DNA from: Paraburkholderia sp. Tr-20389
GTDB taxonomy: Bacteria > Pseudomonadota > Gammaproteobacteria > Burkholderiales > Burkholderiaceae
DNA: 64,000 nt
Assembly: GCF_017104565.1 (NCBI RefSeq)
Contig: NZ_JAAGPD010000040.1
Location: 49,812-113,811, forward strand
Direction: 5' to 3'
Positions 1 through 64,000 of this stretch are shown one piece after another (the stretch's first letter is position 1; each line of letters begins with the position of its first letter). A program made the position numbers and the translations under genes. Under the pieces are notes generated by a model. That model saw only the letters and a program-made list of their open reading frames with translations, had not been told where the DNA came from and ran no database searches.

Positions 1-332
1 CGTGCGGCGCTGGCTACACCCGACATAGTCGGCTCCAGCTACCGCACGCCTTCCGCCGCGATCACCCGAATCCTGTTCCGATGACCGCTGCGGGCGCTCC
101 GCTTTCTACACCAGCGGCTGCTTTGTTCGGTGCCCTTTCGGGAATGGTTGCGATACTCTGCTTTCACGAGTCCACCATGAGGACTACGGCGCGTCAGATA
201 TCTCCGGTGAACTGGCCTTACGTGACGCACGGCTCAATTGTTAAAGATCCATTCGCGGCCCTGACTCTGTCAGGCGCGGGTACTTCGTGCTATCCGCACT
301 AGCTTGGCAATGGGCCAAGCTGCTGAGGACAG
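1..332. other. Left-edge stretch without a confident gene
   Basis: Short open frames exist on both strands (plus 81-302; minus 39-230) but none has a recognisable family or a clear ribosome binding site. A minus-strand frame beginning at a GTG near 167 would give a 42-residue, very basic peptide that could be an excisionase-like protein, but nothing in the sequence confirms it. I leave it uncalled. Confidence 0.4.
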
Positions 333-590
333 TTATGCTGCCTTTGCTTCTTCCGTCGAGACGCCGCAAAACGGACAGAAGTTGAAGAACATGCTGACTT
401 CCTTGCCCTTCGCGCTTTTGAACCCAGGCTTGTCGGCCTTGATCGTGTACGGAAGGTATGCGCGCTCGCTGACGCCGCTTCCGAATACGATTGCCACGTT
501 CTTTGCTTCTGCCTTGGCGGGCGCGCCAAGTTGCTTGGAATAGTGCTCAGCAAGTCGGGCTTCGTTGTCACGTACGCAGTTGCAGGTCAT
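333..590 (-). CDS. Small cysteine-rich phage protein, unknown function
   Basis: An 85-residue protein starting MTCNCV, with CNC near the N-terminus and a CPFCG pair near the C-terminus that could bind one zinc ion. I chose the start at 590 because the leader there reads GGGGAGATAGGGAA directly before ATG; an upstream in-frame ATG at 713 lacks such a site and would run through the repeated TGTGAG elements. It is transcribed in the same direction as the repressor gene and separated from it by a terminator, so it probably has its own promoter among those repeats. Family not recognised. Confidence 0.6.
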   Translation of the reverse strand: MTCNCVRDNEARLAEHYSKQLGAPAKAEAKNVAIVFGSGVSERAYLPYTIKADKPGFKSAKGKEVSMFFNFCPFCGVSTEEAKAA

Positions 591-676
591 TTCCCTATCT
601 CCCCTAGTGCAGCTCGGCTGCTGAGTGGTGGTGCGAATACCCGGGCAACGTTGGGTGTTGCTGGTGTTGCGTGGTA

Positions 677-738
677 TGTGAGTCATTATCGTCACGCGTT
701 GTGAGTTTGTCAAAGCTTTTCTGTGCGTTTTTGTGAGT
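677..738. promoter_or_regulatory. Three TGTGAGT elements upstream of the small Cys-rich gene
   Basis: TGTGAGT occurs at 677-683, 700-706 and 732-738. It shares the core TGTGAG with the half-sites between the repressor and Cro-like genes (1613-1686), so it may be a second binding cluster of the same regulator. Function is inferred from the repetition only. Confidence 0.45.
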
Positions 739-778
739 TTTTTCTTCGGGAAAATATGTAGGACGCGATGTATGGACG

Positions 779-803
779 AAAAAAAGCCCGCGCTAGGCGG
801 GCT
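779..803 (-). terminator. Intrinsic terminator of the repressor gene
   Basis: AGCCCGC (785-791), loop GCTAG, GCGGGCT (797-803). Read on the minus strand the stem is followed by seven T residues (785 down to 779). It lies 25 bases beyond the repressor stop codon. Confidence 0.8.
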
Positions 804-827
804 TTGTTGTGCGAATGCGACTAAGTG

Positions 828-1592
828 TTAATTGTCAATCTCGATCGCTGATCCACGAGGCATGATCGCCGCGACCCTATGTATATAGGCTATTTCAGAT
901 AGTGGGCGCGTGATGGGCTGAATGTGGTTGTTGATGGACCCCAAACAAACGTCGCCATCCCGAACCCAAAGAAGCTCCTTCACAACAGCGCTACCGTCCG
1001 TGAACTTCACAACCACATCGTCGCCTGGCTGGGCTTCGGAATTGGGTTCACAAACGATGTATTCGCCCGCCTTTATACGAGGACGCATACTATCGCCACG
1101 GACCCTCAATCCGTAGGCGCTGATGTCCCTCGACCGTACTTCTGGCAACTCGGCATATCCGTGCCCGACCGGATAGTCATCAATGCTGATAAAGCCATCT
1201 GGCCCGCCTTGCACTTCCCCGACCACGGCAACAGCCCTCCCAGACCTTAATTTCAGTTTTTCGCCGACATTCGATTCAATCGTCGGAGCAATACTAGGCT
1301 CCGGGGCGTTGATCGAAGGCGCAATCATGCCTGAAATTTGTCCTTTTTTCGACTTACCAGTGGCCACTGAAATATGCTTGTCACCTGACATGCTCACAAG
1401 TAGATGATCTGTTGAGCATTTCAGGGCAGCAGCTATCTCTGGGGCCCGATCCAACGGCGCCCCGCCCCTCTTCTTCCAGTTTGAAACCGTGTTGGTTCCG
1501 GTATTCAGTTGCTGGGCCAGCCATGCCGGCTTTTTCCCCTGTAGCGCCAACAACTGCTCTATCAGATCCCACGGGATATTAGCTTTTTCCAT
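828..1592 (-). CDS. Phage repressor, HTH plus S24 (LexA/CI-like) peptidase domain
   Basis: 254 residues, the size of lambdoid CI proteins. Residues about 8-60 form an HTH domain (WLAQQLNTGTNTVSNWKKRG). Residues about 120-250 form the S24 domain, with the serine in GDSM (Ser168) and the general-base lysine in VVKEL (Lys205). The expected Ala-Gly self-cleavage bond is not obvious; a Val-Gly pair at about 124-125 sits where it would be. By family the protein maintains lysogeny by binding operators and is inactivated through RecA-stimulated self-cleavage or by an antirepressor. Both routes are plausible because the phage also carries a Bro-type antirepressor (38586-39353). It is divergent from the Cro-like gene across repeated CTCACAG sites. 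Confidence 0.9.
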   Translation of the reverse strand: MEKANIPWDLIEQLLALQGKKPAWLAQQLNTGTNTVSNWKKRGGAPLDRAPEIAAALKCSTDHLLVSMSGDKHISVATGKSKKGQISGMIAPSINAPEPSIAPTIESNVGEKLKLRSGRAVAVVGEVQGGPDGFISIDDYPVGHGYAELPEVRSRDISAYGLRVRGDSMRPRIKAGEYIVCEPNSEAQPGDDVVVKFTDGSAVVKELLWVRDGDVCLGSINNHIQPITRPLSEIAYIHRVAAIMPRGSAIEIDN

Positions 1593-1612
1593 GCGCGGAA
1601 TTTACCCCATCA

Positions 1613-1686
1613 CTCACAGTCCGTGGCTCACAGAAATAACTCACGAAAAATCTTGTCTAGACTCACAGCGTGTGAAATACTGTGAG
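1613..1686. promoter_or_regulatory. Operator region, CTCACAG/CTGTGAG half-sites
   Basis: CTCACAG occurs at 1613-1619, 1627-1633 and 1662-1668, a variant CTCACGA at 1640-1646, and the inverse CTGTGAG at 1680-1686. The pair 1662-1668/1680-1686 forms a palindrome with an 11-bp centre that covers the predicted -10 region of the Cro-like gene. The first copies are 14 and 13 bp apart. This is the expected site for CI-like and Cro-like competition. Confidence 0.7.
1653..1681 (+). promoter_or_regulatory. Predicted rightward early promoter
   Basis: TTGTCT (1653-1658), 17-bp spacer, AATACT (1676-1681). The predicted transcription start coincides with or lies within a base or two of the ATG at 1688, so the first message would be leaderless. 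The promoter is embedded in the palindromic operator. Confidence 0.5.
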
Positions 1687-1687
1687 C

Positions 1688-2017
1688 ATGAAGACATCGA
1701 AACCACACACCGGAGCCGAAGCGCTGCGTACCGCCATCAAGCAGTACGGCGGAGCGCTCCGACTCGCCGAAGCGCTTGGGGTTAAGCCCCAGGCGATTGC
1801 GAACTGGGTTTCTCGCGGAACCCCGAAAGAAAAATGCCTGGTTATCGAGAATCTTACAGGAGTGCGCTGTGAGGAACTTCGACCCGATCTGAACTGGGTT
1901 GATCTTCAGAGTGTATCCGCTGCTCGAGCTCGCAGGTCGCTGGATTCGGCGGACGATGTCCAGCCGGTCGGCGGGAGGTCGCAAAGAAGCATCAATAAAA
2001 GGATGCACAAAAAGTAA
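1688..2017 (+). CDS. Cro-like/YdaS-like HTH regulator
   Basis: A 109-residue protein with one HTH in the first 60 residues (AEALGVKPQAIANWVSRGTP) and the RPDLNW signature after the HTH found in YdaS/Cro-like phage regulators. A GTG at 1682 is in frame, but I prefer the ATG at 1688, which sits at the predicted transcription start. The C-terminal 35 residues are basic and look disordered. By position and family it represses the lysogenic repressor promoter at the switch to lytic growth. It is the first gene of the rightward early operon. Confidence 0.75.
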   Translation: MKTSKPHTGAEALRTAIKQYGGALRLAEALGVKPQAIANWVSRGTPKEKCLVIENLTGVRCEELRPDLNWVDLQSVSAARARRSLDSADDVQPVGGRSQRSINKRMHKK

Positions 2018-2198
2018 ATGGCCGTCGCCCCTCCGCGTGAGGGGTGCAGAAAACAATCGTGACACCAGGAGCTGGGGGTGATTTTTCATCTGAGAGTCTT
2101 CGAATTCTTTGCATCGATGTCTGGTGCAAAAAATTTTGGCTCTTACTCAAGCGGTTACGCAACCGTGTACCGATGAATTTTCGCTTTGGAGTCAGGAA

Positions 2199-2546
2199 AT
2201 GGACGATCTGCATCTGTTTGGCGGTGTTATCAGGGCGCCGGAGTTCCTTCCGGCTGATGTTATCGCGGAATGCCGTACGTACCGCGAGGCAGTAAGGGCG
2301 GCATGGGCCCATCGCAGAATCAAAGCGATGACCCAGCGGAGCCTGGCAGAGCGCACTGAGTGCTATCCGTCGCATGTGTCGGATTACCTGCACCCAGACG
2401 ACAAGCCAGCGCGCCGCAGCCTGCCAGCGGACAAGGTAAGCGCGTTCTGCGGGGCAGTAGGTAACTGGGGCGTCCAGCAGTGGCTTAACCGCCAGTCTCG
2501 CTTGACGATTCTTGAGGAAGTGATAGCGGAGAGGTCGGCAGCGTGA
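2199..2546 (+). CDS. CII-like HTH regulator
   Basis: 115 residues from the ATG at 2199, preceded by GGAGTCAGGAA. An in-frame ATG at 2109 would add 30 residues without a good binding site. Residues about 45-80 (QRSLAERTECYPSHVSDYL) look like an HTH; the tail NWGVQQWLNRQ is typical of short regulators placed directly after cro in phages of this host group. Position suggests a CII- or Cox-like role in the lysis-lysogeny decision. Exact function is inferred. Confidence 0.6.
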   Translation: MDDLHLFGGVIRAPEFLPADVIAECRTYREAVRAAWAHRRIKAMTQRSLAERTECYPSHVSDYLHPDDKPARRSLPADKVSAFCGAVGNWGVQQWLNRQSRLTILEEVIAERSAA

Positions 2547-2740
2547 AGATTGCTTCTAGTTGCGTCAGGTTGACGGACGTTGACTTGTGTTGTACGTCCG
2601 TCGCGCCCTACTCTGAATCCCGATTTGGAGGGAATGTGAAAGTTTTCATTTTCGTGTCGATGGTCGCACTGATGTGCGTGCTGGTCGCGGTGACGGCCAT
2701 CGATCTTATTCAGTGGAGTTCGGCTATGAGGGTTTGGTAA
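2543..2740 (+). CDS. Small single-pass membrane protein
   Basis: The frame opens with a GTG overlapping the previous stop (GTGA) and encodes 65 residues with one hydrophobic segment near residues 34-53 (FIFVSMVALMCVLVAVTAI). A second in-frame GTG at 2636 is preceded by GGAGGGAA and would give a 34-residue protein that is nearly all membrane segment; the sequence favours this shorter form slightly. Family not recognised. Confidence 0.45.
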   Translation: MKIASSCVRLTDVDLCCTSVAPYSESRFGGNVKVFIFVSMVALMCVLVAVTAIDLIQWSSAMRVW

Positions 2741-2943
2741 TGAAAATCAGGGCGACGTACGAGACGGAAACATATCTGTCTCAAGGGGGTCATTTCTCCA
2801 TCAAACAACTTGACGGGATTGGCGACGAGTCAATCATATGCCTCTCTCCCGACCAGATGCGACTGCTGGTTACGGAGATGCAAAAGTGGCTCGAAGACAC
2901 CAGTTGGTGGGTGGACGCGATTGCAGAAGACGATCAGGTTTGA
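2740..2943 (+). CDS. Hypothetical early protein, 67 residues
   Basis: Starts with ATG overlapping the previous TAA (TAATG), so translation is probably coupled. Acidic, with two Trp residues in a DTSWWVDAI segment near the C-terminus. No family recognised; it lies in the early operon immediately ahead of the replication genes. Confidence 0.6.
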   Translation: MKIRATYETETYLSQGGHFSIKQLDGIGDESIICLSPDQMRLLVTEMQKWLEDTSWWVDAIAEDDQV

Positions 2944-2956
2944 TCTGGAGTAATCC

Positions 2957-3829
2957 GTGGCAAGAGCCAGAAACATTAAGCCGGGAACGATGGAAAACGA
3001 GGATCTAGCCTCGCTTCCACCGTTGCACCGTCTTTTATTCATCTACACATGGATGCTGGCAGACCGCGAGGGACGCTTCGAAGATCGCCCGATGAGAATC
3101 AAGGCGAAGGCACTCCCTTACGACCTGTCGGCTGACGTGGATTCGATGCTGCAAGACCTGCACAACACCGGGTTCATCACGCGATACGCAGTAGACGGCA
3201 ACAAGTATATCCAGATCAACACGTTCGACAAGCACCAGAAGCCGCACAAGAACGAGGTTCCGAGCGTGATTCCGAAAATGGCTGAAGAACTTCGACCAAT
3301 GGCTGAAGTTGTTACGACCAACGACGAATCTAGTTTTGACCAAGGCAATGAGGACAACGAACCGGAGCCGCAAGCACTTGGCCCTGATTGTCTGATAGAC
3401 AGATTCTCTGATTGCGGATTCTCTGAAGAAGAGAAGCCGGTAGTAATTCAAACGCCGGAGCCCGAGGAAAAGCCTAACGTCGCCTCTCCTGCGAGCAGAT
3501 CGGTCGAAATCGCCGTGTACCTGAGACAACGGGGCATCGTCGGTTCGAACTCTGCGAACCCGAACATTTCGGCATGGGGCGATGACGTGAGAGTGACAAA
3601 CGAGATTCTGGATGCGGCGCTTTCGGTTGTTGCCTCGCGAGTGTCATCGGGCAACCTCGCGAGAATGCCCGGCCCGAACTACCTGATGCCGATCATTGCC
3701 GATCTGCTGAAACCGAAGGCCGCTTCGCCACCACGAAGACGTCCAGACAAGTTTGACCCAGTGGAATTCGTGAATCGTAACCGAGTGAGTGAGAACCATG
3801 AACGCCCCGGCGACTACATCGACGTTTAA
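2957..3829 (+). CDS. Phage replication protein, O/DnaT-like N-terminal domain
   Basis: 290 residues, GTG start 13 bases after the previous stop behind a GGAGTAATCC leader. The first 110 residues (LHRLLFIYTWMLADREGRFEDRP, then DLSADVDSMLQDLHNTGFI) match the winged-helix-type N-terminal domain of phage replication initiators. The middle, about 115-190, is acidic and low in complexity; the C-terminal 100 residues are compact and end in a basic PPRRRPDKF segment. It overlaps a P-like gene, as in lambda O-P. An origin would be expected inside or near this gene, but I see no clear iteron array. Confidence 0.65.
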   Translation: MARARNIKPGTMENEDLASLPPLHRLLFIYTWMLADREGRFEDRPMRIKAKALPYDLSADVDSMLQDLHNTGFITRYAVDGNKYIQINTFDKHQKPHKNEVPSVIPKMAEELRPMAEVVTTNDESSFDQGNEDNEPEPQALGPDCLIDRFSDCGFSEEEKPVVIQTPEPEEKPNVASPASRSVEIAVYLRQRGIVGSNSANPNISAWGDDVRVTNEILDAALSVVASRVSSGNLARMPGPNYLMPIIADLLKPKAASPPRRRPDKFDPVEFVNRNRVSENHERPGDYIDV

Positions 3830-4538
3830 GCAAAGCGCGTGGCTTGAGCAGCATCCCAAGCTGGGGATCTCGCTCATGGACCACCTGTTCAACCGTTTCG
3901 ACGGTGCCTATCCGAACCGTTGGCGCGCAGCATTTGCCAGCGAACAGGCGATTTCGAACTGGCGCGAATCGTGGGCTGAAGCCTTCGACGAGGAAGGTCT
4001 GACGCCGCAGATGATTTCGGACGGTCTGAAGACGTGCCGCAAGACTTACGACTGGCCGCCGTCGATCACGGAGTTCATCAAGGCATGCAAGCCGCAGATC
4101 AACGTCGACGCCGCGATCTACGAAGCGATCGACCAGATGCGCGCTCGGCAACGTGGCAAGGACAAGTGGAGCCACCCGGCGATCTACTGGGCCGCTGCGA
4201 AGGTCGGCGAGTTCGACATCATCAGCCAGTCGATTTCGAGCCTCAAGCCGCGTTTCGAAGCTGCGCTGAAGGCCGTACTTGCTGGCGAGGTTTTGCCTGT
4301 TCCCGAAAGAGTGCCGGCCCTTCCCGCTCCGACTGCTGCTGAGTCGACACGCGAGTACGGCGCACAGCGCTTGGAAGAACTCGGCGCGACGGAAGTTCTC
4401 AAGCGCGAGCCGCGCGGCCCCGGATTGGGCTGGGCTCATCGGATCATCGCAGAGAGTAAAGCCGGCGTCCCCACGCCGCACAACAAGCTAACCATCGCAC
4501 GCGATGCCATCTTCAACGCAACGGGAAAGCAGGTATGA
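3798..4538 (+). CDS. Replication protein P-like helicase loader
   Basis: 246 residues from the ATG at 3798; an in-frame GTG at 3789 is possible. The segment LFNRFDGAYPNRWRAAFASEQAISNWRESWAEAF followed by a WPPSITEFIKACKP motif is characteristic of phage P-like proteins that recruit the host DnaB helicase. The C-terminal half carries a proline/alanine-rich linker. It overlaps the O-like gene by 32 bases in another frame and is followed by an ATGA junction. Length is close to that of lambda P (233). Confidence 0.75.
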   Translation: MNAPATTSTFKQSAWLEQHPKLGISLMDHLFNRFDGAYPNRWRAAFASEQAISNWRESWAEAFDEEGLTPQMISDGLKTCRKTYDWPPSITEFIKACKPQINVDAAIYEAIDQMRARQRGKDKWSHPAIYWAAAKVGEFDIISQSISSLKPRFEAALKAVLAGEVLPVPERVPALPAPTAAESTREYGAQRLEELGATEVLKREPRGPGLGWAHRIIAESKAGVPTPHNKLTIARDAIFNATGKQV

Positions 4539-4807
4539 GCTTTTCCAACTTCAACGCGATCATCGAATTCCTGAAAGCCCGCCCTCTCGGCGCAACGACA
4601 CGCGAGATTGCCGGCTTTCTGGAGACGACTGACGAGAGCGCAAACCAGACGATGGAAAGACTGTTCGCACGCGGATCGATTCTGAGGGGTGAAGGAGCGC
4701 GCCTGTCGGCTCCGTGGACCTTGGCGAATACCGAGATAACCCCGCCGGTCTTCAAAGCCGCTGAGACGCTTTTAGCGATGCAGAAATGTGCGCGGAGGAT
4801 TGCATGA
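4535..4807 (+). CDS. Small winged-helix DNA-binding protein
   Basis: 90 residues, start overlaps the previous stop (ATGA). The fold is suggested by an HTH-like GATTREIAGFLETTDESANQTMERLFARGSI, the order of a winged-helix domain with a recognition helix and short wing. Such proteins often sit after the P-like gene in phages of this group. Target unknown. Confidence 0.6.
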   Translation: MSFSNFNAIIEFLKARPLGATTREIAGFLETTDESANQTMERLFARGSILRGEGARLSAPWTLANTEITPPVFKAAETLLAMQKCARRIA

Positions 4808-4959
4808 CCCCCACCGAAGCAAAAGACGTAGCCGAAGAACTGGCGGCGATGGATCTGGAAACGAGGCGCGCTTACCTCACCGATCTCCAGAAGTCGGATG
4901 AAGAGGCGGCGGTACGGGTGAAGGAACAGTTGACTGCCATTTGGCGGCAGAAGGGATAG
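4804..4959 (+). CDS. Small acidic helical protein, 51 residues
   Basis: MTPTEAKDVAEEL start, ATGA overlap with the gene before, stop TAG at 4957-4959. Strongly charged and predicted to be helical throughout (EELAAMDLETRRAYL). Too short to assign. The unbroken overlap chain supports that it is translated. Confidence 0.6.
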   Translation: MTPTEAKDVAEELAAMDLETRRAYLTDLQKSDEEAAVRVKEQLTAIWRQKG

Positions 4960-4972
4960 GAGGATTGGGAAA

Positions 4973-5695
4973 ATGAATGAAAGAACGATTCAGGCGAGTA
5001 GTAGTCCTCATTGGATTGACAGGTGCCAGATTGGCGATGCGACGCTGTATCTGGGTGATTGCCGGGAGATCCTGCCGACGCTGCCGCGCGTGGATGCGGT
5101 GATTACTGATCCGCCGTATGGCATGGGCGACAAGCTGTCCGGCTCTGGTTCGGGACGATGGAAAAAGTTGTACGTCGAAAAAGGCGGCTTCAGTTGGGAT
5201 CAGGAAGCGCCGCAGGAAGTTGTGGAGCTTCTTCTAAAGGCAGACAAGGCAATCATTTGGGGCGGAAACTTTTTCGAGTTGCCGCCGAGTCGCGCATGGC
5301 TTGTCTGGAACAAGATCATCCGCAACTTTTCGACGAGCGTTTGCGAACTGGCGTGGACGAATCTTGACCGCCCCGTCGACGCATTCGACTACTCGCACGG
5401 TCAACTTGCGACCGAGGGAAAACATCACCCGACCCAGAAGCCACTTCCCTTGATGAAGTGGTGCGTTGATCGCGTTGGCGATGCGGCGGTAATTCTTGAT
5501 CCCTTTATGGGCTCTGGCAGTACTGGTGTAGCCGCTATCCAGATGGGCCGTAAGTTCATCGGCATCGAGCGCGAGCCCAAGTACTTCGACATCGCCTGCC
5601 GCCGAATCGAAGACGCCCAGCGTCAAGAATCGCTATTCGAGCCAGAAGCGCCGAAGGCGGAACAGACGGCACTTTTCGGATCGGAGGTTGCTTAA
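4973..5695 (+). CDS. DNA adenine-type (N6/N4) methyltransferase
   Basis: 240 residues. DPPYGMG at 46-52 is catalytic motif IV and DPFMGSGSTG at 176-185 is the AdoMet-binding motif I. With IV before I, this is the beta-class order of amino-methyltransferases. The segment between holds the target-recognition region. AGGAGG-type leader 10 bases upstream. No restriction endonuclease is adjacent, so it is an orphan enzyme that probably protects phage DNA from host restriction or alters gene regulation. Recognition sequence cannot be read from the protein. Confidence 0.9.
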   Translation: MNERTIQASSSPHWIDRCQIGDATLYLGDCREILPTLPRVDAVITDPPYGMGDKLSGSGSGRWKKLYVEKGGFSWDQEAPQEVVELLLKADKAIIWGGNFFELPPSRAWLVWNKIIRNFSTSVCELAWTNLDRPVDAFDYSHGQLATEGKHHPTQKPLPLMKWCVDRVGDAAVILDPFMGSGSTGVAAIQMGRKFIGIEREPKYFDIACRRIEDAQRQESLFEPEAPKAEQTALFGSEVA

Positions 5696-5697
5696 TC

Positions 5698-6186
5698 ATG
5701 GCAGTCAGCAAAAAGCGCAAAGGATCGCGCAAATACGATCCGAACCGTTGGCTCAACCGCGCCATCGCCGAAAACGAGCGCCGGATGGACGCGAAGCCAC
5801 TCACCGAAACGCGCCAGAACGAGATCGCGCTGGGGCATCACCTGTCGTTTGAGGCGCTGTTGCGCTGCCCCGACGACGCCCAATGGTACGACCTCTGCGG
5901 CAACCTGAACATGTGCCTCGTGTTGGCGGAGATGGGCCACGGCTCCGAGTACATCGACGAGATCAAGGCCGCGATGGTCGGCATGATGCGCGCCCGCTAT
6001 CGCGCCGACCGAACGGGATCACTCGCACTTGATGCGGACGCAATCAAGGCGATTCGGACGGTTCTGGAGCTGCACGACGAACAGTTGCGAGTCGTCGATC
6101 GGAGTGAACTCAGGAAGGCAGCAAGGTCGATCGTTGCTCGCGTTGAGAACGGCGACATGTACGCAGAACACCTGGAGGCAGCATGA
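5698..6186 (+). CDS. Conserved phage protein, unknown function
   Basis: 162 residues, starting two bases after the methyltransferase stop, with AAT spacing and GGAGG further upstream. N-terminus is very basic (KKRKGSRKYDPNRW), the rest helical and mixed-charge. Gene position between the methyltransferase and a Myb-like DNA-binding protein suggests a nucleic-acid role, but this is only inference. Confidence 0.65.
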   Translation: MAVSKKRKGSRKYDPNRWLNRAIAENERRMDAKPLTETRQNEIALGHHLSFEALLRCPDDAQWYDLCGNLNMCLVLAEMGHGSEYIDEIKAAMVGMMRARYRADRTGSLALDADAIKAIRTVLELHDEQLRVVDRSELRKAARSIVARVENGDMYAEHLEAA

Positions 6187-6914
6187 GACCAGTATGGACC
6201 GCCGAAGAGGACGCAATCGTCCGCGAGATCTATTCAACCGGCAAGCCGATCAAGTGCGGCCTCGATCGACTGCCTGGCCGGTCATGGGATGCGGTGAAGA
6301 CTCGCGCCTACCGACTCGGCGTGCGCCGTTACGAGGCAAAGTCGTGGACGGACGCGGAGATCAAGATTCTCAAAAAAATCTGGAAACAGAGCGGCAGCAT
6401 CAAATCGCTGTCCCGCAAGCTGCCAAATCGAACTTATTACGCGATCAGCGAACAGGCGAAAAGAATCGGCCTACCTTCTGGCGCGCACGGAAACGACCAA
6501 TACCTGTCGTGGGTCGACAACCTGGTTACGCAATTCCTTGAGAAGGGCGGCGCATTCACTGCGAACGAGATAGCTGATCACACTGGCGCGTCTCCTCGTC
6601 AAGTCCGCGTGATGCTCAAGCGAGGCAAAGGAAAGAAGTTTCACATCGACTCGTGGCGGATGGTCGATCACGCCCGCGTGATGGTTTGGGCTCACGGCAA
6701 ATGTGCCGATGAAGCGCGCCCGGAACCACAAACCAAATCTGACGAGTGCAAAGCATGGCGCGCGAAGCAAACACGTAAGAACTCACGCAATCCGTTTGCA
6801 GTGCTTATGTCTCAGATTGGCGTGAGCAACGTGGTCGAAATCGACAACAGCGTTCGCGGTCGAGTCTATCAACAATCTATGTCCATCAAGGATGATGAGG
6901 AGTTGGCCGCATGA
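6183..6914 (+). CDS. SANT/Myb-like DNA-binding protein
   Basis: 243 residues, ATGA overlap with the previous gene. Two imperfect Trp-containing helical repeats at the N-terminus (WTAEEDAIVREIYSTGKPI; SWTDAEIKILKKIWKQSGSI) resemble tandem SANT/Myb units, each followed by an arginine-rich helix (KTRAYRLGV; EQAKRIGL). Residues about 110-165 (FTANEIADHTGASPRQVRVMLKRG) form a separate HTH. Probably a regulator or DNA-architecture protein. Confidence 0.65.
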   Translation: MRPVWTAEEDAIVREIYSTGKPIKCGLDRLPGRSWDAVKTRAYRLGVRRYEAKSWTDAEIKILKKIWKQSGSIKSLSRKLPNRTYYAISEQAKRIGLPSGAHGNDQYLSWVDNLVTQFLEKGGAFTANEIADHTGASPRQVRVMLKRGKGKKFHIDSWRMVDHARVMVWAHGKCADEARPEPQTKSDECKAWRAKQTRKNSRNPFAVLMSQIGVSNVVEIDNSVRGRVYQQSMSIKDDEELAA

Positions 6915-7120
6915 GCACGCAACCGAAAGAACCGAGCAGCTTGCTCGAAAACATCACGCACCGGGAAATGATCAACGTGATGAGCGACGCCGGGATCTTC
7001 TGCAGTGTCGACAAGTTCCGGCGCGTGCTTCAGTGGGCCCAGCAACGAGCATTCGAATCGATCGCGTTGGCCGATCAGGCGATGACGAAGATTGAAAACC
7101 ACACGGAGAAAGCAGCATGA
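6911..7120 (+). CDS. Hypothetical early protein, 69 residues
   Basis: ATGA overlap at both ends. Helical and charged (HREMINVMSDAGIFCSVDKFRRVLQWAQQRAFESIALADQAM). No family recognised. Its existence is supported by the uninterrupted chain of overlapping genes. Confidence 0.6.
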   Translation: MSTQPKEPSSLLENITHREMINVMSDAGIFCSVDKFRRVLQWAQQRAFESIALADQAMTKIENHTEKAA

Positions 7121-7449
7121 CGATGCTCAAAGAAGTGAAGAAGCTGTACCTCTCGGGGAAGATGTCCGGCCTGCCCGATCTCGGCTTCGGCCTGTTCAAT
7201 CGCGTTGCGGCGCAGCTCCGCGCGATCGGTTATGAGGTCGTCAACCCTGTCGAAATCAACGATGACCCGGAAGCCGAGTGGCTTTCATGCATCAAGGTCG
7301 ATCTCGACTATCTGGCAACGTGCGACGGCATCGCCCTGCTTCCGAACTGGCACGACTCGTTCGGCGCCAAGATCGAACATCTTGCTGCGCAGCGCCTTGG
7401 GCTGGCTGTCCTGAATGTCGAAGACCTCGTGACGCTGGAGGCGGCATGA
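7117..7449 (+). CDS. DUF4406 protein, nucleoside deoxyribosyltransferase-like fold
   Basis: 110 residues with the DUF4406 pattern: KLYLSGKMSGLPD at the N-terminus, GYEVVNPVEI in the middle and CDGIALLPNW at about 73-82, then SFGAKIEHLAAQRLGL. Known relatives adopt the nucleoside 2-deoxyribosyltransferase fold and often act on nucleotides. The neighbour immediately downstream is a dATP/dGTP diphosphohydrolase-like protein, so the two may form a nucleotide-pool module. Substrate not known. Confidence 0.8.
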   Translation: MTMLKEVKKLYLSGKMSGLPDLGFGLFNRVAAQLRAIGYEVVNPVEINDDPEAEWLSCIKVDLDYLATCDGIALLPNWHDSFGAKIEHLAAQRLGLAVLNVEDLVTLEAA

Positions 7450-7940
7450 CGAGCAAGCCCAGCAATCCCAAAGACATCGTCGGCACGCGCAAGGCTCCCA
7501 TGTCGACCGTATCGGCTGCCGTGATGGCTGAAGTCGGCGTCGCGATGCTCGAAGGCGCAGCGAAGTACGGCCGGCACAACTATCGCGCCGTAGGCGTGCG
7601 TGCATCGGTCTATTACGACGCGACGCTTCGCCACCTTTTTTCCTGGTGGGAGGGCGAGAACATCGACCCGGACTCTGGCATGTCGCACATCACGAAGGCC
7701 ATTGCATCGCTGTTCGTACTTCGTGACGCGATGATCCAAGGCAAGTTGACGGACGATCGCGCGCCCTGCTCGCGTGACTTCTACGCGGCACTCAACACGG
7801 CTGCTGGAGCGATTCTGGATCGTCATACCGACAAGAATCCTCGCCACTACACCATCGCCGACAGTCTCGCCATGACCGAACACGCCGCACGCGAGGATGA
7901 CGCGAGACGGATTGCGGACTCGAATCAGGAGGCAGCGTGA
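7446..7940 (+). CDS. dATP/dGTP diphosphohydrolase-like protein (DUF5664 type)
   Basis: 164 residues from the ATG at 7446, which overlaps the previous stop. Characteristic segments are NPKDIVGTRKAPMS at 6-19, a KYGRHNYRAVGVRASVYYDATLRHL core and EGENIDPDSGMSHITKAIASL, giving the His/Glu/Asp set expected of a MazG-like all-alpha pyrophosphohydrolase. Family members are annotated as dATP/dGTP diphosphohydrolases and include enzymes of phages that alter purine pools. No PurZ gene is present, so 2-aminoadenine DNA is not indicated. Confidence 0.75.
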   Translation: MTSKPSNPKDIVGTRKAPMSTVSAAVMAEVGVAMLEGAAKYGRHNYRAVGVRASVYYDATLRHLFSWWEGENIDPDSGMSHITKAIASLFVLRDAMIQGKLTDDRAPCSRDFYAALNTAAGAILDRHTDKNPRHYTIADSLAMTEHAAREDDARRIADSNQEAA

Positions 7941-8350
7941 CAACGGCGTTGTACAGAGAATTCACGCTTCGCAACGGCGGCGTCTGGAATGCCGTTGTCG
8001 CCTTCATCAAGGCCAACGCCCCGACGTTCGCCGACAAGGGCGAGCCGCTGCGCCTGATTGTGACTGCCGAGGAACGCCAGCGTAACGCCCAGCAAAATAA
8101 ATTCTACTGGGGCGCCGTGCTCAAGCAGATAGCAGAACAGGCGTGGATCGATGGCAAGCAGTTCGACAAAGACACCTGGCATGAGTACTTCGCCCGCAAG
8201 TACGGCGTGCTGGACGAACTGATTCTGCCCGATGGCGAAATCATCACGCGCCGGAAGTCGACAACGCAGATGAGTGTTGGGGAGTTCAGCGAGTATCTAA
8301 ACCGAATCCAAGCCCACGCTACGGGCGAACTCGGGATCGAATTCGAATGA
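7937..8350 (+). CDS. ninB: NinB recombination protein
   Basis: 137 residues, GTG start overlapping the previous stop. Matches NinB (lambda Orf): the RLIVTAEERQRNAQQNKFYWGAVLKQIAEQAWIDGKQF segment and the C-terminal STTQMSVGEFSEYLNRIQAHATGELGI are the family hallmarks. Lambda Orf binds single-stranded DNA and SSB and helps load RecA during phage recombination. NinG follows, matching the lambda nin region. Confidence 0.9.
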   Translation: MTTALYREFTLRNGGVWNAVVAFIKANAPTFADKGEPLRLIVTAEERQRNAQQNKFYWGAVLKQIAEQAWIDGKQFDKDTWHEYFARKYGVLDELILPDGEIITRRKSTTQMSVGEFSEYLNRIQAHATGELGIEFE

Positions 8351-8478
8351 AAACCAGCCAACTGATGTACCTGAGCGCAGTCGTGATTAGCGCCCCTTTC
8401 ATCACCCTCGAGTTCGCATCTTTCGCCGGGCCGATCGCCATCCTTCTTGGCTTCATTGCGGCATGGAGGGAGGGTTGA
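8347..8478 (+). CDS. Small single-pass membrane protein, 43 residues
   Basis: ATGA overlap with ninB, stop TGA at 8476-8478, overlapping the ninG start by 16 bases in another frame. The middle is a continuous hydrophobic helix (LSAVVISAPFITLEFASFAGPIAILLGFIAA). Function unknown; size and topology fit the many toxic or exclusion micropeptides of phage early regions. Confidence 0.55.
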   Translation: MKTSQLMYLSAVVISAPFITLEFASFAGPIAILLGFIAAWREG

Positions 8479-9077
8479 ACCGTCTCCCCAGAAAAAAGAA
8501 GTGCGCGGCTTGCAAGGCGGTGTTCGAACCGGCCCGCTCGCTTCAGAAGGTGTGCAGCCCGAAATGCGCCGCCGACTGGGCCGCAAAAGTTGCCGCCCAG
8601 AAAGCAGCCCGAGCCAATCGAGCCGAACGGAAGTCACTGGCAGAGCGCAAAGCCAAGCTCAAGACGCGCTCCGACTGGAAACGTGAGGCGCAAGCAGTCG
8701 TGAATAAGGTGGCACGCCTACGGGACATCCTTGCTGGTCACGGATGCATCTCATGTGGCGCGAAGCCACATGAGAGGTTCGGCGGCGCAGTCGATGCCGG
8801 CCATTTCAGGAGTGTAGGGAGCGCAGAACACATGCGCTTCTACCTGCCGAACATTCACCTGCAGTGCAAGCGGTGCAACCGTGACAGGGGCGGCATGCAT
8901 TCGGACTACCGTGTCGGCCTCATCGAGCGAATCACCATCGAACGCGTAGAGGAAATCGAGTCAATGCAGTGGACAGCAAAATGGTCGGTCGAGTACTTGC
9001 AGCGACTGAAGAAGGTTATGCAAAAGAAAGCCCGCAGGCTGGAGAAGCGGATTGAACAACGAAAGGAGGCGGCATGA
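8463..9077 (+). CDS. ninG: NinG (Rap) recombination nuclease
   Basis: 204 residues with the NinG layout: CAACKAVFEPARSLQKVCSPKCAADW zinc site at 14-40, a long basic helix, then a second zinc/HNH-like site (CISCGA, DAGHFRS, NIHLQCKRCNRDRGG). Lambda Rap is a structure-specific endonuclease that cleaves recombination intermediates. GGAGGG lies just upstream and the start overlaps the preceding micro-gene. Confidence 0.9.
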   Translation: MEGGLNRLPRKKKCAACKAVFEPARSLQKVCSPKCAADWAAKVAAQKAARANRAERKSLAERKAKLKTRSDWKREAQAVVNKVARLRDILAGHGCISCGAKPHERFGGAVDAGHFRSVGSAEHMRFYLPNIHLQCKRCNRDRGGMHSDYRVGLIERITIERVEEIESMQWTAKWSVEYLQRLKKVMQKKARRLEKRIEQRKEAA

Positions 9078-10345
9078 GGTTCGGTTCTGTATGCAGTGGC
9101 ATCGAAGCTGCAAGCTGTGCTTGGCATCCGCTCGGGTGGCGTGCTGACTTCCTCAGTGAGATTGAGCCGTTTCCGTCTGCCGTGCTGGCTCACCACTATC
9201 CAAACGTCCCCAATCGGGGCGACATGACAAAGTTTAAGGAATGGCCTGATGCAGCTATCGATCTTCTCGTCGGAGGAACCCCTTGCCAAAGTTTCAGCGT
9301 CGCCGGACTACGAAAGGGACTGGCTGATCCGCGTGGCAACCTCATGCTCACCTATCTTGCAATTGCTGAGCGATTCGCTCCCCGCTGGCTGTGTTGGGAA
9401 AATGTCCCCGGTGTGTTGTCGTCAAACGGAGGAAGGGACTTTGGAACCTTCCTTGCCGGGCTGGCAGAACTCGGGTATGGGTTCGCCTACCGAGTTTTGG
9501 ACGCTCAGTTCTTCGGAGTTCCCCAGCGCCGCCGACGTGTGTTCGTTGTCGGATATCTTGGAGACTGGAGACCTGCCGCCGCAGTACTTTTTGAGCGCCA
9601 AAGCTTGCTCGGGCATTCTGCGCCGCGCCGAGAAGCGCGGAAAGACGCTGCCTCGGGCGTTATCGGCGGCATTGACTATGAGGGCAACGGACACGACTGC
9701 GGAGAGCCAACTGGCCCACTGCTGAAGGGTTCGCCTACGGGCGGCGGGCATCAATTGCCGGCTGTCGCGCGAGCTTTGACGACCAGCAATCAGCGTATCG
9801 ACGCCGAAACCGAAACTTTGCTTGTTACCCATTCGCTTCGCGGAGAGGGATTCGATGCGAGCGAAGACGGGACCGGGCGTGGAACTCCTCTGATCCCGGT
9901 CTCTTATGCAATCCAGGCCGGCGCAACGCGCGAGAACCCAGAAAGCGGCCCGGATGGTGTGGGCGTCCAAACAGATATTGCGTACACATTGGAGGCGCGT
10001 GCGGAGGTTCAGTCTGTGGCATTCGCTCAAAATCAACGCGACGAGGTGCGGCTAATGAACGTGGCTGGAGCTCTTGCTGCCGAGCCGGGCGCAAAGCAAC
10101 AGACATACGCCATGCAAGGCGCTGCCGTCCGACGCTTGACGCCGCGTGAGTGCGAGCGCCTTCAGGGATTTGAGGACGACTACACGCGAATCATGGTGCG
10201 AGGCAAACCGGCCGCTGATGGTCCGCGATACAAGGCATTGGGTAACAGCATGGCGGTGCCGGTGATGCGTTGGATCGGCGAGCGAATTCAGATGGTCGAG
10301 CAGCATTCACCCTACTCTCAAACGAATGAATCGGAGGCAGCATGA
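9074..10345 (+). CDS. DNA cytosine-5 methyltransferase
   Basis: 423 residues. Motif I FGSVCSGIEAA at 3-13, catalytic Cys71 in GTPCQSF, ENV at 109-111, QRRRR at 151-155, then a long variable target-recognition region of about 190 residues and the C-terminal LTPRECERLQGF (355-366) and GNSMAVPV (390-397) motifs. All ten-motif landmarks are intact, so it should be active. Orphan, in the same operon as the adenine methyltransferase. Likely role is protection against host restriction. Recognition site unknown. Confidence 0.92.
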   Translation: MRFGSVCSGIEAASCAWHPLGWRADFLSEIEPFPSAVLAHHYPNVPNRGDMTKFKEWPDAAIDLLVGGTPCQSFSVAGLRKGLADPRGNLMLTYLAIAERFAPRWLCWENVPGVLSSNGGRDFGTFLAGLAELGYGFAYRVLDAQFFGVPQRRRRVFVVGYLGDWRPAAAVLFERQSLLGHSAPRREARKDAASGVIGGIDYEGNGHDCGEPTGPLLKGSPTGGGHQLPAVARALTTSNQRIDAETETLLVTHSLRGEGFDASEDGTGRGTPLIPVSYAIQAGATRENPESGPDGVGVQTDIAYTLEARAEVQSVAFAQNQRDEVRLMNVAGALAAEPGAKQQTYAMQGAAVRRLTPRECERLQGFEDDYTRIMVRGKPAADGPRYKALGNSMAVPVMRWIGERIQMVEQHSPYSQTNESEAA

Positions 10346-10539
10346 GCAACGTTCGACCTTGCTGGAGCCAACGCGCTGTTCTCCAGAGCATCATTGAAGC
10401 GGGTAAGAGTGCGAAGCCAAAGCACCTTGGCGGCAGCGGCGAAAACATGGTGTATATCACGCCTGAAATGTACGCCGCCCTATCTTCTGTGGTATCGAAA
10501 GACTTGGTGAGCAGCGAAGCCGCGCGAGGTGCCAAATGA
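10342..10539 (+). CDS. Hypothetical protein, 65 residues
   Basis: ATGA overlap on both sides. Contains KSAKPKHLGGSGENMVYITPEMYAALSSVV. No family recognised. The overlap chain between the cytosine methyltransferase and two membrane proteins supports translation. Confidence 0.55.
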   Translation: MSNVRPCWSQRAVLQSIIEAGKSAKPKHLGGSGENMVYITPEMYAALSSVVSKDLVSSEAARGAK

Positions 10540-10712
10540 CCGCAATCGGATTCGCATTGATGCTCACATTCGGCTACCTGTTCGGGGTGTGCGACGGCCT
10601 GCCGTTTGGCTGGCAAGGCCGCGGCAGGGATGTTTGCGCTCTCGTGACGCTCATTGGCTTCGTGCTGGCGATTGCGGGCGTCGCAATGTGGCTCTGGAGG
10701 GTTATGCCGTGA
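10536..10712 (+). CDS. Small membrane protein, two hydrophobic segments
   Basis: 58 residues, starting ATGA over the previous stop and ending where the next GTG begins. Hydrophobic stretches at about 3-18 (AIGFALMLTFGYLFGV) and 37-53 (LVTLIGFVLAIAGVAMWLW) flank a basic loop GWQGRGRD. Function unknown. Confidence 0.55.
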   Translation: MTAIGFALMLTFGYLFGVCDGLPFGWQGRGRDVCALVTLIGFVLAIAGVAMWLWRVMP

Positions 10713-10912
10713 CCAACTTCCTCCTATTCGCAGCCGGTTTCCTGCTTGGTGCTAGTGCGTTTGGGATGCTGGCGATTCTGATGCTGGCACACAAGCCGCC
10801 GCCCTCACCTACTCTCCACGCACGCAGGAAATATCGCGACGCCGTAGTAGAGGTGGATCGGGAGTGTGGGATTCGGTATGAGCATCTGGGCATGACTGGG
10901 CTCGAAGAGTAG
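10709..10912 (+). CDS. Small membrane protein with N-terminal helix
   Basis: 67 residues from a GTG overlapping the previous stop, with CTGGAGGG just upstream. One strong hydrophobic segment at 4-26 (FLLFAAGFLLGASAFGMLAILML) followed by a charged tail. Pairs with the preceding small membrane gene. No family assigned. Confidence 0.55.
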   Translation: MTNFLLFAAGFLLGASAFGMLAILMLAHKPPPSPTLHARRKYRDAVVEVDRECGIRYEHLGMTGLEE

Positions 10913-10944
10913 AAAAGCAACATCATCTCGCGCGTATAGCACAT

Positions 10945-10974
10945 TTGCGTAAGAGAGGATACCTAATTTATGCT
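10945..10974 (+). promoter_or_regulatory. Candidate internal promoter
   Basis: TTGCGT (10945-10950), 18-bp spacer, TATGCT (10969-10974), in the only sizeable gap in the early operon and 37 bases ahead of the next start. An overlapping TATGAT at 10974-10979 could shift it. Confidence 0.4.
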
Positions 10975-11010
10975 ATGATTATTCGAATCAAAAACGCACG
11001 GGGTTTCGCT

Positions 11011-11409
11011 ATGACGCAAGACCAATCCGATGAAGTCGAACACCTGTTGAGAGACTGGTTCGAATGGCAGTGTCGCCAGTCGATCGCCATGCACGCGAAG
11101 ATGTACTACCGTCCCGCTGATTCGATGGGGCGTCAGTCCATCACCAACAGAACGTGCGAAGAGGACGACGAGGCGGCTTATGAATGGGCGGATAGCCTTC
11201 AGTCCGAGCAGGTGCAGCTTTGCGTGGACGATCTAACAATCGAGCAACGCGCAGCGATTTCGACAACCATGAGGAACAAAGCGAGCGATGCCATGGTGTG
11301 GAGATCGGTGCGCGCTGGTTCCGCGCATGAAACGTATCAACAAGCAAAAGAAGACCTGTTGCCCATGCTAAAACGGCGCGGTCTGATTGGTGAGGAGATT
11401 CCGGCATGA
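11011..11409 (+). CDS. Possible late regulator (antiterminator-like), 132 residues
   Basis: Start at ATG 11011 (MTQDQSDEVEHLL), downstream of the candidate promoter; in-frame TTG 10945 or ATG 10975 would lie inside it. Helical and rich in Trp/Arg (LLRDWFEWQCRQSIAMHAKMYY), with the C-terminal QQAKEDLLPMLKRRGLI. Last regulator-sized gene before the small-gene region and late genes, a position occupied by Q-type antiterminators in lambdoid phages. That role is inference; no diagnostic motif is visible. Confidence 0.5.
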   Translation: MTQDQSDEVEHLLRDWFEWQCRQSIAMHAKMYYRPADSMGRQSITNRTCEEDDEAAYEWADSLQSEQVQLCVDDLTIEQRAAISTTMRNKASDAMVWRSVRAGSAHETYQQAKEDLLPMLKRRGLIGEEIPA

Positions 11410-11882
11410 ACGAAAAAGACGCGCAACGATTCTGGGCGAAAGTCGATAAGTCTGGGGATTGCTGGGAGTGGACTGCAAGCCGACGCAATGGCTACGGTCA
11501 AATGGGCCTCGACGGAAGGGTTGAATACGCGCACCGCATTAGCTATCAAATGGTCAATGGGGCAATACCTCCCGGGCTGGTGGTGCGCCACTCTTGCGAT
11601 AACCGGGGGTGCGTCAATCCCGCGCACCTGGAAATCGGCACGCTTGAAGAAAACAACCAAGATGCCATCGACCGGAATCGTCATGCTCCGGCCAGCAAGA
11701 CTGCGCATTATGGGTCGGATAACGGAAGGGCAAAGCTGACTGACAGCCAAGTAGCCGAAATCCGATCTTTGTATATCAAAGGTCAGCGTGGGTATGGATC
11801 GAAAGTGCTGGCAGAGAAATTCGGAGTGGGCAGCGCACACATTCTACGTATCGTGCGTGGGCAGAATCGGGTGCAATCATGA
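11406..11882 (+). CDS. HNH endonuclease with C-terminal HTH
   Basis: 158 residues. The HNH core reads CWEWTASRRNGYGQM, then AHRISYQMVNGAIPPGLVVRHSCDNRGCVNPAHLEIGT, as in free-standing phage HNH homing endonucleases. C-terminal residues 105-155 (RAKLTDSQVAEIRSLYIKG, EKFGVGSAHILRIVRG) form a DNA-binding HTH typical of these enzymes. ATGA overlap with the gene before. Probably a selfish mobile gene. Confidence 0.85.
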   Translation: MNEKDAQRFWAKVDKSGDCWEWTASRRNGYGQMGLDGRVEYAHRISYQMVNGAIPPGLVVRHSCDNRGCVNPAHLEIGTLEENNQDAIDRNRHAPASKTAHYGSDNGRAKLTDSQVAEIRSLYIKGQRGYGSKVLAEKFGVGSAHILRIVRGQNRVQS

Positions 11883-11926
11883 TGCTAATGGCTCGGCATC
11901 TCATTCGGATGGAGGCGGCAGCGTGA
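11879..11926 (+). CDS. Possible 15-residue coupling peptide
   Basis: ATG overlaps the HNH stop and the frame ends with a TGA that overlaps the GTG start of the next gene. MMLMARHLIRMEAAA would bridge the only break in the overlap chain, so it may serve translational coupling rather than a peptide function. Confidence 0.3.
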   Translation: MMLMARHLIRMEAAA

Positions 11927-12186
11927 AAGCGAAAGACTGCTATCTGTGGACGTTCAAGCGAGAGCCGGTGCGCGACGACGATCAAGTTAAATGTCCGGAG
12001 TGCAAAACCTGGTCTCCGCTGGCTAACTGGACGGCAGGATCTGTCGGATGCGATACCTGCGGCGACCATAGCGCGATGGAATGCCCTGAGTGTGGTGAAG
12101 GCGTCGATCACATCCACCAGTCGTGGAGCCCGCTGGTGAATGTACCGCTCGATCCATACGCAGACGACGACCGGGAAACGAAATGA
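11923..12186 (+). CDS. Small zinc-ribbon protein
   Basis: 87 residues from GTG 11923, behind GGAGGCGGCAGC. Two to three Cys pairs (CPEC at about 24-27, CDTC at about 46-49, CPEC at about 57-60) form one or two zinc ribbons. The longer in-frame start at 11788 lies inside the HNH gene and is unlikely. Role unknown; probably nucleic-acid or protein binding. Confidence 0.6.
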   Translation: MKAKDCYLWTFKREPVRDDDQVKCPECKTWSPLANWTAGSVGCDTCGDHSAMECPECGEGVDHIHQSWSPLVNVPLDPYADDDRETK

Positions 12187-12365
12187 ATAGCCGCCAGCGC
12201 AGAAAAGAGCGTCGCGAAGAAGAGCGATTTGCGGCGACGCCAGAAGGAGCGGCACTGATAAAGGCGATCGGCGACTTGGAGCGCTTCACTGCCGAGACGC
12301 GAGAGCTTTTGTCGAGCGCTGAAAATATTTTATTCAAAGGGGTTGTATACCCGAGAACTTTGTGA
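12183..12365 (+). CDS. Hypothetical protein, 60 residues, last gene of the early operon
   Basis: ATGA overlap. Strongly basic start MNSRQRRKERREEERF then a helical segment. Followed within 35 bases by an intrinsic terminator, so it closes the early transcription unit. No family recognised. Confidence 0.55.
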   Translation: MNSRQRRKERREEERFAATPEGAALIKAIGDLERFTAETRELLSSAENILFKGVVYPRTL

Positions 12366-12399
12366 TTGAATGCGGGGTAGGGGCACTGCGCCCAAAATC

Positions 12400-12432
12400 A
12401 GCCCGACTCGGTGAAAACCAGTCGGGCTTTTT
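12400..12432 (+). terminator. Early operon terminator
   Basis: AGCCCGACT (12400-12408), 11-base loop, AGTCGGGCT (12420-12428) and a run of five T (12428-12432), followed by CATTTCTG. Confidence 0.85.
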
Positions 12433-12446
12433 CATTTCTGCTTGCC

Positions 12447-12644
12447 ATGCGATCGACTGCCTTGCCCTCCTACCAGTACGGCGATCCAATGCGCGTACTT
12501 GAGCAGAAGCAAGCCGCAGAAGCCAGAGAGAAACGCAAAGCCGAATCGCAGCCGCGCCGCACGCTCACGGTGAAAGCCGGATGGAGCGAAGCGCGGAAAG
12601 CCGCCGAGGCTCTTTTCGATTTCCCCGCGGCTGCTTCCCAGTAG
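12447..12644 (+). CDS. Hypothetical protein, 65 residues
   Basis: Starts 14 bases after the terminator at an ATG with only a weak binding site; an upstream GTG would lie inside the terminator. Basic and helical (LEQKQAAEAREKRKAESQPRRTLTVK). No family recognised and no overlap support, so the call is tentative. Confidence 0.4.
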   Translation: MRSTALPSYQYGDPMRVLEQKQAAEAREKRKAESQPRRTLTVKAGWSEARKAAEALFDFPAAASQ

Positions 12645-12709
12645 CCCGTTTGTCCCGCCGTGGCGCAACGCCGCTCTGCCGGGAGAGCAACCCCGGACGA
12701 ACACGCAAT

Positions 12710-12832
12710 ATGACTGAATCTCAAGCACTGATAGACAGCATCGAGCAAGACCTCCAGCGTCTTCGGAACCTGGACCCGGCTCTGCTGGCTTCCTTGGTCG
12801 CACGGTTAGACGCTTTGAGGCGGATGCTCTGA
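12710..12832 (+). CDS. Small helical protein, 40 residues
   Basis: ATG at 12710; the longer upstream frame is not favoured. Leucine-rich helix (LIDSIEQDLQRLRNLDPALLASLVARL). Its TGA overlaps the ATG of the next gene (TGATG), which supports coupled translation. Confidence 0.45.
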   Translation: MTESQALIDSIEQDLQRLRNLDPALLASLVARLDALRRML

Positions 12833-12939
12833 TGGGCTGGAATCCTTTTGCAGCATGGCTGATGCTCCTCGCCACGATCAGCATGGGAACGACGCAAACC
12901 CTGCTCGACCTGGCCGAGACGCTGGAGCCGGAAGAATAA
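12832..12939 (+). CDS. Small membrane-associated peptide, 35 residues
   Basis: TGATG overlap with the preceding gene. MGWNPFAAWLMLLATISMG gives a short hydrophobic N-terminus, followed by an acidic tail ending EPEE. Function unknown. Confidence 0.4.
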   Translation: MGWNPFAAWLMLLATISMGTTQTLLDLAETLEPEE

Positions 12940-13205
12940 TTCCGCAAAACCCAGAACATTTGCCGTTTAGCGGGTAGTCGCGGCGATAGTTCCTGAGAAA
13001 GGCGGAACAATAGCGCTTTCATGTATGACCATGCTGGTCGATCTGGGAGAACCCGGAGGGCGACTTGCAAGCAGCGTGGTCATTCACGAGGGCGAACATA
13101 GAACGTCGCGCGCTGCGATAGCAGGGTAAGTGCCCATGCGGACGTGACACCAGTAGTTCTCACCCAATCCTCCTCTCAGGCCGCTTCCCCCTTGAGCGTC
13201 TGATT
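12940..13205 (+). ncRNA. Structured non-coding stretch, possible phage RNA
   Basis: No convincing gene in 266 bases, yet the stretch ends in a strong UUCG terminator (13206-13227). ATGACCATGC (13025-13034) can pair with GCGTGGTCAT (13074-13083; one G-U) to close a 10-bp stem; the same 5' segment GACCA (13027-13031) can instead pair with TGGTC (13035-13039). This looks like an RNA with alternative folds or a long leader for the next operon. No known family identified. Confidence 0.35.
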
Positions 13206-13227
13206 GCCCGCTTCGGCGGGCGTTTTT
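13206..13227 (+). terminator. UUCG tetraloop terminator
   Basis: GCCCGC, loop TTCG, GCGGGC, G, then five T. Lies 16 bases ahead of the next start codon. Confidence 0.85.
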
Positions 13228-13243
13228 ACATCTGGATCTCTGA

Positions 13244-13459
13244 ATGGCAGCTCGCAAGACAGTCAAGGTCGTCGCTGAGCGCGCGGAGATATGCAAGAAC
13301 TGTCGCCACGCATCGGTAAAGCGCGGCGAAGAAATCCAGTGCCGAAGATTCCCGCCTCAGTTCGTGTACGACCCATCAAGTGGTTGCACGGCTGTAACGC
13401 ATCCCCTGGTCGATGCCGACCATTGGTGCGGAGAATTCGGCGCCTATCTAAATTCGTAA
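13244..13459 (+). CDS. Small zinc-binding phage protein
   Basis: 71 residues. CKNCRHASVKRGEEIQCRR near the N-terminus, a second Cys at SSGCTAV and HWCGEFG at the end give four to five potential zinc ligands. Similar small Cys proteins occur ahead of packaging genes in phages of this host group. Starts directly after the terminator and precedes the phosphoesterase gene by 10 bases. Confidence 0.65.
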   Translation: MAARKTVKVVAERAEICKNCRHASVKRGEEIQCRRFPPQFVYDPSSGCTAVTHPLVDADHWCGEFGAYLNS

Positions 13460-13469
13460 AGGGGAAACC

Positions 13470-14633
13470 GTGGATCATCCAAAGCTTCGAGAATTCGCTA
13501 CAGAGCGCCAACTCCAGTTTTTGGATGCCATTGAAGAACACGGTTCGCACCGGGCAGCCGCTGAAGCGCTGAATGTGTCTCGCGGCACGATTGGCAATGC
13601 GATTTCGTCGCTGAGCGCGAAAGCGGCAAAGATGGGCTGGTCTCCGGTCCATGACATGACGCGCACGGTTCCGGAAGGGTTTCGAGTCCGCGGCGTGTCG
13701 ACGCTGTACACAGAAGACGGTATCTCCGCTCAGTGGGTAAAGAGCGAAATCGACCCGTCGAAGCAGGAAGAGATTTTCCGGGCTGCATGCGAGGCAATGG
13801 CCGAAAGCCTGCCGCGCGTGAAGCCTGCTGCCCGCCCCGCAAAGACGGACGCCGCACTCTGCAATCTCGCCGTTTTCAGCGACTACCATATTGGTATGCT
13901 CGCCTGGGAGCGCGAAGGCGGCGCAAACTGGGATCTGAAGATCGCCGAGAATCTGTTGCTGGCGAGCTTCATCCACATGATTGAATCGGCTCCGAAAGCT
14001 AAGACGTGTGTGCTGTGCCTTCAAGGGGACCAGTTACACGTCGACTCACTTTTGCCCGTTACCCCGGCTCATCACCATGTTTTAGACGCCGATGGGCGAT
14101 TCTCGAAGATCGTCGGCGCTGCTGTCCGGGTGATTCGCCGGCTGATCGATCACGCGCTGGCTCGGCATGAGCGGGTGCATCTGATCGTCTGCGAGGGCAA
14201 TCACGACGAGTCGGGCTCGGTCTGGATGCGGCACATGTTCCGCGCGCTCTATGAGAATGAGCCGCGCCTGACGGTGAACGACTCCGAATTGCCGTTCTAC
14301 GTCTACCAGCACGGCGAGACGATGCTTGCCTTCCACCACGGACACAAGGTGAAGAACGAGCAATTGCCGATGCTGTTCGCCGCACAGTTCCCGAAGGTCT
14401 GGGGCGCGACGACCAAGCGATTCGCCCATTGCGGACACAGGCACCATGTCGACGAGAAGGAGTACGCCGGCATGACGGTTGTGCAGCACCCCACCCTCGC
14501 GGCTCGCGATGCTTACGCGGCGCGTGGAGGATGGATCTCTGAGCGAGCGGCGTCGATCATTACCTACCACGACAAGTTCGGTCAAGTCGCACGCAATATC
14601 GTGTGCCCGGAGATGTTCGAGGCGGCGGCATGA
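13470..14633 (+). CDS. Calcineurin-like phosphoesterase with N-terminal HTH
   Basis: 387 residues, GTG start behind AAAGGGGAAACC. Residues 5-60 (RQLQFLDAIEEHGSHRAAAEALNVSRGTIGNAISSL) form a winged HTH. The rest has metallophosphoesterase landmarks: FSDYHIG, LQGDQLHVDS, CEGNHDES, a HHGH motif and a terminal CGHRHH. The metal-binding D-x-H, GD, GNHD and H-x-H set is complete. A DNA-binding module fused to a phosphoesterase suggests action on DNA or a role in packaging or repair; the substrate cannot be read from the sequence. Confidence 0.8.
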   Translation: MDHPKLREFATERQLQFLDAIEEHGSHRAAAEALNVSRGTIGNAISSLSAKAAKMGWSPVHDMTRTVPEGFRVRGVSTLYTEDGISAQWVKSEIDPSKQEEIFRAACEAMAESLPRVKPAARPAKTDAALCNLAVFSDYHIGMLAWEREGGANWDLKIAENLLLASFIHMIESAPKAKTCVLCLQGDQLHVDSLLPVTPAHHHVLDADGRFSKIVGAAVRVIRRLIDHALARHERVHLIVCEGNHDESGSVWMRHMFRALYENEPRLTVNDSELPFYVYQHGETMLAFHHGHKVKNEQLPMLFAAQFPKVWGATTKRFAHCGHRHHVDEKEYAGMTVVQHPTLAARDAYAARGGWISERAASIITYHDKFGQVARNIVCPEMFEAAA

Positions 14634-14992
14634 GCGGGCACGGATGGGTAACGCCTAACGCTGATGGTTCGGTGGCGAAATGCGGTGGTCCAGCCATCTG
14701 CCGGGTTTGCGCTCGCGAGAAGGCGGCACTTGAAGGTCTGCCGCCAGTAAGGAATGAGCCGCCGCCGATGCCAGCAGTGAAGCCCGCGAAACGTCCGTGG
14801 CAACCGGCCGACATCATGATCAACGGTCGCGTCTTGACGAGCGCTGAATCGGAATGCCTTCGCGCCGCTGTGACGTCATTCCTCGACGACATGCAGGACG
14901 ATGACGCACTGGGCAAAGACGAGCACGGTCGCCTGATGACAAAGGCATACCGCGTCGCAATGGAGCGAATTCTCTCTCTGATGCTGCCATGA
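14630..14992 (+). CDS. Hypothetical protein with N-terminal Cys motif
   Basis: 120 residues from the ATGA overlap at 14630. CGGPAICRVCAREK near the N-terminus may bind zinc; a proline-rich linker (PPPMPAVKPAKRPWQP) leads to a helical C-terminal half. Lies between the phosphoesterase and terminase genes. Family not recognised. Confidence 0.6.
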   Translation: MSGHGWVTPNADGSVAKCGGPAICRVCAREKAALEGLPPVRNEPPPMPAVKPAKRPWQPADIMINGRVLTSAESECLRAAVTSFLDDMQDDDALGKDEHGRLMTKAYRVAMERILSLMLP

Positions 14993-15066
14993 TCTCCTCC
15001 GAAACGCTCGGAATCGCCTACACGGTGCTCCTCTTTGCGATTGTGCTGATTCCGCCGCGCCAGTGA
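14989..15066 (+). CDS. Membrane micropeptide, 25 residues
   Basis: ATGA overlap with the gene before; TGA at 15064-15066. One hydrophobic helix (LGIAYTVLLFAIVLIPP). Supported only by the overlap and hydrophobicity. Confidence 0.35.
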   Translation: MISSETLGIAYTVLLFAIVLIPPRQ

Positions 15067-15068
15067 GT

Positions 15069-15132
15069 AAATTCCTCCGAGGCGCTGCGACCCCGAAAGC
15101 AAAGAAATTCCTCCTTTAGCTCAATTCTGAGC
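15069..15132. promoter_or_regulatory. Repeats ahead of terminase, possible packaging site
   Basis: AAATTCCTCC occurs twice, at 15069-15078 and 15105-15114, 36 bases apart. It is followed by a palindrome GCTCA-ATTC-TGAGC (15119-15132). Terminase small subunits commonly bind repeats beside their own gene, so this is a candidate cos/pac element; it could also be a promoter operator. Confidence 0.35.
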
Positions 15133-15167
15133 AGATTACTGAAACAACCCCATGGACGAGGCCACGC

Positions 15168-15698
15168 ATGGCAGATACATGCGGTGCTCGAACACGGAGC
15201 GGAGCGCCGTGCAAGCGGGCTCCAATGGAAGGCAAGACGCGCTGCAAACTTCACGGCGGCGCTAGCACTGGTGCGCCCAAGGGCAATAGCAATGCCGTCA
15301 AGCACGGCTTCTACTCCGACGCCCTGTTGCCCGAAGAACGGTTGCTCTATGAGCGCGCGGACGTTGGTGGTCTCGACGACGAGATCCGACTGGCTCGGGT
15401 GAAGCTGCATCGCTTCGTGCGCCTGTCCGGCTCGCTCGAACTAATGGACATGATCGACGGCGCGCTGGAAGTCACGCGCAAGATCGGCGAGGAATACGAC
15501 CGCGCCACGCAGTCCATGCAGCCGTACGACAAGAAAGAACTCAAGGCCGCAGCCCCCGACTACGCCGATCTGATCATCCGGCAGATCGACCTGATACGAA
15601 AACTCGAACTCGCGCGCAAGGATCTGATGAGCGACGAGGATGGGGACGCGCCTGAGTCGATCCGCATTACTGTGCGCAGAGCAAAAAAGGATGAGTGA
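15168..15698 (+). CDS. Terminase small subunit-like protein
   Basis: 176 residues. The N-terminal CGARTRSGAPCKRAPMEGKTRCKLHGG and GAPKGNSNAVKHGFYS segments are the recurring HGG...PKGNxNAxKHG signature seen in proteins directly ahead of large terminases. The Cys/His set probably binds zinc. The C-terminal half is helical and fits an oligomerisation region. It overlaps the large subunit gene by 8 bases. Confidence 0.75.
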   Translation: MADTCGARTRSGAPCKRAPMEGKTRCKLHGGASTGAPKGNSNAVKHGFYSDALLPEERLLYERADVGGLDDEIRLARVKLHRFVRLSGSLELMDMIDGALEVTRKIGEEYDRATQSMQPYDKKELKAAAPDYADLIIRQIDLIRKLELARKDLMSDEDGDAPESIRITVRRAKKDE

Positions 15699-16932
15699 AC
15701 TCGAAGTCGAACTGGCGCTGACTGAGCCGCAGGAAGACTTCGTATTCTCCGAGTGGCAGTTCCCTGCATTCGTGGGCGGATTTGGTGCCGGGAAATCAGA
15801 CGCGTTGGTGACGCGCCTGATGATGAAGAAGCTGGCGTATCCGCAGTTCAACGTGGGCTACTTCGCGCCGACGTACGACCTGATCAGTCTCATTGCGTGG
15901 CCGAAATTTGAAGAACGGCTCGATGCGATGAAGATTCGCAGCAAGCTGAACAAGGCCGACAAGGAACTGAAACTGTCGACGGGTGGCAGCGTCATCTTTC
16001 GCACGCTGGATAATCCGAACCGCATCGTCGGTTTCGAGATATCGGACGGCGGGATCGACGAGTTCGACATTCTCGATCCGAAGAAAGCGGCGAATGCGTG
16101 GAACAAGTGCATTGCCCGCTGCCGGAAGAAAAAGCCCGATGGTGAGCGGAACACACTTGCTATTGCGACGACGCCGGAAGGGTTCCGCTACGTCTACGAG
16201 CGGTGGCACAAAGACCCGAAGGAAGGCTACAAGCTCTACCGCGCGCCGACATCGAGTAATCCGTTCCTGCCTGACGGCTACATCGACCAGTTGCGGGCGA
16301 TCTATCCGGCGAACCTGCTGGATGCGTACCTCGAAGGGTTGTTCGTCAATCTGACGAGTGGCGCGGTCTATCCAGACTTCGATCGACATCTGCATCACAC
16401 GGATTCGATCATCCTGCCGGGCGAACCGTTGCATGTGGGCGTGGACTTCAACGTCTACAACTGCACAGGCATCGTGTGCGTCGACCGCGGGGATTTCCCG
16501 ATCATTTTGGATGAATTGACGGGCGTGCGGGATACGCCAGCACTTGCGAGCGCACTGATTGAGCGCTTCCCGGGTCATCACATTACGGCTTACCCGGATG
16601 CGAGTGGCCGCAGTCACAAGTCTGTCGACGCGTCGCTGTCCGACCTGCAGATCCTGCGTAACGCCGGTATCACGGTTCGGGTGAACAGCAAGAATCCGAG
16701 CGTGAAAGATCGCGTGAATGCGGTGAACGCACAGATCCTGAATGGCGACGGCATCCGTCATCTGCAGATCAACACAAACAAGTGTCCGGTGATGACCGAA
16801 TGCTTCGAACAGCAGGTGTTTGACAAGAACGGCGATCCCGATAAAACGGCTGGCAAGGATCACGCGCCTGACGCAGTGGGCTATTTCATCGCTGAAATGT
16901 GGCCGCTACACCGCCCGTCCTGGGTATTTTGA
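15691..16932 (+). CDS. Terminase large subunit
   Basis: 413 residues from ATG 15691, next to AAAAAAGG. ATPase: Walker A GGFGAGKS at 29-36, Walker B-like IDEFD at 122-126 and an IATTPEGF coupling segment at about 158-165. Nuclease: Asp252 in VDFNVYN, Asp303 in YPDASG, and Asp390/Asp394 in KDHAPDAVGY, the RNase H-like acidic set. The enzyme cuts concatemeric DNA and drives packaging through the portal encoded next. Confidence 0.95.
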   Translation: MSELEVELALTEPQEDFVFSEWQFPAFVGGFGAGKSDALVTRLMMKKLAYPQFNVGYFAPTYDLISLIAWPKFEERLDAMKIRSKLNKADKELKLSTGGSVIFRTLDNPNRIVGFEISDGGIDEFDILDPKKAANAWNKCIARCRKKKPDGERNTLAIATTPEGFRYVYERWHKDPKEGYKLYRAPTSSNPFLPDGYIDQLRAIYPANLLDAYLEGLFVNLTSGAVYPDFDRHLHHTDSIILPGEPLHVGVDFNVYNCTGIVCVDRGDFPIILDELTGVRDTPALASALIERFPGHHITAYPDASGRSHKSVDASLSDLQILRNAGITVRVNSKNPSVKDRVNAVNAQILNGDGIRHLQINTNKCPVMTECFEQQVFDKNGDPDKTAGKDHAPDAVGYFIAEMWPLHRPSWVF

Positions 16933-16947
16933 GAGATATCAACCAAT

Positions 16948-18282
16948 ATGGCGGTTCGGAAACTACCTCTGCGCCAGCGACTCGCGAACTGGGCTGGCGA
17001 TAGAGTGGCGACCGCTATCTGGGCGGGGCGCATGCGCAAAGCGCCAGGGCGCGAGACCACGGCGTACGCCCGCCTGATGAATCTGGGCAGCATCCGTTAC
17101 CAGAAGGATCGGCCGCTGTTCAAAGCCACGCCTTCGAACCTGCGGATGTTCTCGAAGACGGTCTATGCCCGCCGCGCAATCAACCGCATCAAGGGTGCGA
17201 TTGCGATGCTCGACTGGGAGATCGGCCCCAAGGCTGGGGTGGATCTCAACAGCGAATTGCAGCGTCAGATTGACGTCGCAACGATGTGCTTTCAGCGCCC
17301 GAACAACGATGATTCGTTCCGCACGCTGATCGAGCAGGCTGTCGAAGATTATCTGGTCGCTGGTGCTGGCGCGATCGAGCAGGAAACTGGCGGCGACAAA
17401 AGCCGGCCGCTGTGGATGTGGCCGGTTGATTCGCTATCGATCCAGGTGTTTGCTGGCTGGCAAGGCGGTAAAGACGAGGCGCGATACTTCCAGACGCTCG
17501 GCTATGGCAATGTCGGCGGCCAGCAAGGCATTGCGCTCACGAATGAGCAGCTGATCTACATCCGCAAAGACCCGACGACGGAGAACCCGTTCGGTTACGG
17601 CTGCCTCGAAGTCGCGTTCGCTTCGATCAACCGGCTGCTCGGCGTGGCTGACTATGCGGGCAACCTCGCCAGCAACAGCCAGCCAGAAAACCTGCTGCAG
17701 TTCCTGCAACTCGATCCCACGCAGCTTGATCGCGTTCGCGAATGGTGGCGCAACGAGATCGAGGGCCAAGGCATGACGCCTATCCTCGGTGGCGAAGAAG
17801 TCAAGGTTCACAAGCTCCGCGGCACGGACGACAGCGCGCTCTACCTGAAGTATCAGGAGATGCTACAGCGTGAGATCGCAACGGCGTTCGAACTGAGTCC
17901 GCAGAATCTGGGCGTTGAGGCTGACGTCAATCGCAACACGTCTGAGGTTGCCGACGATCGGGACTGGGACGGCGCAATCATCCCTGCTGCAACGAACTTC
18001 GCTTCGCATCTGACGCGTGAGGCAATCGAAGCGCGGCTCGGCTTCTCGCAGATCGAGTTCCGCTTCCTTGGCCTGGACCGCGACGACGAACTCAATCTCG
18101 CGCAGGTCTTCGAGACTGAGTACAAGAACAACGCCTCCACACCGAATGAATATCGGGCGCGCAAGGGCATGCCGCCGATGGATAGCGACTGGGCTGACAT
18201 GCCTTTCGCCGATGTCGAAATCGCCATCAAGGGCGCGATGGGCGCCAAGCAAGTCAACCCGAAACTGACCTCCAAGGAATAG
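16948..18282 (+). CDS. Portal protein
   Basis: 444 residues, immediately downstream of the large terminase. The basic N-terminus, the stretch MFSKTVYARRAINRIKGAIAML, an LAGWQGGKDEARYFQ-like middle and the C-terminal ELSPQNLGVEADVNRNTSEVAD segment fit the dodecameric portal family. The protein forms the DNA entry vertex and docks the terminase. Position and length agree. Confidence 0.85.
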   Translation: MAVRKLPLRQRLANWAGDRVATAIWAGRMRKAPGRETTAYARLMNLGSIRYQKDRPLFKATPSNLRMFSKTVYARRAINRIKGAIAMLDWEIGPKAGVDLNSELQRQIDVATMCFQRPNNDDSFRTLIEQAVEDYLVAGAGAIEQETGGDKSRPLWMWPVDSLSIQVFAGWQGGKDEARYFQTLGYGNVGGQQGIALTNEQLIYIRKDPTTENPFGYGCLEVAFASINRLLGVADYAGNLASNSQPENLLQFLQLDPTQLDRVREWWRNEIEGQGMTPILGGEEVKVHKLRGTDDSALYLKYQEMLQREIATAFELSPQNLGVEADVNRNTSEVADDRDWDGAIIPAATNFASHLTREAIEARLGFSQIEFRFLGLDRDDELNLAQVFETEYKNNASTPNEYRARKGMPPMDSDWADMPFADVEIAIKGAMGAKQVNPKLTSKE

Positions 18283-18284
18283 CA

Positions 18285-18596
18285 ATGCCTTTTGACCTCC
18301 ACACTCTTGAAGTGCCCGATGGCGGGTATGGCTTCAACCAGAAGGGCCGCGCGATGATCGCATCTGGTCTCGGCGTGGCGAACGCTGCCGGCGGTGGCGC
18401 TGGCACGGCCGTGACGGTTGTCGTTTCTGGCTTGAAGGGTCTGCCGTCGAACTTCGGCGTGCTCGTCAACCCCGGCCAGGACGCAACGTGGTTCGTCGCC
18501 AGCAAGACGTCGACGGGCTTCACGATCACGCTCACGCCGCGCCTGGCAGCGAACACGCTGGCATCGGGCACGGTTGACTGGTTCCTCTTCGCTTAA
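18285..18596 (+). CDS. Small virion protein, possible head decoration
   Basis: 103 residues, glycine/alanine-rich and beta-type (GTAVTVVVSGLKGLPSNFGVLVNPGQDATWFVASKTSTGF), as in decoration or adaptor proteins. Placed between portal and protease. Function inferred from context. Confidence 0.6.
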   Translation: MPFDLHTLEVPDGGYGFNQKGRAMIASGLGVANAAGGGAGTAVTVVVSGLKGLPSNFGVLVNPGQDATWFVASKTSTGFTITLTPRLAANTLASGTVDWFLFA

Positions 18597-18604
18597 GGAC
18601 GCAC

Positions 18605-18820
18605 ATGGCCGCCGTTACTCCCCTTTCCGGCATTACCTGGGTAGCAGGTGAAATCTCCGCATCGCAGACGGCTCCCGCCGTTGTTGATCTCGTCGGTCTT
18701 CAGTCGGCGATGGTTGCGGATCTGAACGAGATCATCAAGAACGCGAACTATCTGATCTTGATTCTGCCGAGTGGCGCCAACAAGACGGCCCTCTCGACGC
18801 TCGTCACGACCCTGAGTTAA
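18605..18820 (+). CDS. Small structural-region protein, 71 residues
   Basis: No recognised family. Starts nine bases after the previous stop with GGACGCAC leader. Composition is hydrophobic in the middle (NANYLILILPSG). Co-transcribed with head genes. Confidence 0.55.
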   Translation: MAAVTPLSGITWVAGEISASQTAPAVVDLVGLQSAMVADLNEIIKNANYLILILPSGANKTALSTLVTTLS

Positions 18821-18823
18821 GCC

Positions 18824-19042
18824 ATGACACAGCACGCAGACGTAAAAACGGCCCGGATTGCGGCCGAAAAAGCGATCAACACTGCACCGACCGCAGCGAA
18901 TCATGCCCAATTGGGCCGACTCGCGGAGCTCGAAGCGAAGATCGCTGACCTGAAGATCGCCGTGGCGCGCATCAATGCCGCTGGCGGCATCGTTGACGCG
19001 AACGCAGCAGCGGCGCTTGCCACTCTTGTTGCGAACCTCTGA
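18824..19042 (+). CDS. Small helical protein, 72 residues
   Basis: Alanine-rich coiled-coil type sequence (LGRLAELEAKIADLKIAVARINAAGG). Three similar-sized small genes in a row lie here between portal and protease. Family not recognised. Confidence 0.55.
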   Translation: MTQHADVKTARIAAEKAINTAPTAANHAQLGRLAELEAKIADLKIAVARINAAGGIVDANAAAALATLVANL

Positions 19043-19043
19043 C

Positions 19044-19280
19044 ATGGCGCGAACCAAAGCTGAGCCGGCAGCGGAACCGGCAGCAGAGCCGCAAAGCCTG
19101 TACGCACAGATCGTCGAAGCCGCCGCTACAACGCGACTGGCTGGCGATCACGCAGCGCACGGTGCACTGCTCGCCATCGAAACGTCGATGATCGAACTGA
19201 AGAACAAGATCGCGATGGTCGAAGGCGCATTGCCCGAAGACGCGCGGGCGATCGTTGACCAACTCAAAGCCGCTCTCTGA
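19044..19280 (+). CDS. Small helical protein, 78 residues
   Basis: ATG one base after the previous stop. Starts with an Ala/Glu/Pro repeat (AEPAAEPAAEP), then helix (MIELKNKIAMVEGALPEDARAIVDQL). It resembles the preceding gene in helical character and may be related by duplication. Confidence 0.55.
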   Translation: MARTKAEPAAEPAAEPQSLYAQIVEAAATTRLAGDHAAHGALLAIETSMIELKNKIAMVEGALPEDARAIVDQLKAAL

Positions 19281-19288
19281 GGACATTC

Positions 19289-20692
19289 ATGGCGAATCTC
19301 GACAAAGCGGCGCGAGATGCCCTGCCAGACGAGCATTTCGCCGTCCCCGGCAAGCGCAAGTTGCCTATCCCTGATGCGCACCACACGCGACTGGCGTGGA
19401 CGCAGGTCGACAGGACGGAAGGATTGAGCCCGGACGAGCGACGCGTCGCCAAGGAGCGCATCAAGCGACGGGCGCACGAGTTAGGCATCAGCACGGACGA
19501 CTGGCATGTGACGGCAAGCATCGCGTTCGAGGCGATGGCGCTGGAGATGCCGACCGTCGACGGGCATCCGAACCGCAAGCCCTTCCGCGGCGTGCTGACG
19601 CGCATCGACCAGCCCTCAGATGCACCGCCTGGCGGCGCAAACGGAAAGCGCACACTGATCCCTAAAGACGTCGCCGAGTCGGCGCTGCCGTCGCTGCTTG
19701 GCATGGCGGTTGACTACACGCCTGATTTCGATGGGCACGACCGAAGAAGCAAGATTGGTCTGATTACGGGCGCCGAGATCGTCGGCAACGGGATCGAGAT
19801 CGAAGGATTTTTCTACGCAAAGGACTTCCCCAGTGAAGTCGCTGCCATCTGTGCTGAAAAGAGCGCCCTCGGGTTTAGCTACGAGTGCGACGCTCGCATC
19901 CAGGACACAGAAGCCGACGTCTGGACTTTAAGCCACTGCGTATTTACCGGCGCGGCCGTGCTCTACAAGCACCTAGCGGCCTACACCACCACATCACTGG
20001 CCGCTCAGGCCGTACAGGAACTGGAAATGACCAAGGAAGAAATGCTGGCCATTCTGGCCGAGGCCAACAAGCCCACGGCTGATGCCATCGCAGCACTGAC
20101 CACGAAGGTCAGCGAACTCGAAGCCAAGGGCGCATCGCTCGGCGGCCCGATCATCGACCAGGTGAAGCCGCACGTTGACGCGCTCAACGCTGCTGCTGAC
20201 GCAATGGAAAAGGCTGGCGTGGGTACGCACGCAACGGCTGGCCACGTTGGCGTCGTCCGCCGTGTTGCTGCGCACATGGCTGCTGCTGCTGTGTCGGGCA
20301 ACGTGCCGCAAGTCTATCGCGACCACGACTACCTGCCGAATGCATCGGTGGAAGCCGGCGCCGCGAAGACCGACAAGGCGATCGCCGATGCTGTCGCTGC
20401 CGCTCTCAAGCCGGTGACGGAGCAACTCGAAGCCGCGAACACGAAAGTGAAGGATCTGGAAGCGGCTGCGTTCAACCGCTCGGAGCAGCCGGCCCGCGCG
20501 ACGCTGTCGCCGCAGATCATGACGCTGCTCGCGAAGGGTGGTGTGAAGGTCGAAGACATGTCGGATGGCAAGAAGCTGAGCGTTGCCGAAGTCGACAAGG
20601 TTCTCGACGCGGCAGGCCTCACCGGTCAAAAGCGCATCGAAGCCAAGCTCAAGATGCGTCACGAAGGCCTGATGGTCGTCGGCCAGCGCTGA
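19289..20692 (+). CDS. Prohead protease/scaffold fusion
   Basis: 467 residues. Residues about 1-70 (LPIPDAHHTRLAWTQVDR, DERRVAKERIKRRAHELGI) match the domain often fused to phage head proteases. Residues 75-240 form a protease-like beta domain with GMAVDYTPDFDGH and EKSALGFSYECDA. From about 247 the sequence turns into Ala/Glu/Lys-rich coiled coil typical of scaffold, with a basic C-terminus (QKRIEAKLKMRHEG). A nested start at codon 247 probably makes scaffold alone. Processing of the head and self-removal are expected roles. The catalytic residues are not certain. Confidence 0.7.
   Translation: MANLDKAARDALPDEHFAVPGKRKLPIPDAHHTRLAWTQVDRTEGLSPDERRVAKERIKRRAHELGISTDDWHVTASIAFEAMALEMPTVDGHPNRKPFRGVLTRIDQPSDAPPGGANGKRTLIPKDVAESALPSLLGMAVDYTPDFDGHDRRSKIGLITGAEIVGNGIEIEGFFYAKDFPSEVAAICAEKSALGFSYECDARIQDTEADVWTLSHCVFTGAAVLYKHLAAYTTTSLAAQAVQELEMTKEEMLAILAEANKPTADAIAALTTKVSELEAKGASLGGPIIDQVKPHVDALNAAADAMEKAGVGTHATAGHVGVVRRVAAHMAAAAVSGNVPQVYRDHDYLPNASVEAGAAKTDKAIADAVAAALKPVTEQLEAANTKVKDLEAAAFNRSEQPARATLSPQIMTLLAKGGVKVEDMSDGKKLSVAEVDKVLDAAGLTGQKRIEAKLKMRHEGLMVVGQR
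20027..20692 (+). CDS. Nested in-frame scaffold protein
   Basis: ATG 20027-20029 is codon 247 of the protease gene and is preceded by AGGA at 20016-20019, a seven-base spacing. The product would be 221 residues of coiled-coil scaffold (MTKEEMLAILAEAN). Nested scaffold starts are known in lambda (C/Nu3) and Mu (I/Z). Inferred from start-site quality and domain boundary. Confidence 0.5.
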   Translation: MTKEEMLAILAEANKPTADAIAALTTKVSELEAKGASLGGPIIDQVKPHVDALNAAADAMEKAGVGTHATAGHVGVVRRVAAHMAAAAVSGNVPQVYRDHDYLPNASVEAGAAKTDKAIADAVAAALKPVTEQLEAANTKVKDLEAAAFNRSEQPARATLSPQIMTLLAKGGVKVEDMSDGKKLSVAEVDKVLDAAGLTGQKRIEAKLKMRHEGLMVVGQR

Positions 20693-20716
20693 TCCAAACA
20701 TTCCCGAATCACCCGC

Positions 20717-20739
20717 AACCCCGCTACGGCGGGGTTTTT
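20717..20739 (+). terminator. Terminator between scaffold and capsid
   Basis: AACCCCGC, loop TACG, GCGGGGTT and further T (to 20739), followed by CATTTCTGGAG, so the capsid ribosome binding site begins right after it. Confidence 0.8.
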
Positions 20740-20758
20740 CATTTCTGGAGCAAAGAAC

Positions 20759-21754
20759 ATGGGTGTTGATGCAAAAGTGATGAGCCTCGACGCGGCAGCC
20801 GACTATCTCGGTACTGGCGCGATCGAAGTTCCGGAGTTTGAACGCGAGATCATGGACGTCCTGCGTCGTTCGTCCATCCCCCTCCAACGTATTACGCCGA
20901 GCCGTGCGACGGGCCACCCGCACCGCTACTTCGAACAGACCGCGCTGGCAACGGCTGCGGCTGTCGATCCGCGCAACCTCTCGGCAACGCCGAGCGGCCC
21001 GACCCGCGTTGAGCGTCCCGCCTTCATCAAGGCTGTGACGGCTCAATCGAACCTGTCGCTGTTCGACAAGGACGTGACGGAGCAGCAAGGCCAGTTTGCA
21101 TCGGTGGTCGCGAAGGACGTCGACGACGTTATCAGCGCAGTGGAACTCAAGCGCGCCGGCATGTTCTGGGCGGGCACGGACACGAGCATGTCGGCACCGA
21201 CGACGCTCGAGTGGATGGGCGGCCTGTCGCAGATCACGCAGCAATTCACGGTTGCGAACGGCGCGTCGATCATCGACGGTCTGAAGTCCGCCGTGGCGGC
21301 AATGGTGGCGAACGCGACGTACGTTGTGCGTCCGAGCGCGATCTACCTGAACCCGCTGCTGGCTGATTACATCGACCAGGAAGCGAAGGCTTCGCGCATC
21401 ACGCTGGACGAGATGGAAGTCGTCGCGGGCGTGACGGTGTCGGCAATCTCGACGCAAGTTGGCAAGCTTCCCCTGATCGGCGATCCGTTCATGCCGACGA
21501 CGGCAGCCTCGACGGCTCAATACGGCTTCTCGGCAACGCCCTCGGGCATCAAGGGATACTACGCTGCGATCCTGATGGAATCGGAAATCGAGATTCCGTA
21601 CATCAGCGGCAAGGAAGACAACCCGCTGCCCCGTCTGTTCCAGCTCGGCCTCGTTGGCAACCTGGCCGGCCAGTTCGTCGGCGTGAAGTTCGACACGGTG
21701 ATCTTCAAGGGCGCTTCGTACGCTCACGCCGTGGTGCAGGTTCAGCGTCCGTAA
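20759..21754 (+). CDS. Major capsid protein
   Basis: 331 residues, preceded by CTGGAGCAAAG. Gene order after protease/scaffold, length and sequence style (GLSQITQQFTVANGASIIDGL, YLNPLLADYIDQEAKASRITLDEMEVVAGV, GLVGNLAGQFVGVKFDTVIFKG) fit an HK97-fold shell protein. No N-terminal delta domain, consistent with a separate scaffold. Likely the most abundant virion protein, with its own short transcript bounded by terminators. Confidence 0.85.
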   Translation: MGVDAKVMSLDAAADYLGTGAIEVPEFEREIMDVLRRSSIPLQRITPSRATGHPHRYFEQTALATAAAVDPRNLSATPSGPTRVERPAFIKAVTAQSNLSLFDKDVTEQQGQFASVVAKDVDDVISAVELKRAGMFWAGTDTSMSAPTTLEWMGGLSQITQQFTVANGASIIDGLKSAVAAMVANATYVVRPSAIYLNPLLADYIDQEAKASRITLDEMEVVAGVTVSAISTQVGKLPLIGDPFMPTTAASTAQYGFSATPSGIKGYYAAILMESEIEIPYISGKEDNPLPRLFQLGLVGNLAGQFVGVKFDTVIFKGASYAHAVVQVQRP

Positions 21755-21816
21755 CTGGACGGTAGCAAGTGAAAAGGGTCGCTTTCGGGCGGCCCTTTGT
21801 CTTTTTCAGAGGCGAC

Positions 21817-22041
21817 ATGAAGGTTTATCACCCTGGCGAGCGCGGCAAGAAGATCACGTTTGTTCAGCCCGGCGCGCACTATCCGGTCTCCGACTGGATG
21901 GACGATGCTGGCAAGCCTCGCATGTTCGCTGTCGAATTCCGCGAAGGCGAGACCGACGATCTGCCAGATCATCTGGCGAAGTACATGATCGATCAGGGTC
22001 TGGCCGCTCGCTCCCCCATCATTCTTGAGGTAGCAGCATGA
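21817..22041 (+). CDS. Small head-tail region protein, 74 residues
   Basis: ATG 21817, with AGAGGCGAC upstream, after a weak GGGTCGC/GCGGCCC hairpin that could attenuate capsid transcription. Sequence KVYHPGERGKKITFVQPGAHYPVSDW is SH3-like in style. Probably a connector or decoration component. Inferred from place only. Confidence 0.6.
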   Translation: MKVYHPGERGKKITFVQPGAHYPVSDWMDDAGKPRMFAVEFREGETDDLPDHLAKYMIDQGLAARSPIILEVAA

Positions 22042-22322
22042 GCGTCGGTATCGGCTCCAATCCTGCGGCCGGCGTCAGTTCGAATAGCAACGTCGGCGCA
22101 TCGAGCGCGGTTGTCGTTCCGGCTGGCACTTACGCCGCATGGGTGACGATTCAGAACACGCACGCGACACAAAAACTGTCGCTGTCATTCACGAGCCCCG
22201 CCACGACAAGCGATTACACGCTTGCGGCTGGCGCCTCGATCACGCTGCCCTTCGGTCTCGCTAATGCGCTGTATGGCATCGGCAGCGGTGCGGCAACCAC
22301 TTACGCCCTGATCGGCTTCTAA
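22038..22322 (+). CDS. Small beta-rich virion protein, 94 residues
   Basis: ATGA overlap. Composition is Ser/Ala/Thr-rich with alternating beta pattern (AAWVTIQNTHATQKLSLSFTSPATTS). Fits a decoration or adaptor protein. No family identified. Confidence 0.55.
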   Translation: MSVGIGSNPAAGVSSNSNVGASSAVVVPAGTYAAWVTIQNTHATQKLSLSFTSPATTSDYTLAAGASITLPFGLANALYGIGSGAATTYALIGF

Positions 22323-22323
22323 C

Positions 22324-23256
22324 ATGCCCAGTCAGTATCTCCAGTCTGCCGACTTCGCAACGTTCGGCGTGCCCTTTGCGACCACCGCGCAGGTGACGCA
22401 GGCAAGCATGCTGATCGACGCGTTCCTGCGTCGTCCGGCTGGGCTGCTGTGGGCTGCTGACGCGAACGGCAACCCCGCGTACATGACTGGGCTCAACGCG
22501 TCCCTGTCGCTGACCAGCGTATCGGGTTTCGGACCCGGCAATGGCATTCAGGCGCAGGTCAACGGCCCGGTGCAGATGCTTCAGGTCGGTGACGTGGTTG
22601 TGCTTGACCGCGTTGCGAATCCCACGCTGATGGAGGCGGTGCAGATAACGTCCCTCAGCGGCAATCAGGTGACGCTCGGCACGACAGCGGCGAACGCACC
22701 GCAAGGTGTCCAGTTTGCCCATTCGGCGGGCTGCGTGATGGAGTTCGGTCTGGTGCTGCAAGAGCAGCGCTATCTGCCGAAGCAGCGCAGCACCGTCATG
22801 CTGTCGCAGACGCCCGTCATGCGGGTGATTGGCGGAACGGGTCGATATGCGTATGGGCGCCGCGGCGACGCAGGCGCGTACAACGCCGACAACTACAACC
22901 TGCTGGCGTCGATCAACAAGTTCGGCGGCCCTCCCGCGTGGGAAATCTGGCCGGCGAACACGGCAGCAGGCATTGATGTCCAGACGGGCGAACTGTGGGT
23001 GCCAGCCGGCATCATGCTCGTCTACTACTCGGAAGTGAAAGTTCGCTACGTGGCGGGTTTCCAGTATTCGAACCTGCCGCCTGAAATCAAGATGGCGTGC
23101 GCGCAACTCATCACGGCGCTGGCTAACGATCCCGGCATCGGCAATTTCAAGTCAGCTCAGGCTGGCGACACGAAGCTCGAGCGCTTCGCTGCGTCGAACC
23201 TGAGTGAAGACGTCAAGCAAATGCTCAGGCCGTGGCAAGCGAGGGCGTGGGCATGA
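22324..23256 (+). CDS. Head-tail connector (adaptor) protein
   Basis: 310 residues. The start FGVPFATTAQVTQASMLIDAFLRRPAGLLW and the C-terminal NLPPEIKMACAQLITALANDPGIGN are the pattern of gp6/YqbG-type connector proteins, enlarged by an inserted beta domain of about 60-180 (VQMLQVGDVVVLDRV). Docks below the portal. Overlaps the next gene by 4 bases. Confidence 0.65.
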   Translation: MPSQYLQSADFATFGVPFATTAQVTQASMLIDAFLRRPAGLLWAADANGNPAYMTGLNASLSLTSVSGFGPGNGIQAQVNGPVQMLQVGDVVVLDRVANPTLMEAVQITSLSGNQVTLGTTAANAPQGVQFAHSAGCVMEFGLVLQEQRYLPKQRSTVMLSQTPVMRVIGGTGRYAYGRRGDAGAYNADNYNLLASINKFGGPPAWEIWPANTAAGIDVQTGELWVPAGIMLVYYSEVKVRYVAGFQYSNLPPEIKMACAQLITALANDPGIGNFKSAQAGDTKLERFAASNLSEDVKQMLRPWQARAWA

Positions 23257-23600
23257 GTTTCCTCTATCCGCGCACCATCTCCATCGGCAGGCAGACGCCA
23301 GTTACGGGTGGCGGTGTCAAGAGCTATTCCGGGATGCAGCCGGCGCAAGAAACGCCAGTGGCCGCCGGATTGCCAGCTTCGATCCAGTTGGACAAGGAGC
23401 GCGGCAAGACTGAAGCGAATCTGCCCGCCGATTCCTCGAAAACGCTTTGGAGAGTCTTCATTCCTTTGGGGTACGCCCCGCTCGGCCTGATCCAGTCACG
23501 CGACATCGTCACTGACGATCTGAGCGCGCGGTATCAGGTGCTGGGCATGTACTGGAATTCTCTGGGGCATAACCTGTTGTGCGAACGCCTGGAGGCTTGA
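23253..23600 (+). CDS. Head-tail joining protein
   Basis: 115 residues from ATG 23253 (overlap with previous TGA). Compact beta-type sequence (KTLWRVFIPLGYAPLGLIQSRDIVTDDLSARYQVLG) typical of stopper/closure proteins. Position between connector and tail-terminator-like gene supports that role. Confidence 0.6.
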   Translation: MSFLYPRTISIGRQTPVTGGGVKSYSGMQPAQETPVAAGLPASIQLDKERGKTEANLPADSSKTLWRVFIPLGYAPLGLIQSRDIVTDDLSARYQVLGMYWNSLGHNLLCERLEA

Positions 23601-23601
23601 T

Positions 23602-24444
23602 ATGGCCGATCTACAGGACGTTCTGAACACGCTGGCATCGCAGATAGGTGGGTTTGTATACCCCAACGGCACAGGTCAAGCGTCAGTTTCCGGGCAAGCG
23701 ATCAACATATTCCCTGGCTGGCCGCTGCCGGATCAGATCGACAGCGACATGCCGCAGGGCATCGCGGATATCAGCATCTTCCCGACGTCGACTGAGCGCA
23801 ATACAACTCGGTATCGACCGCAGCAAAAGGTCATGTCGGTTACGACGCCGACGCTAACTCTGACGGCGAGTGGCAATGTCGTCACGGTCGGCGGCGCAAT
23901 GCCGTCACCCTTCACGGCGCACAACCTGGCGCTACTCGTCAACAAACAGCCGTTCATCTACCCGGTTCAGGCGACGGACACGCTGACATCGATCGCGACG
24001 GGGCTGGCAACGCTTCTCGCGGCCGCGTTTCCAGGCACGACGTCCAGCGGGCCGGTTATCACGCTGCCAGCGAACACGGTTCCGATTGTTGCGCGAGTTG
24101 GCACGACGGGCACCGTGACGACGGAATGGGAGCGTCAGCAGCAGTTGATGCAGATAACGGTCTGGGCACCCGATCCGACGACGCGAGCGACGATCGGCAA
24201 TGCCATCAAGGTCGCGCTTTCGCAGATCGCGTTCCTGACGATGCCTGATGGCTATGGCGCGCGGATTCTCTACAAAGGGAATCGCTACTCAGACGACGCG
24301 CAGAAGCCGCACATCTACCGGCGTGATTTCTTCTACGAAGTCGAGTACGCCACGACGGTGACGCAGACCATCGCAACGGTGGTTGCAACCAAGGTCACGT
24401 TTGAAACGCAGGATGGCACGCCCATCATCACCCGCACTTATTAG
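23602..24444 (+). CDS. Tail terminator/completion-like protein
   Basis: 280 residues. Starts MADLQDVLNTLASQIGGFVYPNG, and ends with ITVWAPDPTTRATIGNAIKVAL and RRDFFYEVEYATT, a layout seen in tail terminators, with an inserted beta domain at about 80-165 (TPTLTLTASGNVVTVGG). Directly precedes a small gene and the sheath. Function inferred from order and pattern. Confidence 0.6.
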   Translation: MADLQDVLNTLASQIGGFVYPNGTGQASVSGQAINIFPGWPLPDQIDSDMPQGIADISIFPTSTERNTTRYRPQQKVMSVTTPTLTLTASGNVVTVGGAMPSPFTAHNLALLVNKQPFIYPVQATDTLTSIATGLATLLAAAFPGTTSSGPVITLPANTVPIVARVGTTGTVTTEWERQQQLMQITVWAPDPTTRATIGNAIKVALSQIAFLTMPDGYGARILYKGNRYSDDAQKPHIYRRDFFYEVEYATTVTQTIATVVATKVTFETQDGTPIITRTY

Positions 24445-24452
24445 GAGCCGAC

Positions 24453-24623
24453 ATGGCTGACGAGAAGCAACCGGCTGTGCCGGCGAAACCTGATTTCCAC
24501 CTTGTGGTCGTGCATCCGTTCGGCGACTACGCCCGCGGCGACAAGGTAACCGACGCTGCTGAGATCGCCGCTTTGTTGGCTGGCGAAAATTCCCGCAGCC
24601 TGACGCGCGTATTTCCGCAGTAA
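24453..24623 (+). CDS. Small protein ahead of the sheath, 56 residues
   Basis: ATG behind TTAGGAGCCGAC. FHLVVVHPFGDYARGDKVTDAAEIAALL is a common short pattern in genes just ahead of sheath genes in myophages. Closed by a UUCG terminator. Function unknown. Confidence 0.65.
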   Translation: MADEKQPAVPAKPDFHLVVVHPFGDYARGDKVTDAAEIAALLAGENSRSLTRVFPQ

Positions 24624-24646
24624 TCCCCTTTTTCCCGCTTTCGCAG

Positions 24647-24669
24647 AGGCACCTTCGGGTGCCTTTTTC
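24647..24669 (+). terminator. UUCG terminator upstream of sheath gene
   Basis: AGGCACC, loop TTCG, GGTGCCT and more T, followed within a few bases by TTTTGGAGCACC, the sheath ribosome binding site. Confidence 0.85.
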
Positions 24670-24685
24670 TTTTGGAGCACCGTAA

Positions 24686-26665
24686 ATGCCGATCTACCAA
24701 AACGGCGCTATCAATTTGGCCGGTCAACTTGCGCCTGGCGCATACGTCCAAGTTGTAGCGCCTCCGCCTGTGGTTCAGGGTATCGCGACCAATGGCCTTG
24801 GTATGGTCGGTGTCGCCTCGTGGGGTCCGGTCAACAGCGCCTATGTCATCGGCTCGCCGCAACAGGCCGGTTTGTACCTCGGCCCTGTGACGAACCGCAA
24901 GTATGACCTCGCTACAGCGATGGCGATTGCGTTCGGCATGGGCCAGACGAACAACACGGCTGTCCGCGTGACGGATGGCACGGACACGGCTGCAACGTGC
25001 GCGCTGAAGGATGGCTCGTCGACGACGGGTGCCACGCTGACGGGTTTCTATACCGGCGTCGTCGGCAACACGCTTCAGGCCACGATGGCGAACGGCACGA
25101 AGCCGAACACGTTCAAGTGCACGATTGCGCTGCCGGGCTATCTGTCCGAGATCTACGACAACCTCGCAGTTGGTGTGATGCCGGGTTCGACGACTGCTGG
25201 CACTGGCTACACGTCGGTCCCTGCGCTGTCGATCAGCGCTCCGCAGACGTCTGGCGGCGTTCAGGCAACCGGTAACGCGACGCTGGCCGTGCTGTCCGAT
25301 ACGGTCGCATCTGGCGGCTCCGGTTATGCCGTCAATGACCTGATCACGCTGTCGAATGGCGTCATCCTGAAGGTCACCGTAGGCACTGGCGCCGTCACTA
25401 CGGCAACGGTACAAAACGCCGGTTCGCTCGGTGGCGGCGCTATCCCGACGAACCCGGTTGCGCAGATCAGCACGACCGGCGCAGGTACGGGCGCGACGTT
25501 CAACCTCACCTGGGGTCTGGGCGCGATCAACATCACAAATCCGGGCTCGGGCTACACGTCTGCTACAGCAACCCTGACGGGCGGTGGCGGCGGCACTGGC
25601 GGCTCGTACACGCTTGGCACCGGCTGCTGGACGAACCTCGTCAGCGCGATCAACAACGGCCAGTCTGGCGTTCGCGGCCCTTCGCAACTCGTCATTGCGA
25701 CGATCGGCACCTCGGTTGCGGCACCTTCGCTGGTGACGTCGACGTTCTCAGGCGGTACGGACGGCTCGGCTGGTGTGACGGATGCGACGCTCGTCGGCAC
25801 GAACACGACGCCGCCGACCGGCATGTACGCACTGCAGAACGCAGGCGTGCTGACGATGAACCTCGTCGACCACTCGACGTCGTCGCAGTGGAACACGATC
25901 GCCGCCTTCTGCCAGTTGTACGGCATCTTCGGTGCGGGTCAGGGTTCTGCTGGTCAGTCGATCTCGACGGTTTCGAGCCTGCTGAATTCGGCTGGCGTCG
26001 ACAACTACTCATTCAAGACGCTCGTCGGTGACTGGGTGTACTGGCAGGATACGGTCAACAACGCGCAGCGCCTGCTTGCTCCGGCTACTTTCTGGGCACC
26101 GATGCGTGCGAACCTCGCGCCGAACCAGTCGACGCTGAACAAGCCGGTCAACGGTCTGGTTGGCACGCAGCGATCGACGCAAAACCTGCTGTACGCAGAT
26201 GCGGAAGCGTTGCAAGCGGTTCAGGCGCGTCTCGACTACCTCGCCAATCCGGCGCCGGGAGGCAACTATTTCGCCTTCCAGACGGACATGAACTGCTCGA
26301 CGTTCGCAGCGACGAACTCGGAAGCGTACACGACGATGACGAACTTCCTCGCGCTGACTCTGGCGTCGAACTTCGGCTGGGTCGTGGGCAATCCGCAGAC
26401 GACGGATCTGCGTCGTGAAGTGAACGACGCGATCACGGGTTTCCTGATGAACCTGTGGCAGAACCTCGGCTACATCGGCGATGTGAATGCGCCGACGCAG
26501 GTTCCGTTCTCGGTGCAGACCAATGCGGCGAACAACCCCGGCTCTCAAGTCGCCCTCGGCCTCATGCAGACGCTCGTCAAGGTCAAGTACCTGTCGATCG
26601 TCCGCGAATTCGTGATCTCGCTGCAGGGCGGCTCGACTGTCAGCATCACGGTCAACCCGGCCTAA
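24686..26665 (+). CDS. Contractile tail sheath protein with inserted beta-repeat domain
   Basis: 659 residues, against the usual 380-500. N-terminal 1-150 and the C-terminal third (RREVNDAITGFLMNLWQNLGYIG ... VKVKYLSIVREFVISLQGG) are the sheath core. Residues about 165-310 form an extra glycine-rich segment with three related units: GTGYTSVPALSIS, GSGYAVNDLITLS and GSGYTSATATLTG. In sheath proteins, variable domains of this kind sit on the outer tail surface. The protein contracts to drive the tube through the envelope. Own transcript between two terminators. Confidence 0.9.
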   Translation: MPIYQNGAINLAGQLAPGAYVQVVAPPPVVQGIATNGLGMVGVASWGPVNSAYVIGSPQQAGLYLGPVTNRKYDLATAMAIAFGMGQTNNTAVRVTDGTDTAATCALKDGSSTTGATLTGFYTGVVGNTLQATMANGTKPNTFKCTIALPGYLSEIYDNLAVGVMPGSTTAGTGYTSVPALSISAPQTSGGVQATGNATLAVLSDTVASGGSGYAVNDLITLSNGVILKVTVGTGAVTTATVQNAGSLGGGAIPTNPVAQISTTGAGTGATFNLTWGLGAINITNPGSGYTSATATLTGGGGGTGGSYTLGTGCWTNLVSAINNGQSGVRGPSQLVIATIGTSVAAPSLVTSTFSGGTDGSAGVTDATLVGTNTTPPTGMYALQNAGVLTMNLVDHSTSSQWNTIAAFCQLYGIFGAGQGSAGQSISTVSSLLNSAGVDNYSFKTLVGDWVYWQDTVNNAQRLLAPATFWAPMRANLAPNQSTLNKPVNGLVGTQRSTQNLLYADAEALQAVQARLDYLANPAPGGNYFAFQTDMNCSTFAATNSEAYTTMTNFLALTLASNFGWVVGNPQTTDLRREVNDAITGFLMNLWQNLGYIGDVNAPTQVPFSVQTNAANNPGSQVALGLMQTLVKVKYLSIVREFVISLQGGSTVSITVNPA

Positions 26666-26673
26666 CCCGTCAC

Positions 26674-26691
26674 GCCCCGAAAGGGGCTTTT
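26674..26691 (+). terminator. GAAA-loop terminator after sheath
   Basis: GCCCC, loop GAAA, GGGGC, TTTTC followed by TTTTTCCTAGGAG, the tube gene binding site. Confidence 0.75.
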
Positions 26692-26711
26692 CTTTTTCCT
26701 AGGAGCCCTGC

Positions 26712-27146
26712 ATGGGTGCTAATAGTTTCAATATTGGCCGCGACGGGTCGCAGTTGACTGTATTCGACTCGCTCGCCGGCCAGGTTACGTTCAACGGCAC
26801 AATCTCTTTCGACTCGAAATCCCGCACGAAGGAACTCGAGTCGGAGACGATCACCGGCAACACGATCTTCCGCTTCGTCCCGAACGGGCATGAAGGCACG
26901 TTTGAGTTTGATCGTCAGGACTCGAGCGTCGAATCGTACTTCGCGCAGTGGGAAGCGAATTTCTACGCTCAACTTCCCCCGCCCGTCTGCACGATCACGC
27001 AGACCATCAACGAACTCGACGGCTCGATCACGCAATTCCAGTACATCGGCGTTCAGTTGAACCTGACGGATGCCGGCGCATGGAAGGGTCTCGACAAGGT
27101 CAACCCGAAGGTCGGCTGGAAGGCGTCGAAGAAGATCCCGCTCTGA
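26712..27146 (+). CDS. Tail tube protein
   Basis: 144 residues. MGANSFNIGRDGSQLTVFDSLAGQVTFNG, GHEGTFEFDRQDSSVESYFAQWEANFYA and VGWKASKKIPL match small myophage tube proteins; length and position after the sheath agree. Polymerises into the inner tube. Confidence 0.85.
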   Translation: MGANSFNIGRDGSQLTVFDSLAGQVTFNGTISFDSKSRTKELESETITGNTIFRFVPNGHEGTFEFDRQDSSVESYFAQWEANFYAQLPPPVCTITQTINELDGSITQFQYIGVQLNLTDAGAWKGLDKVNPKVGWKASKKIPL

Positions 27147-27154
27147 GATAGAAG

Positions 27155-27559
27155 ATGACCAACATAACAGTCAATCCGGACGCAAAGCCGAACATCCCCG
27201 ACGAAGCGCTTCCGGACAACGTCATCATTGACGGGAAAGGTCGCCGACTAGTCATCGAAGATCCTGACTTCCTGACTGAGAGCCGCATCATGCGAGCACT
27301 TGGTGAGGCGTCATCGAATGCCGGGTACGTGCTGGGCTACGTGATGCCGGCCGTTCGTGTTGTGCAGATCGATGACGTGAAAGTTCCCTACCCGTCGAAC
27401 ATCCAGCAGATTGACGCTGCGATCAAACGGCTTGGGCGCGAGGGTAACACTGCCGTTCTCTCATACGACGAAGCGAAGATCAAGGCCGCGCTGGAAGCCG
27501 TCCGTCCCTCCGACGATGCAGCCGTCGCCGCGGAGATGAACGCACTAAAAAACTCGTAA
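27155..27559 (+). CDS. Tail assembly chaperone, short (zero-frame) form
   Basis: 134 residues. N-terminus KPNIPDEALPDNVIIDGKGRRLVIEDP and the acidic, alanine-rich C-terminus fit G-type chaperones, which coat the tape measure during tail assembly. The stop at 27557-27559 lies just after the slippery heptamer, so most ribosomes make this form. Short gap of eight bases from the tube gene. Confidence 0.8.
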   Translation: MTNITVNPDAKPNIPDEALPDNVIIDGKGRRLVIEDPDFLTESRIMRALGEASSNAGYVLGYVMPAVRVVQIDDVKVPYPSNIQQIDAAIKRLGREGNTAVLSYDEAKIKAALEAVRPSDDAAVAAEMNALKNS

Positions 27560-27747
27560 GGAACCTCGAATTTCGCGAGTTTTGCTGGCTCGTGAAAAAC
27601 GGGGTTCCGATGCATGTTGCTCTTGGACGAGACGATCAGCCCGTGAGGCTCGACAAGTTCGAGCGCATGGCGATGTCGATAGTATTCTCTGAGATAGAGG
27701 GCAGCGAGTTTGATTTCGATACCCGCTCCTGGAAGAAGCCGAAATGA
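27155..27747 (+). CDS. Tail assembly chaperone, -1 frameshift extension (G-T form)
   Basis: Reading 27155-27553, slipping back one base at A-AAA-AAC (27547-27553) and continuing 27553-27747 gives 133 + 64 = 197 residues. The extension contains EFREFCWLVKNGVP and SEIEGSEFDFDTRSWKKP, the recognisable pattern of the second chaperone half in such phages; it lacks its own start codon near the beginning. Its TGA overlaps the next ATG. By analogy with lambda G/GT and P2 E/E', the long form recruits tail tube subunits. Confidence 0.8.
27547..27553 (+). promoter_or_regulatory. -1 ribosomal frameshift site A-AAA-AAC
   Basis: Heptamer of the X-XXY-YYZ type in correct phase (CTA AAA AAC) two codons before the zero-frame stop. 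Downstream only short stems are seen, for example ACTCG (27552-27556) with CGAGT (27576-27580). Confidence 0.75.
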
Positions 27748-28238
27748 AGGAATTCAAGTCTCTCGCCGATTTCAGCGCGTTCACTGCGCTCGCGTTGCCT
27801 GTTGCGTTGCTGGGTGAAATGCGCCACGGGCTGGCAAGGAGCGCGCAACTCATCGAGAAGACGGCGAAACGGGAAATTGGTGAGTATCAGCCTGCTGCCG
27901 GCGCGTTTCCAGCGTGGGCTGAACTGGCCGAATCGACAAAGGCCGATCGGGTAGCGAAAGGATTCTCAGAAGACGAACCGTTGCTTCGCACTGGCGATCT
28001 GCGCAGCAGCATCAAGCATGAAGTCTCTGAATTTGAGGCCGTGATCGGCAGCGAAAGTGACATCGCAGCCTACCAGGAGTTTGGCACGGACAAGATTCCG
28101 CCCCGTCCGTTCATGGGGCCGGCGCTGTTCAATAACAGCGAGCGAATCGCAAAGATTCTCGGTGCGGCGGTGGCGATCGGAGTGTCGGGCGGTCAACGTG
28201 CCGCAGCGTCTCTCGGGTACGACCAGGACATCAGTTAG
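27744..28238 (+). CDS. Virion morphogenesis / tail completion protein
   Basis: 164 residues, overlapping the frameshift product's TGA. EKTAKREIGEYQPAAGAFPAWAELAESTKADRVAKGF, then LLRTGDLRSSIKHEV and EFGTDKIPPRPFMGPAL match the HK97 gp10/Mu gpG-type morphogenesis family. Its place between chaperone and tape measure is unusual; in many phages it sits upstream of the sheath. Confidence 0.8.
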   Translation: MKEFKSLADFSAFTALALPVALLGEMRHGLARSAQLIEKTAKREIGEYQPAAGAFPAWAELAESTKADRVAKGFSEDEPLLRTGDLRSSIKHEVSEFEAVIGSESDIAAYQEFGTDKIPPRPFMGPALFNNSERIAKILGAAVAIGVSGGQRAAASLGYDQDIS

Positions 28239-28471
28239 CGATGGAAGATCGCGATGCCGACTGACCAGAACATCAGAAAGCACAGGCCCAGTAGCGGGAT
28301 GGCGACAAGCAGGCAGACAGCAGCAAGCGTCAAGCCTTTCATCGCGATCACGAAATCAGAGAAGCGGAATTCCGGCGTCGGCTTAAGAACCGGACGTAAT
28401 TTTGGTTTCGGGTATTGCGCGCCGGAATGATCCGCCAGCCACTCACGGCAATGTAAAAAGAGTTTTTTCAT
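28235..28471 (-). CDS. Antisense small membrane protein
   Basis: 78 residues on the minus strand, filling exactly the 230-base gap between two plus-strand tail genes. It has one strong hydrophobic segment (LTLAAVCLLVAIPLLGLCFLMFW) after a basic, Pro-rich N-terminus. Its start overlaps the tape-measure start (CATG) and its stop overlaps the stop of the gene before. No good ribosome binding site is visible on the minus strand. A moron-like gene or a chance frame; hydrophobicity and exact fit favour a gene. Confidence 0.4.
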   Translation of the reverse strand: MKKLFLHCREWLADHSGAQYPKPKLRPVLKPTPEFRFSDFVIAMKGLTLAAVCLLVAIPLLGLCFLMFWSVGIAIFHR

Positions 28472-30275
28472 GATCTTTGATGCCTATAAGGTGGCAGTGC
28501 ACCTGTCTATTGTAGACAAGGTGACGCCGTTTCTGTCGGCCTTCTCCAAGCAAATCAAGCAGTCCGGAGAGAGTGTATCCGAACTCGAAAACCGGCTCCA
28601 ACGGCTCGGTAAAATCGCCGCGGCCGGCGGTGTTCTGGCTGGCGTCGGCGTCGGCGCGTTGGTGATGGCGGAAAAGCTTGGCAAAGCCGCTGCGCAATAC
28701 GAAACGACATGGGCGCGGCTTCGTCAGATGGGCCTCGGAACTGCCCAGATCGCCGAAGCCCGTCAGTTTGTCGAGTCAAACCGGATCATCGGCACGTCGA
28801 TTCAGGAACGTGCACGTTTGTTCGCCGAGGCGCAGGGCGCATTCCGTGAAAGCGGCATGAGCGGTGAAGCTGCGCTCGACGCTGCGAAGACGATGATGCC
28901 CGTGCTGGCGAACTACGTCACAGCACGCAAGGTACTCGGCAAAGAAACAAGCGAACAGGACGAACTCAACCTCAACAAGATTGTTGAGCAGATGGGCGGC
29001 CTGAACGATTCGAAGCGCGCCGCAGCGATTGCAGATGCCGTATTCCGCGCCTCGATGTCGAGCGGCGGCATGGTGGATGCCCGCCAATTGCGCCTGTTCA
29101 AGACGTACGCCATGACGGCGTCGGCTGGCCTCAGCGACCGCATGCTGTTCGGTGGTCTCGAGCCGATCATCGGCGAAATGGGCGGCTCAACTGCGGGTAC
29201 GGGTTTCCAGACCGCTTTCAACCGCCTCAACGGCATCATGTCGCTGGCGCCGCATCTGTTGGTGCAGGAAGCAACGAAACTCGGTCTGTGGGATAGCGAT
29301 AAGGTCGAATTGACGCGCGGCGGCGCCGCCCGCTTCAACAAGGGCGACCCACTCAACGCGCAGATGAAGGATCTGATGTCGCACGACCTTCCGGGGTTCG
29401 CTGCGGCAATGCTGGCGAAGTACAAGACGGCCGGCATCACGCAAGACGCAGACGTTGCACGCGAGAACGAAATTCTGTTCGGTCGTACGGGTGCGCGATT
29501 CTTCAATCTGCTGATGAAGCAGTTGCCGGTGATTCAGCGGTCGCTGGAGTCTTACGACAAATCGCGCGGCATCGGGCAGACGGTTGATGACAACAAGAAT
29601 TCGCCCGCGATGCGGATTCAGCAGTTCAATAAGGCTCTCGAAGATCTGAAACTGACGATCGGCGAAGGTGTATTGCCTGTGCTGACGCCGATGATCCGCG
29701 ACCTGACGTGGTTCATGCAGACCATCAATCAGTACCCCGGCCTCATCAAAGCCATGACGGTCGGGTTCATTGGTCTGTCGGCCGCGATGACGTTCGGTGG
29801 CACCTTGATGCTTCTCCGTGCCGGGTTTGGTGGCTTGGGAGTCGCGATAACTGTTCTGCGTTCGGTCGTTCCCGCTCTGTCAGCAGTTATGGGCGTAGCT
29901 GGCGCTGGAAGCCTCGGCACTGCCATTGCCGGCCTCGCTGGGCCAATCGAGATTGCCGTTCTCGCTCTCGGAGCGCTGGCGGCCGCAGCATACGCATTCA
30001 GTCCGCTAAGCCAGAAAGAGATCGACGCGGCGAAGACGGACGGCGGCGTAAAGCTCAGTCCAGGCGCACAAGCCCGTATTGATCGCGGTGAACTCGATAC
30101 GGTCGGACCAGTTGCCAAGCATCAAGGCGGCGGCAACGTCCACACGACAATCCACATTGATGGACGCAAGGTCGCAACAGCCGTATCGCCCTACATCGCT
30201 TTCGAAACTGGACGCTCAATGGGCACCAGTGGCGTTGACAACAATCTTGCCCTCCCCATGCCCGGCCTTAAATGA
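28470..30275 (+). CDS. Tail tape measure protein
   Basis: 601 residues. N-terminal amphipathic helices (VTPFLSAFSKQIKQSGESVSELENRLQRLGKIAAAG), the middle NKALEDLKLTIGEGVLPVLTPMIRDLTWFMQ motif that is common to phage tape measures, and hydrophobic segments at about 425-520 (MTVGFIGLSAAMTFGGTLMLLRAGFGG; AVLALGALAAAAYAF). Its length sets tail length and it forms the membrane channel for DNA. Confidence 0.9.
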   Translation: MIFDAYKVAVHLSIVDKVTPFLSAFSKQIKQSGESVSELENRLQRLGKIAAAGGVLAGVGVGALVMAEKLGKAAAQYETTWARLRQMGLGTAQIAEARQFVESNRIIGTSIQERARLFAEAQGAFRESGMSGEAALDAAKTMMPVLANYVTARKVLGKETSEQDELNLNKIVEQMGGLNDSKRAAAIADAVFRASMSSGGMVDARQLRLFKTYAMTASAGLSDRMLFGGLEPIIGEMGGSTAGTGFQTAFNRLNGIMSLAPHLLVQEATKLGLWDSDKVELTRGGAARFNKGDPLNAQMKDLMSHDLPGFAAAMLAKYKTAGITQDADVARENEILFGRTGARFFNLLMKQLPVIQRSLESYDKSRGIGQTVDDNKNSPAMRIQQFNKALEDLKLTIGEGVLPVLTPMIRDLTWFMQTINQYPGLIKAMTVGFIGLSAAMTFGGTLMLLRAGFGGLGVAITVLRSVVPALSAVMGVAGAGSLGTAIAGLAGPIEIAVLALGALAAAAYAFSPLSQKEIDAAKTDGGVKLSPGAQARIDRGELDTVGPVAKHQGGGNVHTTIHIDGRKVATAVSPYIAFETGRSMGTSGVDNNLALPMPGLK

Positions 30276-31243
30276 GCAACGATATCACTCTCGTCCTCGG
30301 TGACTTCACGTTTCAGGACATGGAAGTCCCGGAAGTCATCGGGTTCGGTGGCGCTCAGGCTCTGTCGGTCAAGAAACTGCTCGGTGGTGTCCGCGTCATC
30401 GACGCGATGGGTATTGATTACCGCCCGATTGAATGGTCGGGCGTGTTCTTCCCGACGCAGGACGGCGAAACCCCGCTCGATCGCGCCGAAAGCATCCAGT
30501 CGATGAAGATAGCTGGCCAGCCGGTGCTTCTGAGTTGGGACCGGCTGCTGCTGAATGTCCTTATCCGGGTGTTTGAGCCGGACTACCGCTTTGCGCGGAT
30601 TCCGTACCGCATCTCGTGTGAGGTTCTTCAGGATCTCACGCTGCCGGATGACATTAGCGATGAGCCGGATGCGGACGATCTCATCAACGGCGATCTGAAT
30701 TCGGCCAACACACTGACGGCGGCAACTGGCGACTCAACCCTGTCTGGGTTGATGAATTCGGTGTCGACAGCAGTCTCGAATGTGAAAACGTTCGTCGGTG
30801 CATCGCTGAGCACGGTTGCATCGGTTCTCCAGCCGATCCACCAAGCGGTTTCGTATGTGACATCGACCATCGGCACCGTCGACAACATTCTGGCGAGTGT
30901 CGGCGTGCCGGCGGGCGTGCTCCCTTCTATTCCGGTTCTACAGAACGTCGGCGTGTTCTCGTCGATCGTCAATGCGACCACGTTGCAGGTTCAGTACACG
31001 CAGATAGGTTTCCTGCTGGGCCGGATGCAGACGAATCTGAACCAGATCAACTCCAGTGGCCGCGTTATCACGGTCGGCGGCGGAAACCTGTTCGACATCG
31101 CCGCAAAGGAATACGGCAACGCTTCTGCGTGGACGCAAATCGCGCAGGCTAACAAGCTCTCAGACCCGACGCTTGCGGGCGTTACGACTCTCATTATCCC
31201 GCCGTATAACAACGGCACCAGCGGCGGCGTTCTATCCTCATGA
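30272..31243 (+). CDS. Baseplate protein with C-terminal LysM-like domain
   Basis: 323 residues, ATGA overlap. The first 125 residues (FTFQDMEVPEVIGFGGAQALSVKKLLGG, QPVLLSWDRLLLNVLIRVFEPDYRFARIPYRI) fit DNA-circularisation/baseplate hub-associated proteins; the middle is helical; the end (GGNLFDIAAKEYGNASAWTQIAQANKLSDPTL) is LysM-like and may contact peptidoglycan or the hub, like gpX/gp53 proteins. Confidence 0.7.
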   Translation: MSNDITLVLGDFTFQDMEVPEVIGFGGAQALSVKKLLGGVRVIDAMGIDYRPIEWSGVFFPTQDGETPLDRAESIQSMKIAGQPVLLSWDRLLLNVLIRVFEPDYRFARIPYRISCEVLQDLTLPDDISDEPDADDLINGDLNSANTLTAATGDSTLSGLMNSVSTAVSNVKTFVGASLSTVASVLQPIHQAVSYVTSTIGTVDNILASVGVPAGVLPSIPVLQNVGVFSSIVNATTLQVQYTQIGFLLGRMQTNLNQINSSGRVITVGGGNLFDIAAKEYGNASAWTQIAQANKLSDPTLAGVTTLIIPPYNNGTSGGVLSS

Positions 31244-32358
31244 CGGCATTCCTTGCACCGATCGGGCGGCAACCTCGCGGAGCGGTCAAGGTAAATGGGG
31301 AGTTGATAAAGGGATGGATAGAGTTCGAACTGTCGAACAACGCCTATTTCTCTGCCGACACGTTCCGCTGCTCTTTCGCTGGCGCGATGCTTCCGGATGA
31401 CAGGAATGTGATCTGGTTCAGCGAGCAGCAGGACATGTTTGTCGAGTTGTTCATCGGCTTCCCGCAAGACCCGACGAACTTCTCGCCCTCCGATCTGCAA
31501 AGCTGGATTTACGGTCAGGTCGATCACATCGACATCGACCCGATCACGAATACGATCGAGGTTGATGGACGAGACCTGACGCGCGTCTTCATTGACGAAA
31601 AGACGACGCAGAAGTGGCCGAACCAGACGTCTAGCCAGATCGCGACGATGCTGGCGCAGAAGCACGGCCTAACTCCCGTCGTCACGGCTACGAAGACGAC
31701 GGTCGGCAAGTACTACGAGATCGACCACGTCAACATGGCTGACGAGCGGTCGGAGTGGGACATCCTCAACTATCTGGCCGATCTGGAGGGGTTCAAGGTA
31801 TGGGTGCGTGGACAGTCGCTGTACTTCCAGCCCGCTCCTGATCCCACGAAGACGACGCCCTACTCGATCGTCTATCAGGTGGCAACGACGGACTCAGGCC
31901 CGAAAGCCAATTTCGAGCGCCTGAAGATGAAGCGTGCGCTCACGGTCTCCCGCGGCATTCAGGTGAAGATTCGCAGCTGGAACAAGAAGTATGCGAAGGG
32001 CTTCTCGGTCTCTTACCCGTCGAATGTGAAGACGATCAAGGTCGGACAATCGTCGGTTGGCGCTGGCGGACAGATCTATTCGAAGACCATCCCGAACCTG
32101 ACGCAAGACCAAGCGCTGCAGTACGCGCAGAAGTGGTACGGGCAACTCGTCGCCCATGAAATGCGACTGGAAGACCTCGAAATGCCCGGTGACAACGATC
32201 TCGATATCACGTCGATCATCGAATTTGGCGGGACCGGGACTGCATTCGATCAGCAGTACTTCCCGGACAACATCAGCCGGCGCATTTCGTTCGATGGCGG
32301 TTACGGCATGACCATCGCAGCCAAAAACCACGCTCCAGATTCCACGGTAATCGTATGA
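31240..32358 (+). CDS. Baseplate hub protein, gpD/gp27-like
   Basis: 372 residues. VNGELIKGWIEFELSNNAYFSADTFRCSF, IYGQVDHIDIDPITNTIEVDGRDLTRVFID and the LGFKVWVRGQSLYF-type middle match late-control D-like hub proteins. It connects tube and spike. Overlaps the genes on both sides. Confidence 0.8.
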   Translation: MTAFLAPIGRQPRGAVKVNGELIKGWIEFELSNNAYFSADTFRCSFAGAMLPDDRNVIWFSEQQDMFVELFIGFPQDPTNFSPSDLQSWIYGQVDHIDIDPITNTIEVDGRDLTRVFIDEKTTQKWPNQTSSQIATMLAQKHGLTPVVTATKTTVGKYYEIDHVNMADERSEWDILNYLADLEGFKVWVRGQSLYFQPAPDPTKTTPYSIVYQVATTDSGPKANFERLKMKRALTVSRGIQVKIRSWNKKYAKGFSVSYPSNVKTIKVGQSSVGAGGQIYSKTIPNLTQDQALQYAQKWYGQLVAHEMRLEDLEMPGDNDLDITSIIEFGGTGTAFDQQYFPDNISRRISFDGGYGMTIAAKNHAPDSTVIV

Positions 32359-33035
32359 GAGGCATGAGCGCACTTGCGAATGCGATCCGCCAGCAGGCGC
32401 GCATGTCGCAGAACGACTACGCCCTGCCGCGGCACGCGACGATCAGCAGCTACGACGCATCGAATCACGCCGTCAAGGTCATCTTGCAGCCCATCGATCC
32501 CGAAATCGGCGAGCAGGAATCGAACTGGATGCCACTCGGCGCGATCGGGATTGGCAACGGCTGGGGCGTCGCTGTCGGCCCGCAGATCGGCGATCAGGTG
32601 ATGGTCGTCTATGAAAACGGCGACTTCTCGTCGGGCTCGATCGTCGGGCGCTACTTCTCTGTGGCGCAGCAGGCGCCTGCCGTGCCGTCTGGCGAGATCT
32701 GGGCGCTGCATTCGACTGGCTCTTTCGTCAAGCTCGTCACCAATGGCGATATCAAGGTGAACGCAGCGGGAAACCTGACTGCGACGGTGGGCGGCAACAT
32801 GACTTCGACAGTCACGGGCAACGCGAACATCACCGCATCAGGTAGTGCCACGCTGAAAGCGGCTTCGATCAAGTTGCAAAGCTCCGGCTCGGCGCTGCTC
32901 TCTCTGCTCAATAGCCTGTTCTCGCAGTGGGCATCGACACATGTCCATTCGAACGGTAACGGCGGCGCAAATACCGGCGCTCCGACTACGTCGCCTCCCG
33001 CTGCGGGGCAAACCTCCATCGTTCAAGCCGAATGA
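32355..33035 (+). CDS. Baseplate spike protein, gpV/gp45-like
   Basis: 226 residues. OB-like N-terminal domain (HATISSYDASNHAVKVILQPIDPEIGEQESNWMPLG; GPQIGDQVMVVYENGDFSSGSIVGRYF), then a triple-stranded helix of short repeats (DIKVNAAGNLTATVGGNM, TGNANITASGSATLKAAS) and HVHSNGNGG. The trimer pierces the outer membrane; the HxH motif often binds an iron atom at the spike tip. An alternative start at 32364 is possible. Confidence 0.85.
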   Translation: MRGMSALANAIRQQARMSQNDYALPRHATISSYDASNHAVKVILQPIDPEIGEQESNWMPLGAIGIGNGWGVAVGPQIGDQVMVVYENGDFSSGSIVGRYFSVAQQAPAVPSGEIWALHSTGSFVKLVTNGDIKVNAAGNLTATVGGNMTSTVTGNANITASGSATLKAASIKLQSSGSALLSLLNSLFSQWASTHVHSNGNGGANTGAPTTSPPAAGQTSIVQAE

Positions 33036-33436
33036 CCATCGATTGCGACCACTATTACGGCCAGGATTTGAACGTCTCGCCGTCTGGCGATATTGCGCTG
33101 GCGAACCAATCGAAAACCGGCACGCAGCGCGTCTATCGACGATTGCTGACCAATCCCTCTCTGTCTGACACGGCCGGCAACCCGATCGCATCGCCCGACT
33201 ACACCTGGCATCCGAATTACGGTGCCGGCATTCCGCGCAAGGTCGGCTCTCCGGGCAATGTTCCGGCGACCAGGGCACTCATCAAAGGCCAGATGCTGAT
33301 CGAGAGTGCAGTCGCTCGTCAGCCTGCGCCCCAGATCGTCCTGACGCAAGTCAACAACGCCGTCAGCGCATCGATCAAGTACACCGACGCCAACACGGCG
33401 ACCACGCAATTCGTCTCCTTTGACCTATCGACCTAA
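33032..33436 (+). CDS. Baseplate wedge protein, gpW/gp25-like
   Basis: 134 residues. NYGAGIPRKVGSPGNVPATRALIKGQMLIESAVAR fits the gp25 family core, in which an E-P/R segment holds the sheath ring. Correct place between spike and baseplate J. ATGA overlap. Confidence 0.7.
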   Translation: MTIDCDHYYGQDLNVSPSGDIALANQSKTGTQRVYRRLLTNPSLSDTAGNPIASPDYTWHPNYGAGIPRKVGSPGNVPATRALIKGQMLIESAVARQPAPQIVLTQVNNAVSASIKYTDANTATTQFVSFDLST

Positions 33437-34549
33437 ATGGCGAACATCAATACCCAGTCGTTCGGCGCGATCGTCACGAACTTCGCGACAGCCGTGCAAG
33501 GTGCTGCGTCGCAACTGGTCGACTTCACGATTGGCTCAGTGTTGCGGGCGATTGCGGAGGCTGTCGCGGGCGTCTGCCTGTGGATTCAGGGGCTGATTCT
33601 TCAACTGCTGTCGACAACTCGCCTTTCCACTTCCAGCGGGAACGATGTCGACACGTTCGTCGCCGACTTCGGGCTGACTCGCGAAGCGGCTGTTGCTGCG
33701 GTCGGGCAAGTAACGTTTTCTCGGTTCACCCCGACCAACGCCGCCACCATTCCCCTTGGATCGGTGGTGCAATCGGCTGACGGGACGCAGCCGTTCTCCG
33801 TTATTGCCGATACGACTCAGGCTTACTGGAATGCATCGGCCAACGCATACGTCATCCCTGCGGGCATAACGTCGGGAATTGTGACTGTACAGGCGCAAAA
33901 CGCCGGCATTCAGGGCAACGTCAGCGCCGGCACTATCACGGCACTCGGCACTGCGATTCCAGGTATCGACTACGTCAGCAATGCAAATGCCTTCACCAGT
34001 GGTGTCAACGCCGAATCAGACGCCGCCCTCAAGTCTCGCTTTGCGCTCTACATTCAAGGTCTGCGGCAAGGCACCAAGTCTGCCGTAGCATCGGCGATCG
34101 CCGGGCTTCAGCAAGGGATTGAGTACACGCTGACCGAGAACCAGACGCTGGGAGGCGCAACTCAGTACGGGTTCTTCTATGTCGTCATCTCGCCCTTCAG
34201 CACTACCCTGCAAAACCAGGTGTATGCAGCGATCGACGCCATTCGACCGCTCAGCGTGACTTTCGCTGTGTACGGGGCAACAAATCTGACGGCGAATATT
34301 TCCGTCACCGTCACGGTATCGTCGGGCTACACGCACTCGGCAATCGCGACGGCTGTGCAATCGGCGCTGCAATCGTTCATCGCGACACTTCAGATCGGCC
34401 AGACGCTGTACTGGTCGCAACTCTACTCGGTTATCTACGCCGTCGCTGGCGTGCAGGAAGCGACCCTTCTGCAAATCAACAGCGGAACGTCTGATCTTGT
34501 CGCAACCTCCTCTCAGGCGATCGTAGCCGGAACGCTCACGGTGAATTGA
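33437..34549 (+). CDS. Baseplate J (gp47-like) wedge protein
   Basis: 370 residues, starting immediately after the previous stop. VLRAIAEAVAGVCLWIQGLILQLLSTTRLSTSSGNDVDTFVADFGLTR and GVNAESDAALKSRFALYIQGLRQGTKSAVASAI are baseplate J hallmarks; the C-terminal third has the typical Thr/Ser-rich beta sequence. Part of the wedge that triggers sheath contraction. Confidence 0.9.
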   Translation: MANINTQSFGAIVTNFATAVQGAASQLVDFTIGSVLRAIAEAVAGVCLWIQGLILQLLSTTRLSTSSGNDVDTFVADFGLTREAAVAAVGQVTFSRFTPTNAATIPLGSVVQSADGTQPFSVIADTTQAYWNASANAYVIPAGITSGIVTVQAQNAGIQGNVSAGTITALGTAIPGIDYVSNANAFTSGVNAESDAALKSRFALYIQGLRQGTKSAVASAIAGLQQGIEYTLTENQTLGGATQYGFFYVVISPFSTTLQNQVYAAIDAIRPLSVTFAVYGATNLTANISVTVTVSSGYTHSAIATAVQSALQSFIATLQIGQTLYWSQLYSVIYAVAGVQEATLLQINSGTSDLVATSSQAIVAGTLTVN

Positions 34550-35217
34550 TGACCACGGGATCTCAAAGCGACATCGTTGTCCGACTCCAGCAGTATTTGC
34601 CGCGCGGATGGTTTGGTGATTTCAACAACGCACCGAACATCAACGCGGTTCTCCAAGGTGCTGCGTGGGGTTTGTCCACGCAGTACGCGCTGCTGACATT
34701 CGCCGCGCTGCAAACTCGTATAGCGACTGCGACGGGCGGCTGGCTCGATCTCATATCCAACGATTTTTTTGGAACGGCACTTCCTCGCCTGCAGAACGAA
34801 TCGGACGGTGCATTTCGCGCGCGCATTCTGGCGAATCTCTTTGTGAAGGGCCCTACGCGTGGCGACATGTCGGCGGTTCTCACGCTGATTACGGGCCGCA
34901 AGCCCGACATCTTCGAGCCGAGCAACACCACGGATTCCGGCGGGTGGGATGGCGGCTTTTACTGGGACTCCGGCGTCGGTAGATGGGGCGCGCCGATGCC
35001 ATATCAGAGTCTGGTAACAGCATATAGGCCAGCGACAAGCGCCCTGTCGCTTGGCGAACTCGATTCATTCCGATGGTCGTTCGACACGTACGGCGCGTGG
35101 TCCGATTCTCCCGTTACGTCAGTCACTGACGCCGCAATCATTGCCGCCGTCGAATCCACTCGAGCCGTTGGAACCGTGGTCTGGCTACGAATCACCAACG
35201 GACCAGTGACGCCCTGA
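34549..35217 (+). CDS. Baseplate/tail protein, gpI/gp48-like (DUF2313-type)
   Basis: 222 residues from the ATG overlapping the previous stop (TGATG). VRLQQYLPRGWFGDFNNAPNINAVLQG and GGWLDLISNDFFGTALPRLQNESDGAFRARI match the tail protein that follows baseplate J. It attaches the fibre. The tail module ends with a strong UUCG terminator. Confidence 0.75.
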   Translation: MTTGSQSDIVVRLQQYLPRGWFGDFNNAPNINAVLQGAAWGLSTQYALLTFAALQTRIATATGGWLDLISNDFFGTALPRLQNESDGAFRARILANLFVKGPTRGDMSAVLTLITGRKPDIFEPSNTTDSGGWDGGFYWDSGVGRWGAPMPYQSLVTAYRPATSALSLGELDSFRWSFDTYGAWSDSPVTSVTDAAIIAAVESTRAVGTVVWLRITNGPVTP

Positions 35218-35239
35218 CCTCATCCATCGCACATCTACA

Positions 35240-35261
35240 AACCGCCTTCGGGCGGTTTTTT
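35240..35261 (+). terminator. UUCG terminator ahead of the tail fibre gene
   Basis: AACCGCC, loop TTCG, GGCGGTT and more T, then CGTTTACGGAG, the fibre binding site. Confidence 0.85.
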
Positions 35262-35277
35262 CGTTTACGGAGTCTGA

Positions 35278-37050
35278 ATGGACCGCAGCACCATCTATAC
35301 GGGTGAACAGGGCCGAAGCGTTGACTTTCTGTTCGCTCAACGCGCCACGATGATTGGCCTAGGCAAGTTGGCTCAAGCTGCATTGGGCAGCAACACCATC
35401 GTCCGCGGCCTCGCCGTGACTGCGAACTCCCCCGCAGCACTCAACGTGCTCGTTGGCATTGGCGAGATCTACACGCTGACCACTGTTGACGGGACTGCAT
35501 GGGGTTCGCTGCCTGCCGATACGACGGACACGATCATCCAGCAAGGGCTGAACATGTCAGCCCAGACGATCTCGACCCCCGCTCCCGCTACCAGCGGTTA
35601 CAGCATCGTCTATCTGATCGAAGCGCAATTCGTTCAGTCCGACACCAACAGCGCTGTCTTGCCTTACTACAACAGCGCGAATCCTCAAGTTCCGCTGAAC
35701 GGCCAGGGTGGCAATGGTCAACCTCAAGCGACGCAACGCCAAGGTCTCGTCTCGATCCAGGCGAAGGCAGGCGTCGCTGCGCCTACCGGAACGCAAGTAG
35801 CGCCTTCAGTCGATGCCGGCTGGACCGCACTCGCTACCGTGACGGTAGCGAACGGCCAGTCGACGGTGACCTCGGGCAACATCGCAATCCCCGCTGGCGT
35901 CCCGCAAGTCTCGAGCCTCCTGCAGATGATGCAGACGGGCTCGTCCTCGTACGCTATCGACTCAAGCGCGAGCGCCAACACTGTCACGGTCTCACTAACG
36001 CCGCCCATCACGTCCTATGCGGACGGCCAGCCGATCAACTTTCAGGCTGCAAACACGAACACCGGCGCATGCACGATCAACGCTGGCGGCGGTAGCGTCT
36101 CGTTGACCGGCGCAAACGGCGCATTCCAGGGTGGTGAAATCGTCGCTGGCAAGTTCTATGAGGCAGTCTATCGCCAGAACTTGGGCCAAGTCGTCGTCAT
36201 CGGCCAAAGCGGCGGCGCCCTCCAAGTCTCCCCCGCCACGCAGAGCCAGCATGCTCCGCAGATGGGGCAGGTAGGAGCACTTCAGTCGGTCACGGCCACT
36301 GTTGCGTCCAATGCTCTGACGGGAACGCTCAATGCGCCTACGCCACTGTCTTTCCGAAATCCAACGTTGACTAGTGGAGTTCCTGTTTCGGCGTTTATCG
36401 CATCGAATCTGTCATTGACCGTGCCGTCTGGAGCAACGCTCGGCACCGTGTCGGGTCAGGCAGCGCGTATCGTCTGGCTGGTCGCATACAACGGCGGCAC
36501 ACCGGCGCTCTGTGTCGTGAACCTCTCGGGCGGCGTCAACCTCGACGAAACGACGCTGATCAGCACGACTTCGATCGGTGCCGGCTCGACTGCGGCGAAT
36601 GTAATCTATTCCAGCAGCGCGATCACAAGCTCACCGTTTCGCGTCGTCGGATTCTGCGACATCTCGGAAGCAACGGCAGGAACGTGGGCAACCGCTCCGA
36701 CGACCGTTCAGGGGATTGGCGGCCAAGCGCTGGCGGCGCTCAGCAGTATCGGGTACGGGCAGGCGTGGCAGAACGTCGCAGGAAGCAGATCGCTTGGCAC
36801 AACCTACTACAACACGACCGGAAAACCGATCGTCGTACACGTAAGCATTCAGTCAACCAGCACCAACGCAGGTCCGTCGGTCATAACGAGCGGACTGACA
36901 ATAGTAGGATCGTCTTCCTCGGCCGCGAATACCGTTGGCTCGATTGATGTGATTATCCCTCCTGGTAGCCCATATCAGTCAAATATGCTCGTCGGCGGCT
37001 CCGTGAATAATAGCGGAGCCACCGTTACTGGCTGGTTCGAACTTCGTTAA
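35278..37050 (+). CDS. Tail fibre protein
   Basis: 590 residues. The N-terminal third (FAQRATMIGLGKLAQAALGSNTIVRGLAVTANSPAALNVLVG) is a conserved baseplate-attachment region; the middle has the AGGGSVSLTGANGAFQGGEIVAGKFYEAVY domain shared by fibres; the C-terminal 200 residues are variable Ser/Thr/Gly-rich beta sequence that would carry receptor binding. Own transcript. Followed by an accessory gene. Confidence 0.85.
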   Translation: MDRSTIYTGEQGRSVDFLFAQRATMIGLGKLAQAALGSNTIVRGLAVTANSPAALNVLVGIGEIYTLTTVDGTAWGSLPADTTDTIIQQGLNMSAQTISTPAPATSGYSIVYLIEAQFVQSDTNSAVLPYYNSANPQVPLNGQGGNGQPQATQRQGLVSIQAKAGVAAPTGTQVAPSVDAGWTALATVTVANGQSTVTSGNIAIPAGVPQVSSLLQMMQTGSSSYAIDSSASANTVTVSLTPPITSYADGQPINFQAANTNTGACTINAGGGSVSLTGANGAFQGGEIVAGKFYEAVYRQNLGQVVVIGQSGGALQVSPATQSQHAPQMGQVGALQSVTATVASNALTGTLNAPTPLSFRNPTLTSGVPVSAFIASNLSLTVPSGATLGTVSGQAARIVWLVAYNGGTPALCVVNLSGGVNLDETTLISTTSIGAGSTAANVIYSSSAITSSPFRVVGFCDISEATAGTWATAPTTVQGIGGQALAALSSIGYGQAWQNVAGSRSLGTTYYNTTGKPIVVHVSIQSTSTNAGPSVITSGLTIVGSSSSAANTVGSIDVIIPPGSPYQSNMLVGGSVNNSGATVTGWFELR

Positions 37051-37061
37051 TTGGGTGAAGT

Positions 37062-37550
37062 ATGTCTTATACCGATCAATATTTCATTGACAAATCGGGT
37101 GGACTCCATTTTCTGTCGGCGCAAGATCAGGAAAATGCAGTTGCTCAAGGCTTATCGCTTCCTGATCCGGATTGGATGGTGGCGACGGCCGATCAGGTGG
37201 ACGCGGTCCAGAACCCACCCCTGTCCTTGCAGCAGAAGGCAGCGCAACTCTTGACTAGCGGACTGACAATCACCAGCGTGGGCACGCCATCGCTGAACGG
37301 AACGTATGCCGTCGATCAGTTGAGCCAGTCTGACATCATTGCGATCGAGACTGGCTTGAACGCAGGAAAGGGATTTCCGGGAGGCGCAACGACGTTCGGA
37401 TATCAGGATGCATCTGGCGTGGCGCATGAGTTCAGCGAAGCCAGTTTCACCGACCTAGCGGCCGCTGTGCGCGACTTCGTGTACGCGATTCGCGCAGTCA
37501 CTGCTGGTTCTTCGAGCCGCCTTCCGACGCCCACAGCTTCAATCGCATAG
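37062..37550 (+). CDS. Tail fibre accessory/assembly protein
   Basis: 162 residues. Starts DQYFIDKSGGLHFLSAQDQENAVAQGL, with a helical middle and a DUF4376-like tail (SGLTITSVGTPSLNGTYAVDQLSQSDIIAIETGLNAG, FSEASFTDLAAAVRDFVYAI). Such proteins accompany fibres as tip or chaperone. Its 3' end overlaps the convergent minus-strand gene by 53 bases. Confidence 0.65.
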   Translation: MSYTDQYFIDKSGGLHFLSAQDQENAVAQGLSLPDPDWMVATADQVDAVQNPPLSLQQKAAQLLTSGLTITSVGTPSLNGTYAVDQLSQSDIIAIETGLNAGKGFPGGATTFGYQDASGVAHEFSEASFTDLAAAVRDFVYAIRAVTAGSSSRLPTPTASIA

Positions 37551-37743
37551 CAATCTGGCCTATCTCGCGGTCTGACGGTTGCTCTGGCAGTTCGACCCAA
37601 TGCGTAACGCCGGGCGCACCCCAGTGGGGCGCCCGGATGCCGCGCGAGAATTCCTTGAACTCAGCGAGTTGAAGCTCGCCGTTTGAGATAACGGCATACA
37701 CCTTGAATGCGGTCGGCTGTTCGATAGCCGAATTCCATCTCAT
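37498..37743 (-). CDS. Hypothetical protein downstream of SGNH lipoprotein
   Basis: 81 residues. FKVYAVISNGELQLAEFKEFSRGIRAPHWGAPGVTHWVELPEQP has the compact pattern of small phage DUF proteins. Start overlaps the lipoprotein stop by 4 bases, so it is co-translated. Convergent with the fibre accessory gene. Function unknown. Confidence 0.6.
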   Translation of the reverse strand: MRWNSAIEQPTAFKVYAVISNGELQLAEFKEFSRGIRAPHWGAPGVTHWVELPEQPSDREIGQIAMRLKLWASEGGSKNQQ

Positions 37744-38483
37744 TGAAGCGACCTCACAATCGGGGTTAAGACTTCCGCCTCCCGTTGCGCTTTTATCGCG
37801 TATAGCGCGTCGTTCGGATGAATGCCATCAGTAAGCATCGTTTGCCAAAGCGGGAGCGACTGGATATAACTATACTGCTGAACGATGGGTACGTTCATCT
37901 GCGTTGCAACATAGTCCATCATCGCAACGTATGGCCGAAGATCTGGCACAGACGAATCCGTCGTCGGATTTGGCTCTTCCAGAATCGCGATTCGACCAGC
38001 AGCGCGCACCGTAGCCACCCATTGCGTCAGATATTGCCCATACTGATCCGTCGTGTAGCTTCGCGCATCGTTGATGGCGAAGTTGCAGATCCAGATTTGC
38101 GCTTGGCTGTCGATTGGCAGGAAGGCTGCGAGCGTACGGATGTAAGGCGACAGGCCATTCAAAAGTTGATACGTGTTCGTGCCTGATAGCGCATTATTTT
38201 GGACCGTGATGCTGTCATTGCCAAGCGTCGCGCGCAATTGTGCTTGCAGCATGGCTGGTGCGCTGTTCGCTGTTACGGTGCCAACGCCATTAACAGTTTC
38301 ATAGCCAGCCATCGTCGAATCGCCTTGCGCCGATATCGTCACCACATTGGGAGTGGCGGGAACCGTAGAAGCCGGTTGGACAGAAGCAGCTTGGGGTTGT
38401 GCGGTTGAGCCGCCACCCCCTCCGCATGCAGAAAGAATCATGGCGCAAATCGCACATGAGAATATCGTGGCAATCTTAAACAT
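37740..38483 (-). CDS. SGNH/GDSL hydrolase lipoprotein
   Basis: 247 residues from ATG 38483 behind GAAGGAAG. Residues 1-20 are a lipoprotein signal with lipobox LSAC (Cys20), followed by a Gly/Pro/Ala-rich tether. The SGNH blocks are complete: GDS (Ser56), Gly101 in ALSGTN, Asn138 in FAIND, and Asp219/His222 in DGIHPND. This predicts a membrane-anchored esterase or O-deacetylase facing the periplasm or cell surface. In the lysogen it could alter surface polysaccharide and block superinfection. It lies just downstream of the antirepressor gene on the same strand, so it may belong to that transcript. Confidence 0.85.
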   Translation of the reverse strand: MFKIATIFSCAICAMILSACGGGGGSTAQPQAASVQPASTVPATPNVVTISAQGDSTMAGYETVNGVGTVTANSAPAMLQAQLRATLGNDSITVQNNALSGTNTYQLLNGLSPYIRTLAAFLPIDSQAQIWICNFAINDARSYTTDQYGQYLTQWVATVRAAGRIAILEEPNPTTDSSVPDLRPYVAMMDYVATQMNVPIVQQYSYIQSLPLWQTMLTDGIHPNDALYAIKAQREAEVLTPIVRSLQ

Positions 38484-38585
38484 GATTCGGTCTTCCTTCG
38501 TCGCTATTGGATCTCTGGGCCACCGCACCCACATCGGTTGCCGCCGATCGTGAGCGCACCTGCTAAATTCGCCTTCTTCTGAGTT

Positions 38586-39353
38586 TCATGCCGCCTTCTT
38601 GGGTGGCGTGAGCGCTTCAAGCACATCCGCCGACCACTTCACTTGCGGGACCGGCGCGCCGCTTCCGTGCTTCTTGCCGGTATCGAAGATCCGTGAAAAT
38701 CTTCTGCCTGCTTCTGTCGGCTCCCACTTGTCGCCAGGTTTCGTCTGCAATCCAGCTTCAGACAGCAACAGATTCATATTCCGCGCCGACGTGCCGCATC
38801 TTCTGCCCAGTTCGGTCGGCGTGAAGTAGAGCGATTCCTGATTCGACGCCTCAATGTGCGTGCGACCCATTAGCTGAAGCACGTTCGCTCCCGAAACGGT
38901 TTGCACCGCCTGGTTCGCGCTGATCGCTGCAGCTTGTCGGTCACAGCCAATCAGCACCGCGATCTCGAAGAACGGCTGAAAGAGCCTCACTGCATCGTGA
39001 AGTTCGCCAGCCTTCGGCGTGGAATAGGAGCCCGTCTTACGGATGGCTGGCAAAACCTCGCTAGTCACCCAGCGTTTAAATCTTCTCGCTTCGTCCTTCG
39101 TGCTTCCGAGTATCAGCGCATAGAGACCCGACTCGTTGATGTGGTTGCTGGCTTGAGCGCGGCCCATTGCGTCGATGATGTCGCGTTTTGCGACGTCATC
39201 TTCATGGACATGTTTTGCGATTGCGTCGCGAGCGTTTGAATACGCCAACGCTGCGCAAACGTCGTTGGCGCAAAACCACGGCTCGCCGCTCTCATCCTTT
39301 TGGATTCTGATGGCGAATGATTCGAAGTTGAAAGGGATGATAAGATTCGTCAC
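38586..39353 (-). CDS. Bro-N/antirepressor protein
   Basis: 255 residues, GTG start behind TAAGGAAAC. Residues 10-110 are a Bro-N domain (FAIRIQKDESGEPWFCANDVCAALAYSNARDAIAKHV, DDVAKRDII, INESGLYALILGSTKDEARRFKRWVTSEVLPAIRKTG). The C-terminal domain, about 170-240 (YFTPTELGRRCGTSARNMNLLLSEAGLQTK), is KilA-C/phage antirepressor type. By family it inactivates the phage repressor. Encoded 53 bases downstream of an Arc-like gene, as ant follows arc in P22. Confidence 0.9.
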   Translation of the reverse strand: MTNLIIPFNFESFAIRIQKDESGEPWFCANDVCAALAYSNARDAIAKHVHEDDVAKRDIIDAMGRAQASNHINESGLYALILGSTKDEARRFKRWVTSEVLPAIRKTGSYSTPKAGELHDAVRLFQPFFEIAVLIGCDRQAAAISANQAVQTVSGANVLQLMGRTHIEASNQESLYFTPTELGRRCGTSARNMNLLLSEAGLQTKPGDKWEPTEAGRRFSRIFDTGKKHGSGAPVPQVKWSADVLEALTPPKKAA

Positions 39354-39406
39354 GTTGTTTCCTTAGTTGGGTTTCGACGTCAAGGCTCCGAGTGATCCGT
39401 CCAAGA

Positions 39407-39565
39407 TCAAGCGCTCGGGGCCTTTCCTTTTTCTTCAGCCTGCTTTTCCTTTATCAGCTCAATCAACTGGCCGTTCATCGACCTGTTGCGCTGCTGCGAA
39501 TACTCTTTGAACCAATCGCGGAGATCGCCAGGCATGCGCATTTGAATCTTTGCTTCGTTCTTCAT
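39407..39565 (-). CDS. Arc-like ribbon-helix-helix repressor
   Basis: 52 residues, the size of P22 Arc (53). MKNEAKIQMRMPGDLRDW, then FKEYSQQRNRSMNGQLIELI is a classic ribbon-helix-helix: a beta-strand KIQMRMP, helix A and helix B. The start is fixed by AGAAGGAG seven bases upstream. Missing from simple longer-ORF searches because it is short. It shares an operon with the antirepressor and should repress it. Confidence 0.85.
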   Translation of the reverse strand: MKNEAKIQMRMPGDLRDWFKEYSQQRNRSMNGQLIELIKEKQAEEKGKAPSA

Positions 39566-39582
39566 CGGTGCTCCTTCTGCCC

Positions 39583-39633
39583 TCAAATCTGAGGCAGTGG
39601 TTGTGAGTATAGGGTGCCATCAAATCTGAGGCA
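39583..39633. promoter_or_regulatory. Paired operators between the divergent Arc- and Mnt-like genes
   Basis: TCAAATCTGAGGCA occurs at 39583-39596 and 39620-39633. The first copy is part of the palindrome CCTCA-AATC-TGAGG (39581-39594). The second overlaps the -35 of the leftward promoter, the first lies just downstream of its start point. Confidence 0.7.
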
Positions 39634-39634
39634 A
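39606..39634 (-). promoter_or_regulatory. Leftward promoter of the arc-like/antirepressor operon
   Basis: On the minus strand TTGCCT (39634-39629), 17-bp spacer, TATACT (39611-39606). Near-consensus, flanked by both operator copies. Confidence 0.7.
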
Positions 39635-39641
39635 GCAGTTT

Positions 39642-39672
39642 TTGCCATTTTTTTGAAGGCAGGCGGTACAAT
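39642..39672 (+). promoter_or_regulatory. Rightward promoter of the Mnt-like gene
   Basis: TTGCCA (39642-39647), 19-bp spacer, TACAAT (39667-39672). The -10 sits inside the palindrome GGCGG-N7-CCGCC (39662-39678), and the expected start point falls at or next to ATG 39679. Confidence 0.45.
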
Positions 39673-39678
39673 GCCGCC

Positions 39679-40131
39679 ATGGCAAAGCAAGACGACTACA
39701 CGAAAACGGCGCTCCGACTACCGCGCGAGCTTCACCAGAAGCTTACGGACGCGGCGTCAGAGCGCGGGCACTCCTTGAACACGGAGATGGTCTACCGGCT
39801 CGGCGCATCCTTCGATGGCGGCGAAGACTCCGATCGGCAAATCGAAATCAATGCCATCCTGAAAGGGTTACGGGACACGATTGCTGAGGTGGCTCGAAAC
39901 GACAACGAGCGTGACGATGCTGTTCGTGCAATGGGGCGCGATCTGCATCTGCTCTGTCGTGAGGCGATGCCCCTAATCGATGATGAGCACCAGTTATTGA
40001 ATGTTTTGCATATGCTGGCCGCCGTTGGCGCTGCAATGCAGGCGGGCGACATCACGGATGCACAGGGCCAGTTGAGAGCGCTGTACTACCTAGCCTCAAA
40101 AATCGCCGCGATCAAACCAGCAAACGAATAA
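39679..40131 (+). CDS. Mnt/Arc-family ribbon-helix-helix regulator
   Basis: 150 residues. The first 45 (DYTKTALRLPRELHQKLTDAASERGHSLNTEMVYRLGASF) are the Arc/Mnt DNA-binding fold; the remaining 100 are helical and acidic and probably give tetramerisation. Divergent from the Arc-like gene, which reproduces the mnt-arc-ant arrangement of P22 immI. Likely the lysogenic keeper of the antirepressor operon. Followed by two terminators. Confidence 0.85.
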   Translation: MAKQDDYTKTALRLPRELHQKLTDAASERGHSLNTEMVYRLGASFDGGEDSDRQIEINAILKGLRDTIAEVARNDNERDDAVRAMGRDLHLLCREAMPLIDDEHQLLNVLHMLAAVGAAMQAGDITDAQGQLRALYYLASKIAAIKPANE

Positions 40132-40133
40132 CG

Positions 40134-40159
40134 AAGCCGCCCAAAGAGGCGGCTTTTTT
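40134..40159 (+). terminator. First of two tandem terminators
   Basis: AAGCCGCC, loop CAAAGA, GGCGGCTT with six T. Immediately follows the Mnt-like gene stop. Confidence 0.8.
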
Positions 40160-40171
40160 ACGACCACTACC

Positions 40172-40193
40172 AACCGCCTACGGGCGGTTTTTT
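40172..40193 (+). terminator. Second tandem terminator
   Basis: AACCGCC, loop TACG, GGCGGTT and further T, then CATTTCTCCGGGG ahead of the holin-like gene. The pair insulates the lysis genes from the regulator. Confidence 0.75.
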
Positions 40194-40224
40194 CATTTCT
40201 CCGGGGCTACTTTTGGAACAAGAC

Positions 40225-40548
40225 ATGATCTCCATGCCCGATGACGACTTCAGAAAGCACGTCGTCGATCGACTCAACGCCCAGGATGCAGCGATTCAGG
40301 AAAACACAACGCTCACAAAGAGCATCGCTGCCGACACCGCATTCATGCGCGAGGCATGGAAAGACGGCATCGCGACGGTGCGGTTTTTCTGTCGACTCGC
40401 CGCGGCGTGGCGGTTTCTGTTGAAACAGGTTGTCGTGCCGGTTGGCCTGCCTGCGACGTTCATCTACGCACTGGTCTACTACTCCAGCCACGGCCACATG
40501 CCTGACTGGCTCGAATCCGGATACAAGCTACTGAAGGTCTTGCTATGA
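40225..40548 (+). CDS. Holin-like membrane protein
   Basis: 107 residues from ATG 40225 (GGAA eight bases upstream); ATG 40234 and TTG 40213 are alternatives. Charged N-terminal half (DDDFRKHVVDRLNAQDAAIQENT) and one or two hydrophobic segments at about 58-91 (FFCRLAAAWRFLLKQVVVPVGLPATFIYALVYY). It overlaps the endolysin gene (ATGA), the usual holin position. Confidence 0.7.
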   Translation: MISMPDDDFRKHVVDRLNAQDAAIQENTTLTKSIAADTAFMREAWKDGIATVRFFCRLAAAWRFLLKQVVVPVGLPATFIYALVYYSSHGHMPDWLESGYKLLKVLL

Positions 40549-41174
40549 ACCTGACAGCGCAGATCGTCGCTGCCGGTTGCGGTGCGACGCTTCTGCGCTC
40601 GGCGCAGTGGGTCAGCCCGCTTCAAGCCACCTGCGACAAGTACTTCATCAATACCCCGCTTCGTGTGGCTGCCTTCCTCGCGCAATGTGGCGTCGAATCC
40701 GCACGCCTCACTGCCCTCTCCGAGAACCTGAACTACAGCGCGACCGGCCTACTCACCACGTTCCCGAAGTACTTCAACGCAGTCGAAGCCGCGCAGTACG
40801 AACGCCAGCCGCAACGCATCGCGAATCGCGTCTATGCGAACCGTTATGGCAATGGAAATGAGGCGAGTGGTGACGGTTTCAGATTTCGTGGCCGCGGCTT
40901 GCTGCAAGTGACATTCAAAGACAACTACGCCGCATGCGGTAAGGCGATTGCATTACCTCTCACCGATCACCCGGAATTGCTCGAACAACCGTGCAATGCA
41001 GCGCTCGCTGCGGGCTGGTATTGGGACTCGCGCGATCTAAACAAGCTGGCTGATGCTGGCAAGTTCGAAGGCATCACGCGCGCTATAAACGGTGGGTTGA
41101 ATGGGTATTCGGAGCGTCTTGCTCTGTATTCCGCCGCGAAACGCGCACTGGGAATTCAGCCGCAAAACGGATAA
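40545..41174 (+). CDS. GH19 (chitinase-like) endolysin
   Basis: 209 residues. GH19 landmarks: AAFLAQCGVESARLTALSENLNYSATGLL with the catalytic Glu51 and second Glu60, then GFRFRGRGLLQVTFKDNYAACGKA and the C-terminal ITRAINGGLNGYSERLALYSAAKRAL. No signal peptide or binding domain, so it depends on the holin. Cleaves peptidoglycan during lysis. Confidence 0.92.
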   Translation: MNLTAQIVAAGCGATLLRSAQWVSPLQATCDKYFINTPLRVAAFLAQCGVESARLTALSENLNYSATGLLTTFPKYFNAVEAAQYERQPQRIANRVYANRYGNGNEASGDGFRFRGRGLLQVTFKDNYAACGKAIALPLTDHPELLEQPCNAALAAGWYWDSRDLNKLADAGKFEGITRAINGGLNGYSERLALYSAAKRALGIQPQNG

Positions 41175-41200
41175 AGCCGGTTTACCCGAATAACAGCTAT

Positions 41201-41222
41201 GCCCGCCTCGAGCGGGCTTTTT
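41201..41222 (+). terminator. Terminator after endolysin
   Basis: GCCCGC, loop CTCGA, GCGGGC, five T, then CATTTCTGGATG leading into the next gene. Confidence 0.8.
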
Positions 41223-41237
41223 CATTTCTGGATGCAT

Positions 41238-41636
41238 ATGGCCGACACAGTCGTTTTCCAGATAGACGGCGGATCGGACTGGTACAAGGAAATCACGCTC
41301 AAGAACGACGACGGAACGCTGCTGAATCTCGCCGGCTGTCAGGCGCATATGCAGGTTCGGCCGACGTCTCAGAGTCAGACGGTTCTCCTTGACCTATCCA
41401 CCGCTGAGAACTCGCTTCAAATCGACGCAACCACTGCGACGATTTCATGGAATATCCCAGCGACCCAGACTGCGACGTTTCAGCCCCAGGCCGGCATGCC
41501 GCTTTCACCCACGCTTGATCCGACGACTTCTACATTTGGCGTCTTCGATCTGCTCGTGAAGTTTCCGGGCGGACAAATCACCTCCTTCCTGTCGGGCCAG
41601 GTTGTTCTGAAGCTCGGCGTAACACATCCTTTCTGA
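41238..41636 (+). CDS. Phage protein preceding the collagen-like fibre
   Basis: 132 residues from ATG 41238. FQIDGGSDWYKEITLKNDDGTLLNLAGCQAHMQVRPTSQSQTVLLDLST is a two-beta-sheet pattern seen in phage proteins that precede collagen-like or receptor-binding genes. Eight bases from the next start. Likely structural; function unknown. Confidence 0.65.
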   Translation: MADTVVFQIDGGSDWYKEITLKNDDGTLLNLAGCQAHMQVRPTSQSQTVLLDLSTAENSLQIDATTATISWNIPATQTATFQPQAGMPLSPTLDPTTSTFGVFDLLVKFPGGQITSFLSGQVVLKLGVTHPF

Positions 41637-41643
41637 GGACTCT

Positions 41644-43020
41644 ATGACTGTAGTCGTAGTCAATACGCCTGGTCCGCAAGGGGCTCCGGGCGCACAGGGC
41701 GTTCCCGGTCCGCAAGGTGCGCCCGGCACGAACGGCACCAATGGAACGAATGGGGCTCCGGGCGCTACAGGCGCGACTGGCCCACAAGGACTTCAAGGGC
41801 CGCGCGGCGACACGCGACGTATCACAGGTCAGCGCTGTTACTTCGATGCACCGAGCGGTCAGGCTCAAGGTCCGACCCAAGGCAACATCAAAATTGGCGT
41901 GACCATTCCTGCTGGTGCGACCGATCTGCAGGTTGTTCTGTCGAATGCGTGGGGCAGCGAAACCGCGCCAGGCACGAACACGATCACGTATTCGGGCTAT
42001 TGGGAATATCCGGCTGGCACCTTCACGCAGATCACGTGGGCTGGCGCGACGTCGGTAACTATCGCTGTCGCGGCGCAAGTGACCAGCGACGCTGCGACGA
42101 ATCTCGTTGTGCCTCCTGGCGCATCTGCGAACCTTCGCCTGTTCATTACGTGTCCTGCGGGTGGCGTGTTCCCGTATGCAATGTACGCGGCTGATACCGG
42201 TTGCGGCTATATCGAAGACACGGGCGCGACGGGCAATCAATCGAATAACGCATCGTTCACGTATCCGCAGCCCAACGCGTATATGCCTTCGCCGACTGCG
42301 ATCATCGGCGTTCCGTTGCTGCCGGTGAAGTCGTTTGCGTTCCTCGGCGATTCCATCACGCGCGGCACTGGCGATGGTCAAGACGGAGGCTGGGCTATCC
42401 GGATGCTCGGCGGTGGTCAATCGACTACGCATAGCTACGTCAACCTTGGCGTCGGCGGCGAACTCGCAACGACGGGCTTTATCCCGCATCACGGTTTGCG
42501 TCGTGGTGGATACAAATTCGCCGATGTGATCTGCACGAACTACGGCACGAACGACATTTTCTCGCGCGCGCAGACGTTCGTTCAGATGCAGGCCAATCTG
42601 ATCGCGTCCTGGTGGGCGATGGCGGGCACTGGCGCAGATGTCTATCAAGGCACGCTGCTGCCGCGCACGTCGTCAACCGATGGCTGGAGTTCTCCGGGCG
42701 GTCAGACGCCGATCGCCGGTTTCGAGCCGGGCGGGACGCGCTCGCAACTCAACGCATGGATTCGCGCCGGCGCGCCGATGGTGAATGGCGTTGGCGTTGC
42801 CGTGGGCACGTCAGGCGCTGTCGTCGCAGGACAGGCTATGCATCCGCTCAAAGGCTATTTTGAAATGGGCGATGCAGTCGAAACCGTACGTGATTCTGGG
42901 CTCTGGAAGACAACCGGCAGCGTCAACGGCTGGACGTCAGATGGCATCCATCCAGGCGGTCTGAACGGCCAGGGCGCTGCGGCAATCGCAACTCTCGCAG
43001 CGACGTTCCTGCCGGTCTGA
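41644..43020 (+). CDS. Collagen-like repeat protein with SGNH hydrolase domain
   Basis: 458 residues. Residues about 9-55 are about 15 Gly-X-Y triplets (GPQGAPGAQGVPGPQGAPG), then a beta jelly-roll-like domain about 60-190, then an SGNH hydrolase: GDSITRG (Ser237), LGVGGE, YGTNDI and DGIHPGG (Asp433/His436). Collagen-like stalks trimerise phage fibres, so this is probably a virion-displayed esterase that deacetylates host surface glycan, or a released receptor-modifying enzyme. Located after the endolysin rather than by the main fibre, as for cargo genes. Confidence 0.85.
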   Translation: MTVVVVNTPGPQGAPGAQGVPGPQGAPGTNGTNGTNGAPGATGATGPQGLQGPRGDTRRITGQRCYFDAPSGQAQGPTQGNIKIGVTIPAGATDLQVVLSNAWGSETAPGTNTITYSGYWEYPAGTFTQITWAGATSVTIAVAAQVTSDAATNLVVPPGASANLRLFITCPAGGVFPYAMYAADTGCGYIEDTGATGNQSNNASFTYPQPNAYMPSPTAIIGVPLLPVKSFAFLGDSITRGTGDGQDGGWAIRMLGGGQSTTHSYVNLGVGGELATTGFIPHHGLRRGGYKFADVICTNYGTNDIFSRAQTFVQMQANLIASWWAMAGTGADVYQGTLLPRTSSTDGWSSPGGQTPIAGFEPGGTRSQLNAWIRAGAPMVNGVGVAVGTSGAVVAGQAMHPLKGYFEMGDAVETVRDSGLWKTTGSVNGWTSDGIHPGGLNGQGAAAIATLAATFLPV

Positions 43021-43042
43021 CGCATCCCCACTTAGAACTCAG

Positions 43043-43062
43043 CCGCCTTCGGGCGGTTTTTT
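43043..43062 (+). terminator. UUCG terminator
   Basis: CCGCC, loop TTCG, GGCGG, six T, then CGTTTACGGA, the binding site of the HNH gene. Confidence 0.85.
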
Positions 43063-43073
43063 CGTTTACGGAA

Positions 43074-43430
43074 ATGCCCCTCATCAAACACCTCGTCGAT
43101 GCTGCGCAAGGCAAGCATCCGGTAACGCACGCTCGCTCGGGCCATTGGCCGACCGTCCGCAAGCAGCACCTGGCACTACACCCAGTTTGCGAACTTTGCG
43201 GCGGCTCGGAAGGCCTCGAGGTGCATCACGTGCGTCCTTTCCATCTGCATCCCGATCTCGAACTCGATCCATCTAATCTCATCACGCTCTGCGAAGCGAA
43301 GAAAGGCGGCATCAATTGCCATCTCGCCTTCGGACATCTCGGCTCGTACAAGAGCTTCAACGTCGACGTTCGCGAGGACGCCACACATTGGAGCCAAAAG
43401 ATAAAGCAGCGTCCGCTCTCGGACAGCTAG
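43074..43430 (+). CDS. HNH endonuclease
   Basis: 118 residues. CELCGGSEGLEVHHVRPFHLHPDLELDPSNLITLCEAKKGGINCHLAFGHLGSY has the Cys pairs, the HH of the HNH and the Asn in one domain, as in packaging-associated HNH nucleases. In many phages such proteins act with terminase; here it lies in the cargo region, so it may instead be mobile. Confidence 0.8.
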   Translation: MPLIKHLVDAAQGKHPVTHARSGHWPTVRKQHLALHPVCELCGGSEGLEVHHVRPFHLHPDLELDPSNLITLCEAKKGGINCHLAFGHLGSYKSFNVDVREDATHWSQKIKQRPLSDS

Positions 43431-43466
43431 CCAAGACCATCACGGGATAACACCTCTGGAGTTTTC

Positions 43467-43760
43467 ATGGCAAACGTCATTGTCACCGTAGCAACGCAAC
43501 AACAGGCCTTCCCCGCTGGCACCGCTGCAGCCGGCATCGTTATCACGCTCGTCGGCGCATCCGTCGCGCCTCAGCATATTTCTGCCGCGCCCTACTCCGC
43601 TTCGTTCTCCGATGTCGCACCTGGCACTTACACGGCATCGGCTCAGGCTGTCGACGCGAATGGCAATCCGCTCGGCGCTGCTGCTGTATCGGCTGAATTC
43701 ACCATCGCCGCTCCGGTCATGGTCGACGTTCCGCAGACCGTTTCCGTGACGGTGCAGTGA
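43467..43760 (+). CDS. Small Ig-like beta protein
   Basis: 97 residues, CTGGAG start context. One beta-sandwich-like domain (ITLVGASVAPQHISAAPYSASFSDVAPGTYTASAQAVDANGNPLGAAAVSAEF) of the bacterial Ig/fibronectin-like type. Such modules decorate phage virions and help surface adhesion. Confidence 0.7.
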   Translation: MANVIVTVATQQQAFPAGTAAAGIVITLVGASVAPQHISAAPYSASFSDVAPGTYTASAQAVDANGNPLGAAAVSAEFTIAAPVMVDVPQTVSVTVQ

Positions 43761-43843
43761 TGCGCTGGCTGCTGGCGTTCTTCTGTCGTCGGCGCGTGAA
43801 GGCAGATGTGCCAGTGGCCTTCCACGTCCGCATATTGAAATAA
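43760..43843 (+). CDS. Possible 27-residue peptide
   Basis: TGATG overlap with the gene before. Basic (LLAFFCRRRVKADVPVAF). Only the overlap supports it. Confidence 0.3.
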   Translation: MRWLLAFFCRRRVKADVPVAFHVRILK

Positions 43844-43877
43844 TTCGTTATCCGGATTAAATAGGCGTAAAATAGCG

Positions 43878-43914
43878 AGAGCCGGTCAGTGCGTCAACAC
43901 TGGGCCGGCCCTCT
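43878..43914 (+). promoter_or_regulatory. Long leader hairpin upstream of the HNH/AP2-type gene
   Basis: AGAG-CCGG-T-CAGTG (43878-43891), loop CGTCAA, CACTG-GG-CCGG-CC-CTCT (43898-43914) pair into three stacked stems. A promoter-like TTGAAA...TTAAAT (43835-43862) lies just upstream. It sits in the leader of the next gene and may control its translation. Confidence 0.5.
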
Positions 43915-43943
43915 AACCCCCATCCATGTAAGGAGCATGAACG

Positions 43944-44594
43944 ATGGCTGATCGCAATCCTACGCCCATTGGCGAAAAATTCAACCTTCTCACCATCGTC
44001 GGTGAGCCAGAGTATATCCCCGGAAGGCCGCGTCGGGTGACGGTGCAATGCGACTGCGGAACTATCAAAGACGTTCCACTTAGGGACATCAAGACCGGGA
44101 ATACGAAATCATGTGGGTGCCTAAAGTTCGCTCCGGCGATATTCAATCAGACGCATGGTCACGCCAAACGCGGAGCTCACTCGCGGGAGTATGACATCTG
44201 GATAAGCATGAAGTCCCGGTGCACTCGTCCCACATCTCAGCGGTGGGAGCAATATGGCGGCCGAGGAATTCGGGTATGCGAGCGTTGGATGACTTCTTTT
44301 GAAGCATTCTTCGAAGACATGGGGAAGTGCCCGGATGGACTTTCTCTGGATCGCGAGGATGTCAATGGTAACTACGAGCCCGGTAATTGCCGGTGGGCGG
44401 ACGACGAGACGCAGCGCAACAACCGCCGCAACAACCGCGTGATCGAATACCAAGGGGAGTCTATGACGTTAGCACAATGGTCGAGAAAACTCGGGCTCAA
44501 TGAAAATATCATTGAAAAGCGCCTGAAGAGAAACTGGCCAATTGACCGAGCATTTTCCCAACCAGCTAGGCCTCCCAGGTATAAACGCACTTAA
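43944..44594 (+). CDS. Phage homing-endonuclease-like protein
   Basis: 216 residues. CDCGTIKDVPLRDIKTGNTKSCGCLK is a Cys knot; the YDIWISMKSRCTRPTSQRWEQYGGRGIRVCERW, GLSLDREDVNGNYEPGNCRWADDETQRNNRRNNR segment is a common motif of free-standing HNH-type genes, and the MTLAQWSRKLGLNENIIEKRLKRNW end is an HTH. No H-N-H is plain. It has its own promoter and leader hairpin, so is independently expressed, as mobile endonuclease genes often are. GGAGC start context. Confidence 0.75.
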   Translation: MADRNPTPIGEKFNLLTIVGEPEYIPGRPRRVTVQCDCGTIKDVPLRDIKTGNTKSCGCLKFAPAIFNQTHGHAKRGAHSREYDIWISMKSRCTRPTSQRWEQYGGRGIRVCERWMTSFEAFFEDMGKCPDGLSLDREDVNGNYEPGNCRWADDETQRNNRRNNRVIEYQGESMTLAQWSRKLGLNENIIEKRLKRNWPIDRAFSQPARPPRYKRT

Positions 44595-44599
44595 ACAAA

Positions 44600-44621
44600 C
44601 CCCGCTTCGGCGGGGTTTTTT
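44600..44621 (+). terminator. UUCG terminator
   Basis: CCCCGC, loop TTCG, GCGGGG, six T, followed by ATTGGAG, the next binding site. Confidence 0.85.
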
Positions 44622-44633
44622 ATTGGAGTAACC

Positions 44634-44843
44634 ATGAATATCTATCTCAAGGTCGTGTGCTACGCGGCACTCATGGGCGTGTGGGGCGTATTCGCCTTCT
44701 GCGGCAAAACCGATGTAGGCGGCTTCATCGAAGCAATCGGTGCCGCCTTGGCTGCGCTTGGAGCAATTCACGCCGTGGCATCGAACAAAGCCCAGCCTCC
44801 TGCAGCAAATGGCCCCGCGCCGACTCAGGTTGTGAGCGAATGA
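44634..44843 (+). CDS. Small two-helix membrane protein, holin-like
   Basis: 69 residues. Hydrophobic segments at about 4-23 (YLKVVCYAALMGVWGVFAFC) and 30-49 (GFIEAIGAALAALGAIHAVA). Starts a four-gene cluster with two lipoproteins and a lipase. It could be a second holin, antiholin or pinholin. Confidence 0.6.
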   Translation: MNIYLKVVCYAALMGVWGVFAFCGKTDVGGFIEAIGAALAALGAIHAVASNKAQPPAANGPAPTQVVSE

Positions 44844-45145
44844 TCCGCGCCGCCCTGCTGGCTCTTGCCCTCTCTGGCTGTGCGGGGCAGGCCGCATACG
44901 ACATCCGTCCGTTCTACGACGAAGCATCGAAGCAAGTCCTGTGTTGTGCCGCTTCGATCACGAACGGCAAGGACATCTCGAGCGTCAATGTCCACGTCCA
45001 GAAGACGGCTGACGGCTACACGCTGGACTTCTCCGAGACCGGAGTCGGTGCCACTGCCCCGATAACCGCTCAATCGCAAGCCACTACCGCGGTCGCTGGC
45101 GCAGTCTCGAGCGCTGCTGCCGCCGCAATCAAACTCGCTCCCTAA
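44840..45145 (+). CDS. Small lipoprotein
   Basis: 101 residues, ATGA overlap. Signal IRAALLALALSGC with lipobox LSGC (Cys about 14). The rest is beta-like (YDIRPFYDEASKQVLCCAASITNGKDISSVNVHVQKTADGYTLDFSETGVG). Outer-membrane anchored; could serve as a spanin component or moron, but has no second membrane segment or coiled coil. Confidence 0.6.
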   Translation: MIRAALLALALSGCAGQAAYDIRPFYDEASKQVLCCAASITNGKDISSVNVHVQKTADGYTLDFSETGVGATAPITAQSQATTAVAGAVSSAAAAAIKLAP

Positions 45146-45156
45146 AGGTCATCACA

Positions 45157-45600
45157 ATGCGTAAATTCATGCCCTTGCTGGCAGGCGCAGCCCTGTCCGC
45201 TTGTGTCGTTGTACTCTCCGGCTGCCCGTCGACACCCACTCTCACGTTCCCGCAACAAGTCGCTATCGCTTGCGGCGCGGCAAACGGTGAAATTGCCATT
45301 CTCAAGGCTGACGGCGTTTTCACTGGCGGCGCTGCCGACACGCTATCGAAGACGGTTCAACCCGATCTCGAAAAGGTCTGTGCTGTCGGCGCGACGATCA
45401 CGAGAGCTGATCTGCAAACGATCGTCAATGCGACGCTTCCGCTCGTGAAGTCGTTCGTCGACGAATCAGCGCTGCCGCAGGACAAGAAGAACGTGGCCGA
45501 CGCGGCGATTGATTCTGGCGTGCTGGCGTTCAATATCGCGATCAGCCTTGCGCCGACAGTCGCTGCCTCGGCACCTGTCGCAGCATCGGCGGTGCAGTAA
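45157..45600 (+). CDS. Lipoprotein, 147 residues
   Basis: Signal and lipobox at residues 1-23 (ALSACVVVLSGC), then a helical domain with two Cys (VAIACGAANGEIAILKADGVF; LEKVCAVGATITRADLQTIV) and an Ala/Ser/Pro-rich tail. Overlaps the lipase start by one base. Common in phages of this host group beside endolysin-region genes; function unknown. Confidence 0.65.
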   Translation: MRKFMPLLAGAALSACVVVLSGCPSTPTLTFPQQVAIACGAANGEIAILKADGVFTGGAADTLSKTVQPDLEKVCAVGATITRADLQTIVNATLPLVKSFVDESALPQDKKNVADAAIDSGVLAFNIAISLAPTVAASAPVAASAVQ

Positions 45601-46331
45601 TGGACTTCGGGCCGATTCTCGACGCGGCTCGACGCGCGCAGGCCGCGTACATCATGGATGCGGCGCAGTCTAAGGCCGCGTTCGAAGCGCTCGGGCATAC
45701 GTTCATCAGCCAGTTCAAGGATCACGACTCGCAGGCTGTGCTGTCTGTCGGCCCGGATGGCAAGACGTATTTCAGCCTGGCCGGCACGCGCGCATCGGAT
45801 TTGCAGATCGGCGATATCGTCGATGATATCGACCTGTCGCCAGTCAGCGTCGCCAAGGGCGCCAACGTCACACGCGGTCCTCACGATAGCGCCAAGGAGT
45901 TATATGCATGGGCCCTTGCGACGTGCCCCGCCGGGACCATGCTGAATATCTGCGGGCATTCCCTTGCGGCCAGTAGGACGCACCTGGCTCCGCTGTTTGT
46001 CCCTTCTGCGCAGATCGGCACTCTGCATTCGTTCGCTGCGCCCAAGTTTGCCGATGCCGGGTATTACGCGACGTATGCGCATCAGTTGACGAACATGGTC
46101 TGCGTCGTAAATGGGGCCGATGGATGGTGTTCGTGGCCCTGGTTTGACCGACGCTGGCAGGCTAGACCATTGGTCCAGCACATATGGCTCAAGGACGATC
46201 ACGGCACGTTTGCCATGATCGACGGCAACAAGTGGCCGGGTGGGTGGCGGTTCAGCGACCACGACATGGACAACTATGAAGCCCGCATCGGAAAGATAGC
46301 GTGCATGTCGGACATCAAGCCTGCTGCCTGA
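45600..46331 (+). CDS. Class-3-like lipase / alpha-beta hydrolase
   Basis: 243 residues, TAATG overlap. The nucleophile elbow is CGHSLAAS (Ser121); ASP in NGADGW and the His in FSDHDMDNY complete the triad as in class-3 lipases. SLAGTRASDLQIGDIVDDID is the oxyanion loop. No signal peptide. Placed with lipoproteins and a holin-like protein in the lysis region, it may help break the outer membrane during lysis, like LysB-type lipases. The substrate is not known. Confidence 0.75.
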   Translation: MDFGPILDAARRAQAAYIMDAAQSKAAFEALGHTFISQFKDHDSQAVLSVGPDGKTYFSLAGTRASDLQIGDIVDDIDLSPVSVAKGANVTRGPHDSAKELYAWALATCPAGTMLNICGHSLAASRTHLAPLFVPSAQIGTLHSFAAPKFADAGYYATYAHQLTNMVCVVNGADGWCSWPWFDRRWQARPLVQHIWLKDDHGTFAMIDGNKWPGGWRFSDHDMDNYEARIGKIACMSDIKPAA

Positions 46332-46370
46332 TACCTGAATCAGGTAATTCCGTACCTCATCGCAGTTTCA

Positions 46371-46411
46371 CAGTGCCGAGGCTGTTTTTTGCTTTAACAG
46401 CCCCGGCACTG
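46371..46411. repeat. Long inverted repeat between convergent genes
   Basis: CAGTGCCG-A-GGCTGTT (46371-46386), nine-base loop, AACAGCC-C-CGGCACTG (46396-46411): 15 pairs with one A-C mismatch. No T-tract follows, yet it lies between convergent genes, so probably a factor-assisted or bidirectional terminator. Confidence 0.5.
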
Positions 46412-46451
46412 TATCCCCTCCGAATACCTCGGAGCGTTACGCTCTGACGGC

Positions 46452-46943
46452 CTATGCTGCCTTCTTCTCTCCGAAGTTGGCAAACTCCCCATTCAGTTCC
46501 TGTGCAGCCTTGCAGTACGCTGCGTGCGCCTCTTCCGGCGCTTTGAATCCGCCTAGATATTTTCTTTTCCCGCCAATTCTGATTTGGGCGTACCAGCATT
46601 TGTCGGCCTTGCTCCACGAAACCCCTTTGAATCCGGAAGTATTATTGGCGGCCAACCGACTGTTGCTCCGATTCTGTCCAGCAGTAGCGATGCGGATATT
46701 TTCGCGGCGATTATCTGTTCGGTACCCGTTCTTGTGATCGCCCTTCCTCGAATCCCCGAATTCAAGACCAAGCAATTCCCTGTGCATGAAAATCGTCGTT
46801 GATTTTCCCACCTTGATTGGATGCGCCGCTTTTCGGCAAGCATATCCTTCATGGTCGGCGTGCCATTTGAACTGTGACAACCATTCAAAATCCTCGTCGT
46901 CGACCAGCGCGACGAGTCCTTTTGTCAGAGGAATCTCTCTCAA
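46452..46943 (-). CDS. HNH endonuclease with C-terminal AP2 domain
   Basis: 163 residues from a TTG at 46943, behind CGGAGAGACGC; the longer ATG-started frame at 47000 adds a part not typical of the family. N-terminus REIPLTKGLVALVDDEDFEWLSQFKWHADHEGYACR, then HNH core MHRELLGLEFGDSRKGDHKNGYRTDNRRENIRIAT, then AP2 domain TSGFKGVSWSKADKCWYAQIRIGGKRKYLGGFKAPEEAHAAYCKAA. Free-standing homing endonuclease. Last phage gene at the right end. Confidence 0.88.
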   Translation of the reverse strand: MREIPLTKGLVALVDDEDFEWLSQFKWHADHEGYACRKAAHPIKVGKSTTIFMHRELLGLEFGDSRKGDHKNGYRTDNRRENIRIATAGQNRSNSRLAANNTSGFKGVSWSKADKCWYAQIRIGGKRKYLGGFKAPEEAHAAYCKAAQELNGEFANFGEKKAA

Positions 46944-47370
46944 GCGTCTCTCCGGGTGTGATTGTTTCCTCACGGTGCCAATTTGGTGCCATGGCTCCAC
47001 AAAGAAAACCTAACCCGTTGATTTCAAATGCGCTTTACCGAGGTACTGATTCCATCGATGATTGTTCTCGTTGCGTGGACGTCGGCGGGTGGTTGACGCG
47101 GCTCTATCTGAACTTGAACTGCAACTGCGCTCGTGACTGCAACTGCTCTTTCGCTGACGACAACCGCGCGGCCCGTAATGCGGCGTTGAGTGCGACCAAC
47201 GGCCCGTCATCCGTGCGACAGGCCCATGCGTCGTGCCAGCATGCGTGCTACTCCGGAGGATTCTAACACCCGTCCTGCCCGCCACGCGCCGCCTGGCGGG
47301 CGATTGCGCGATGCGCGCGGCGCGCGTTCGGGGCCGTGGCGGGTGTCGCAAGAATGTTTTCGCGAAACGC
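46944..47370. other. Prophage/host junction region, no gene seen
   Basis: GGTGCCA occurs twice at 46974-46980 and 46985-46991, eleven bases apart, one helical turn, which would suit integrase arm sites. A left end would be needed to find the att core. GC content rises after about 47,150. The frames here give low-complexity Arg-rich translations, so I call no gene. Confidence 0.4.
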
Positions 47371-47398
47371 TTGACACGCTTCTTCGACCCGCTATAAT
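47371..47398 (+). promoter_or_regulatory. Promoter of the first tRNA-Leu
   Basis: TTGACA (47371-47376), 16-bp spacer, TATAAT (47393-47398). Both hexamers are exact consensus. Confidence 0.85.
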
Positions 47399-47424
47399 CT
47401 CGGTCTCTGCTTCAAACGCACCTT

Positions 47425-47511
47425 GCCCAGGTGGCGGAATTGGTAGACGCACTAGGTTCAGGTCCTAGCGGTGGCAACACCGTGGAGGTTCGAGTCCTCT
47501 CTTGGGCACCA
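47425..47511 (+). tRNA. tRNA-Leu(CAG), first copy
   Basis: 87 nt including the encoded CCA. Acceptor GCCCAGG pairs with CTTGGGC (one G-U), anticodon stem CTAGG/CCTAG with loop TTCAGGT gives CAG, long variable arm as in class II tRNAs, and the T-arm contains GGTTCGAGTCC. Followed by a UUCG terminator. Confidence 0.95.
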
Positions 47512-47526
47512 AGATTCAAATGAAAG

Positions 47527-47545
47527 CCGCCTTCGGGCGGTTTTT
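47527..47545 (+). terminator. UUCG terminator after first tRNA-Leu
   Basis: CCGCC, loop TTCG, GGCGG, five T. Confidence 0.8.
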
Positions 47546-47648
47546 CATTGTAGTGAGAGCAATTGCAGTCACGCAGTACCGGTTGATCGTGAGTCATTTG
47601 ATGCGCGAACAACCAGGCGAAAAGATGAAGTGTTTTTCGAAATACCGA

Positions 47649-47676
47649 TTGACACGCAGAATCTTCTCGCTAAAAT
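47649..47676 (+). promoter_or_regulatory. Promoter of the second tRNA-Leu
   Basis: TTGACA (47649-47654), 16-bp spacer, TAAAAT (47671-47676). Same architecture as the first copy. Confidence 0.8.
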
Positions 47677-47696
47677 AGCGGTCTAGCTTGAGACGT

Positions 47697-47783
47697 GCCC
47701 AGGTGGCGGAATTGGTAGACGCACTAGGTTCAGGTCCTAGCGGTGGCAACACCGTGGAGGTTCGAGTCCTCTCCTGGGCACCA
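47697..47783 (+). tRNA. tRNA-Leu(CAG), second copy
   Basis: 87 nt with encoded CCA. Identical to the first copy except that the 3' acceptor strand is CCTGGGC, restoring a perfect acceptor stem. Same anticodon CAG. Confidence 0.95.
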
Positions 47784-47803
47784 CTCTCTTAAGCAAACAA
47801 ATC

Positions 47804-47836
47804 ACCCTGCAAAGCGATTCGCCTGCAGGGTTTTTT
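47804..47836. terminator. Bidirectional-type terminator after second tRNA-Leu
   Basis: ACCCTGCA (47804-47811), 12-base loop, TGCAGGGT with six T. It separates the tRNA from the convergent GNAT gene. Confidence 0.75.
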
Positions 47837-47874
47837 GTTTGTGGCGTCCGGTTCTATTTCTCCTTTGCTGCGCT

Positions 47875-48381
47875 TCAACACAGGTCGTCGCGTGACAGGC
47901 GGAACCGCACATAGCCGTTCGCCATCCCTTCCCGCTTCATCCCGAGTTTCTCCGCCACGTGTTGCGACGCGCCGTTTCCCTCGGCGATGCCCGCAATGAC
48001 GGACTCCACTCCCACCGTGCCGAACGCATGCGCAACGACAATGCGCGCTGCTTCGCTTGCGATCCCTCGACCCCACGCATCGCGCACGAGCCGCCAGCCA
48101 ATTTCGATTTCCGGCCCGCGTGCATCTTCGGGAATCAACAGCACCCAGCCGACGAAGCGCGCCGGCGCAACGCGCTCGACGATCGACCAGTAGCCCAGTC
48201 CATCCGGATACGCACGCGTAATGCGATCGACGACGAAGCGCCGATGCGCATCCGCGTCATGCCACGGACCATCGACGTAACGCGTGACCTCGGGATCGCG
48301 ATCCATCGCGATGCAATCATCGAGATCGGCGAGCGTGCGTGGCCGCAAATACAGGCGTGGCGATTCGAAAAACGGCAGCAA
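47875..48381 (-). CDS. GNAT acetyltransferase, RimJ/RimL type
   Basis: 168 residues. FFESPRLYLRPRTLADLDDCIAMDRDPEV opening, EIEIGWRLVRDAWGRGIASEAARIVVAHAFG (AcCoA-binding R/Q-x-x-G-x-G/A pattern at WGRGIASEA) and GNGASQHVAEKLGMKREG are typical of ribosomal-protein-Ser/Ala acetyltransferases and relatives. The start lies on the edge of a GTTATTC/GAATAAC inverted repeat. Substrate unknown. Confidence 0.85.
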   Translation of the reverse strand: MLPFFESPRLYLRPRTLADLDDCIAMDRDPEVTRYVDGPWHDADAHRRFVVDRITRAYPDGLGYWSIVERVAPARFVGWVLLIPEDARGPEIEIGWRLVRDAWGRGIASEAARIVVAHAFGTVGVESVIAGIAEGNGASQHVAEKLGMKREGMANGYVRFRLSRDDLC

Positions 48382-48383
48382 AA

Positions 48384-48408
48384 GTTATTCCCGATAATTA
48401 CGAATAAC
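48384..48408. promoter_or_regulatory. Inverted repeat between divergent GNAT and MFS genes
   Basis: GTTATTC (48384-48390), 11-base centre, GAATAAC (48402-48408). The rest of the 48,382-48,694 gap holds AT-rich DNA that is likely promoter, with no other gene seen. Confidence 0.4.
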
Positions 48409-48694
48409 AAACCGGTGTCGATCAAAAATACTACATTGATTACATTAACCAGACATTAACTCCGCATTCGATTCCGCTTATCCAGGATTAGCACTGATAA
48501 AGCGCGCTGTTTCATGCAGCCGCTTAATCGTCGGCGTACACTCTTTCGAGCCTCCCGCTATGGGGCGCGGCGTGCAGCGCCATGTGTCGTCGAACGGAAT
48601 GGCCGGCACGGTTAATCGGAGACAGCAGCAGCCAGTCGCATGAGACGGGAGTCAGGCAGTGATCCTGACTCCGGATCACAGGAGAACAATTGAA

Positions 48695-49918
48695 ATGAAC
48701 TGGACTCGGGAACAAAGAAACGTCACGATCGCCGCCTATTTAGGCTGGACGCTCGACGCATTCGATTTCTTTCTGATGGTTTTCGTTCTGAAAGATATCG
48801 CGAGCGAATTCGGCACCGATATCAAAGCCGTTTCATTCGCCATCATGCTGACCCTGATGATGCGGCCCGTCGGCGCCCTCATCTTCGGCTTTCTTGCCGA
48901 CAAGTTCGGCCGCCGTCCCACGCTGATGATCAACATCGCGTGCTTCTCGCTGCTCGAACTGCTGTCCGGCCTCTCGCCGAATCTCACCACGCTGCTGATA
49001 CTGCGCGCCCTCTTCGGCATCGCGATGGGCGGCGAATGGGGCGTCGGCGGCGCGCTGACGATGGAAACCGTGCCGCCCAAGGCGCGCGGCTTCGTGTCGG
49101 GTCTGTTGCAGGCGGGCTATCCGAGCGGCTATCTGCTCGCCGGGCTAGTGTTCGGCCAGCTGTATCAGTACATCGGCTGGCGCGGGATGTTCTTCGTCGG
49201 CGTGCTGCCCGCGCTGCTCGTGCTCTACATCCGCGCCCACGTGCCCGAATCGCCTGCGTTCAAGACGCTCGAAAAACGCACGCGCCCGGGCCTCGTCGCG
49301 ACGCTCAAGCAGAACTGGGTGCTGTCCGTCTACGCGATCATCCTGATGACAGCGTTCAATTTCTTCTCGCACGGCTCGCAGGATCTGTATCCGACCTTCC
49401 TGCGCGTCCAGCACAACTTCGACGCGCACGCGGTGCAGTGGATCACGATCACGCTGAACGTCGGCGCGATCGTCGGCGGGCTGTTCTTCGGCGCGCTGTC
49501 GGAGAAGATCGGCCGCCGGCGCGCGATCTGCATCTCTGCGCTGATTGCGCTGCCCGTGCTGCCGCTGTGGGCGTTCTCGTCGACGCCCGTGCTGCTCGCC
49601 GCCGGCGCGTTTCTGATGCAGATTTCGGTGCAAGGCGCATGGGGCGTGATTCCCGTGCATCTGAACGAGATCTCGCCCGATGAGATCCGCGCGACCTTCC
49701 CAGGGCTCGTGTACCAGTTGGGCAATCTGATCGCGTCGGTGAACGGGCCGTTGCAGGCGGGCGTCGCCGAAGCGCACGGCAACGACTACGCGACCGTGAT
49801 GGCCGTCGTGATCGGCATCGTGGCCATCGTGATCGCGGTGTTCATCCTGTTCAGCCGCGAACGACGCGGCATCGACATGACGCAATCCGCCGAACAGGTC
49901 ACGGCGACGGTTCACTGA
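48695..49918 (+). CDS. MFS transporter, carboxylate/sialate:proton type
   Basis: 407 residues from ATG 48695, behind AGGAGAACAATTGAA. MFS signature between helices 2-3 (GFLADKFGRRPTLM) and in the second half (GALSEKIGRRRAI), about 12 membrane segments, FDFFLMVFVLKDIASEFG, GGEWGVGGALTMETVPPKARG. The latter two segments are features of the NanT/JEN-like carboxylate symporters. Substrate probably a carboxylic acid; no catabolic gene adjacent confirms it. Followed by a strong terminator. Confidence 0.85.
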   Translation: MNWTREQRNVTIAAYLGWTLDAFDFFLMVFVLKDIASEFGTDIKAVSFAIMLTLMMRPVGALIFGFLADKFGRRPTLMINIACFSLLELLSGLSPNLTTLLILRALFGIAMGGEWGVGGALTMETVPPKARGFVSGLLQAGYPSGYLLAGLVFGQLYQYIGWRGMFFVGVLPALLVLYIRAHVPESPAFKTLEKRTRPGLVATLKQNWVLSVYAIILMTAFNFFSHGSQDLYPTFLRVQHNFDAHAVQWITITLNVGAIVGGLFFGALSEKIGRRRAICISALIALPVLPLWAFSSTPVLLAAGAFLMQISVQGAWGVIPVHLNEISPDEIRATFPGLVYQLGNLIASVNGPLQAGVAEAHGNDYATVMAVVIGIVAIVIAVFILFSRERRGIDMTQSAEQVTATVH

Positions 49919-49961
49919 GCGCTGGCACAAGGGGCGCCGCAGCGCCCCGCCCATGCAGTAG

Positions 49962-49999
49962 AAAAAGGCCGCTCCGATCCGTTTCGAAGCGGCCTTTTT
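49962..49999. terminator. Strong bidirectional-type terminator
   Basis: AAAAAGGCCGCT (49962-49973), 14-base loop, AGCGGCCTTTTT (49988-49999). Symmetric A- and T-runs allow function on both strands. Confidence 0.85.
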
Positions 50000-50113
50000 C
50001 ACGCCCGCCATCTGCGCGAAGGCAGACGGTCAGGCGCTTTTTAGAGGAATGTGTCGACACTCCCCTCTTGCCCGATCCCCGGCGCCATTCTTATCCTGAA
50101 AAAGAACGCACGT

Positions 50114-50131
50114 TTCAAATTCCAATTTGAA
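50114..50131. promoter_or_regulatory. Palindromic operator of the TetR gene
   Basis: TTCAAATT-CC-AATTTGAA, perfect 8+2+8 inverted repeat, 70 bases ahead of the TetR start. AT-rich in a GC-rich region. Likely autoregulatory site. Confidence 0.75.
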
Positions 50132-50201
50132 TCGACTGTTTTCAGGAGTCCCAAGACCCGTCACGAAGGCGCGGCTCAGGCTCGACAGGGAGAGACACGA
50201 C

Positions 50202-51092
50202 ATGACGACACGCACGACGGGCCGCCACGCCGGCGACACGAAATCGCGCATCCTCGATGCGGCCGAGACGCTCTTCATCGAATGCGGTTATGAAGCGATG
50301 TCGCTGCGGCAGATCACCTCGAAGGCCGAGGTCAATCTGGCCGCCGTCAACTATCACTTCGGCAGCAAGGAATCGCTGATGCACGCGATGCTGTCGCGCC
50401 GCCTCGATCTGCTGAATCAGGAGCGCCTGAAGCTGCTCGACCGCTTCGACGCATTGCTCGGACCGCGTCTGACCTGCGAGCACGTGCTGGGCGCGATGTT
50501 CATTCCGGCGCTGCGCGTGTCGCGCGATACGCGCATCGGCGGCAAGGCGTTTCTGCGGCTGCTCGGCCGTGCGTACACGGATCCTTCGCCCTTCATTCGC
50601 GACTTCCTGGGCGCGCACTATGCGTCCGTCGCCGGCCGCTTTTTCGATGCATTCCAGCGCGCGCTGCCGCATCTGCCGCGCGAGGAACTCGGCTGGCGGC
50701 TGCACTTTGCGATCGGCGCGCTGTCGGGCGTGCTGGCGGGCGCCGACACCGACAGCCTCATCACCGAGTTCTCGCAGGGCAAGTCGATGAACGACCTGCA
50801 GTTGATCGCGCGGCTCGCGTCGCTGATCGTGTCCGCGTTGAAGGCGCCGCTGCCCGACGCGAGCCAGTTGGCCGTGTTCGCATCGGTGCTCGGCGATGCG
50901 GGCAGCGACGACATCGCGTGCGACGCCATGCGGCAGGCGCAGGCCGATCAGCAGGCAAATCAGGCAACGCAGCCTGATCCGCCGACGAGCGCCGCCCAAC
51001 ACGCCGCCGACGGATCACGCGCCGAACCCACGCCCGCGCAATCGCAATCCGACACACCCGAGCCCGGCACGCGCTTCGCGGCGCACGGATGA
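50202..51092 (+). CDS. TetR-family regulator of the fatty-acid cluster
   Basis: 296 residues, start ATG 50202 behind AGGGAGAGACACG. HTH at about 14-60 (SRILDAAETLFIECGYEAMSLRQITSKAEVNLAAVNYHFGSKESLMHAML). The ligand domain is followed by a disordered 70-residue Gln/Ala/Pro-rich tail. Heads the cluster of beta-oxidation genes and so probably senses acyl-CoA. The palindrome upstream suggests autorepression. Confidence 0.85.
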   Translation: MTTRTTGRHAGDTKSRILDAAETLFIECGYEAMSLRQITSKAEVNLAAVNYHFGSKESLMHAMLSRRLDLLNQERLKLLDRFDALLGPRLTCEHVLGAMFIPALRVSRDTRIGGKAFLRLLGRAYTDPSPFIRDFLGAHYASVAGRFFDAFQRALPHLPREELGWRLHFAIGALSGVLAGADTDSLITEFSQGKSMNDLQLIARLASLIVSALKAPLPDASQLAVFASVLGDAGSDDIACDAMRQAQADQQANQATQPDPPTSAAQHAADGSRAEPTPAQSQSDTPEPGTRFAAHG

Positions 51093-51317
51093 TGACGAAC
51101 GACGTCCTGCACACGAACGACCGCAGCCCGCATTAGACGCGCCTCTCGGTGCGGCGGGCACACCGGCTGCGACGGATGACGGCGGACACGACGGCGACGC
51201 GATGAAGGCGATGCAGGCACTGCGCGTCCCGCCTCAGGACGACTCGAAGGGAAATCGCGAGCCGGCCGTGCACCGCGAGTCGCGCTCGCCCTGCGAAATC
51301 GAAAAGGAGGGATTGCC

Positions 51318-53816
51318 ATGACGTGGTTCATCGTTGCGCTGCTCGTCGTTGCCGGGGCGCTCGTCTATGTGCGGGCACGGGCGGCGTGGTGGCTCGCGTG
51401 CGTCGCCGCGTGGGTCGCGGCCGTCTCGCTGACGCATGCAGCGGGCATGACGGCATCGATCGTGCTGGCCGTCGTGCTCATCCTTCCCGCGCTCGTGCTG
51501 ACGCTCACGCCGTTGCGCCGCGCGGTGCTGAGCCAACCGATGCTCGGGCTGTTCCGCAAGATCCTGCCCGACATGTCGCCGACCGAGCGCGACGCGATCG
51601 AAGCGGGCACCGTCTGGTGGGATGCCGAGCTATTCAGTGGACGTCCGCATTGGGACACCCTGCTCGGCTACGGGCCGCCTAAGCTCACGGCCGAAGAACA
51701 GGCGTTCCTCGACAACGAATGCGAAGCGCTCTGCGATCTCGCCAACGACTGGGAAACGACGACCATCTGGCAGGATCTGTCGCCGCAGGCGTGGCAGTTC
51801 GTCAAGGACAACGGCTTTCTCGGGATGATCATTCCGAAGCAGTACGGCGGCAAGGCGTTCTCCGCGTATGCGCATTCGCAGGTCATCATGAAGCTGGCGA
51901 CGCGCTGCTCGGCGGCCGCCGTGTCGGTGATGGTGCCGAACTCGCTCGGCCCCGCCGAACTGCTGCTGCATTACGGCACCGAGGCACAGAAGAACCACTA
52001 TCTGCCGCGTCTCGCGCGCGGTGACGACATCCCCTGCTTCGCGCTCACGAGTCCGTATGCGGGCTCCGACGCGGCGTCGATTCCCGATCTCGGCATCGTC
52101 TGCAAGGGCACGTTCGAAGGGTGCGAGACGCTCGGCTTCCGCGTCACGTGGAACAAGCGCTACATCACGCTCGGTCCCATCGCGACCGTGCTCGGCCTCG
52201 CCTTCCGCGCGCTCGACCCCGACCATCTGCTCGGCGCCGACGACGAACCCGGCATCACCTGCGCGCTGATCCCGACGCGCCATCCCGGCGTGAACATCGG
52301 CCGCCGGCACTGGCCGTTGAACGCCGTGTTCCAGAACGGGCCGAACTCCGGCAACGACGTGTTCATACCGCTCGACTGGGTGATCGGCGGCCGCGAGCAG
52401 GTCGGCAACGGCTGGCGCATGCTGATGGAATGCCTCGCGGCGGGCCGCGCGATTTCGCTGCCGTCGTCGAACGTGGGCATGTCGAAGATCGCGGTGCGCG
52501 GCGTCGGCGCGTATGCGGCGGTGCGACGGCAGTTCCGCACGGCGATCGGCAAGTTCGAGGGCGTGCAGGAAGCGCTCGGGCGCATGGGCGGCAACCTGTA
52601 CGTGATGGACGCCGCGCGCCGCCTGTCCGCGCAGGCCGTCGATCTCGGCGAGAAGCCGTCGGTGATTTCGGCGATCTCGAAGTACCACATCACCGAGCGC
52701 AACCGCGAAGTGATCGACGACGGCATGGACGTCGTCGCGGGCAAAGGCATCTGCATGGGGCCGTCGAACTTTCTCGCACGCGCGTACCAGCAGGTGCCCA
52801 TTTCGATCACAGTCGAAGGCGCGAACATTCTCACGCGCTGCCTGATCATCTTCGGCCAGGGCGCGATCCGCTGTCATCCGTACGTGCTGAAGGAAATGGC
52901 CGCGACACGCGAAGCCGACCGCGCAAAAGCGCTGCGCGAGTTCGACGCCGCGTTCTTCGGCCATATGAGTTTCACGCTGTCGAACGCGGCGCGCAGTTTC
53001 GTGCACGGCGTGACGGGTGGCCTGCTGATCGCGACGCCACGGCACGTGCACGCGCCGCTTGCGCGCTACTACCGCGCGGCGACGCGGGTCTCGACCGTGT
53101 TCGCGCTGCTCGCCGACGTGTCGATGCTCGTGCTCGGCGGCGAGCTGAAGCGGCGCGAGCGCATCTCGGGACGGCTCGGCGACGTGCTGTCGCAGTTGTA
53201 TCTGATCTCCGCGACGCTCAAGCGCTTCGAAGACGAAGGCCGTCACGAAAGCGACCTGCCGCTCCTGCAATGGGGTGTCGAAGACGCGCTGTATCGCGCG
53301 CAGACGGCGCTCGACGGCGTGCTGCACAACTATCCGAACCGCTTCGCCGCGGGCCTCGTGCGCCTGCTGGCGTTCCCGTTCGGCTTGCCGCATCGCGCGC
53401 CGTCCGACGCGCTCGGCAGCGCGATCGCGCAGCTGATGCAGACGCCTGGCGACACGCGCGACCGCCTGCTCGCCGATTCATACGTGCCGCGCGTCGACGT
53501 CGATCCGATCGGCTATGGCGAACTGGCTTTCGAGCTGTCGCCGCGCGTCGCGCAGATCGAGCAGCGCCTGCGCGAAGCCGTCAAGGCCGGCCGGATCGAG
53601 CCGGTTCCGCAAAGCCTCGCCGATCTGGCCGAATGGAACGAAGCGGCGCAGCAACGCGGACTGATCGACGAGGACGAGCGCAAGGTGCTCGATGCCTACG
53701 CGCGCTATGGTGCGGAGGTCGTGAAGGTCGACGATTTCCCCGCCGATTTCGGGCTGCTCGCCGACCTGCAGCGGCGCAAGGAAGCGCTCGACAAGGCGAT
53801 GGACCTGGCCGCATGA
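51318..53816 (+). CDS. fadE: Acyl-CoA dehydrogenase, FadE type
   Basis: 832 residues (E. coli FadE 814). Two hydrophobic N-terminal segments (WFIVALLVVAGALVYV; WWLACVAAWVAAVSL) anchor it. The acyl-CoA dehydrogenase core starts near 120 (DNECEALCDLANDWETTTIW, CFALTSPYAGSDAASIPD FAD region), and a long C-terminal domain is as in FadE. It makes trans-2-enoyl-CoA from acyl-CoA. A 225-base gap before it holds no other gene. Confidence 0.92.
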   Translation: MTWFIVALLVVAGALVYVRARAAWWLACVAAWVAAVSLTHAAGMTASIVLAVVLILPALVLTLTPLRRAVLSQPMLGLFRKILPDMSPTERDAIEAGTVWWDAELFSGRPHWDTLLGYGPPKLTAEEQAFLDNECEALCDLANDWETTTIWQDLSPQAWQFVKDNGFLGMIIPKQYGGKAFSAYAHSQVIMKLATRCSAAAVSVMVPNSLGPAELLLHYGTEAQKNHYLPRLARGDDIPCFALTSPYAGSDAASIPDLGIVCKGTFEGCETLGFRVTWNKRYITLGPIATVLGLAFRALDPDHLLGADDEPGITCALIPTRHPGVNIGRRHWPLNAVFQNGPNSGNDVFIPLDWVIGGREQVGNGWRMLMECLAAGRAISLPSSNVGMSKIAVRGVGAYAAVRRQFRTAIGKFEGVQEALGRMGGNLYVMDAARRLSAQAVDLGEKPSVISAISKYHITERNREVIDDGMDVVAGKGICMGPSNFLARAYQQVPISITVEGANILTRCLIIFGQGAIRCHPYVLKEMAATREADRAKALREFDAAFFGHMSFTLSNAARSFVHGVTGGLLIATPRHVHAPLARYYRAATRVSTVFALLADVSMLVLGGELKRRERISGRLGDVLSQLYLISATLKRFEDEGRHESDLPLLQWGVEDALYRAQTALDGVLHNYPNRFAAGLVRLLAFPFGLPHRAPSDALGSAIAQLMQTPGDTRDRLLADSYVPRVDVDPIGYGELAFELSPRVAQIEQRLREAVKAGRIEPVPQSLADLAEWNEAAQQRGLIDEDERKVLDAYARYGAEVVKVDDFPADFGLLADLQRRKEALDKAMDLAA

Positions 53817-53946
53817 CGGCGCGCTCGGCCGCGCCACACGATTCGTGCGAAACGCATCGTCCGGTACGGGGACGCGGACGCAGCTTGCGGCAAGTCACGC
53901 GCTCCGTGCACACTGACGCCATGCGTCCGGCCGGGAGCCAATAAGA

Positions 53947-55362
53947 ATGAACGATTCCTACCTGAACTTCGTCAATTCGCCGCTGGGCGCGCGGGTCGCG
54001 CGTTCGCTCGGTTTGCCGAAGCCCGAGGTGCTGCGCCGCTATCGCGCCGATGCGCCCGAATTCGACGGCATCGTCGCCGTCGGCGCGGGGCCCGCGCCCC
54101 AGTTGCTGGACGCCCTCGCCGATGTGGTCGCGCACATCGGCATGACCAGCGTCGCCCATTCGGGCGCGGGCCTGTGGGTGCCGCTCGCCAACCGGCACGG
54201 ACTGATGACGGGCCGCTTCGAGCCCGCCGAACCCTCAGGCGGATCGCAGGCTCGCGTGCGGGCGCTCGTGTTCGACGCGAGCGGCATCGACAGCAGCGCG
54301 CAGCTCGACTCGCTCTACACGTTCTTTCACGACGCGCTGCGCTCGCTCGACCGATGCGGCCGGATCGTCGTGCTCGGCCGGCCGCCCGAATCGCGCGCGA
54401 CACCGCTTGCCTGGACGGCGCAACGCGCGCTCGAAGGCGTCACGCGTTCGCTCGGCAAGGAAGCGCGGCGCGGCATCGCGGCCAATCTGATCTACGTGGC
54501 GCAAGGCGCGGAAGCGGGTATCGAAGCAACGCTGCGCTTTTTCCTGTCGCCGCGCTCGGCCTACGTGTCGGGCCAGGCCGTGCGGATCGGCACCGCCCCC
54601 TTCTCGCCCGCGCCGGACTTCGACTGGACCCGGCCGCTCGCGGGCCAGCGCGCCGTCGTCACGGGTGCGGCGCGCGGCATCGGCGCGGCCATTGCGAATG
54701 TGCTCGCGGCACAGGGCGCGCACGTGACCGGCATCGACATCCCGTCCGCCGGCAACGACCTCGACGCCACGATGCGTCAGATCGGCGGCACCGCGCTCCC
54801 GTTCGACATCGCCGTGCCCGACACGCCCGCGCAGATCGCGGCCGCCCTCGACGAACTCGGCGTCGACGTGTTCGTGCACAACGCGGGCATCACGAAAGAC
54901 AAGACCATCGCGAAGATGAGCGCGGCGGCCTGGCGCGATGTGATCGACATCAATCTGTCCGCGCAGGAGCGCATCGACGACGCGCTGCTCGAAGCAGGCA
55001 CGCTGCGCGACGGCGGGCGCATCGTCTCGGTGTCGTCGATCAGCGGCATCGCGGGCAATCTCGGCCAGACCAACTACGCGGCCTCGAAGGCGGGCGTGAT
55101 CGGACGCGTGCAGAGCATGGCGCCGTTTCTCGCGCAACGACGCATCACGATCAACGCCGTCGCGCCCGGTTTCATCGAAACACAGATGACCGCGAAGATG
55201 CCGCTGGCGCTGCGCGAAGCCGGCCGCCGGATGAACTCGATGAGCCAGGGCGGCCAGCCCGCCGACGTCGCGCAGACGGTCGCATGGCTCGCGCATCCGG
55301 GCTCGGCGGGTGTGACGGGCCAGCTCGTGCGCGTGTGCGGACAAAGCCTGATAGGAGCGTGA
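53947..55362 (+). CDS. Two-domain 3-oxoacyl-ACP/CoA reductase (SDR, high-molecular-weight FabG type)
   Basis: 471 residues, about twice a normal FabG. The C-terminal half is a complete SDR: nucleotide-binding VVTGAARGIG at 237-246, NAGI motif in VHNAGITKDKT, and the SVSSISGIAGNLGQTNYAASKAG active site with Tyr377 and Lys381. The N-terminal half (1-215) is a degenerate flavodoxin-like Rossmann domain. HMW FabG enzymes use NADH on long-chain 3-oxoacyl substrates, which suits a beta-oxidation cluster. Five bases before the MaoC gene. Confidence 0.88.
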   Translation: MNDSYLNFVNSPLGARVARSLGLPKPEVLRRYRADAPEFDGIVAVGAGPAPQLLDALADVVAHIGMTSVAHSGAGLWVPLANRHGLMTGRFEPAEPSGGSQARVRALVFDASGIDSSAQLDSLYTFFHDALRSLDRCGRIVVLGRPPESRATPLAWTAQRALEGVTRSLGKEARRGIAANLIYVAQGAEAGIEATLRFFLSPRSAYVSGQAVRIGTAPFSPAPDFDWTRPLAGQRAVVTGAARGIGAAIANVLAAQGAHVTGIDIPSAGNDLDATMRQIGGTALPFDIAVPDTPAQIAAALDELGVDVFVHNAGITKDKTIAKMSAAAWRDVIDINLSAQERIDDALLEAGTLRDGGRIVSVSSISGIAGNLGQTNYAASKAGVIGRVQSMAPFLAQRRITINAVAPGFIETQMTAKMPLALREAGRRMNSMSQGGQPADVAQTVAWLAHPGSAGVTGQLVRVCGQSLIGA

Positions 55363-55366
55363 AGTC

Positions 55367-56284
55367 ATGGCGTTCTACGACTCCAGCCCGATGTTCGGCG
55401 CGCCGCGTCCGAAAACGGTCGTGCTGCCGGAGCTGCCCAAGCCCGCGAAGCTCTACGCGCGGGCGCTGTCGGGCGTCATCAAGGGCTTCCAGCGCAACCG
55501 GCCGACGGACCTGCCCGCGCTGCGGCTCGTGCGCCCCGCCGTGTCGCTCGATTCGGTGGCGATCGAACGCTACGCGCGTGTGTGCGGCTTCTTCCCCGAG
55601 CAGGGTATTCCGTTCACGTTTCCGCATCTGCTGGCGTTTCCGTTGCACCTGCTGTTGCTGACCGACCCGGCGTTTCCGTGGCCCGCGCCCGGCATCGTGC
55701 ATCTGGCGAACAGCGTGCACATGCGCCGCCCGCTTTCATTCGACGATACGCTGCGCGTCGAGGTCGAATTCGGCGCGCGGCTGCGCCACGACAAGGGCCA
55801 GGCATTCGTGCTGCAGACACGCGTGTACCGGCGCGGCGAGGCCGTGTGGGACGGTGACAGCGTCTATCTGAAGCGCGGCGTGCCGGCGGACGGCGATCCC
55901 CTCGCGCCGCTGGACACGCCGGGCGAGACGCTGGTGCGCGCGGCGCGCTGGCAACTGCCGTCGCAACTGGGCCGCGACTACGCGAAGGTATCGGGCGACT
56001 TCAACCCGATCCATCTGACGATGCTCTCCGCGAAAGCGTTCGGCTTTCCGCGCGCGATCGCGCACGGCATGTGGTCGCTTGCGCGCACCGCCGCCGCGTT
56101 GCAGCCGCCCAAGCGGCTCGCCGACGCGACGCTCGCGGGAGAATTCAGGCAGCCGATGCTGCTGCCTGGCGAAGCGTCGCTGTGGACGGCGTCGCCCTCG
56201 CCCACATCGCGCGAGTTCGAGGTGCGCGACCCGACGGGCGGCAAACCGCATCTGCGCGGCCGCTTCCAGTGGAATCTGCAATGA
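55367..56284 (+). CDS. MaoC-like enoyl-CoA hydratase/dehydratase
   Basis: 305 residues. Two hot-dog domains; the second contains the hydratase motif YAKVSGDFNPIHL (Asp/His pair near 210-215) and KAFGFPRAIAHGMW. Sequence of the pair with FabG-like reductase and FadE gives dehydrogenation, hydration and reduction/oxidation in one operon. GTG/ATG start fixed by GGAGCGTGAAGTC. Confidence 0.88.
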   Translation: MAFYDSSPMFGAPRPKTVVLPELPKPAKLYARALSGVIKGFQRNRPTDLPALRLVRPAVSLDSVAIERYARVCGFFPEQGIPFTFPHLLAFPLHLLLLTDPAFPWPAPGIVHLANSVHMRRPLSFDDTLRVEVEFGARLRHDKGQAFVLQTRVYRRGEAVWDGDSVYLKRGVPADGDPLAPLDTPGETLVRAARWQLPSQLGRDYAKVSGDFNPIHLTMLSAKAFGFPRAIAHGMWSLARTAAALQPPKRLADATLAGEFRQPMLLPGEASLWTASPSPTSREFEVRDPTGGKPHLRGRFQWNLQ

Positions 56285-56421
56285 CGCCGCGCGCGACGCG
56301 CGGCACGACTCGAGCCCGACAATGGAATCCATGCCCCGCCTGATCCGTTTCAAGCAGGTGGGCGTTTGCATGCGTCACCCGAACCGTCCGACAGACGGAA
56401 CACGCCACACGGAGCCCGTCC

Positions 56422-57750
56422 ATGCCTAATGCGTCACAGTCACAAGCACAGTCGACAGCGCTGCCCGTCGTGCGTCGCGTCGCGATACTGGGCGGCAACC
56501 GCATCCCGTTCGCGCGCTCGAATACTGCGTACGCGACGGCGTCGAACCAGGACATGCTGACGTTCACGCTGCAAGGACTGATCGACCGCTACGACCTGCA
56601 CGGCGAACGTCTCGGCGAAGTCGCGGCGGGCGCCGTCATCAAGCATTCGCGCGACTACAACCTGACGCGCGAAGCGCTGCTGTCGACCACGCTCGCGAAG
56701 GAAACGCCTGCCTACGATGTGCAGCAGGCCTGCGGCACGGGCCTCGAAGCAGCCATTCTGGTGGCGAACAAGATCGCGCTCGGGCAGATCGACGCGGGCA
56801 TCGCGGGCGGCGTCGATACGACGTCGGATGCGCCCATCGGCGTCAACGAAAAACTGCGCAAGATCCTGCTCGAAGCGAATCGCGGCAAGTCGGCGGGACA
56901 GCGTGCCGGCGCGCTCGCGAAGCTGCGGCCCGGCATGTTCTTCAAACCGCTGCTGCCGCGCAACAGCGAACCGCGCACGGGGCTGTCGATGGGCGAGCAT
57001 TGCGAACTGATGGCCAAGCGCTGGGCGATTTCGCGCGAAGCTCAGGACGTGCTCGCGTACGACAGCCATCGCAAGCTGACGGAGGCGTATGCGCGCGGCT
57101 TCCTCAACGACCTGATGACGCCCTATCGCGGCCTGTCGCGCGACAACAATCTGCGCAGCGATCTGACGCTCGACAAGCTCGCATCGCTGAAACCCGTGTT
57201 CGACCGCGACGCGGGCACGATGACGGCCGGCAACTCGACGCCTTTGACGGACGGCGCATCGGCCGTGCTGCTCGCAAGCGAGGAATGGGCGGCCGCGCGC
57301 AATCTGCCCGTGCTCGCGTGGCTGACGTGGCACGAGACGGCCGCCGTCGATTTCTTCGAGAAAAAAGAAGGCTTGCTGATGGCGCCCGCGTACGCCGTGC
57401 CGCGCATGCTGGCGCGCGCGGGGCTGACGCTGCAGGACTTCGACTTCTACGAGATTCACGAGGCATTCGCGGCGCAGGTGCTGTGCACGCTCGCGGCCTG
57501 GCAGGACGACGAGTACTGCCGCACGCAACTGGGACTGGAAGGCGCGCTGGGCGGCATCGACCGTACGAAGATGAACGTGAACGGCGGATCGCTCGCGACG
57601 GGTCATCCGTTTGCCGCGACGGGCGGACGCATCGTCGCGGGGCTCGCGAAGCTGCTCGCGCAACTCGACAAGCCGGCAGGCACCGCGCGCGGACTGATTT
57701 CGATCTGCGCGGCGGGCGGCCAGGGTGTCGTCGCGATACTGGAACGGTAG
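56422..57750 (+). CDS. fadI: Acetyl-CoA C-acyltransferase (thiolase), FadI type
   Basis: 442 residues (FadI 436). Nucleophilic Cys104 in QQACGTGLEA, His395 in SLATGHPFAATGGR, and Cys429 in SICAAGGQGV: the complete thiolase triad. Final thiolytic step of beta-oxidation. Placed 138 bases after the hydratase gene. Confidence 0.9.
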   Translation: MPNASQSQAQSTALPVVRRVAILGGNRIPFARSNTAYATASNQDMLTFTLQGLIDRYDLHGERLGEVAAGAVIKHSRDYNLTREALLSTTLAKETPAYDVQQACGTGLEAAILVANKIALGQIDAGIAGGVDTTSDAPIGVNEKLRKILLEANRGKSAGQRAGALAKLRPGMFFKPLLPRNSEPRTGLSMGEHCELMAKRWAISREAQDVLAYDSHRKLTEAYARGFLNDLMTPYRGLSRDNNLRSDLTLDKLASLKPVFDRDAGTMTAGNSTPLTDGASAVLLASEEWAAARNLPVLAWLTWHETAAVDFFEKKEGLLMAPAYAVPRMLARAGLTLQDFDFYEIHEAFAAQVLCTLAAWQDDEYCRTQLGLEGALGGIDRTKMNVNGGSLATGHPFAATGGRIVAGLAKLLAQLDKPAGTARGLISICAAGGQGVVAILER

Positions 57751-57834
57751 AATCGCGCGCCATCGCAGATCGCACTTTGCACGATTCATGCACACGACAC
57801 ATACAACGACAATGCTGGGAGAGGGAGACAAACG

Positions 57835-59637
<1,803 letters not shown>

Positions 59638-59700
59638 CGGCCGCGCGCGTCTGACGACGTCGTCCGGCAGCGAAGCCGTCCGCGCTTTTGGGAGCGTTGC

Positions 59701-60630
59701 ATGCGTTACCCGAAGGTTGTGGAACGGCGCTCGCGCCGGATGCGGCTGCGTGCCGTGCAGATCGCGTGCGCCATGCTGATGAGCATGGCGGTCGCCTTCG
59801 CGCAGGACGACGCGTCGGCGCCTGCCGCGCTACACGCGCCGCTTGCCGGTGAGGTCGCGTCGAACGTCGCGGGCCTGCCGCTCGACCAGCAGGTCAGATG
59901 GCTGCGCCACGCCGCGCAAAGCGGCGCGCTCGAACAGATGGACGACGCGCAACTCGTCGCGCTGTTCGAAGCGCTCGATCCGTTGACGGTGCCGCGCTAC
60001 ATCGAGGAAGGGCCGAACGGCTACCCGTCCTACGAATTCACGATGCTCCGTCAGGAGCGCATTCGCGGCATCTGGCCGCGCCGGCCCGATCGCATGCTCG
60101 TGCGGCTCACGCGCGAGCCGCTGCGCATCTACGGCAAGTGGCTGCCCGACGGTCCGCACGCGGGCCAGGAAATCATCTACGACGAATCGAAGCGCACCGG
60201 CGAGATGTACGGCCACCTGGGCGGCCTCTTCAACATCATGCCTCTGTGGACGTCGGTCAACGGCACGCTGGCGCGCTCGCAGTCGAACCATCGGGTGCGC
60301 GATCTCGGCACCGAGTTCGTCGCGCAGCAGTTTCTCGACGAAGGCAGGAAGTTCGCCAGCGCGGGCATCACGCATCCGGCGCAGATCGACGTGAGAAGCG
60401 TCGACGGCGTGCGCGTCGTCGCCTTCACCTACGAGACGCCGACCGGCCAGCCGGAGTACTACGCGAAGAAGGAAGTGCTCGGGCTCGATCTGCGGCATCC
60501 GTACTTCCGGATGGCCGAATCGTACGGCAACGACGGCCAGGTCTTCGAGCGCATCGTGTTCCTCACGATCACGCCCAAAACCTTCGACGGCATGGCATTC
60601 GATCCGAAGAACCCCGAGTACCGCTTCTGA
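59701..60630 (+). CDS. DUF1571 exported protein
   Basis: 309 residues. Signal-like N-terminus MRLRAVQIACAMLMSMAVAFAQ (an internal start, residue 14), then DUF1571: LVALFEALDP, SYEFTMLRQERIRGIWPRRPDRMLVRLTREPLRIYGKWL, and GQEIIYDESKRTGEMYGHLGG. Function unknown in the family. GGGAGCGTTGC lies just ahead. Ends flush with the convergent gene. Confidence 0.75.
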   Translation: MRYPKVVERRSRRMRLRAVQIACAMLMSMAVAFAQDDASAPAALHAPLAGEVASNVAGLPLDQQVRWLRHAAQSGALEQMDDAQLVALFEALDPLTVPRYIEEGPNGYPSYEFTMLRQERIRGIWPRRPDRMLVRLTREPLRIYGKWLPDGPHAGQEIIYDESKRTGEMYGHLGGLFNIMPLWTSVNGTLARSQSNHRVRDLGTEFVAQQFLDEGRKFASAGITHPAQIDVRSVDGVRVVAFTYETPTGQPEYYAKKEVLGLDLRHPYFRMAESYGNDGQVFERIVFLTITPKTFDGMAFDPKNPEYRF

Positions 60631-61023
60631 TCAGGCCGTGAGCGTGAACGCGACGGCCGTGCGTCGAGGCTCGCAGCGCGCGTGCGTCATCCGTGCAGCG
60701 GGCGGCAGCGCGAGACGCGCTAGCACGAAGAAATCGGCGGCGCGCGTGACGCCGATCAGCGTCAGGCGCCCTTCTGTCCGCGCCGCGCGCGGCACGAGCA
60801 CGTCGTACCAGAGCGCGGCGATATCGGCGTGCGGCGTATCGCCGAGGTCGATCACGGGCAGACGCATGCGTGCGGCGTGTGTCGACAATGCGGCCGATTC
60901 CGGCAACGCGCTGTCGATCAGCGCGAGATGCGCGCGCAGTCCGTCGGGGTGCAGCCACGGCATGTGCCAGGCGGCCGTCGCCGACAGCCATGCGGTCGCT
61001 GCGATGAAAGTGCGTCGCTGCAT
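60631..61023 (-). CDS. Exported protein with Tat-like signal, unknown
   Basis: 130 residues from ATG 61023 behind AAGAGGCAAC. MQRRTFIAATAWLSATAAW is a twin-arginine-type signal, with LALIDSALPESAALSTHAARM and a beta-type domain after it. 19 bases downstream of the flavoprotein gene on the same strand, so co-transcribed. May be a partner of that enzyme in the periplasm. Confidence 0.6.
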   Translation of the reverse strand: MQRRTFIAATAWLSATAAWHMPWLHPDGLRAHLALIDSALPESAALSTHAARMRLPVIDLGDTPHADIAALWYDVLVPRAARTEGRLTLIGVTRAADFFVLARLALPPAARMTHARCEPRRTAVAFTLTA

Positions 61024-61042
61024 GTTGCCTCTTGGTTCGTCG

Positions 61043-62623
61043 CTACGTATAGCCGCGCCATTTGCGAAACGCCGCCGGCCAGATGCCCTGCTTGCCCGGC
61101 GACAGGATGCCCGACGGATCGAGCGCATCCTTGATCGTCTCCGACAGGCGCAGCAGCGCGCCGTCGTTGAAGTTATAGCGCGCCGCCGCGAAGTCCATGT
61201 AGACGAGGTGCGAGCGATACTCGCCGTAGCCTGCGCCGTGCGCGTCGCTCATCCACGCGCGCAGCAGGTCGCCCGCCAGCTCGCTCTGGCGCGCGTCGCT
61301 GCCGTCGAAGATCGCGGCGGCGATGTGATGCAGATGCCGCTCGCCCGCCGTGAAGCCGCCGTAATAGTCGAAGCCGTATTCGTTCGCACGCGCCTTCGCC
61401 ATCGTGTACTGGCGCATTGCGTCCCGGCCCGTCGCCGGACACACGGGCGAAAAGTCCACGTGGGCACCGCGTCCGCCGCGCCAGTCGAGCATCCGGAACG
61501 CCGTCATCGCCGGAATGCCGGCGAGATTGCGGTCGCCGCCCGCTTCGGGTTCCGCGCTGCCGTCATACATCTTCGACTGCATGCGCGCACCCGCGATGCG
61601 GCCGAAGGCGCGCCGCACGAGCGTCTCTTTCGCGTCGATCACTTCGCGCTCGCCGTACAGCGCGTAGTGCAGATTCCAGCGGCCGATGTCCAGCCTGTCG
61701 ACCATCGCCGCGATCGCGCTCTCGGGCATCACGCCTGCGCCCCGATACCACTGCGAGCGTGGCCCGAGCCCCGCCGCGCGCCGCAGCGCGCCTTCGATCA
61801 CCGCCTGGTTGCCAATCGTGCCGTTCAGGCGCAACGGCCTCAGGGTTTCGACGATCGCGTCCAGATCGTCGTCGTGCTGGAACTGGATTTCCCCGAGCAG
61901 ATACGCGCTCGGCGCCGGCATCAGCCAGACTCCCATCTTCGTGACGATGCCGTAGTTCGACTGCATGAACATCGGGTCGAACGACGGCCCGTAGCCGTAC
62001 CGGAATGCCTGCCACGACGTGCCGATCTCGATACCGCCCATCCCCGTGCGCACGACGTCGCCGTTCGCGAGCACCACTTCCATGCCGCACTGCGCCGCCG
62101 CGTGATCGCCGTAGGCCGTCGTGCCGAAACCGCGTTCGAGCGTGTTGCCGACGATGCTGCCCCAACCCGCCGCAGGCGGATCGACCCACAGCCGGTAGCC
62201 GCGCTCGCGCAGATGATGATGCAGATCGAAGTAGCTGACGCCGGGCTCGACGAGCGCATACGCGAGCGGCTCGTCGACGGCGAGAATGCGGTTCATCCGT
62301 TGCAGGTCGAGCACCACCGAGCCCGGCAGACGCGGCGCGGCGCCACCGTATGCGAAGTTGCGTCCCGTCGACACTGTCCACAGCGGGATCCGGTACTCGT
62401 TCGCCACGCGCAGGATCGCGCGGATCTCGTCGACGTTCGCGGGCAACAGCGCGGCCGACGGCACGAACGATGCAGCCAGCGTGCCCGGTGCGAACGGATC
62501 GGCATACGGCGCGAGGCTCGCCGGCGACGCCGCGACCTGCGTGGCGCCGACGATCGCTTCGAAGGCGGCCAGCGCGCGATCGAAGGTCGCGGCAGAGACG
62601 TCCGGCGGCAGGATGCGTGTCAA
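61043..62623 (-). CDS. FAD-linked oxidase, 4-cresol dehydrogenase/vanillyl-alcohol oxidase type
   Basis: 526 residues. PCMH FAD-binding domain at about 50-240 (TVSTGRNFAYGGAAPRLPGSVVLDLQRMNRIL, GWGSIVGNTLERGFGTTAYGDHAA) and the C-terminal cap domain. The family oxidises para-alkyl- or alkoxyphenols. The covalent FAD residue cannot be assigned (Tyr in cresol dehydrogenase, His in vanillyl-alcohol oxidase). No cytochrome gene like pchC is adjacent. No signal peptide seen. The enzyme may use the next small exported protein or an unknown acceptor. Confidence 0.85.
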   Translation of the reverse strand: MTRILPPDVSAATFDRALAAFEAIVGATQVAASPASLAPYADPFAPGTLAASFVPSAALLPANVDEIRAILRVANEYRIPLWTVSTGRNFAYGGAAPRLPGSVVLDLQRMNRILAVDEPLAYALVEPGVSYFDLHHHLRERGYRLWVDPPAAGWGSIVGNTLERGFGTTAYGDHAAAQCGMEVVLANGDVVRTGMGGIEIGTSWQAFRYGYGPSFDPMFMQSNYGIVTKMGVWLMPAPSAYLLGEIQFQHDDDLDAIVETLRPLRLNGTIGNQAVIEGALRRAAGLGPRSQWYRGAGVMPESAIAAMVDRLDIGRWNLHYALYGEREVIDAKETLVRRAFGRIAGARMQSKMYDGSAEPEAGGDRNLAGIPAMTAFRMLDWRGGRGAHVDFSPVCPATGRDAMRQYTMAKARANEYGFDYYGGFTAGERHLHHIAAAIFDGSDARQSELAGDLLRAWMSDAHGAGYGEYRSHLVYMDFAAARYNFNDGALLRLSETIKDALDPSGILSPGKQGIWPAAFRKWRGYT

Positions 62624-62694
62624 GGCGTTCCTTTATGGTCGACTGCTTGCGTGTAGATGTCTCGCGCCCAGGCCGCGCGTCGCCGGGATGCCCG

Positions 62695-63108
62695 TCAATG
62701 TCGATGCCCGCTGCTCATGCCGCCCCATGTGTGCATCCCGCCCGTGCCGTGGCCCATCATGCCGCCCGACTGCCCCCAATGCACATGGTTCATGTGATGG
62801 ACGTGATGGAACCGGTCGACGAACACGACCACGGCCGGTCCCCAATACCACGTGTCATAGTAAGAATAGGCGGGAATCGAATAGACGACGGCGCCATCGC
62901 TGCCCTGCTGGAGCTGCCAGGTGCCGTCCGGCTGAAGGCACGCGAGGCCGCTGATCGGCTGCATCGTGCCGTCGATTTCCGCCTGACCGACGACGTTGCG
63001 GCATGTCATCTGATCGCTGTATTCCTGTGCGGCGACGGGCGGCGAAGTCGCCACGGCACATCCGGCGCACACGCACAGCGTCGCGCCGAGTCCGGTCAAA
63101 GTACGCAT
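62695..63108 (-). CDS. Exported protein with His/Met-rich C-terminus
   Basis: 137 residues from ATG 63108. Signal MRTLTGLGATLCVCAGCAVA (lipobox-like CAGC near residue 16). Middle domain with two Cys (TCRNVVG, GLACLQPDG), then HHVHHMNHVHWGQSGGMMGH with more GGM/HTW/GHRH after it. The tail looks metal-binding (Cu or Ni). Similar His/Met/Gly tails occur in exported metal-handling proteins; function not established. Confidence 0.65.
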   Translation of the reverse strand: MRTLTGLGATLCVCAGCAVATSPPVAAQEYSDQMTCRNVVGQAEIDGTMQPISGLACLQPDGTWQLQQGSDGAVVYSIPAYSYYDTWYWGPAVVVFVDRFHHVHHMNHVHWGQSGGMMGHGTGGMHTWGGMSSGHRH

Positions 63109-63332
63109 GATCTGTCCTGCCCGACGGTGCGGCGTCGCGGCACCTGTGCGTGCCGTCGCCGTGAAGACGCCATCGATTCGCCTCGCAGGGCGCGGGCGGC
63201 ATGGTGCCGCTTCGGCGGTTCGTCGCGAATGGAGCAACACGCGCCTGCATTAACAGAACGCGTGGACGCGTGGCTCTATTCCTGCCGTACCCACGCGTCG
63301 TGTTACGCGACGTTTCCGGGCCAGGAAAACGC

Positions 63333-63697
63333 CTACTGCCACGCCTCCGGACGGCCGCCGAGTTCGCCGCAGACCTCGATTGCGATCGAGCGCAGCTTGG
63401 CTTCCTCGATCGGCCCCGACAGCGCGTAGCCCATGTGGTCGCTGATCCAGTAGAAGGTGCGGCGATTGCCGTCGCGGAACAGGCGGAAGGCCGTCTCGTC
63501 CTTGGGAATGCCCGTCACGTAGAGCGTGAGGCGCGCGCCGCCCGCGTTCTCGTACATGAACTGCGCGGCGGGTCCCGCTTCGCCCGGCAACAGCCGTCCG
63601 CCGACGAGCGTGTAGCCGTACTCCTGCAGCGACGGCACGGACAGATGCCGGTTGAGGCGCTTCGACAGCCAGTTGATCAGATGCTCTTCTTCGGCCG
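63333..63697 (-). CDS. Anti-sigma factor-like protein, 5' end missing
   Basis: Frame continues upstream of the internal ATG at 63638 to at least 63697: EEEHLINWLSKRLNRHLSVPSL, EYGYTLVGGRLLPGEAGPAAQFMYENAGGARLTLYV. That is the C-terminal region of transmembrane anti-sigma proteins of the RsiW/ChrR-associated kind in Burkholderiales. The N-terminal half (membrane segment and zinc finger) lies beyond the contig end, where adapter sequence begins. Confidence 0.7.
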
Positions 63698-63698
63698 G

Positions 63699-63767
63699 GA
63701 TCGGGAGAGCGTCGTGTAGGGGAAGAGGGTCATAATACGTGTAGATCTCGGTGGGGGCCGGGTCATT
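63699..63767. other. Illumina TruSeq/universal adapter contamination
   Basis: The 69 bases match the P5-side adapter in reverse-read form in length and order: a 32-base adapter start from GATCGG, an 8-base index CATAATAC (63731-63738), and a 29-base tail GTGTAGATCTCGG...TCATT. All seven differences from the standard adapter are changes to G, the usual error of two-colour chemistry. Not part of the genome. Confidence 0.97.
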
Positions 63768-64000
63768 AAAAAAAAAAAAAAATAAAAAAAATAATTATTA
63801 CTTACCACTTCCAAAAAAATATGTAGAGTAGATTTCTGACAGTTGACATTGTGTAGTGTCATCTACCACACTCTAATGCTTCAGATATCACTCACTTCTA
63901 TCTAATATCTTATTAATGCTTACTGTCCTTGTCCTGATCTCTCATTGCTCTTCATGCTTGTGCATCTCTTGTCATATCATGGTTGTCTCGCACGTTAGCC
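63768..64000. other. Low-complexity sequencing junk after the adapter
   Basis: Starts with a long A-run (63768-63783 and following), then AT-rich text unlike the host. This is the read past the end of the adapter, plus uncorrected low-quality bases. No gene should be called here; the frame at 63677-63862 is an adapter-derived artefact. Confidence 0.92.

Follow-up and report, generated by a model that had tools for sequence, protein, structure and literature searches.

Genes of the module

The window, as we call the whole 64,000-nucleotide stretch of Paraburkholderia sp. Tr-20389 DNA that was analyzed, contains a phage region that combines a lambdoid early part with a contractile tail. Pfam and PHROGs searches recognized an S24 repressor, a P-like helicase loader, NinG, terminase, portal, tail sheath, baseplate and endolysin genes. 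The baseplate genes end at position 35217. A first-pass annotation of the DNA placed a regulatory module just after the tail fiber genes; the late position stands, but the open reading frames that follow the baseplate genes, 35278–37050 (PHROGs of unknown function) and 37062–37550 (no match), are tail fiber candidates by position only. Between 37550 and the endolysin gene (40545) are found a GDSL lipase gene, the module and a 111-residue ORF, and a tail-fiber-like esterase is encoded beyond the endolysin gene at 41644–43020.

The module comprises three genes. A 52-residue Arc-like RHH repressor (39407–39565, minus strand) is the first of a leftward pair. Directly behind it, on the same strand, lies the gene of a 255-residue antirepressor, counted from a GTG start (38586–39353), with a Bro-N domain at its N-terminus. 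The gene of a 150-residue Mnt-like RHH regulator (39679–40131, plus strand) diverges from this tandem. The 52- and 150-residue regulators match the Pfam Arc family (PF03869) with E values of 5.1e-5 and 5.4e-7 and scores of 23.5 and 29.8 bits, respectively, both above the curated cut-off of 20.4. The Bro-N domain scores 90.2 bits (E value 1.3e-25; curated cut-off 25.6), and the protein matches the PHROG anti-repressor Ant at 1e-52. The ORFs and the Pfam and PHROGs assignments thus reproduce the arrangement described in the first-pass annotation, a leftward pair of Arc-like and Bro-type genes divergent from an Mnt/Arc-family regulator. Even the best matches to the sequences of solved structures are weak, with E values of 0.035 for the 52-residue protein with Mnt and 0.089 for the 150-residue protein with an Arc construct. 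AlphaFold models of the two regulators, proposed at first as a check on their assignment, have mean pLDDT values of 65.0 and 61.1; they support nothing and were too weak for use as structure-search queries. The 52-residue ORF looks like a real gene, because six relatives keep it with 63–75% identity and because the differences among its five copies of equal length fall unevenly on codon positions 1, 2 and 3 (0.15, 0.16 and 0.36).

Putative operators and promoters between the divergent genes

The gap between the divergent genes is 113 bp long, as first annotated (39566–39678). The 14-mer TCAAATCTGAGGCA had been reported to occur in it twice, and the exact copies, at 39583 and 39620, are the only ones in the 9.0-Mb genome; looser matches in the window are about as frequent as expected by chance (6 with three or fewer mismatches, 4.76 expected). 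This 14-mer belongs to a longer inverted repeat of 19 bp, TGCC-N11-GGCA, and of this the gap contains three copies rather than two. These putative operators were assigned on the minus strand. O1 (39578–39596) lies between the leftward −10 element and the Arc-like gene, O2 (39615–39633) covers the −35 element and spacer of the leftward promoter, and O3 (39643–39661), which had been overlooked, lies over the expected −35 region of the rightward promoter. When 2000 dinucleotide shuffles of the gap were searched for YGCC-N11-GGCR, not one contained three sites. Outside the gap, the window has another three copies of TGCC-N11-GGCA, at 19548, 54179 and 62922.

The leftward arc-ant promoter (39606–39634, minus strand) reads TTGCCT-17-TATACT. 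It carries 9 of the 12 consensus bases with its −35 element inside the upstream TCAAATCTGAGGCA copy, in agreement with the near-consensus promoter annotated earlier, and TATACT is kept in all seven loci of the window type described below. The likely −10 element of the 150-residue gene is TACAAT (39667–39672, plus strand), which is present as ATTGTA in all seven gaps, 6–7 bases from the start codon. Since only 6 bases separate it from the ATG in the window, the mRNA of this gene may be leaderless. A second inverted repeat, GGCGG-N7-CCGCC (39662–39678, plus strand), is evident in the sequence across this −10 element.

Loci of the window type

Protein and pattern searches identified six relatives of the window's module, on the viral contigs L011, L012, L039, L040 and L045 and in L046, a genome of the same family. 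The pattern matched 2 of 398 genomes, the window's own included. As five loci had gone into its making, its independent finds are limited to L045 and L046, each of which carries both regulators. Two further viral contigs, L035 and L036, matched the 19-mer alone; neither regulator is present in them and the matches were taken as chance. No relative of the 52-residue protein was found in the viral-contig scan that used this protein as the query, and a scan of genome contigs with the Bro protein returned two distant relatives only. The closest relatives of the Bro protein in 119 related genomes, L022 and L023, were set aside, as inspection by eye found no 52-residue relative among the adjoining ORFs.

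All seven loci contain the three sites, and in each of them none of 2000 shuffles reached three. The spacing is nearly constant, 27–28 bp from O3 to O2 and 36–37 bp from O2 to O1, and the mean identity of the site columns is 0.93 (42 of 57 invariant) compared with 0.64 outside the sites (18 of 68). One site of L040 reads CGCC...GGCG, a paired change. The center of O3, CAAAAA, differs from the centers of O1 and O2 in every locus, and O3 may therefore belong to another reader. In L045 the distance from O3 to the −10 element of the Mnt-like gene is longer by about 10 bases, close to one helical turn, and a different inverted repeat with GCGCGC arms takes the place of the GGCGG repeat there.

The leftward promoter, both regulators and the three sites are common to the seven loci; what varies is the type of antirepressor. 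Pfam assigns Bro-N to the window and L011, pRha and ANT to L039, KilA-N and ANT to L040 and L046, and ORF6N to L045. The antirepressor of L012 was placed by its 80% sequence identity to the window's protein. L039, L040, L045 and L046 have one or two additional small ORFs in between, and in L040, L045 and L046 the alignment of the Mnt-like protein with that of the window is confined to the N-terminal RHH part. Antirepressors exchanged behind an unchanging switch would offer a clear example of modular evolution in phages.

Divergent Arc-family pairs beyond the window type

Profile searches returned 26 of 397 genomes of the phylum at an E value of 1e-7, and 11 of 370 of the class and 19 of 300 of the order at 1e-9; each of these counts includes the genome of the window. 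The 62 loci obtained in this way and 11 others gave 73 loci with 36 divergent pairs, reduced to 31 by dropping five duplicates: the seven of the window type, P22 and 23 others. Within a pair, the Mnt-like role was given to the longer protein, and start codons were assigned by rule. Each gap was then searched for three alike 15-mers and compared with 400 shuffles, a triple being called clear at no more than 2 of 400.

Clear triples were found in 17 of the 23 further pairs, or 16 of 22 when the near-identical L117 and L119 are counted as one, and their site sequence usually differs from that of the window. The remaining six gave 20 (L062), 14 (L106), 12 (L108), 27 (L115), 120 (L116) and 260 (L123) of 400. 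Six of the seven window-type gaps reached the level; L039 gave 10 of 400 although all three palindromes are present. Of 150 random 105-bp segments used as a control with 100 shuffles each, 2 scored 0 and 6 scored 1 or less. The isolate phages SPN3UB, Oslo and KP12 each gave 0 of 400, and JLK-2012, in which the Mnt-side gene of the stretch is unannotated, and Edno5 were borderline with 13 and 32. P22 and two near-identical gaps of its type fall short of the 17, with 86 of 400 for epsilon34, 33 for P22 and 15 for UPF_BP1. With the annotated arc start, the P22 gap gave 35 of 300 and 33 of 400; in the joint run on the 31 pairs it was taken with the late arc start. ON470605, OL539469, Sf101, ST64T and ST160 were left out, as no arc gene is annotated beside mnt in them. 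With the three-site plan so frequent in the further pairs, P22 may not be representative of such switches.

A divergent pair is likewise present, with three copies of sites of other sequence, at the distant loci L041 and L042 and in the phage Pkon1. The query that led to L041 and L042 was a peptide from the start of the window protein, so their shared first residues are partly a result of selection. A pattern scan for the second site type returned only the contig of L042, already known, and missed L041. The flank behind the Arc-like gene was examined in 12 further loci (L041, L042, L057 and nine of ten fetched stretches). Seven of them contain a Pfam antirepressor-type domain there; inspection of the other five by eye recognized none.

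The likely reader of the sites

The base-contacting residues of RHH proteins, which we take to be those at Arc positions 9, 11 and 13, were compared in 24 pairs, with the window standing for its seven and L119 dropped as near-identical to L117. Positions 9 and 11 agree within pairs in 22 of 48 cases, where 7.99 are expected (0 of 20000 permutations). Similarity between sites was compared among the 17 of these loci that have clear triples. It is higher for loci with the same Mnt-like residues, 8.31 versus 7.07 (15 locus pairs; 0 of 5000 permutations, kinship ignored), and shows no rise for loci with the same Arc-like residues, 7.08 versus 7.21 (8 locus pairs; p 0.64, kinship ignored). Mean similarity is 8.24 when the Mnt-like residues are the same and the Arc-like residues differ (13 locus pairs) and 6.53 in the reverse case (6 locus pairs). 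L112 has the Mnt-like residues KAR of the window and different Arc-like residues, and its sites carry the window's TGCC half-site.

From these comparisons of residues and sites, it is more likely the Mnt-like protein that reads the three sites. The recognition strand of the Arc-like protein is similar, and some of the sites are probably bound by this protein as well. A division of the sites as in P22, by which the Arc-like protein would own O2 (and O1), the repeats being Arc operators, and the Mnt-like protein would own another element, for instance the GGCGG-N7-CCGCC repeat or O3, appears unlikely. O2 does lie at about the position of P22 Oarc and the core of O3 does stand apart from those of O1 and O2 in all seven loci, but the site sequence tracks the recognition residues of the Mnt-like and not of the Arc-like protein, and L112 shares only the former with the window, yet keeps TGCC. 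The GGCGG repeat itself points both ways: its two arms are altered together in L012 (GACGG/CCGTC), which speaks for this division, whereas no such repeat over the −10 element was found in L039 or L040. Matched recognition residues and operators in these pairs form a natural series, in which an RHH recognition code, and the choice between shared and split operators, are directly testable.

Comparison with P22 immI and other switches

P22 immI is the standard textbook example of a second lysogeny switch and a model for RHH repressors, and the first-pass annotation had equated the module with its mnt-arc-ant layout. The likeness holds for the gene order, with the antirepressor behind arc in a divergent Mnt/Arc pair, for the protein families, for the geometry of promoter and operators, and for the late-region position, which in P22 is beside the tailspike gene. 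In the P22 record, the centers of Oarc (14798–14818) and Omnt (14822–14844) fall at about +1 and +26 relative to the promoter spacer's midpoint. The corresponding values in all seven window-type loci are −4 for O2 and +32 to +33 for O1. Among the 17 further pairs with clear triples, the middle site lies no more than 7 bp from the best-scoring promoter's midpoint in 13, and in 12 the next site is also 22 to 33 bp downstream; the exceptions are L042, L060, L112 and L118, together with L057, whose next site is at +12. Two of these positions are thus also occupied in P22, but by operators of different sequence, and a third copy is lacking.

The likeness does not extend to the number and sequence of the operators or to the kind of antirepressor. 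The two P22 operators differ in sequence, whereas the window repeats one sequence three times, and the P22 antirepressor consists of P22_AR_N and P22_AR_C, not Bro-N. P22 also encodes the sar RNA in the arc-ant interval; a scan of 39300–40250 with a simple consensus, which also missed the promoter of the 150-residue gene, found no rightward, sar-like promoter. In view of the operators and the antirepressor, the module would work like immI, on a plan of shared operators, without being of the P22 type. The P22 mnt gene (L048, 4520–4771; NC_002371) is labelled "partition protein ATPase" in RefSeq, as is PHROG 795; on an RHH repressor such a label has the look of an annotation error that was passed on.

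For P22-like phages, PMC2629481 describes an ant moron, a variable insertion in the late operon that often bears an antirepressor, with ten types in sixteen phages. In the moron so described arc or mnt is often missing, whereas the window type keeps both regulators and three sites and varies the antirepressor. Paracoccus phage vB_PkoS_Pkon1 (MK291442) is closer in plan, with an annotated divergent Arc-like pair, a KilA-N gene behind the shorter member and three like sites in the gap; its site sequence and antirepressor family are different and its proteins are distant.

In phage lambda, the right operator OR, read by CI and Cro, consists of three like operators that lie between two divergent regulator genes. 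The window shares this plan, with O3 deviating in its center, but its regulators are RHH and not helix-turn-helix proteins and its output is an antirepressor. We tentatively suggest, as somewhat short of an even chance, that the divergent pairs are a widespread RHH counterpart of lambda OR, in which paralogous repressors compete for three locus-specific operators and the antirepressor output is exchangeable. P22 immI would then be a divergent case that split the specificities and lost the third site. A search of openly licensed PubMed Central papers, PMC8022706, PMC2629481, PMC7549136 and PMC2701414 among them, found no description of three shared operators in such a module.

Proposed switch and its presumed target

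The features of the DNA taken together suggest that the locus is probably a second lysogeny control module, P22 immI-like in action, with the Mnt-like protein on three shared sites. In a lysogen, the 150-residue Mnt-like protein, made from a probably leaderless transcript, would occupy O1 and O2 and silence the arc-ant promoter, and through O3 it would restrain its own. On entry of phage DNA into a cell that contains no Mnt-like protein, the leftward promoter would fire, and the Arc-like protein and the antirepressor would be produced together. The antirepressor would block the main repressor. The Arc-like protein would then turn off the operon, probably through some of the sites that the Mnt-like protein uses, and the antirepressor would therefore come as a pulse.

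The presumed target is an S24-type phage repressor (828–1592, minus strand; Pfam Peptidase_S24 3.7e-15, Phage_CI_repr 5.3e-5), encoded in the same phage region as the module. Its GDSM motif is retained (residue 166). The linker contains neither an Ala-Gly nor a Cys-Gly pair, and the only one in the protein comes after the motif, at residue 175, which may hint, and is only a hint, that the repressor cleaves itself poorly and hence would need an antirepressor. Among the six related records, the S24 search found one protein in that of L039 and two in the L046 genome, on a contig other than that of the module; it found none in the other four, three of which are only 26–34 kb long. The absences would fit an antirepressor that acts on the repressors of other prophages and not on its own S24 protein, the module being an inter-prophage weapon or signal, but the short length of the three records weakens the point. 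Exchange of antirepressors behind a constant switch is expected if targets vary in this way, and equally so if the antirepressor must match a changing repressor of its own phage, and we consider an action on other prophages improbable. That the locus is a toxin-antitoxin-like pair, made of an RHH antitoxin and a harmful Bro-family protein, is very hard to credit: the 150-residue protein does match HicB with 20.5 bits, just below the cut-off of 21, and repressor-antirepressor pairs are discussed among toxin-antitoxin-like gene pairs in PMC2701414, but Pfam and PHROGs found no toxin domain in the operon, the sole above-cut-off match beside the RHH gene being Bro-N, PHROGs class the Bro protein as an antirepressor, and other antirepressor types occupy the same place in the related loci.

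Genes beside the antirepressor

The N- and C-terminal parts of the window's Bro protein match two neighboring antirepressors of Bordetella phage IFTN3 separately (L033, 5001–6548), a pattern of sequence matches that suggests domain shuffling. The genes beside the antirepressor vary as well. In the window a GDSL lipase is assigned by Pfam (37740–38534), and, by eye only, the neighbors are glycosyltransferase-like in L011 (7914–8930) and acyltransferase-like in L012 (7753–9015); these genes look like surface-changing morons. Similar-looking proteins of about 230–320 residues with signal-peptide-like starts, also recognized by eye, adjoin the antirepressor in four loci: L011 (7066–7824), L012 (7067–7795), L039 (3346–4299) and L045 (2510–3199).
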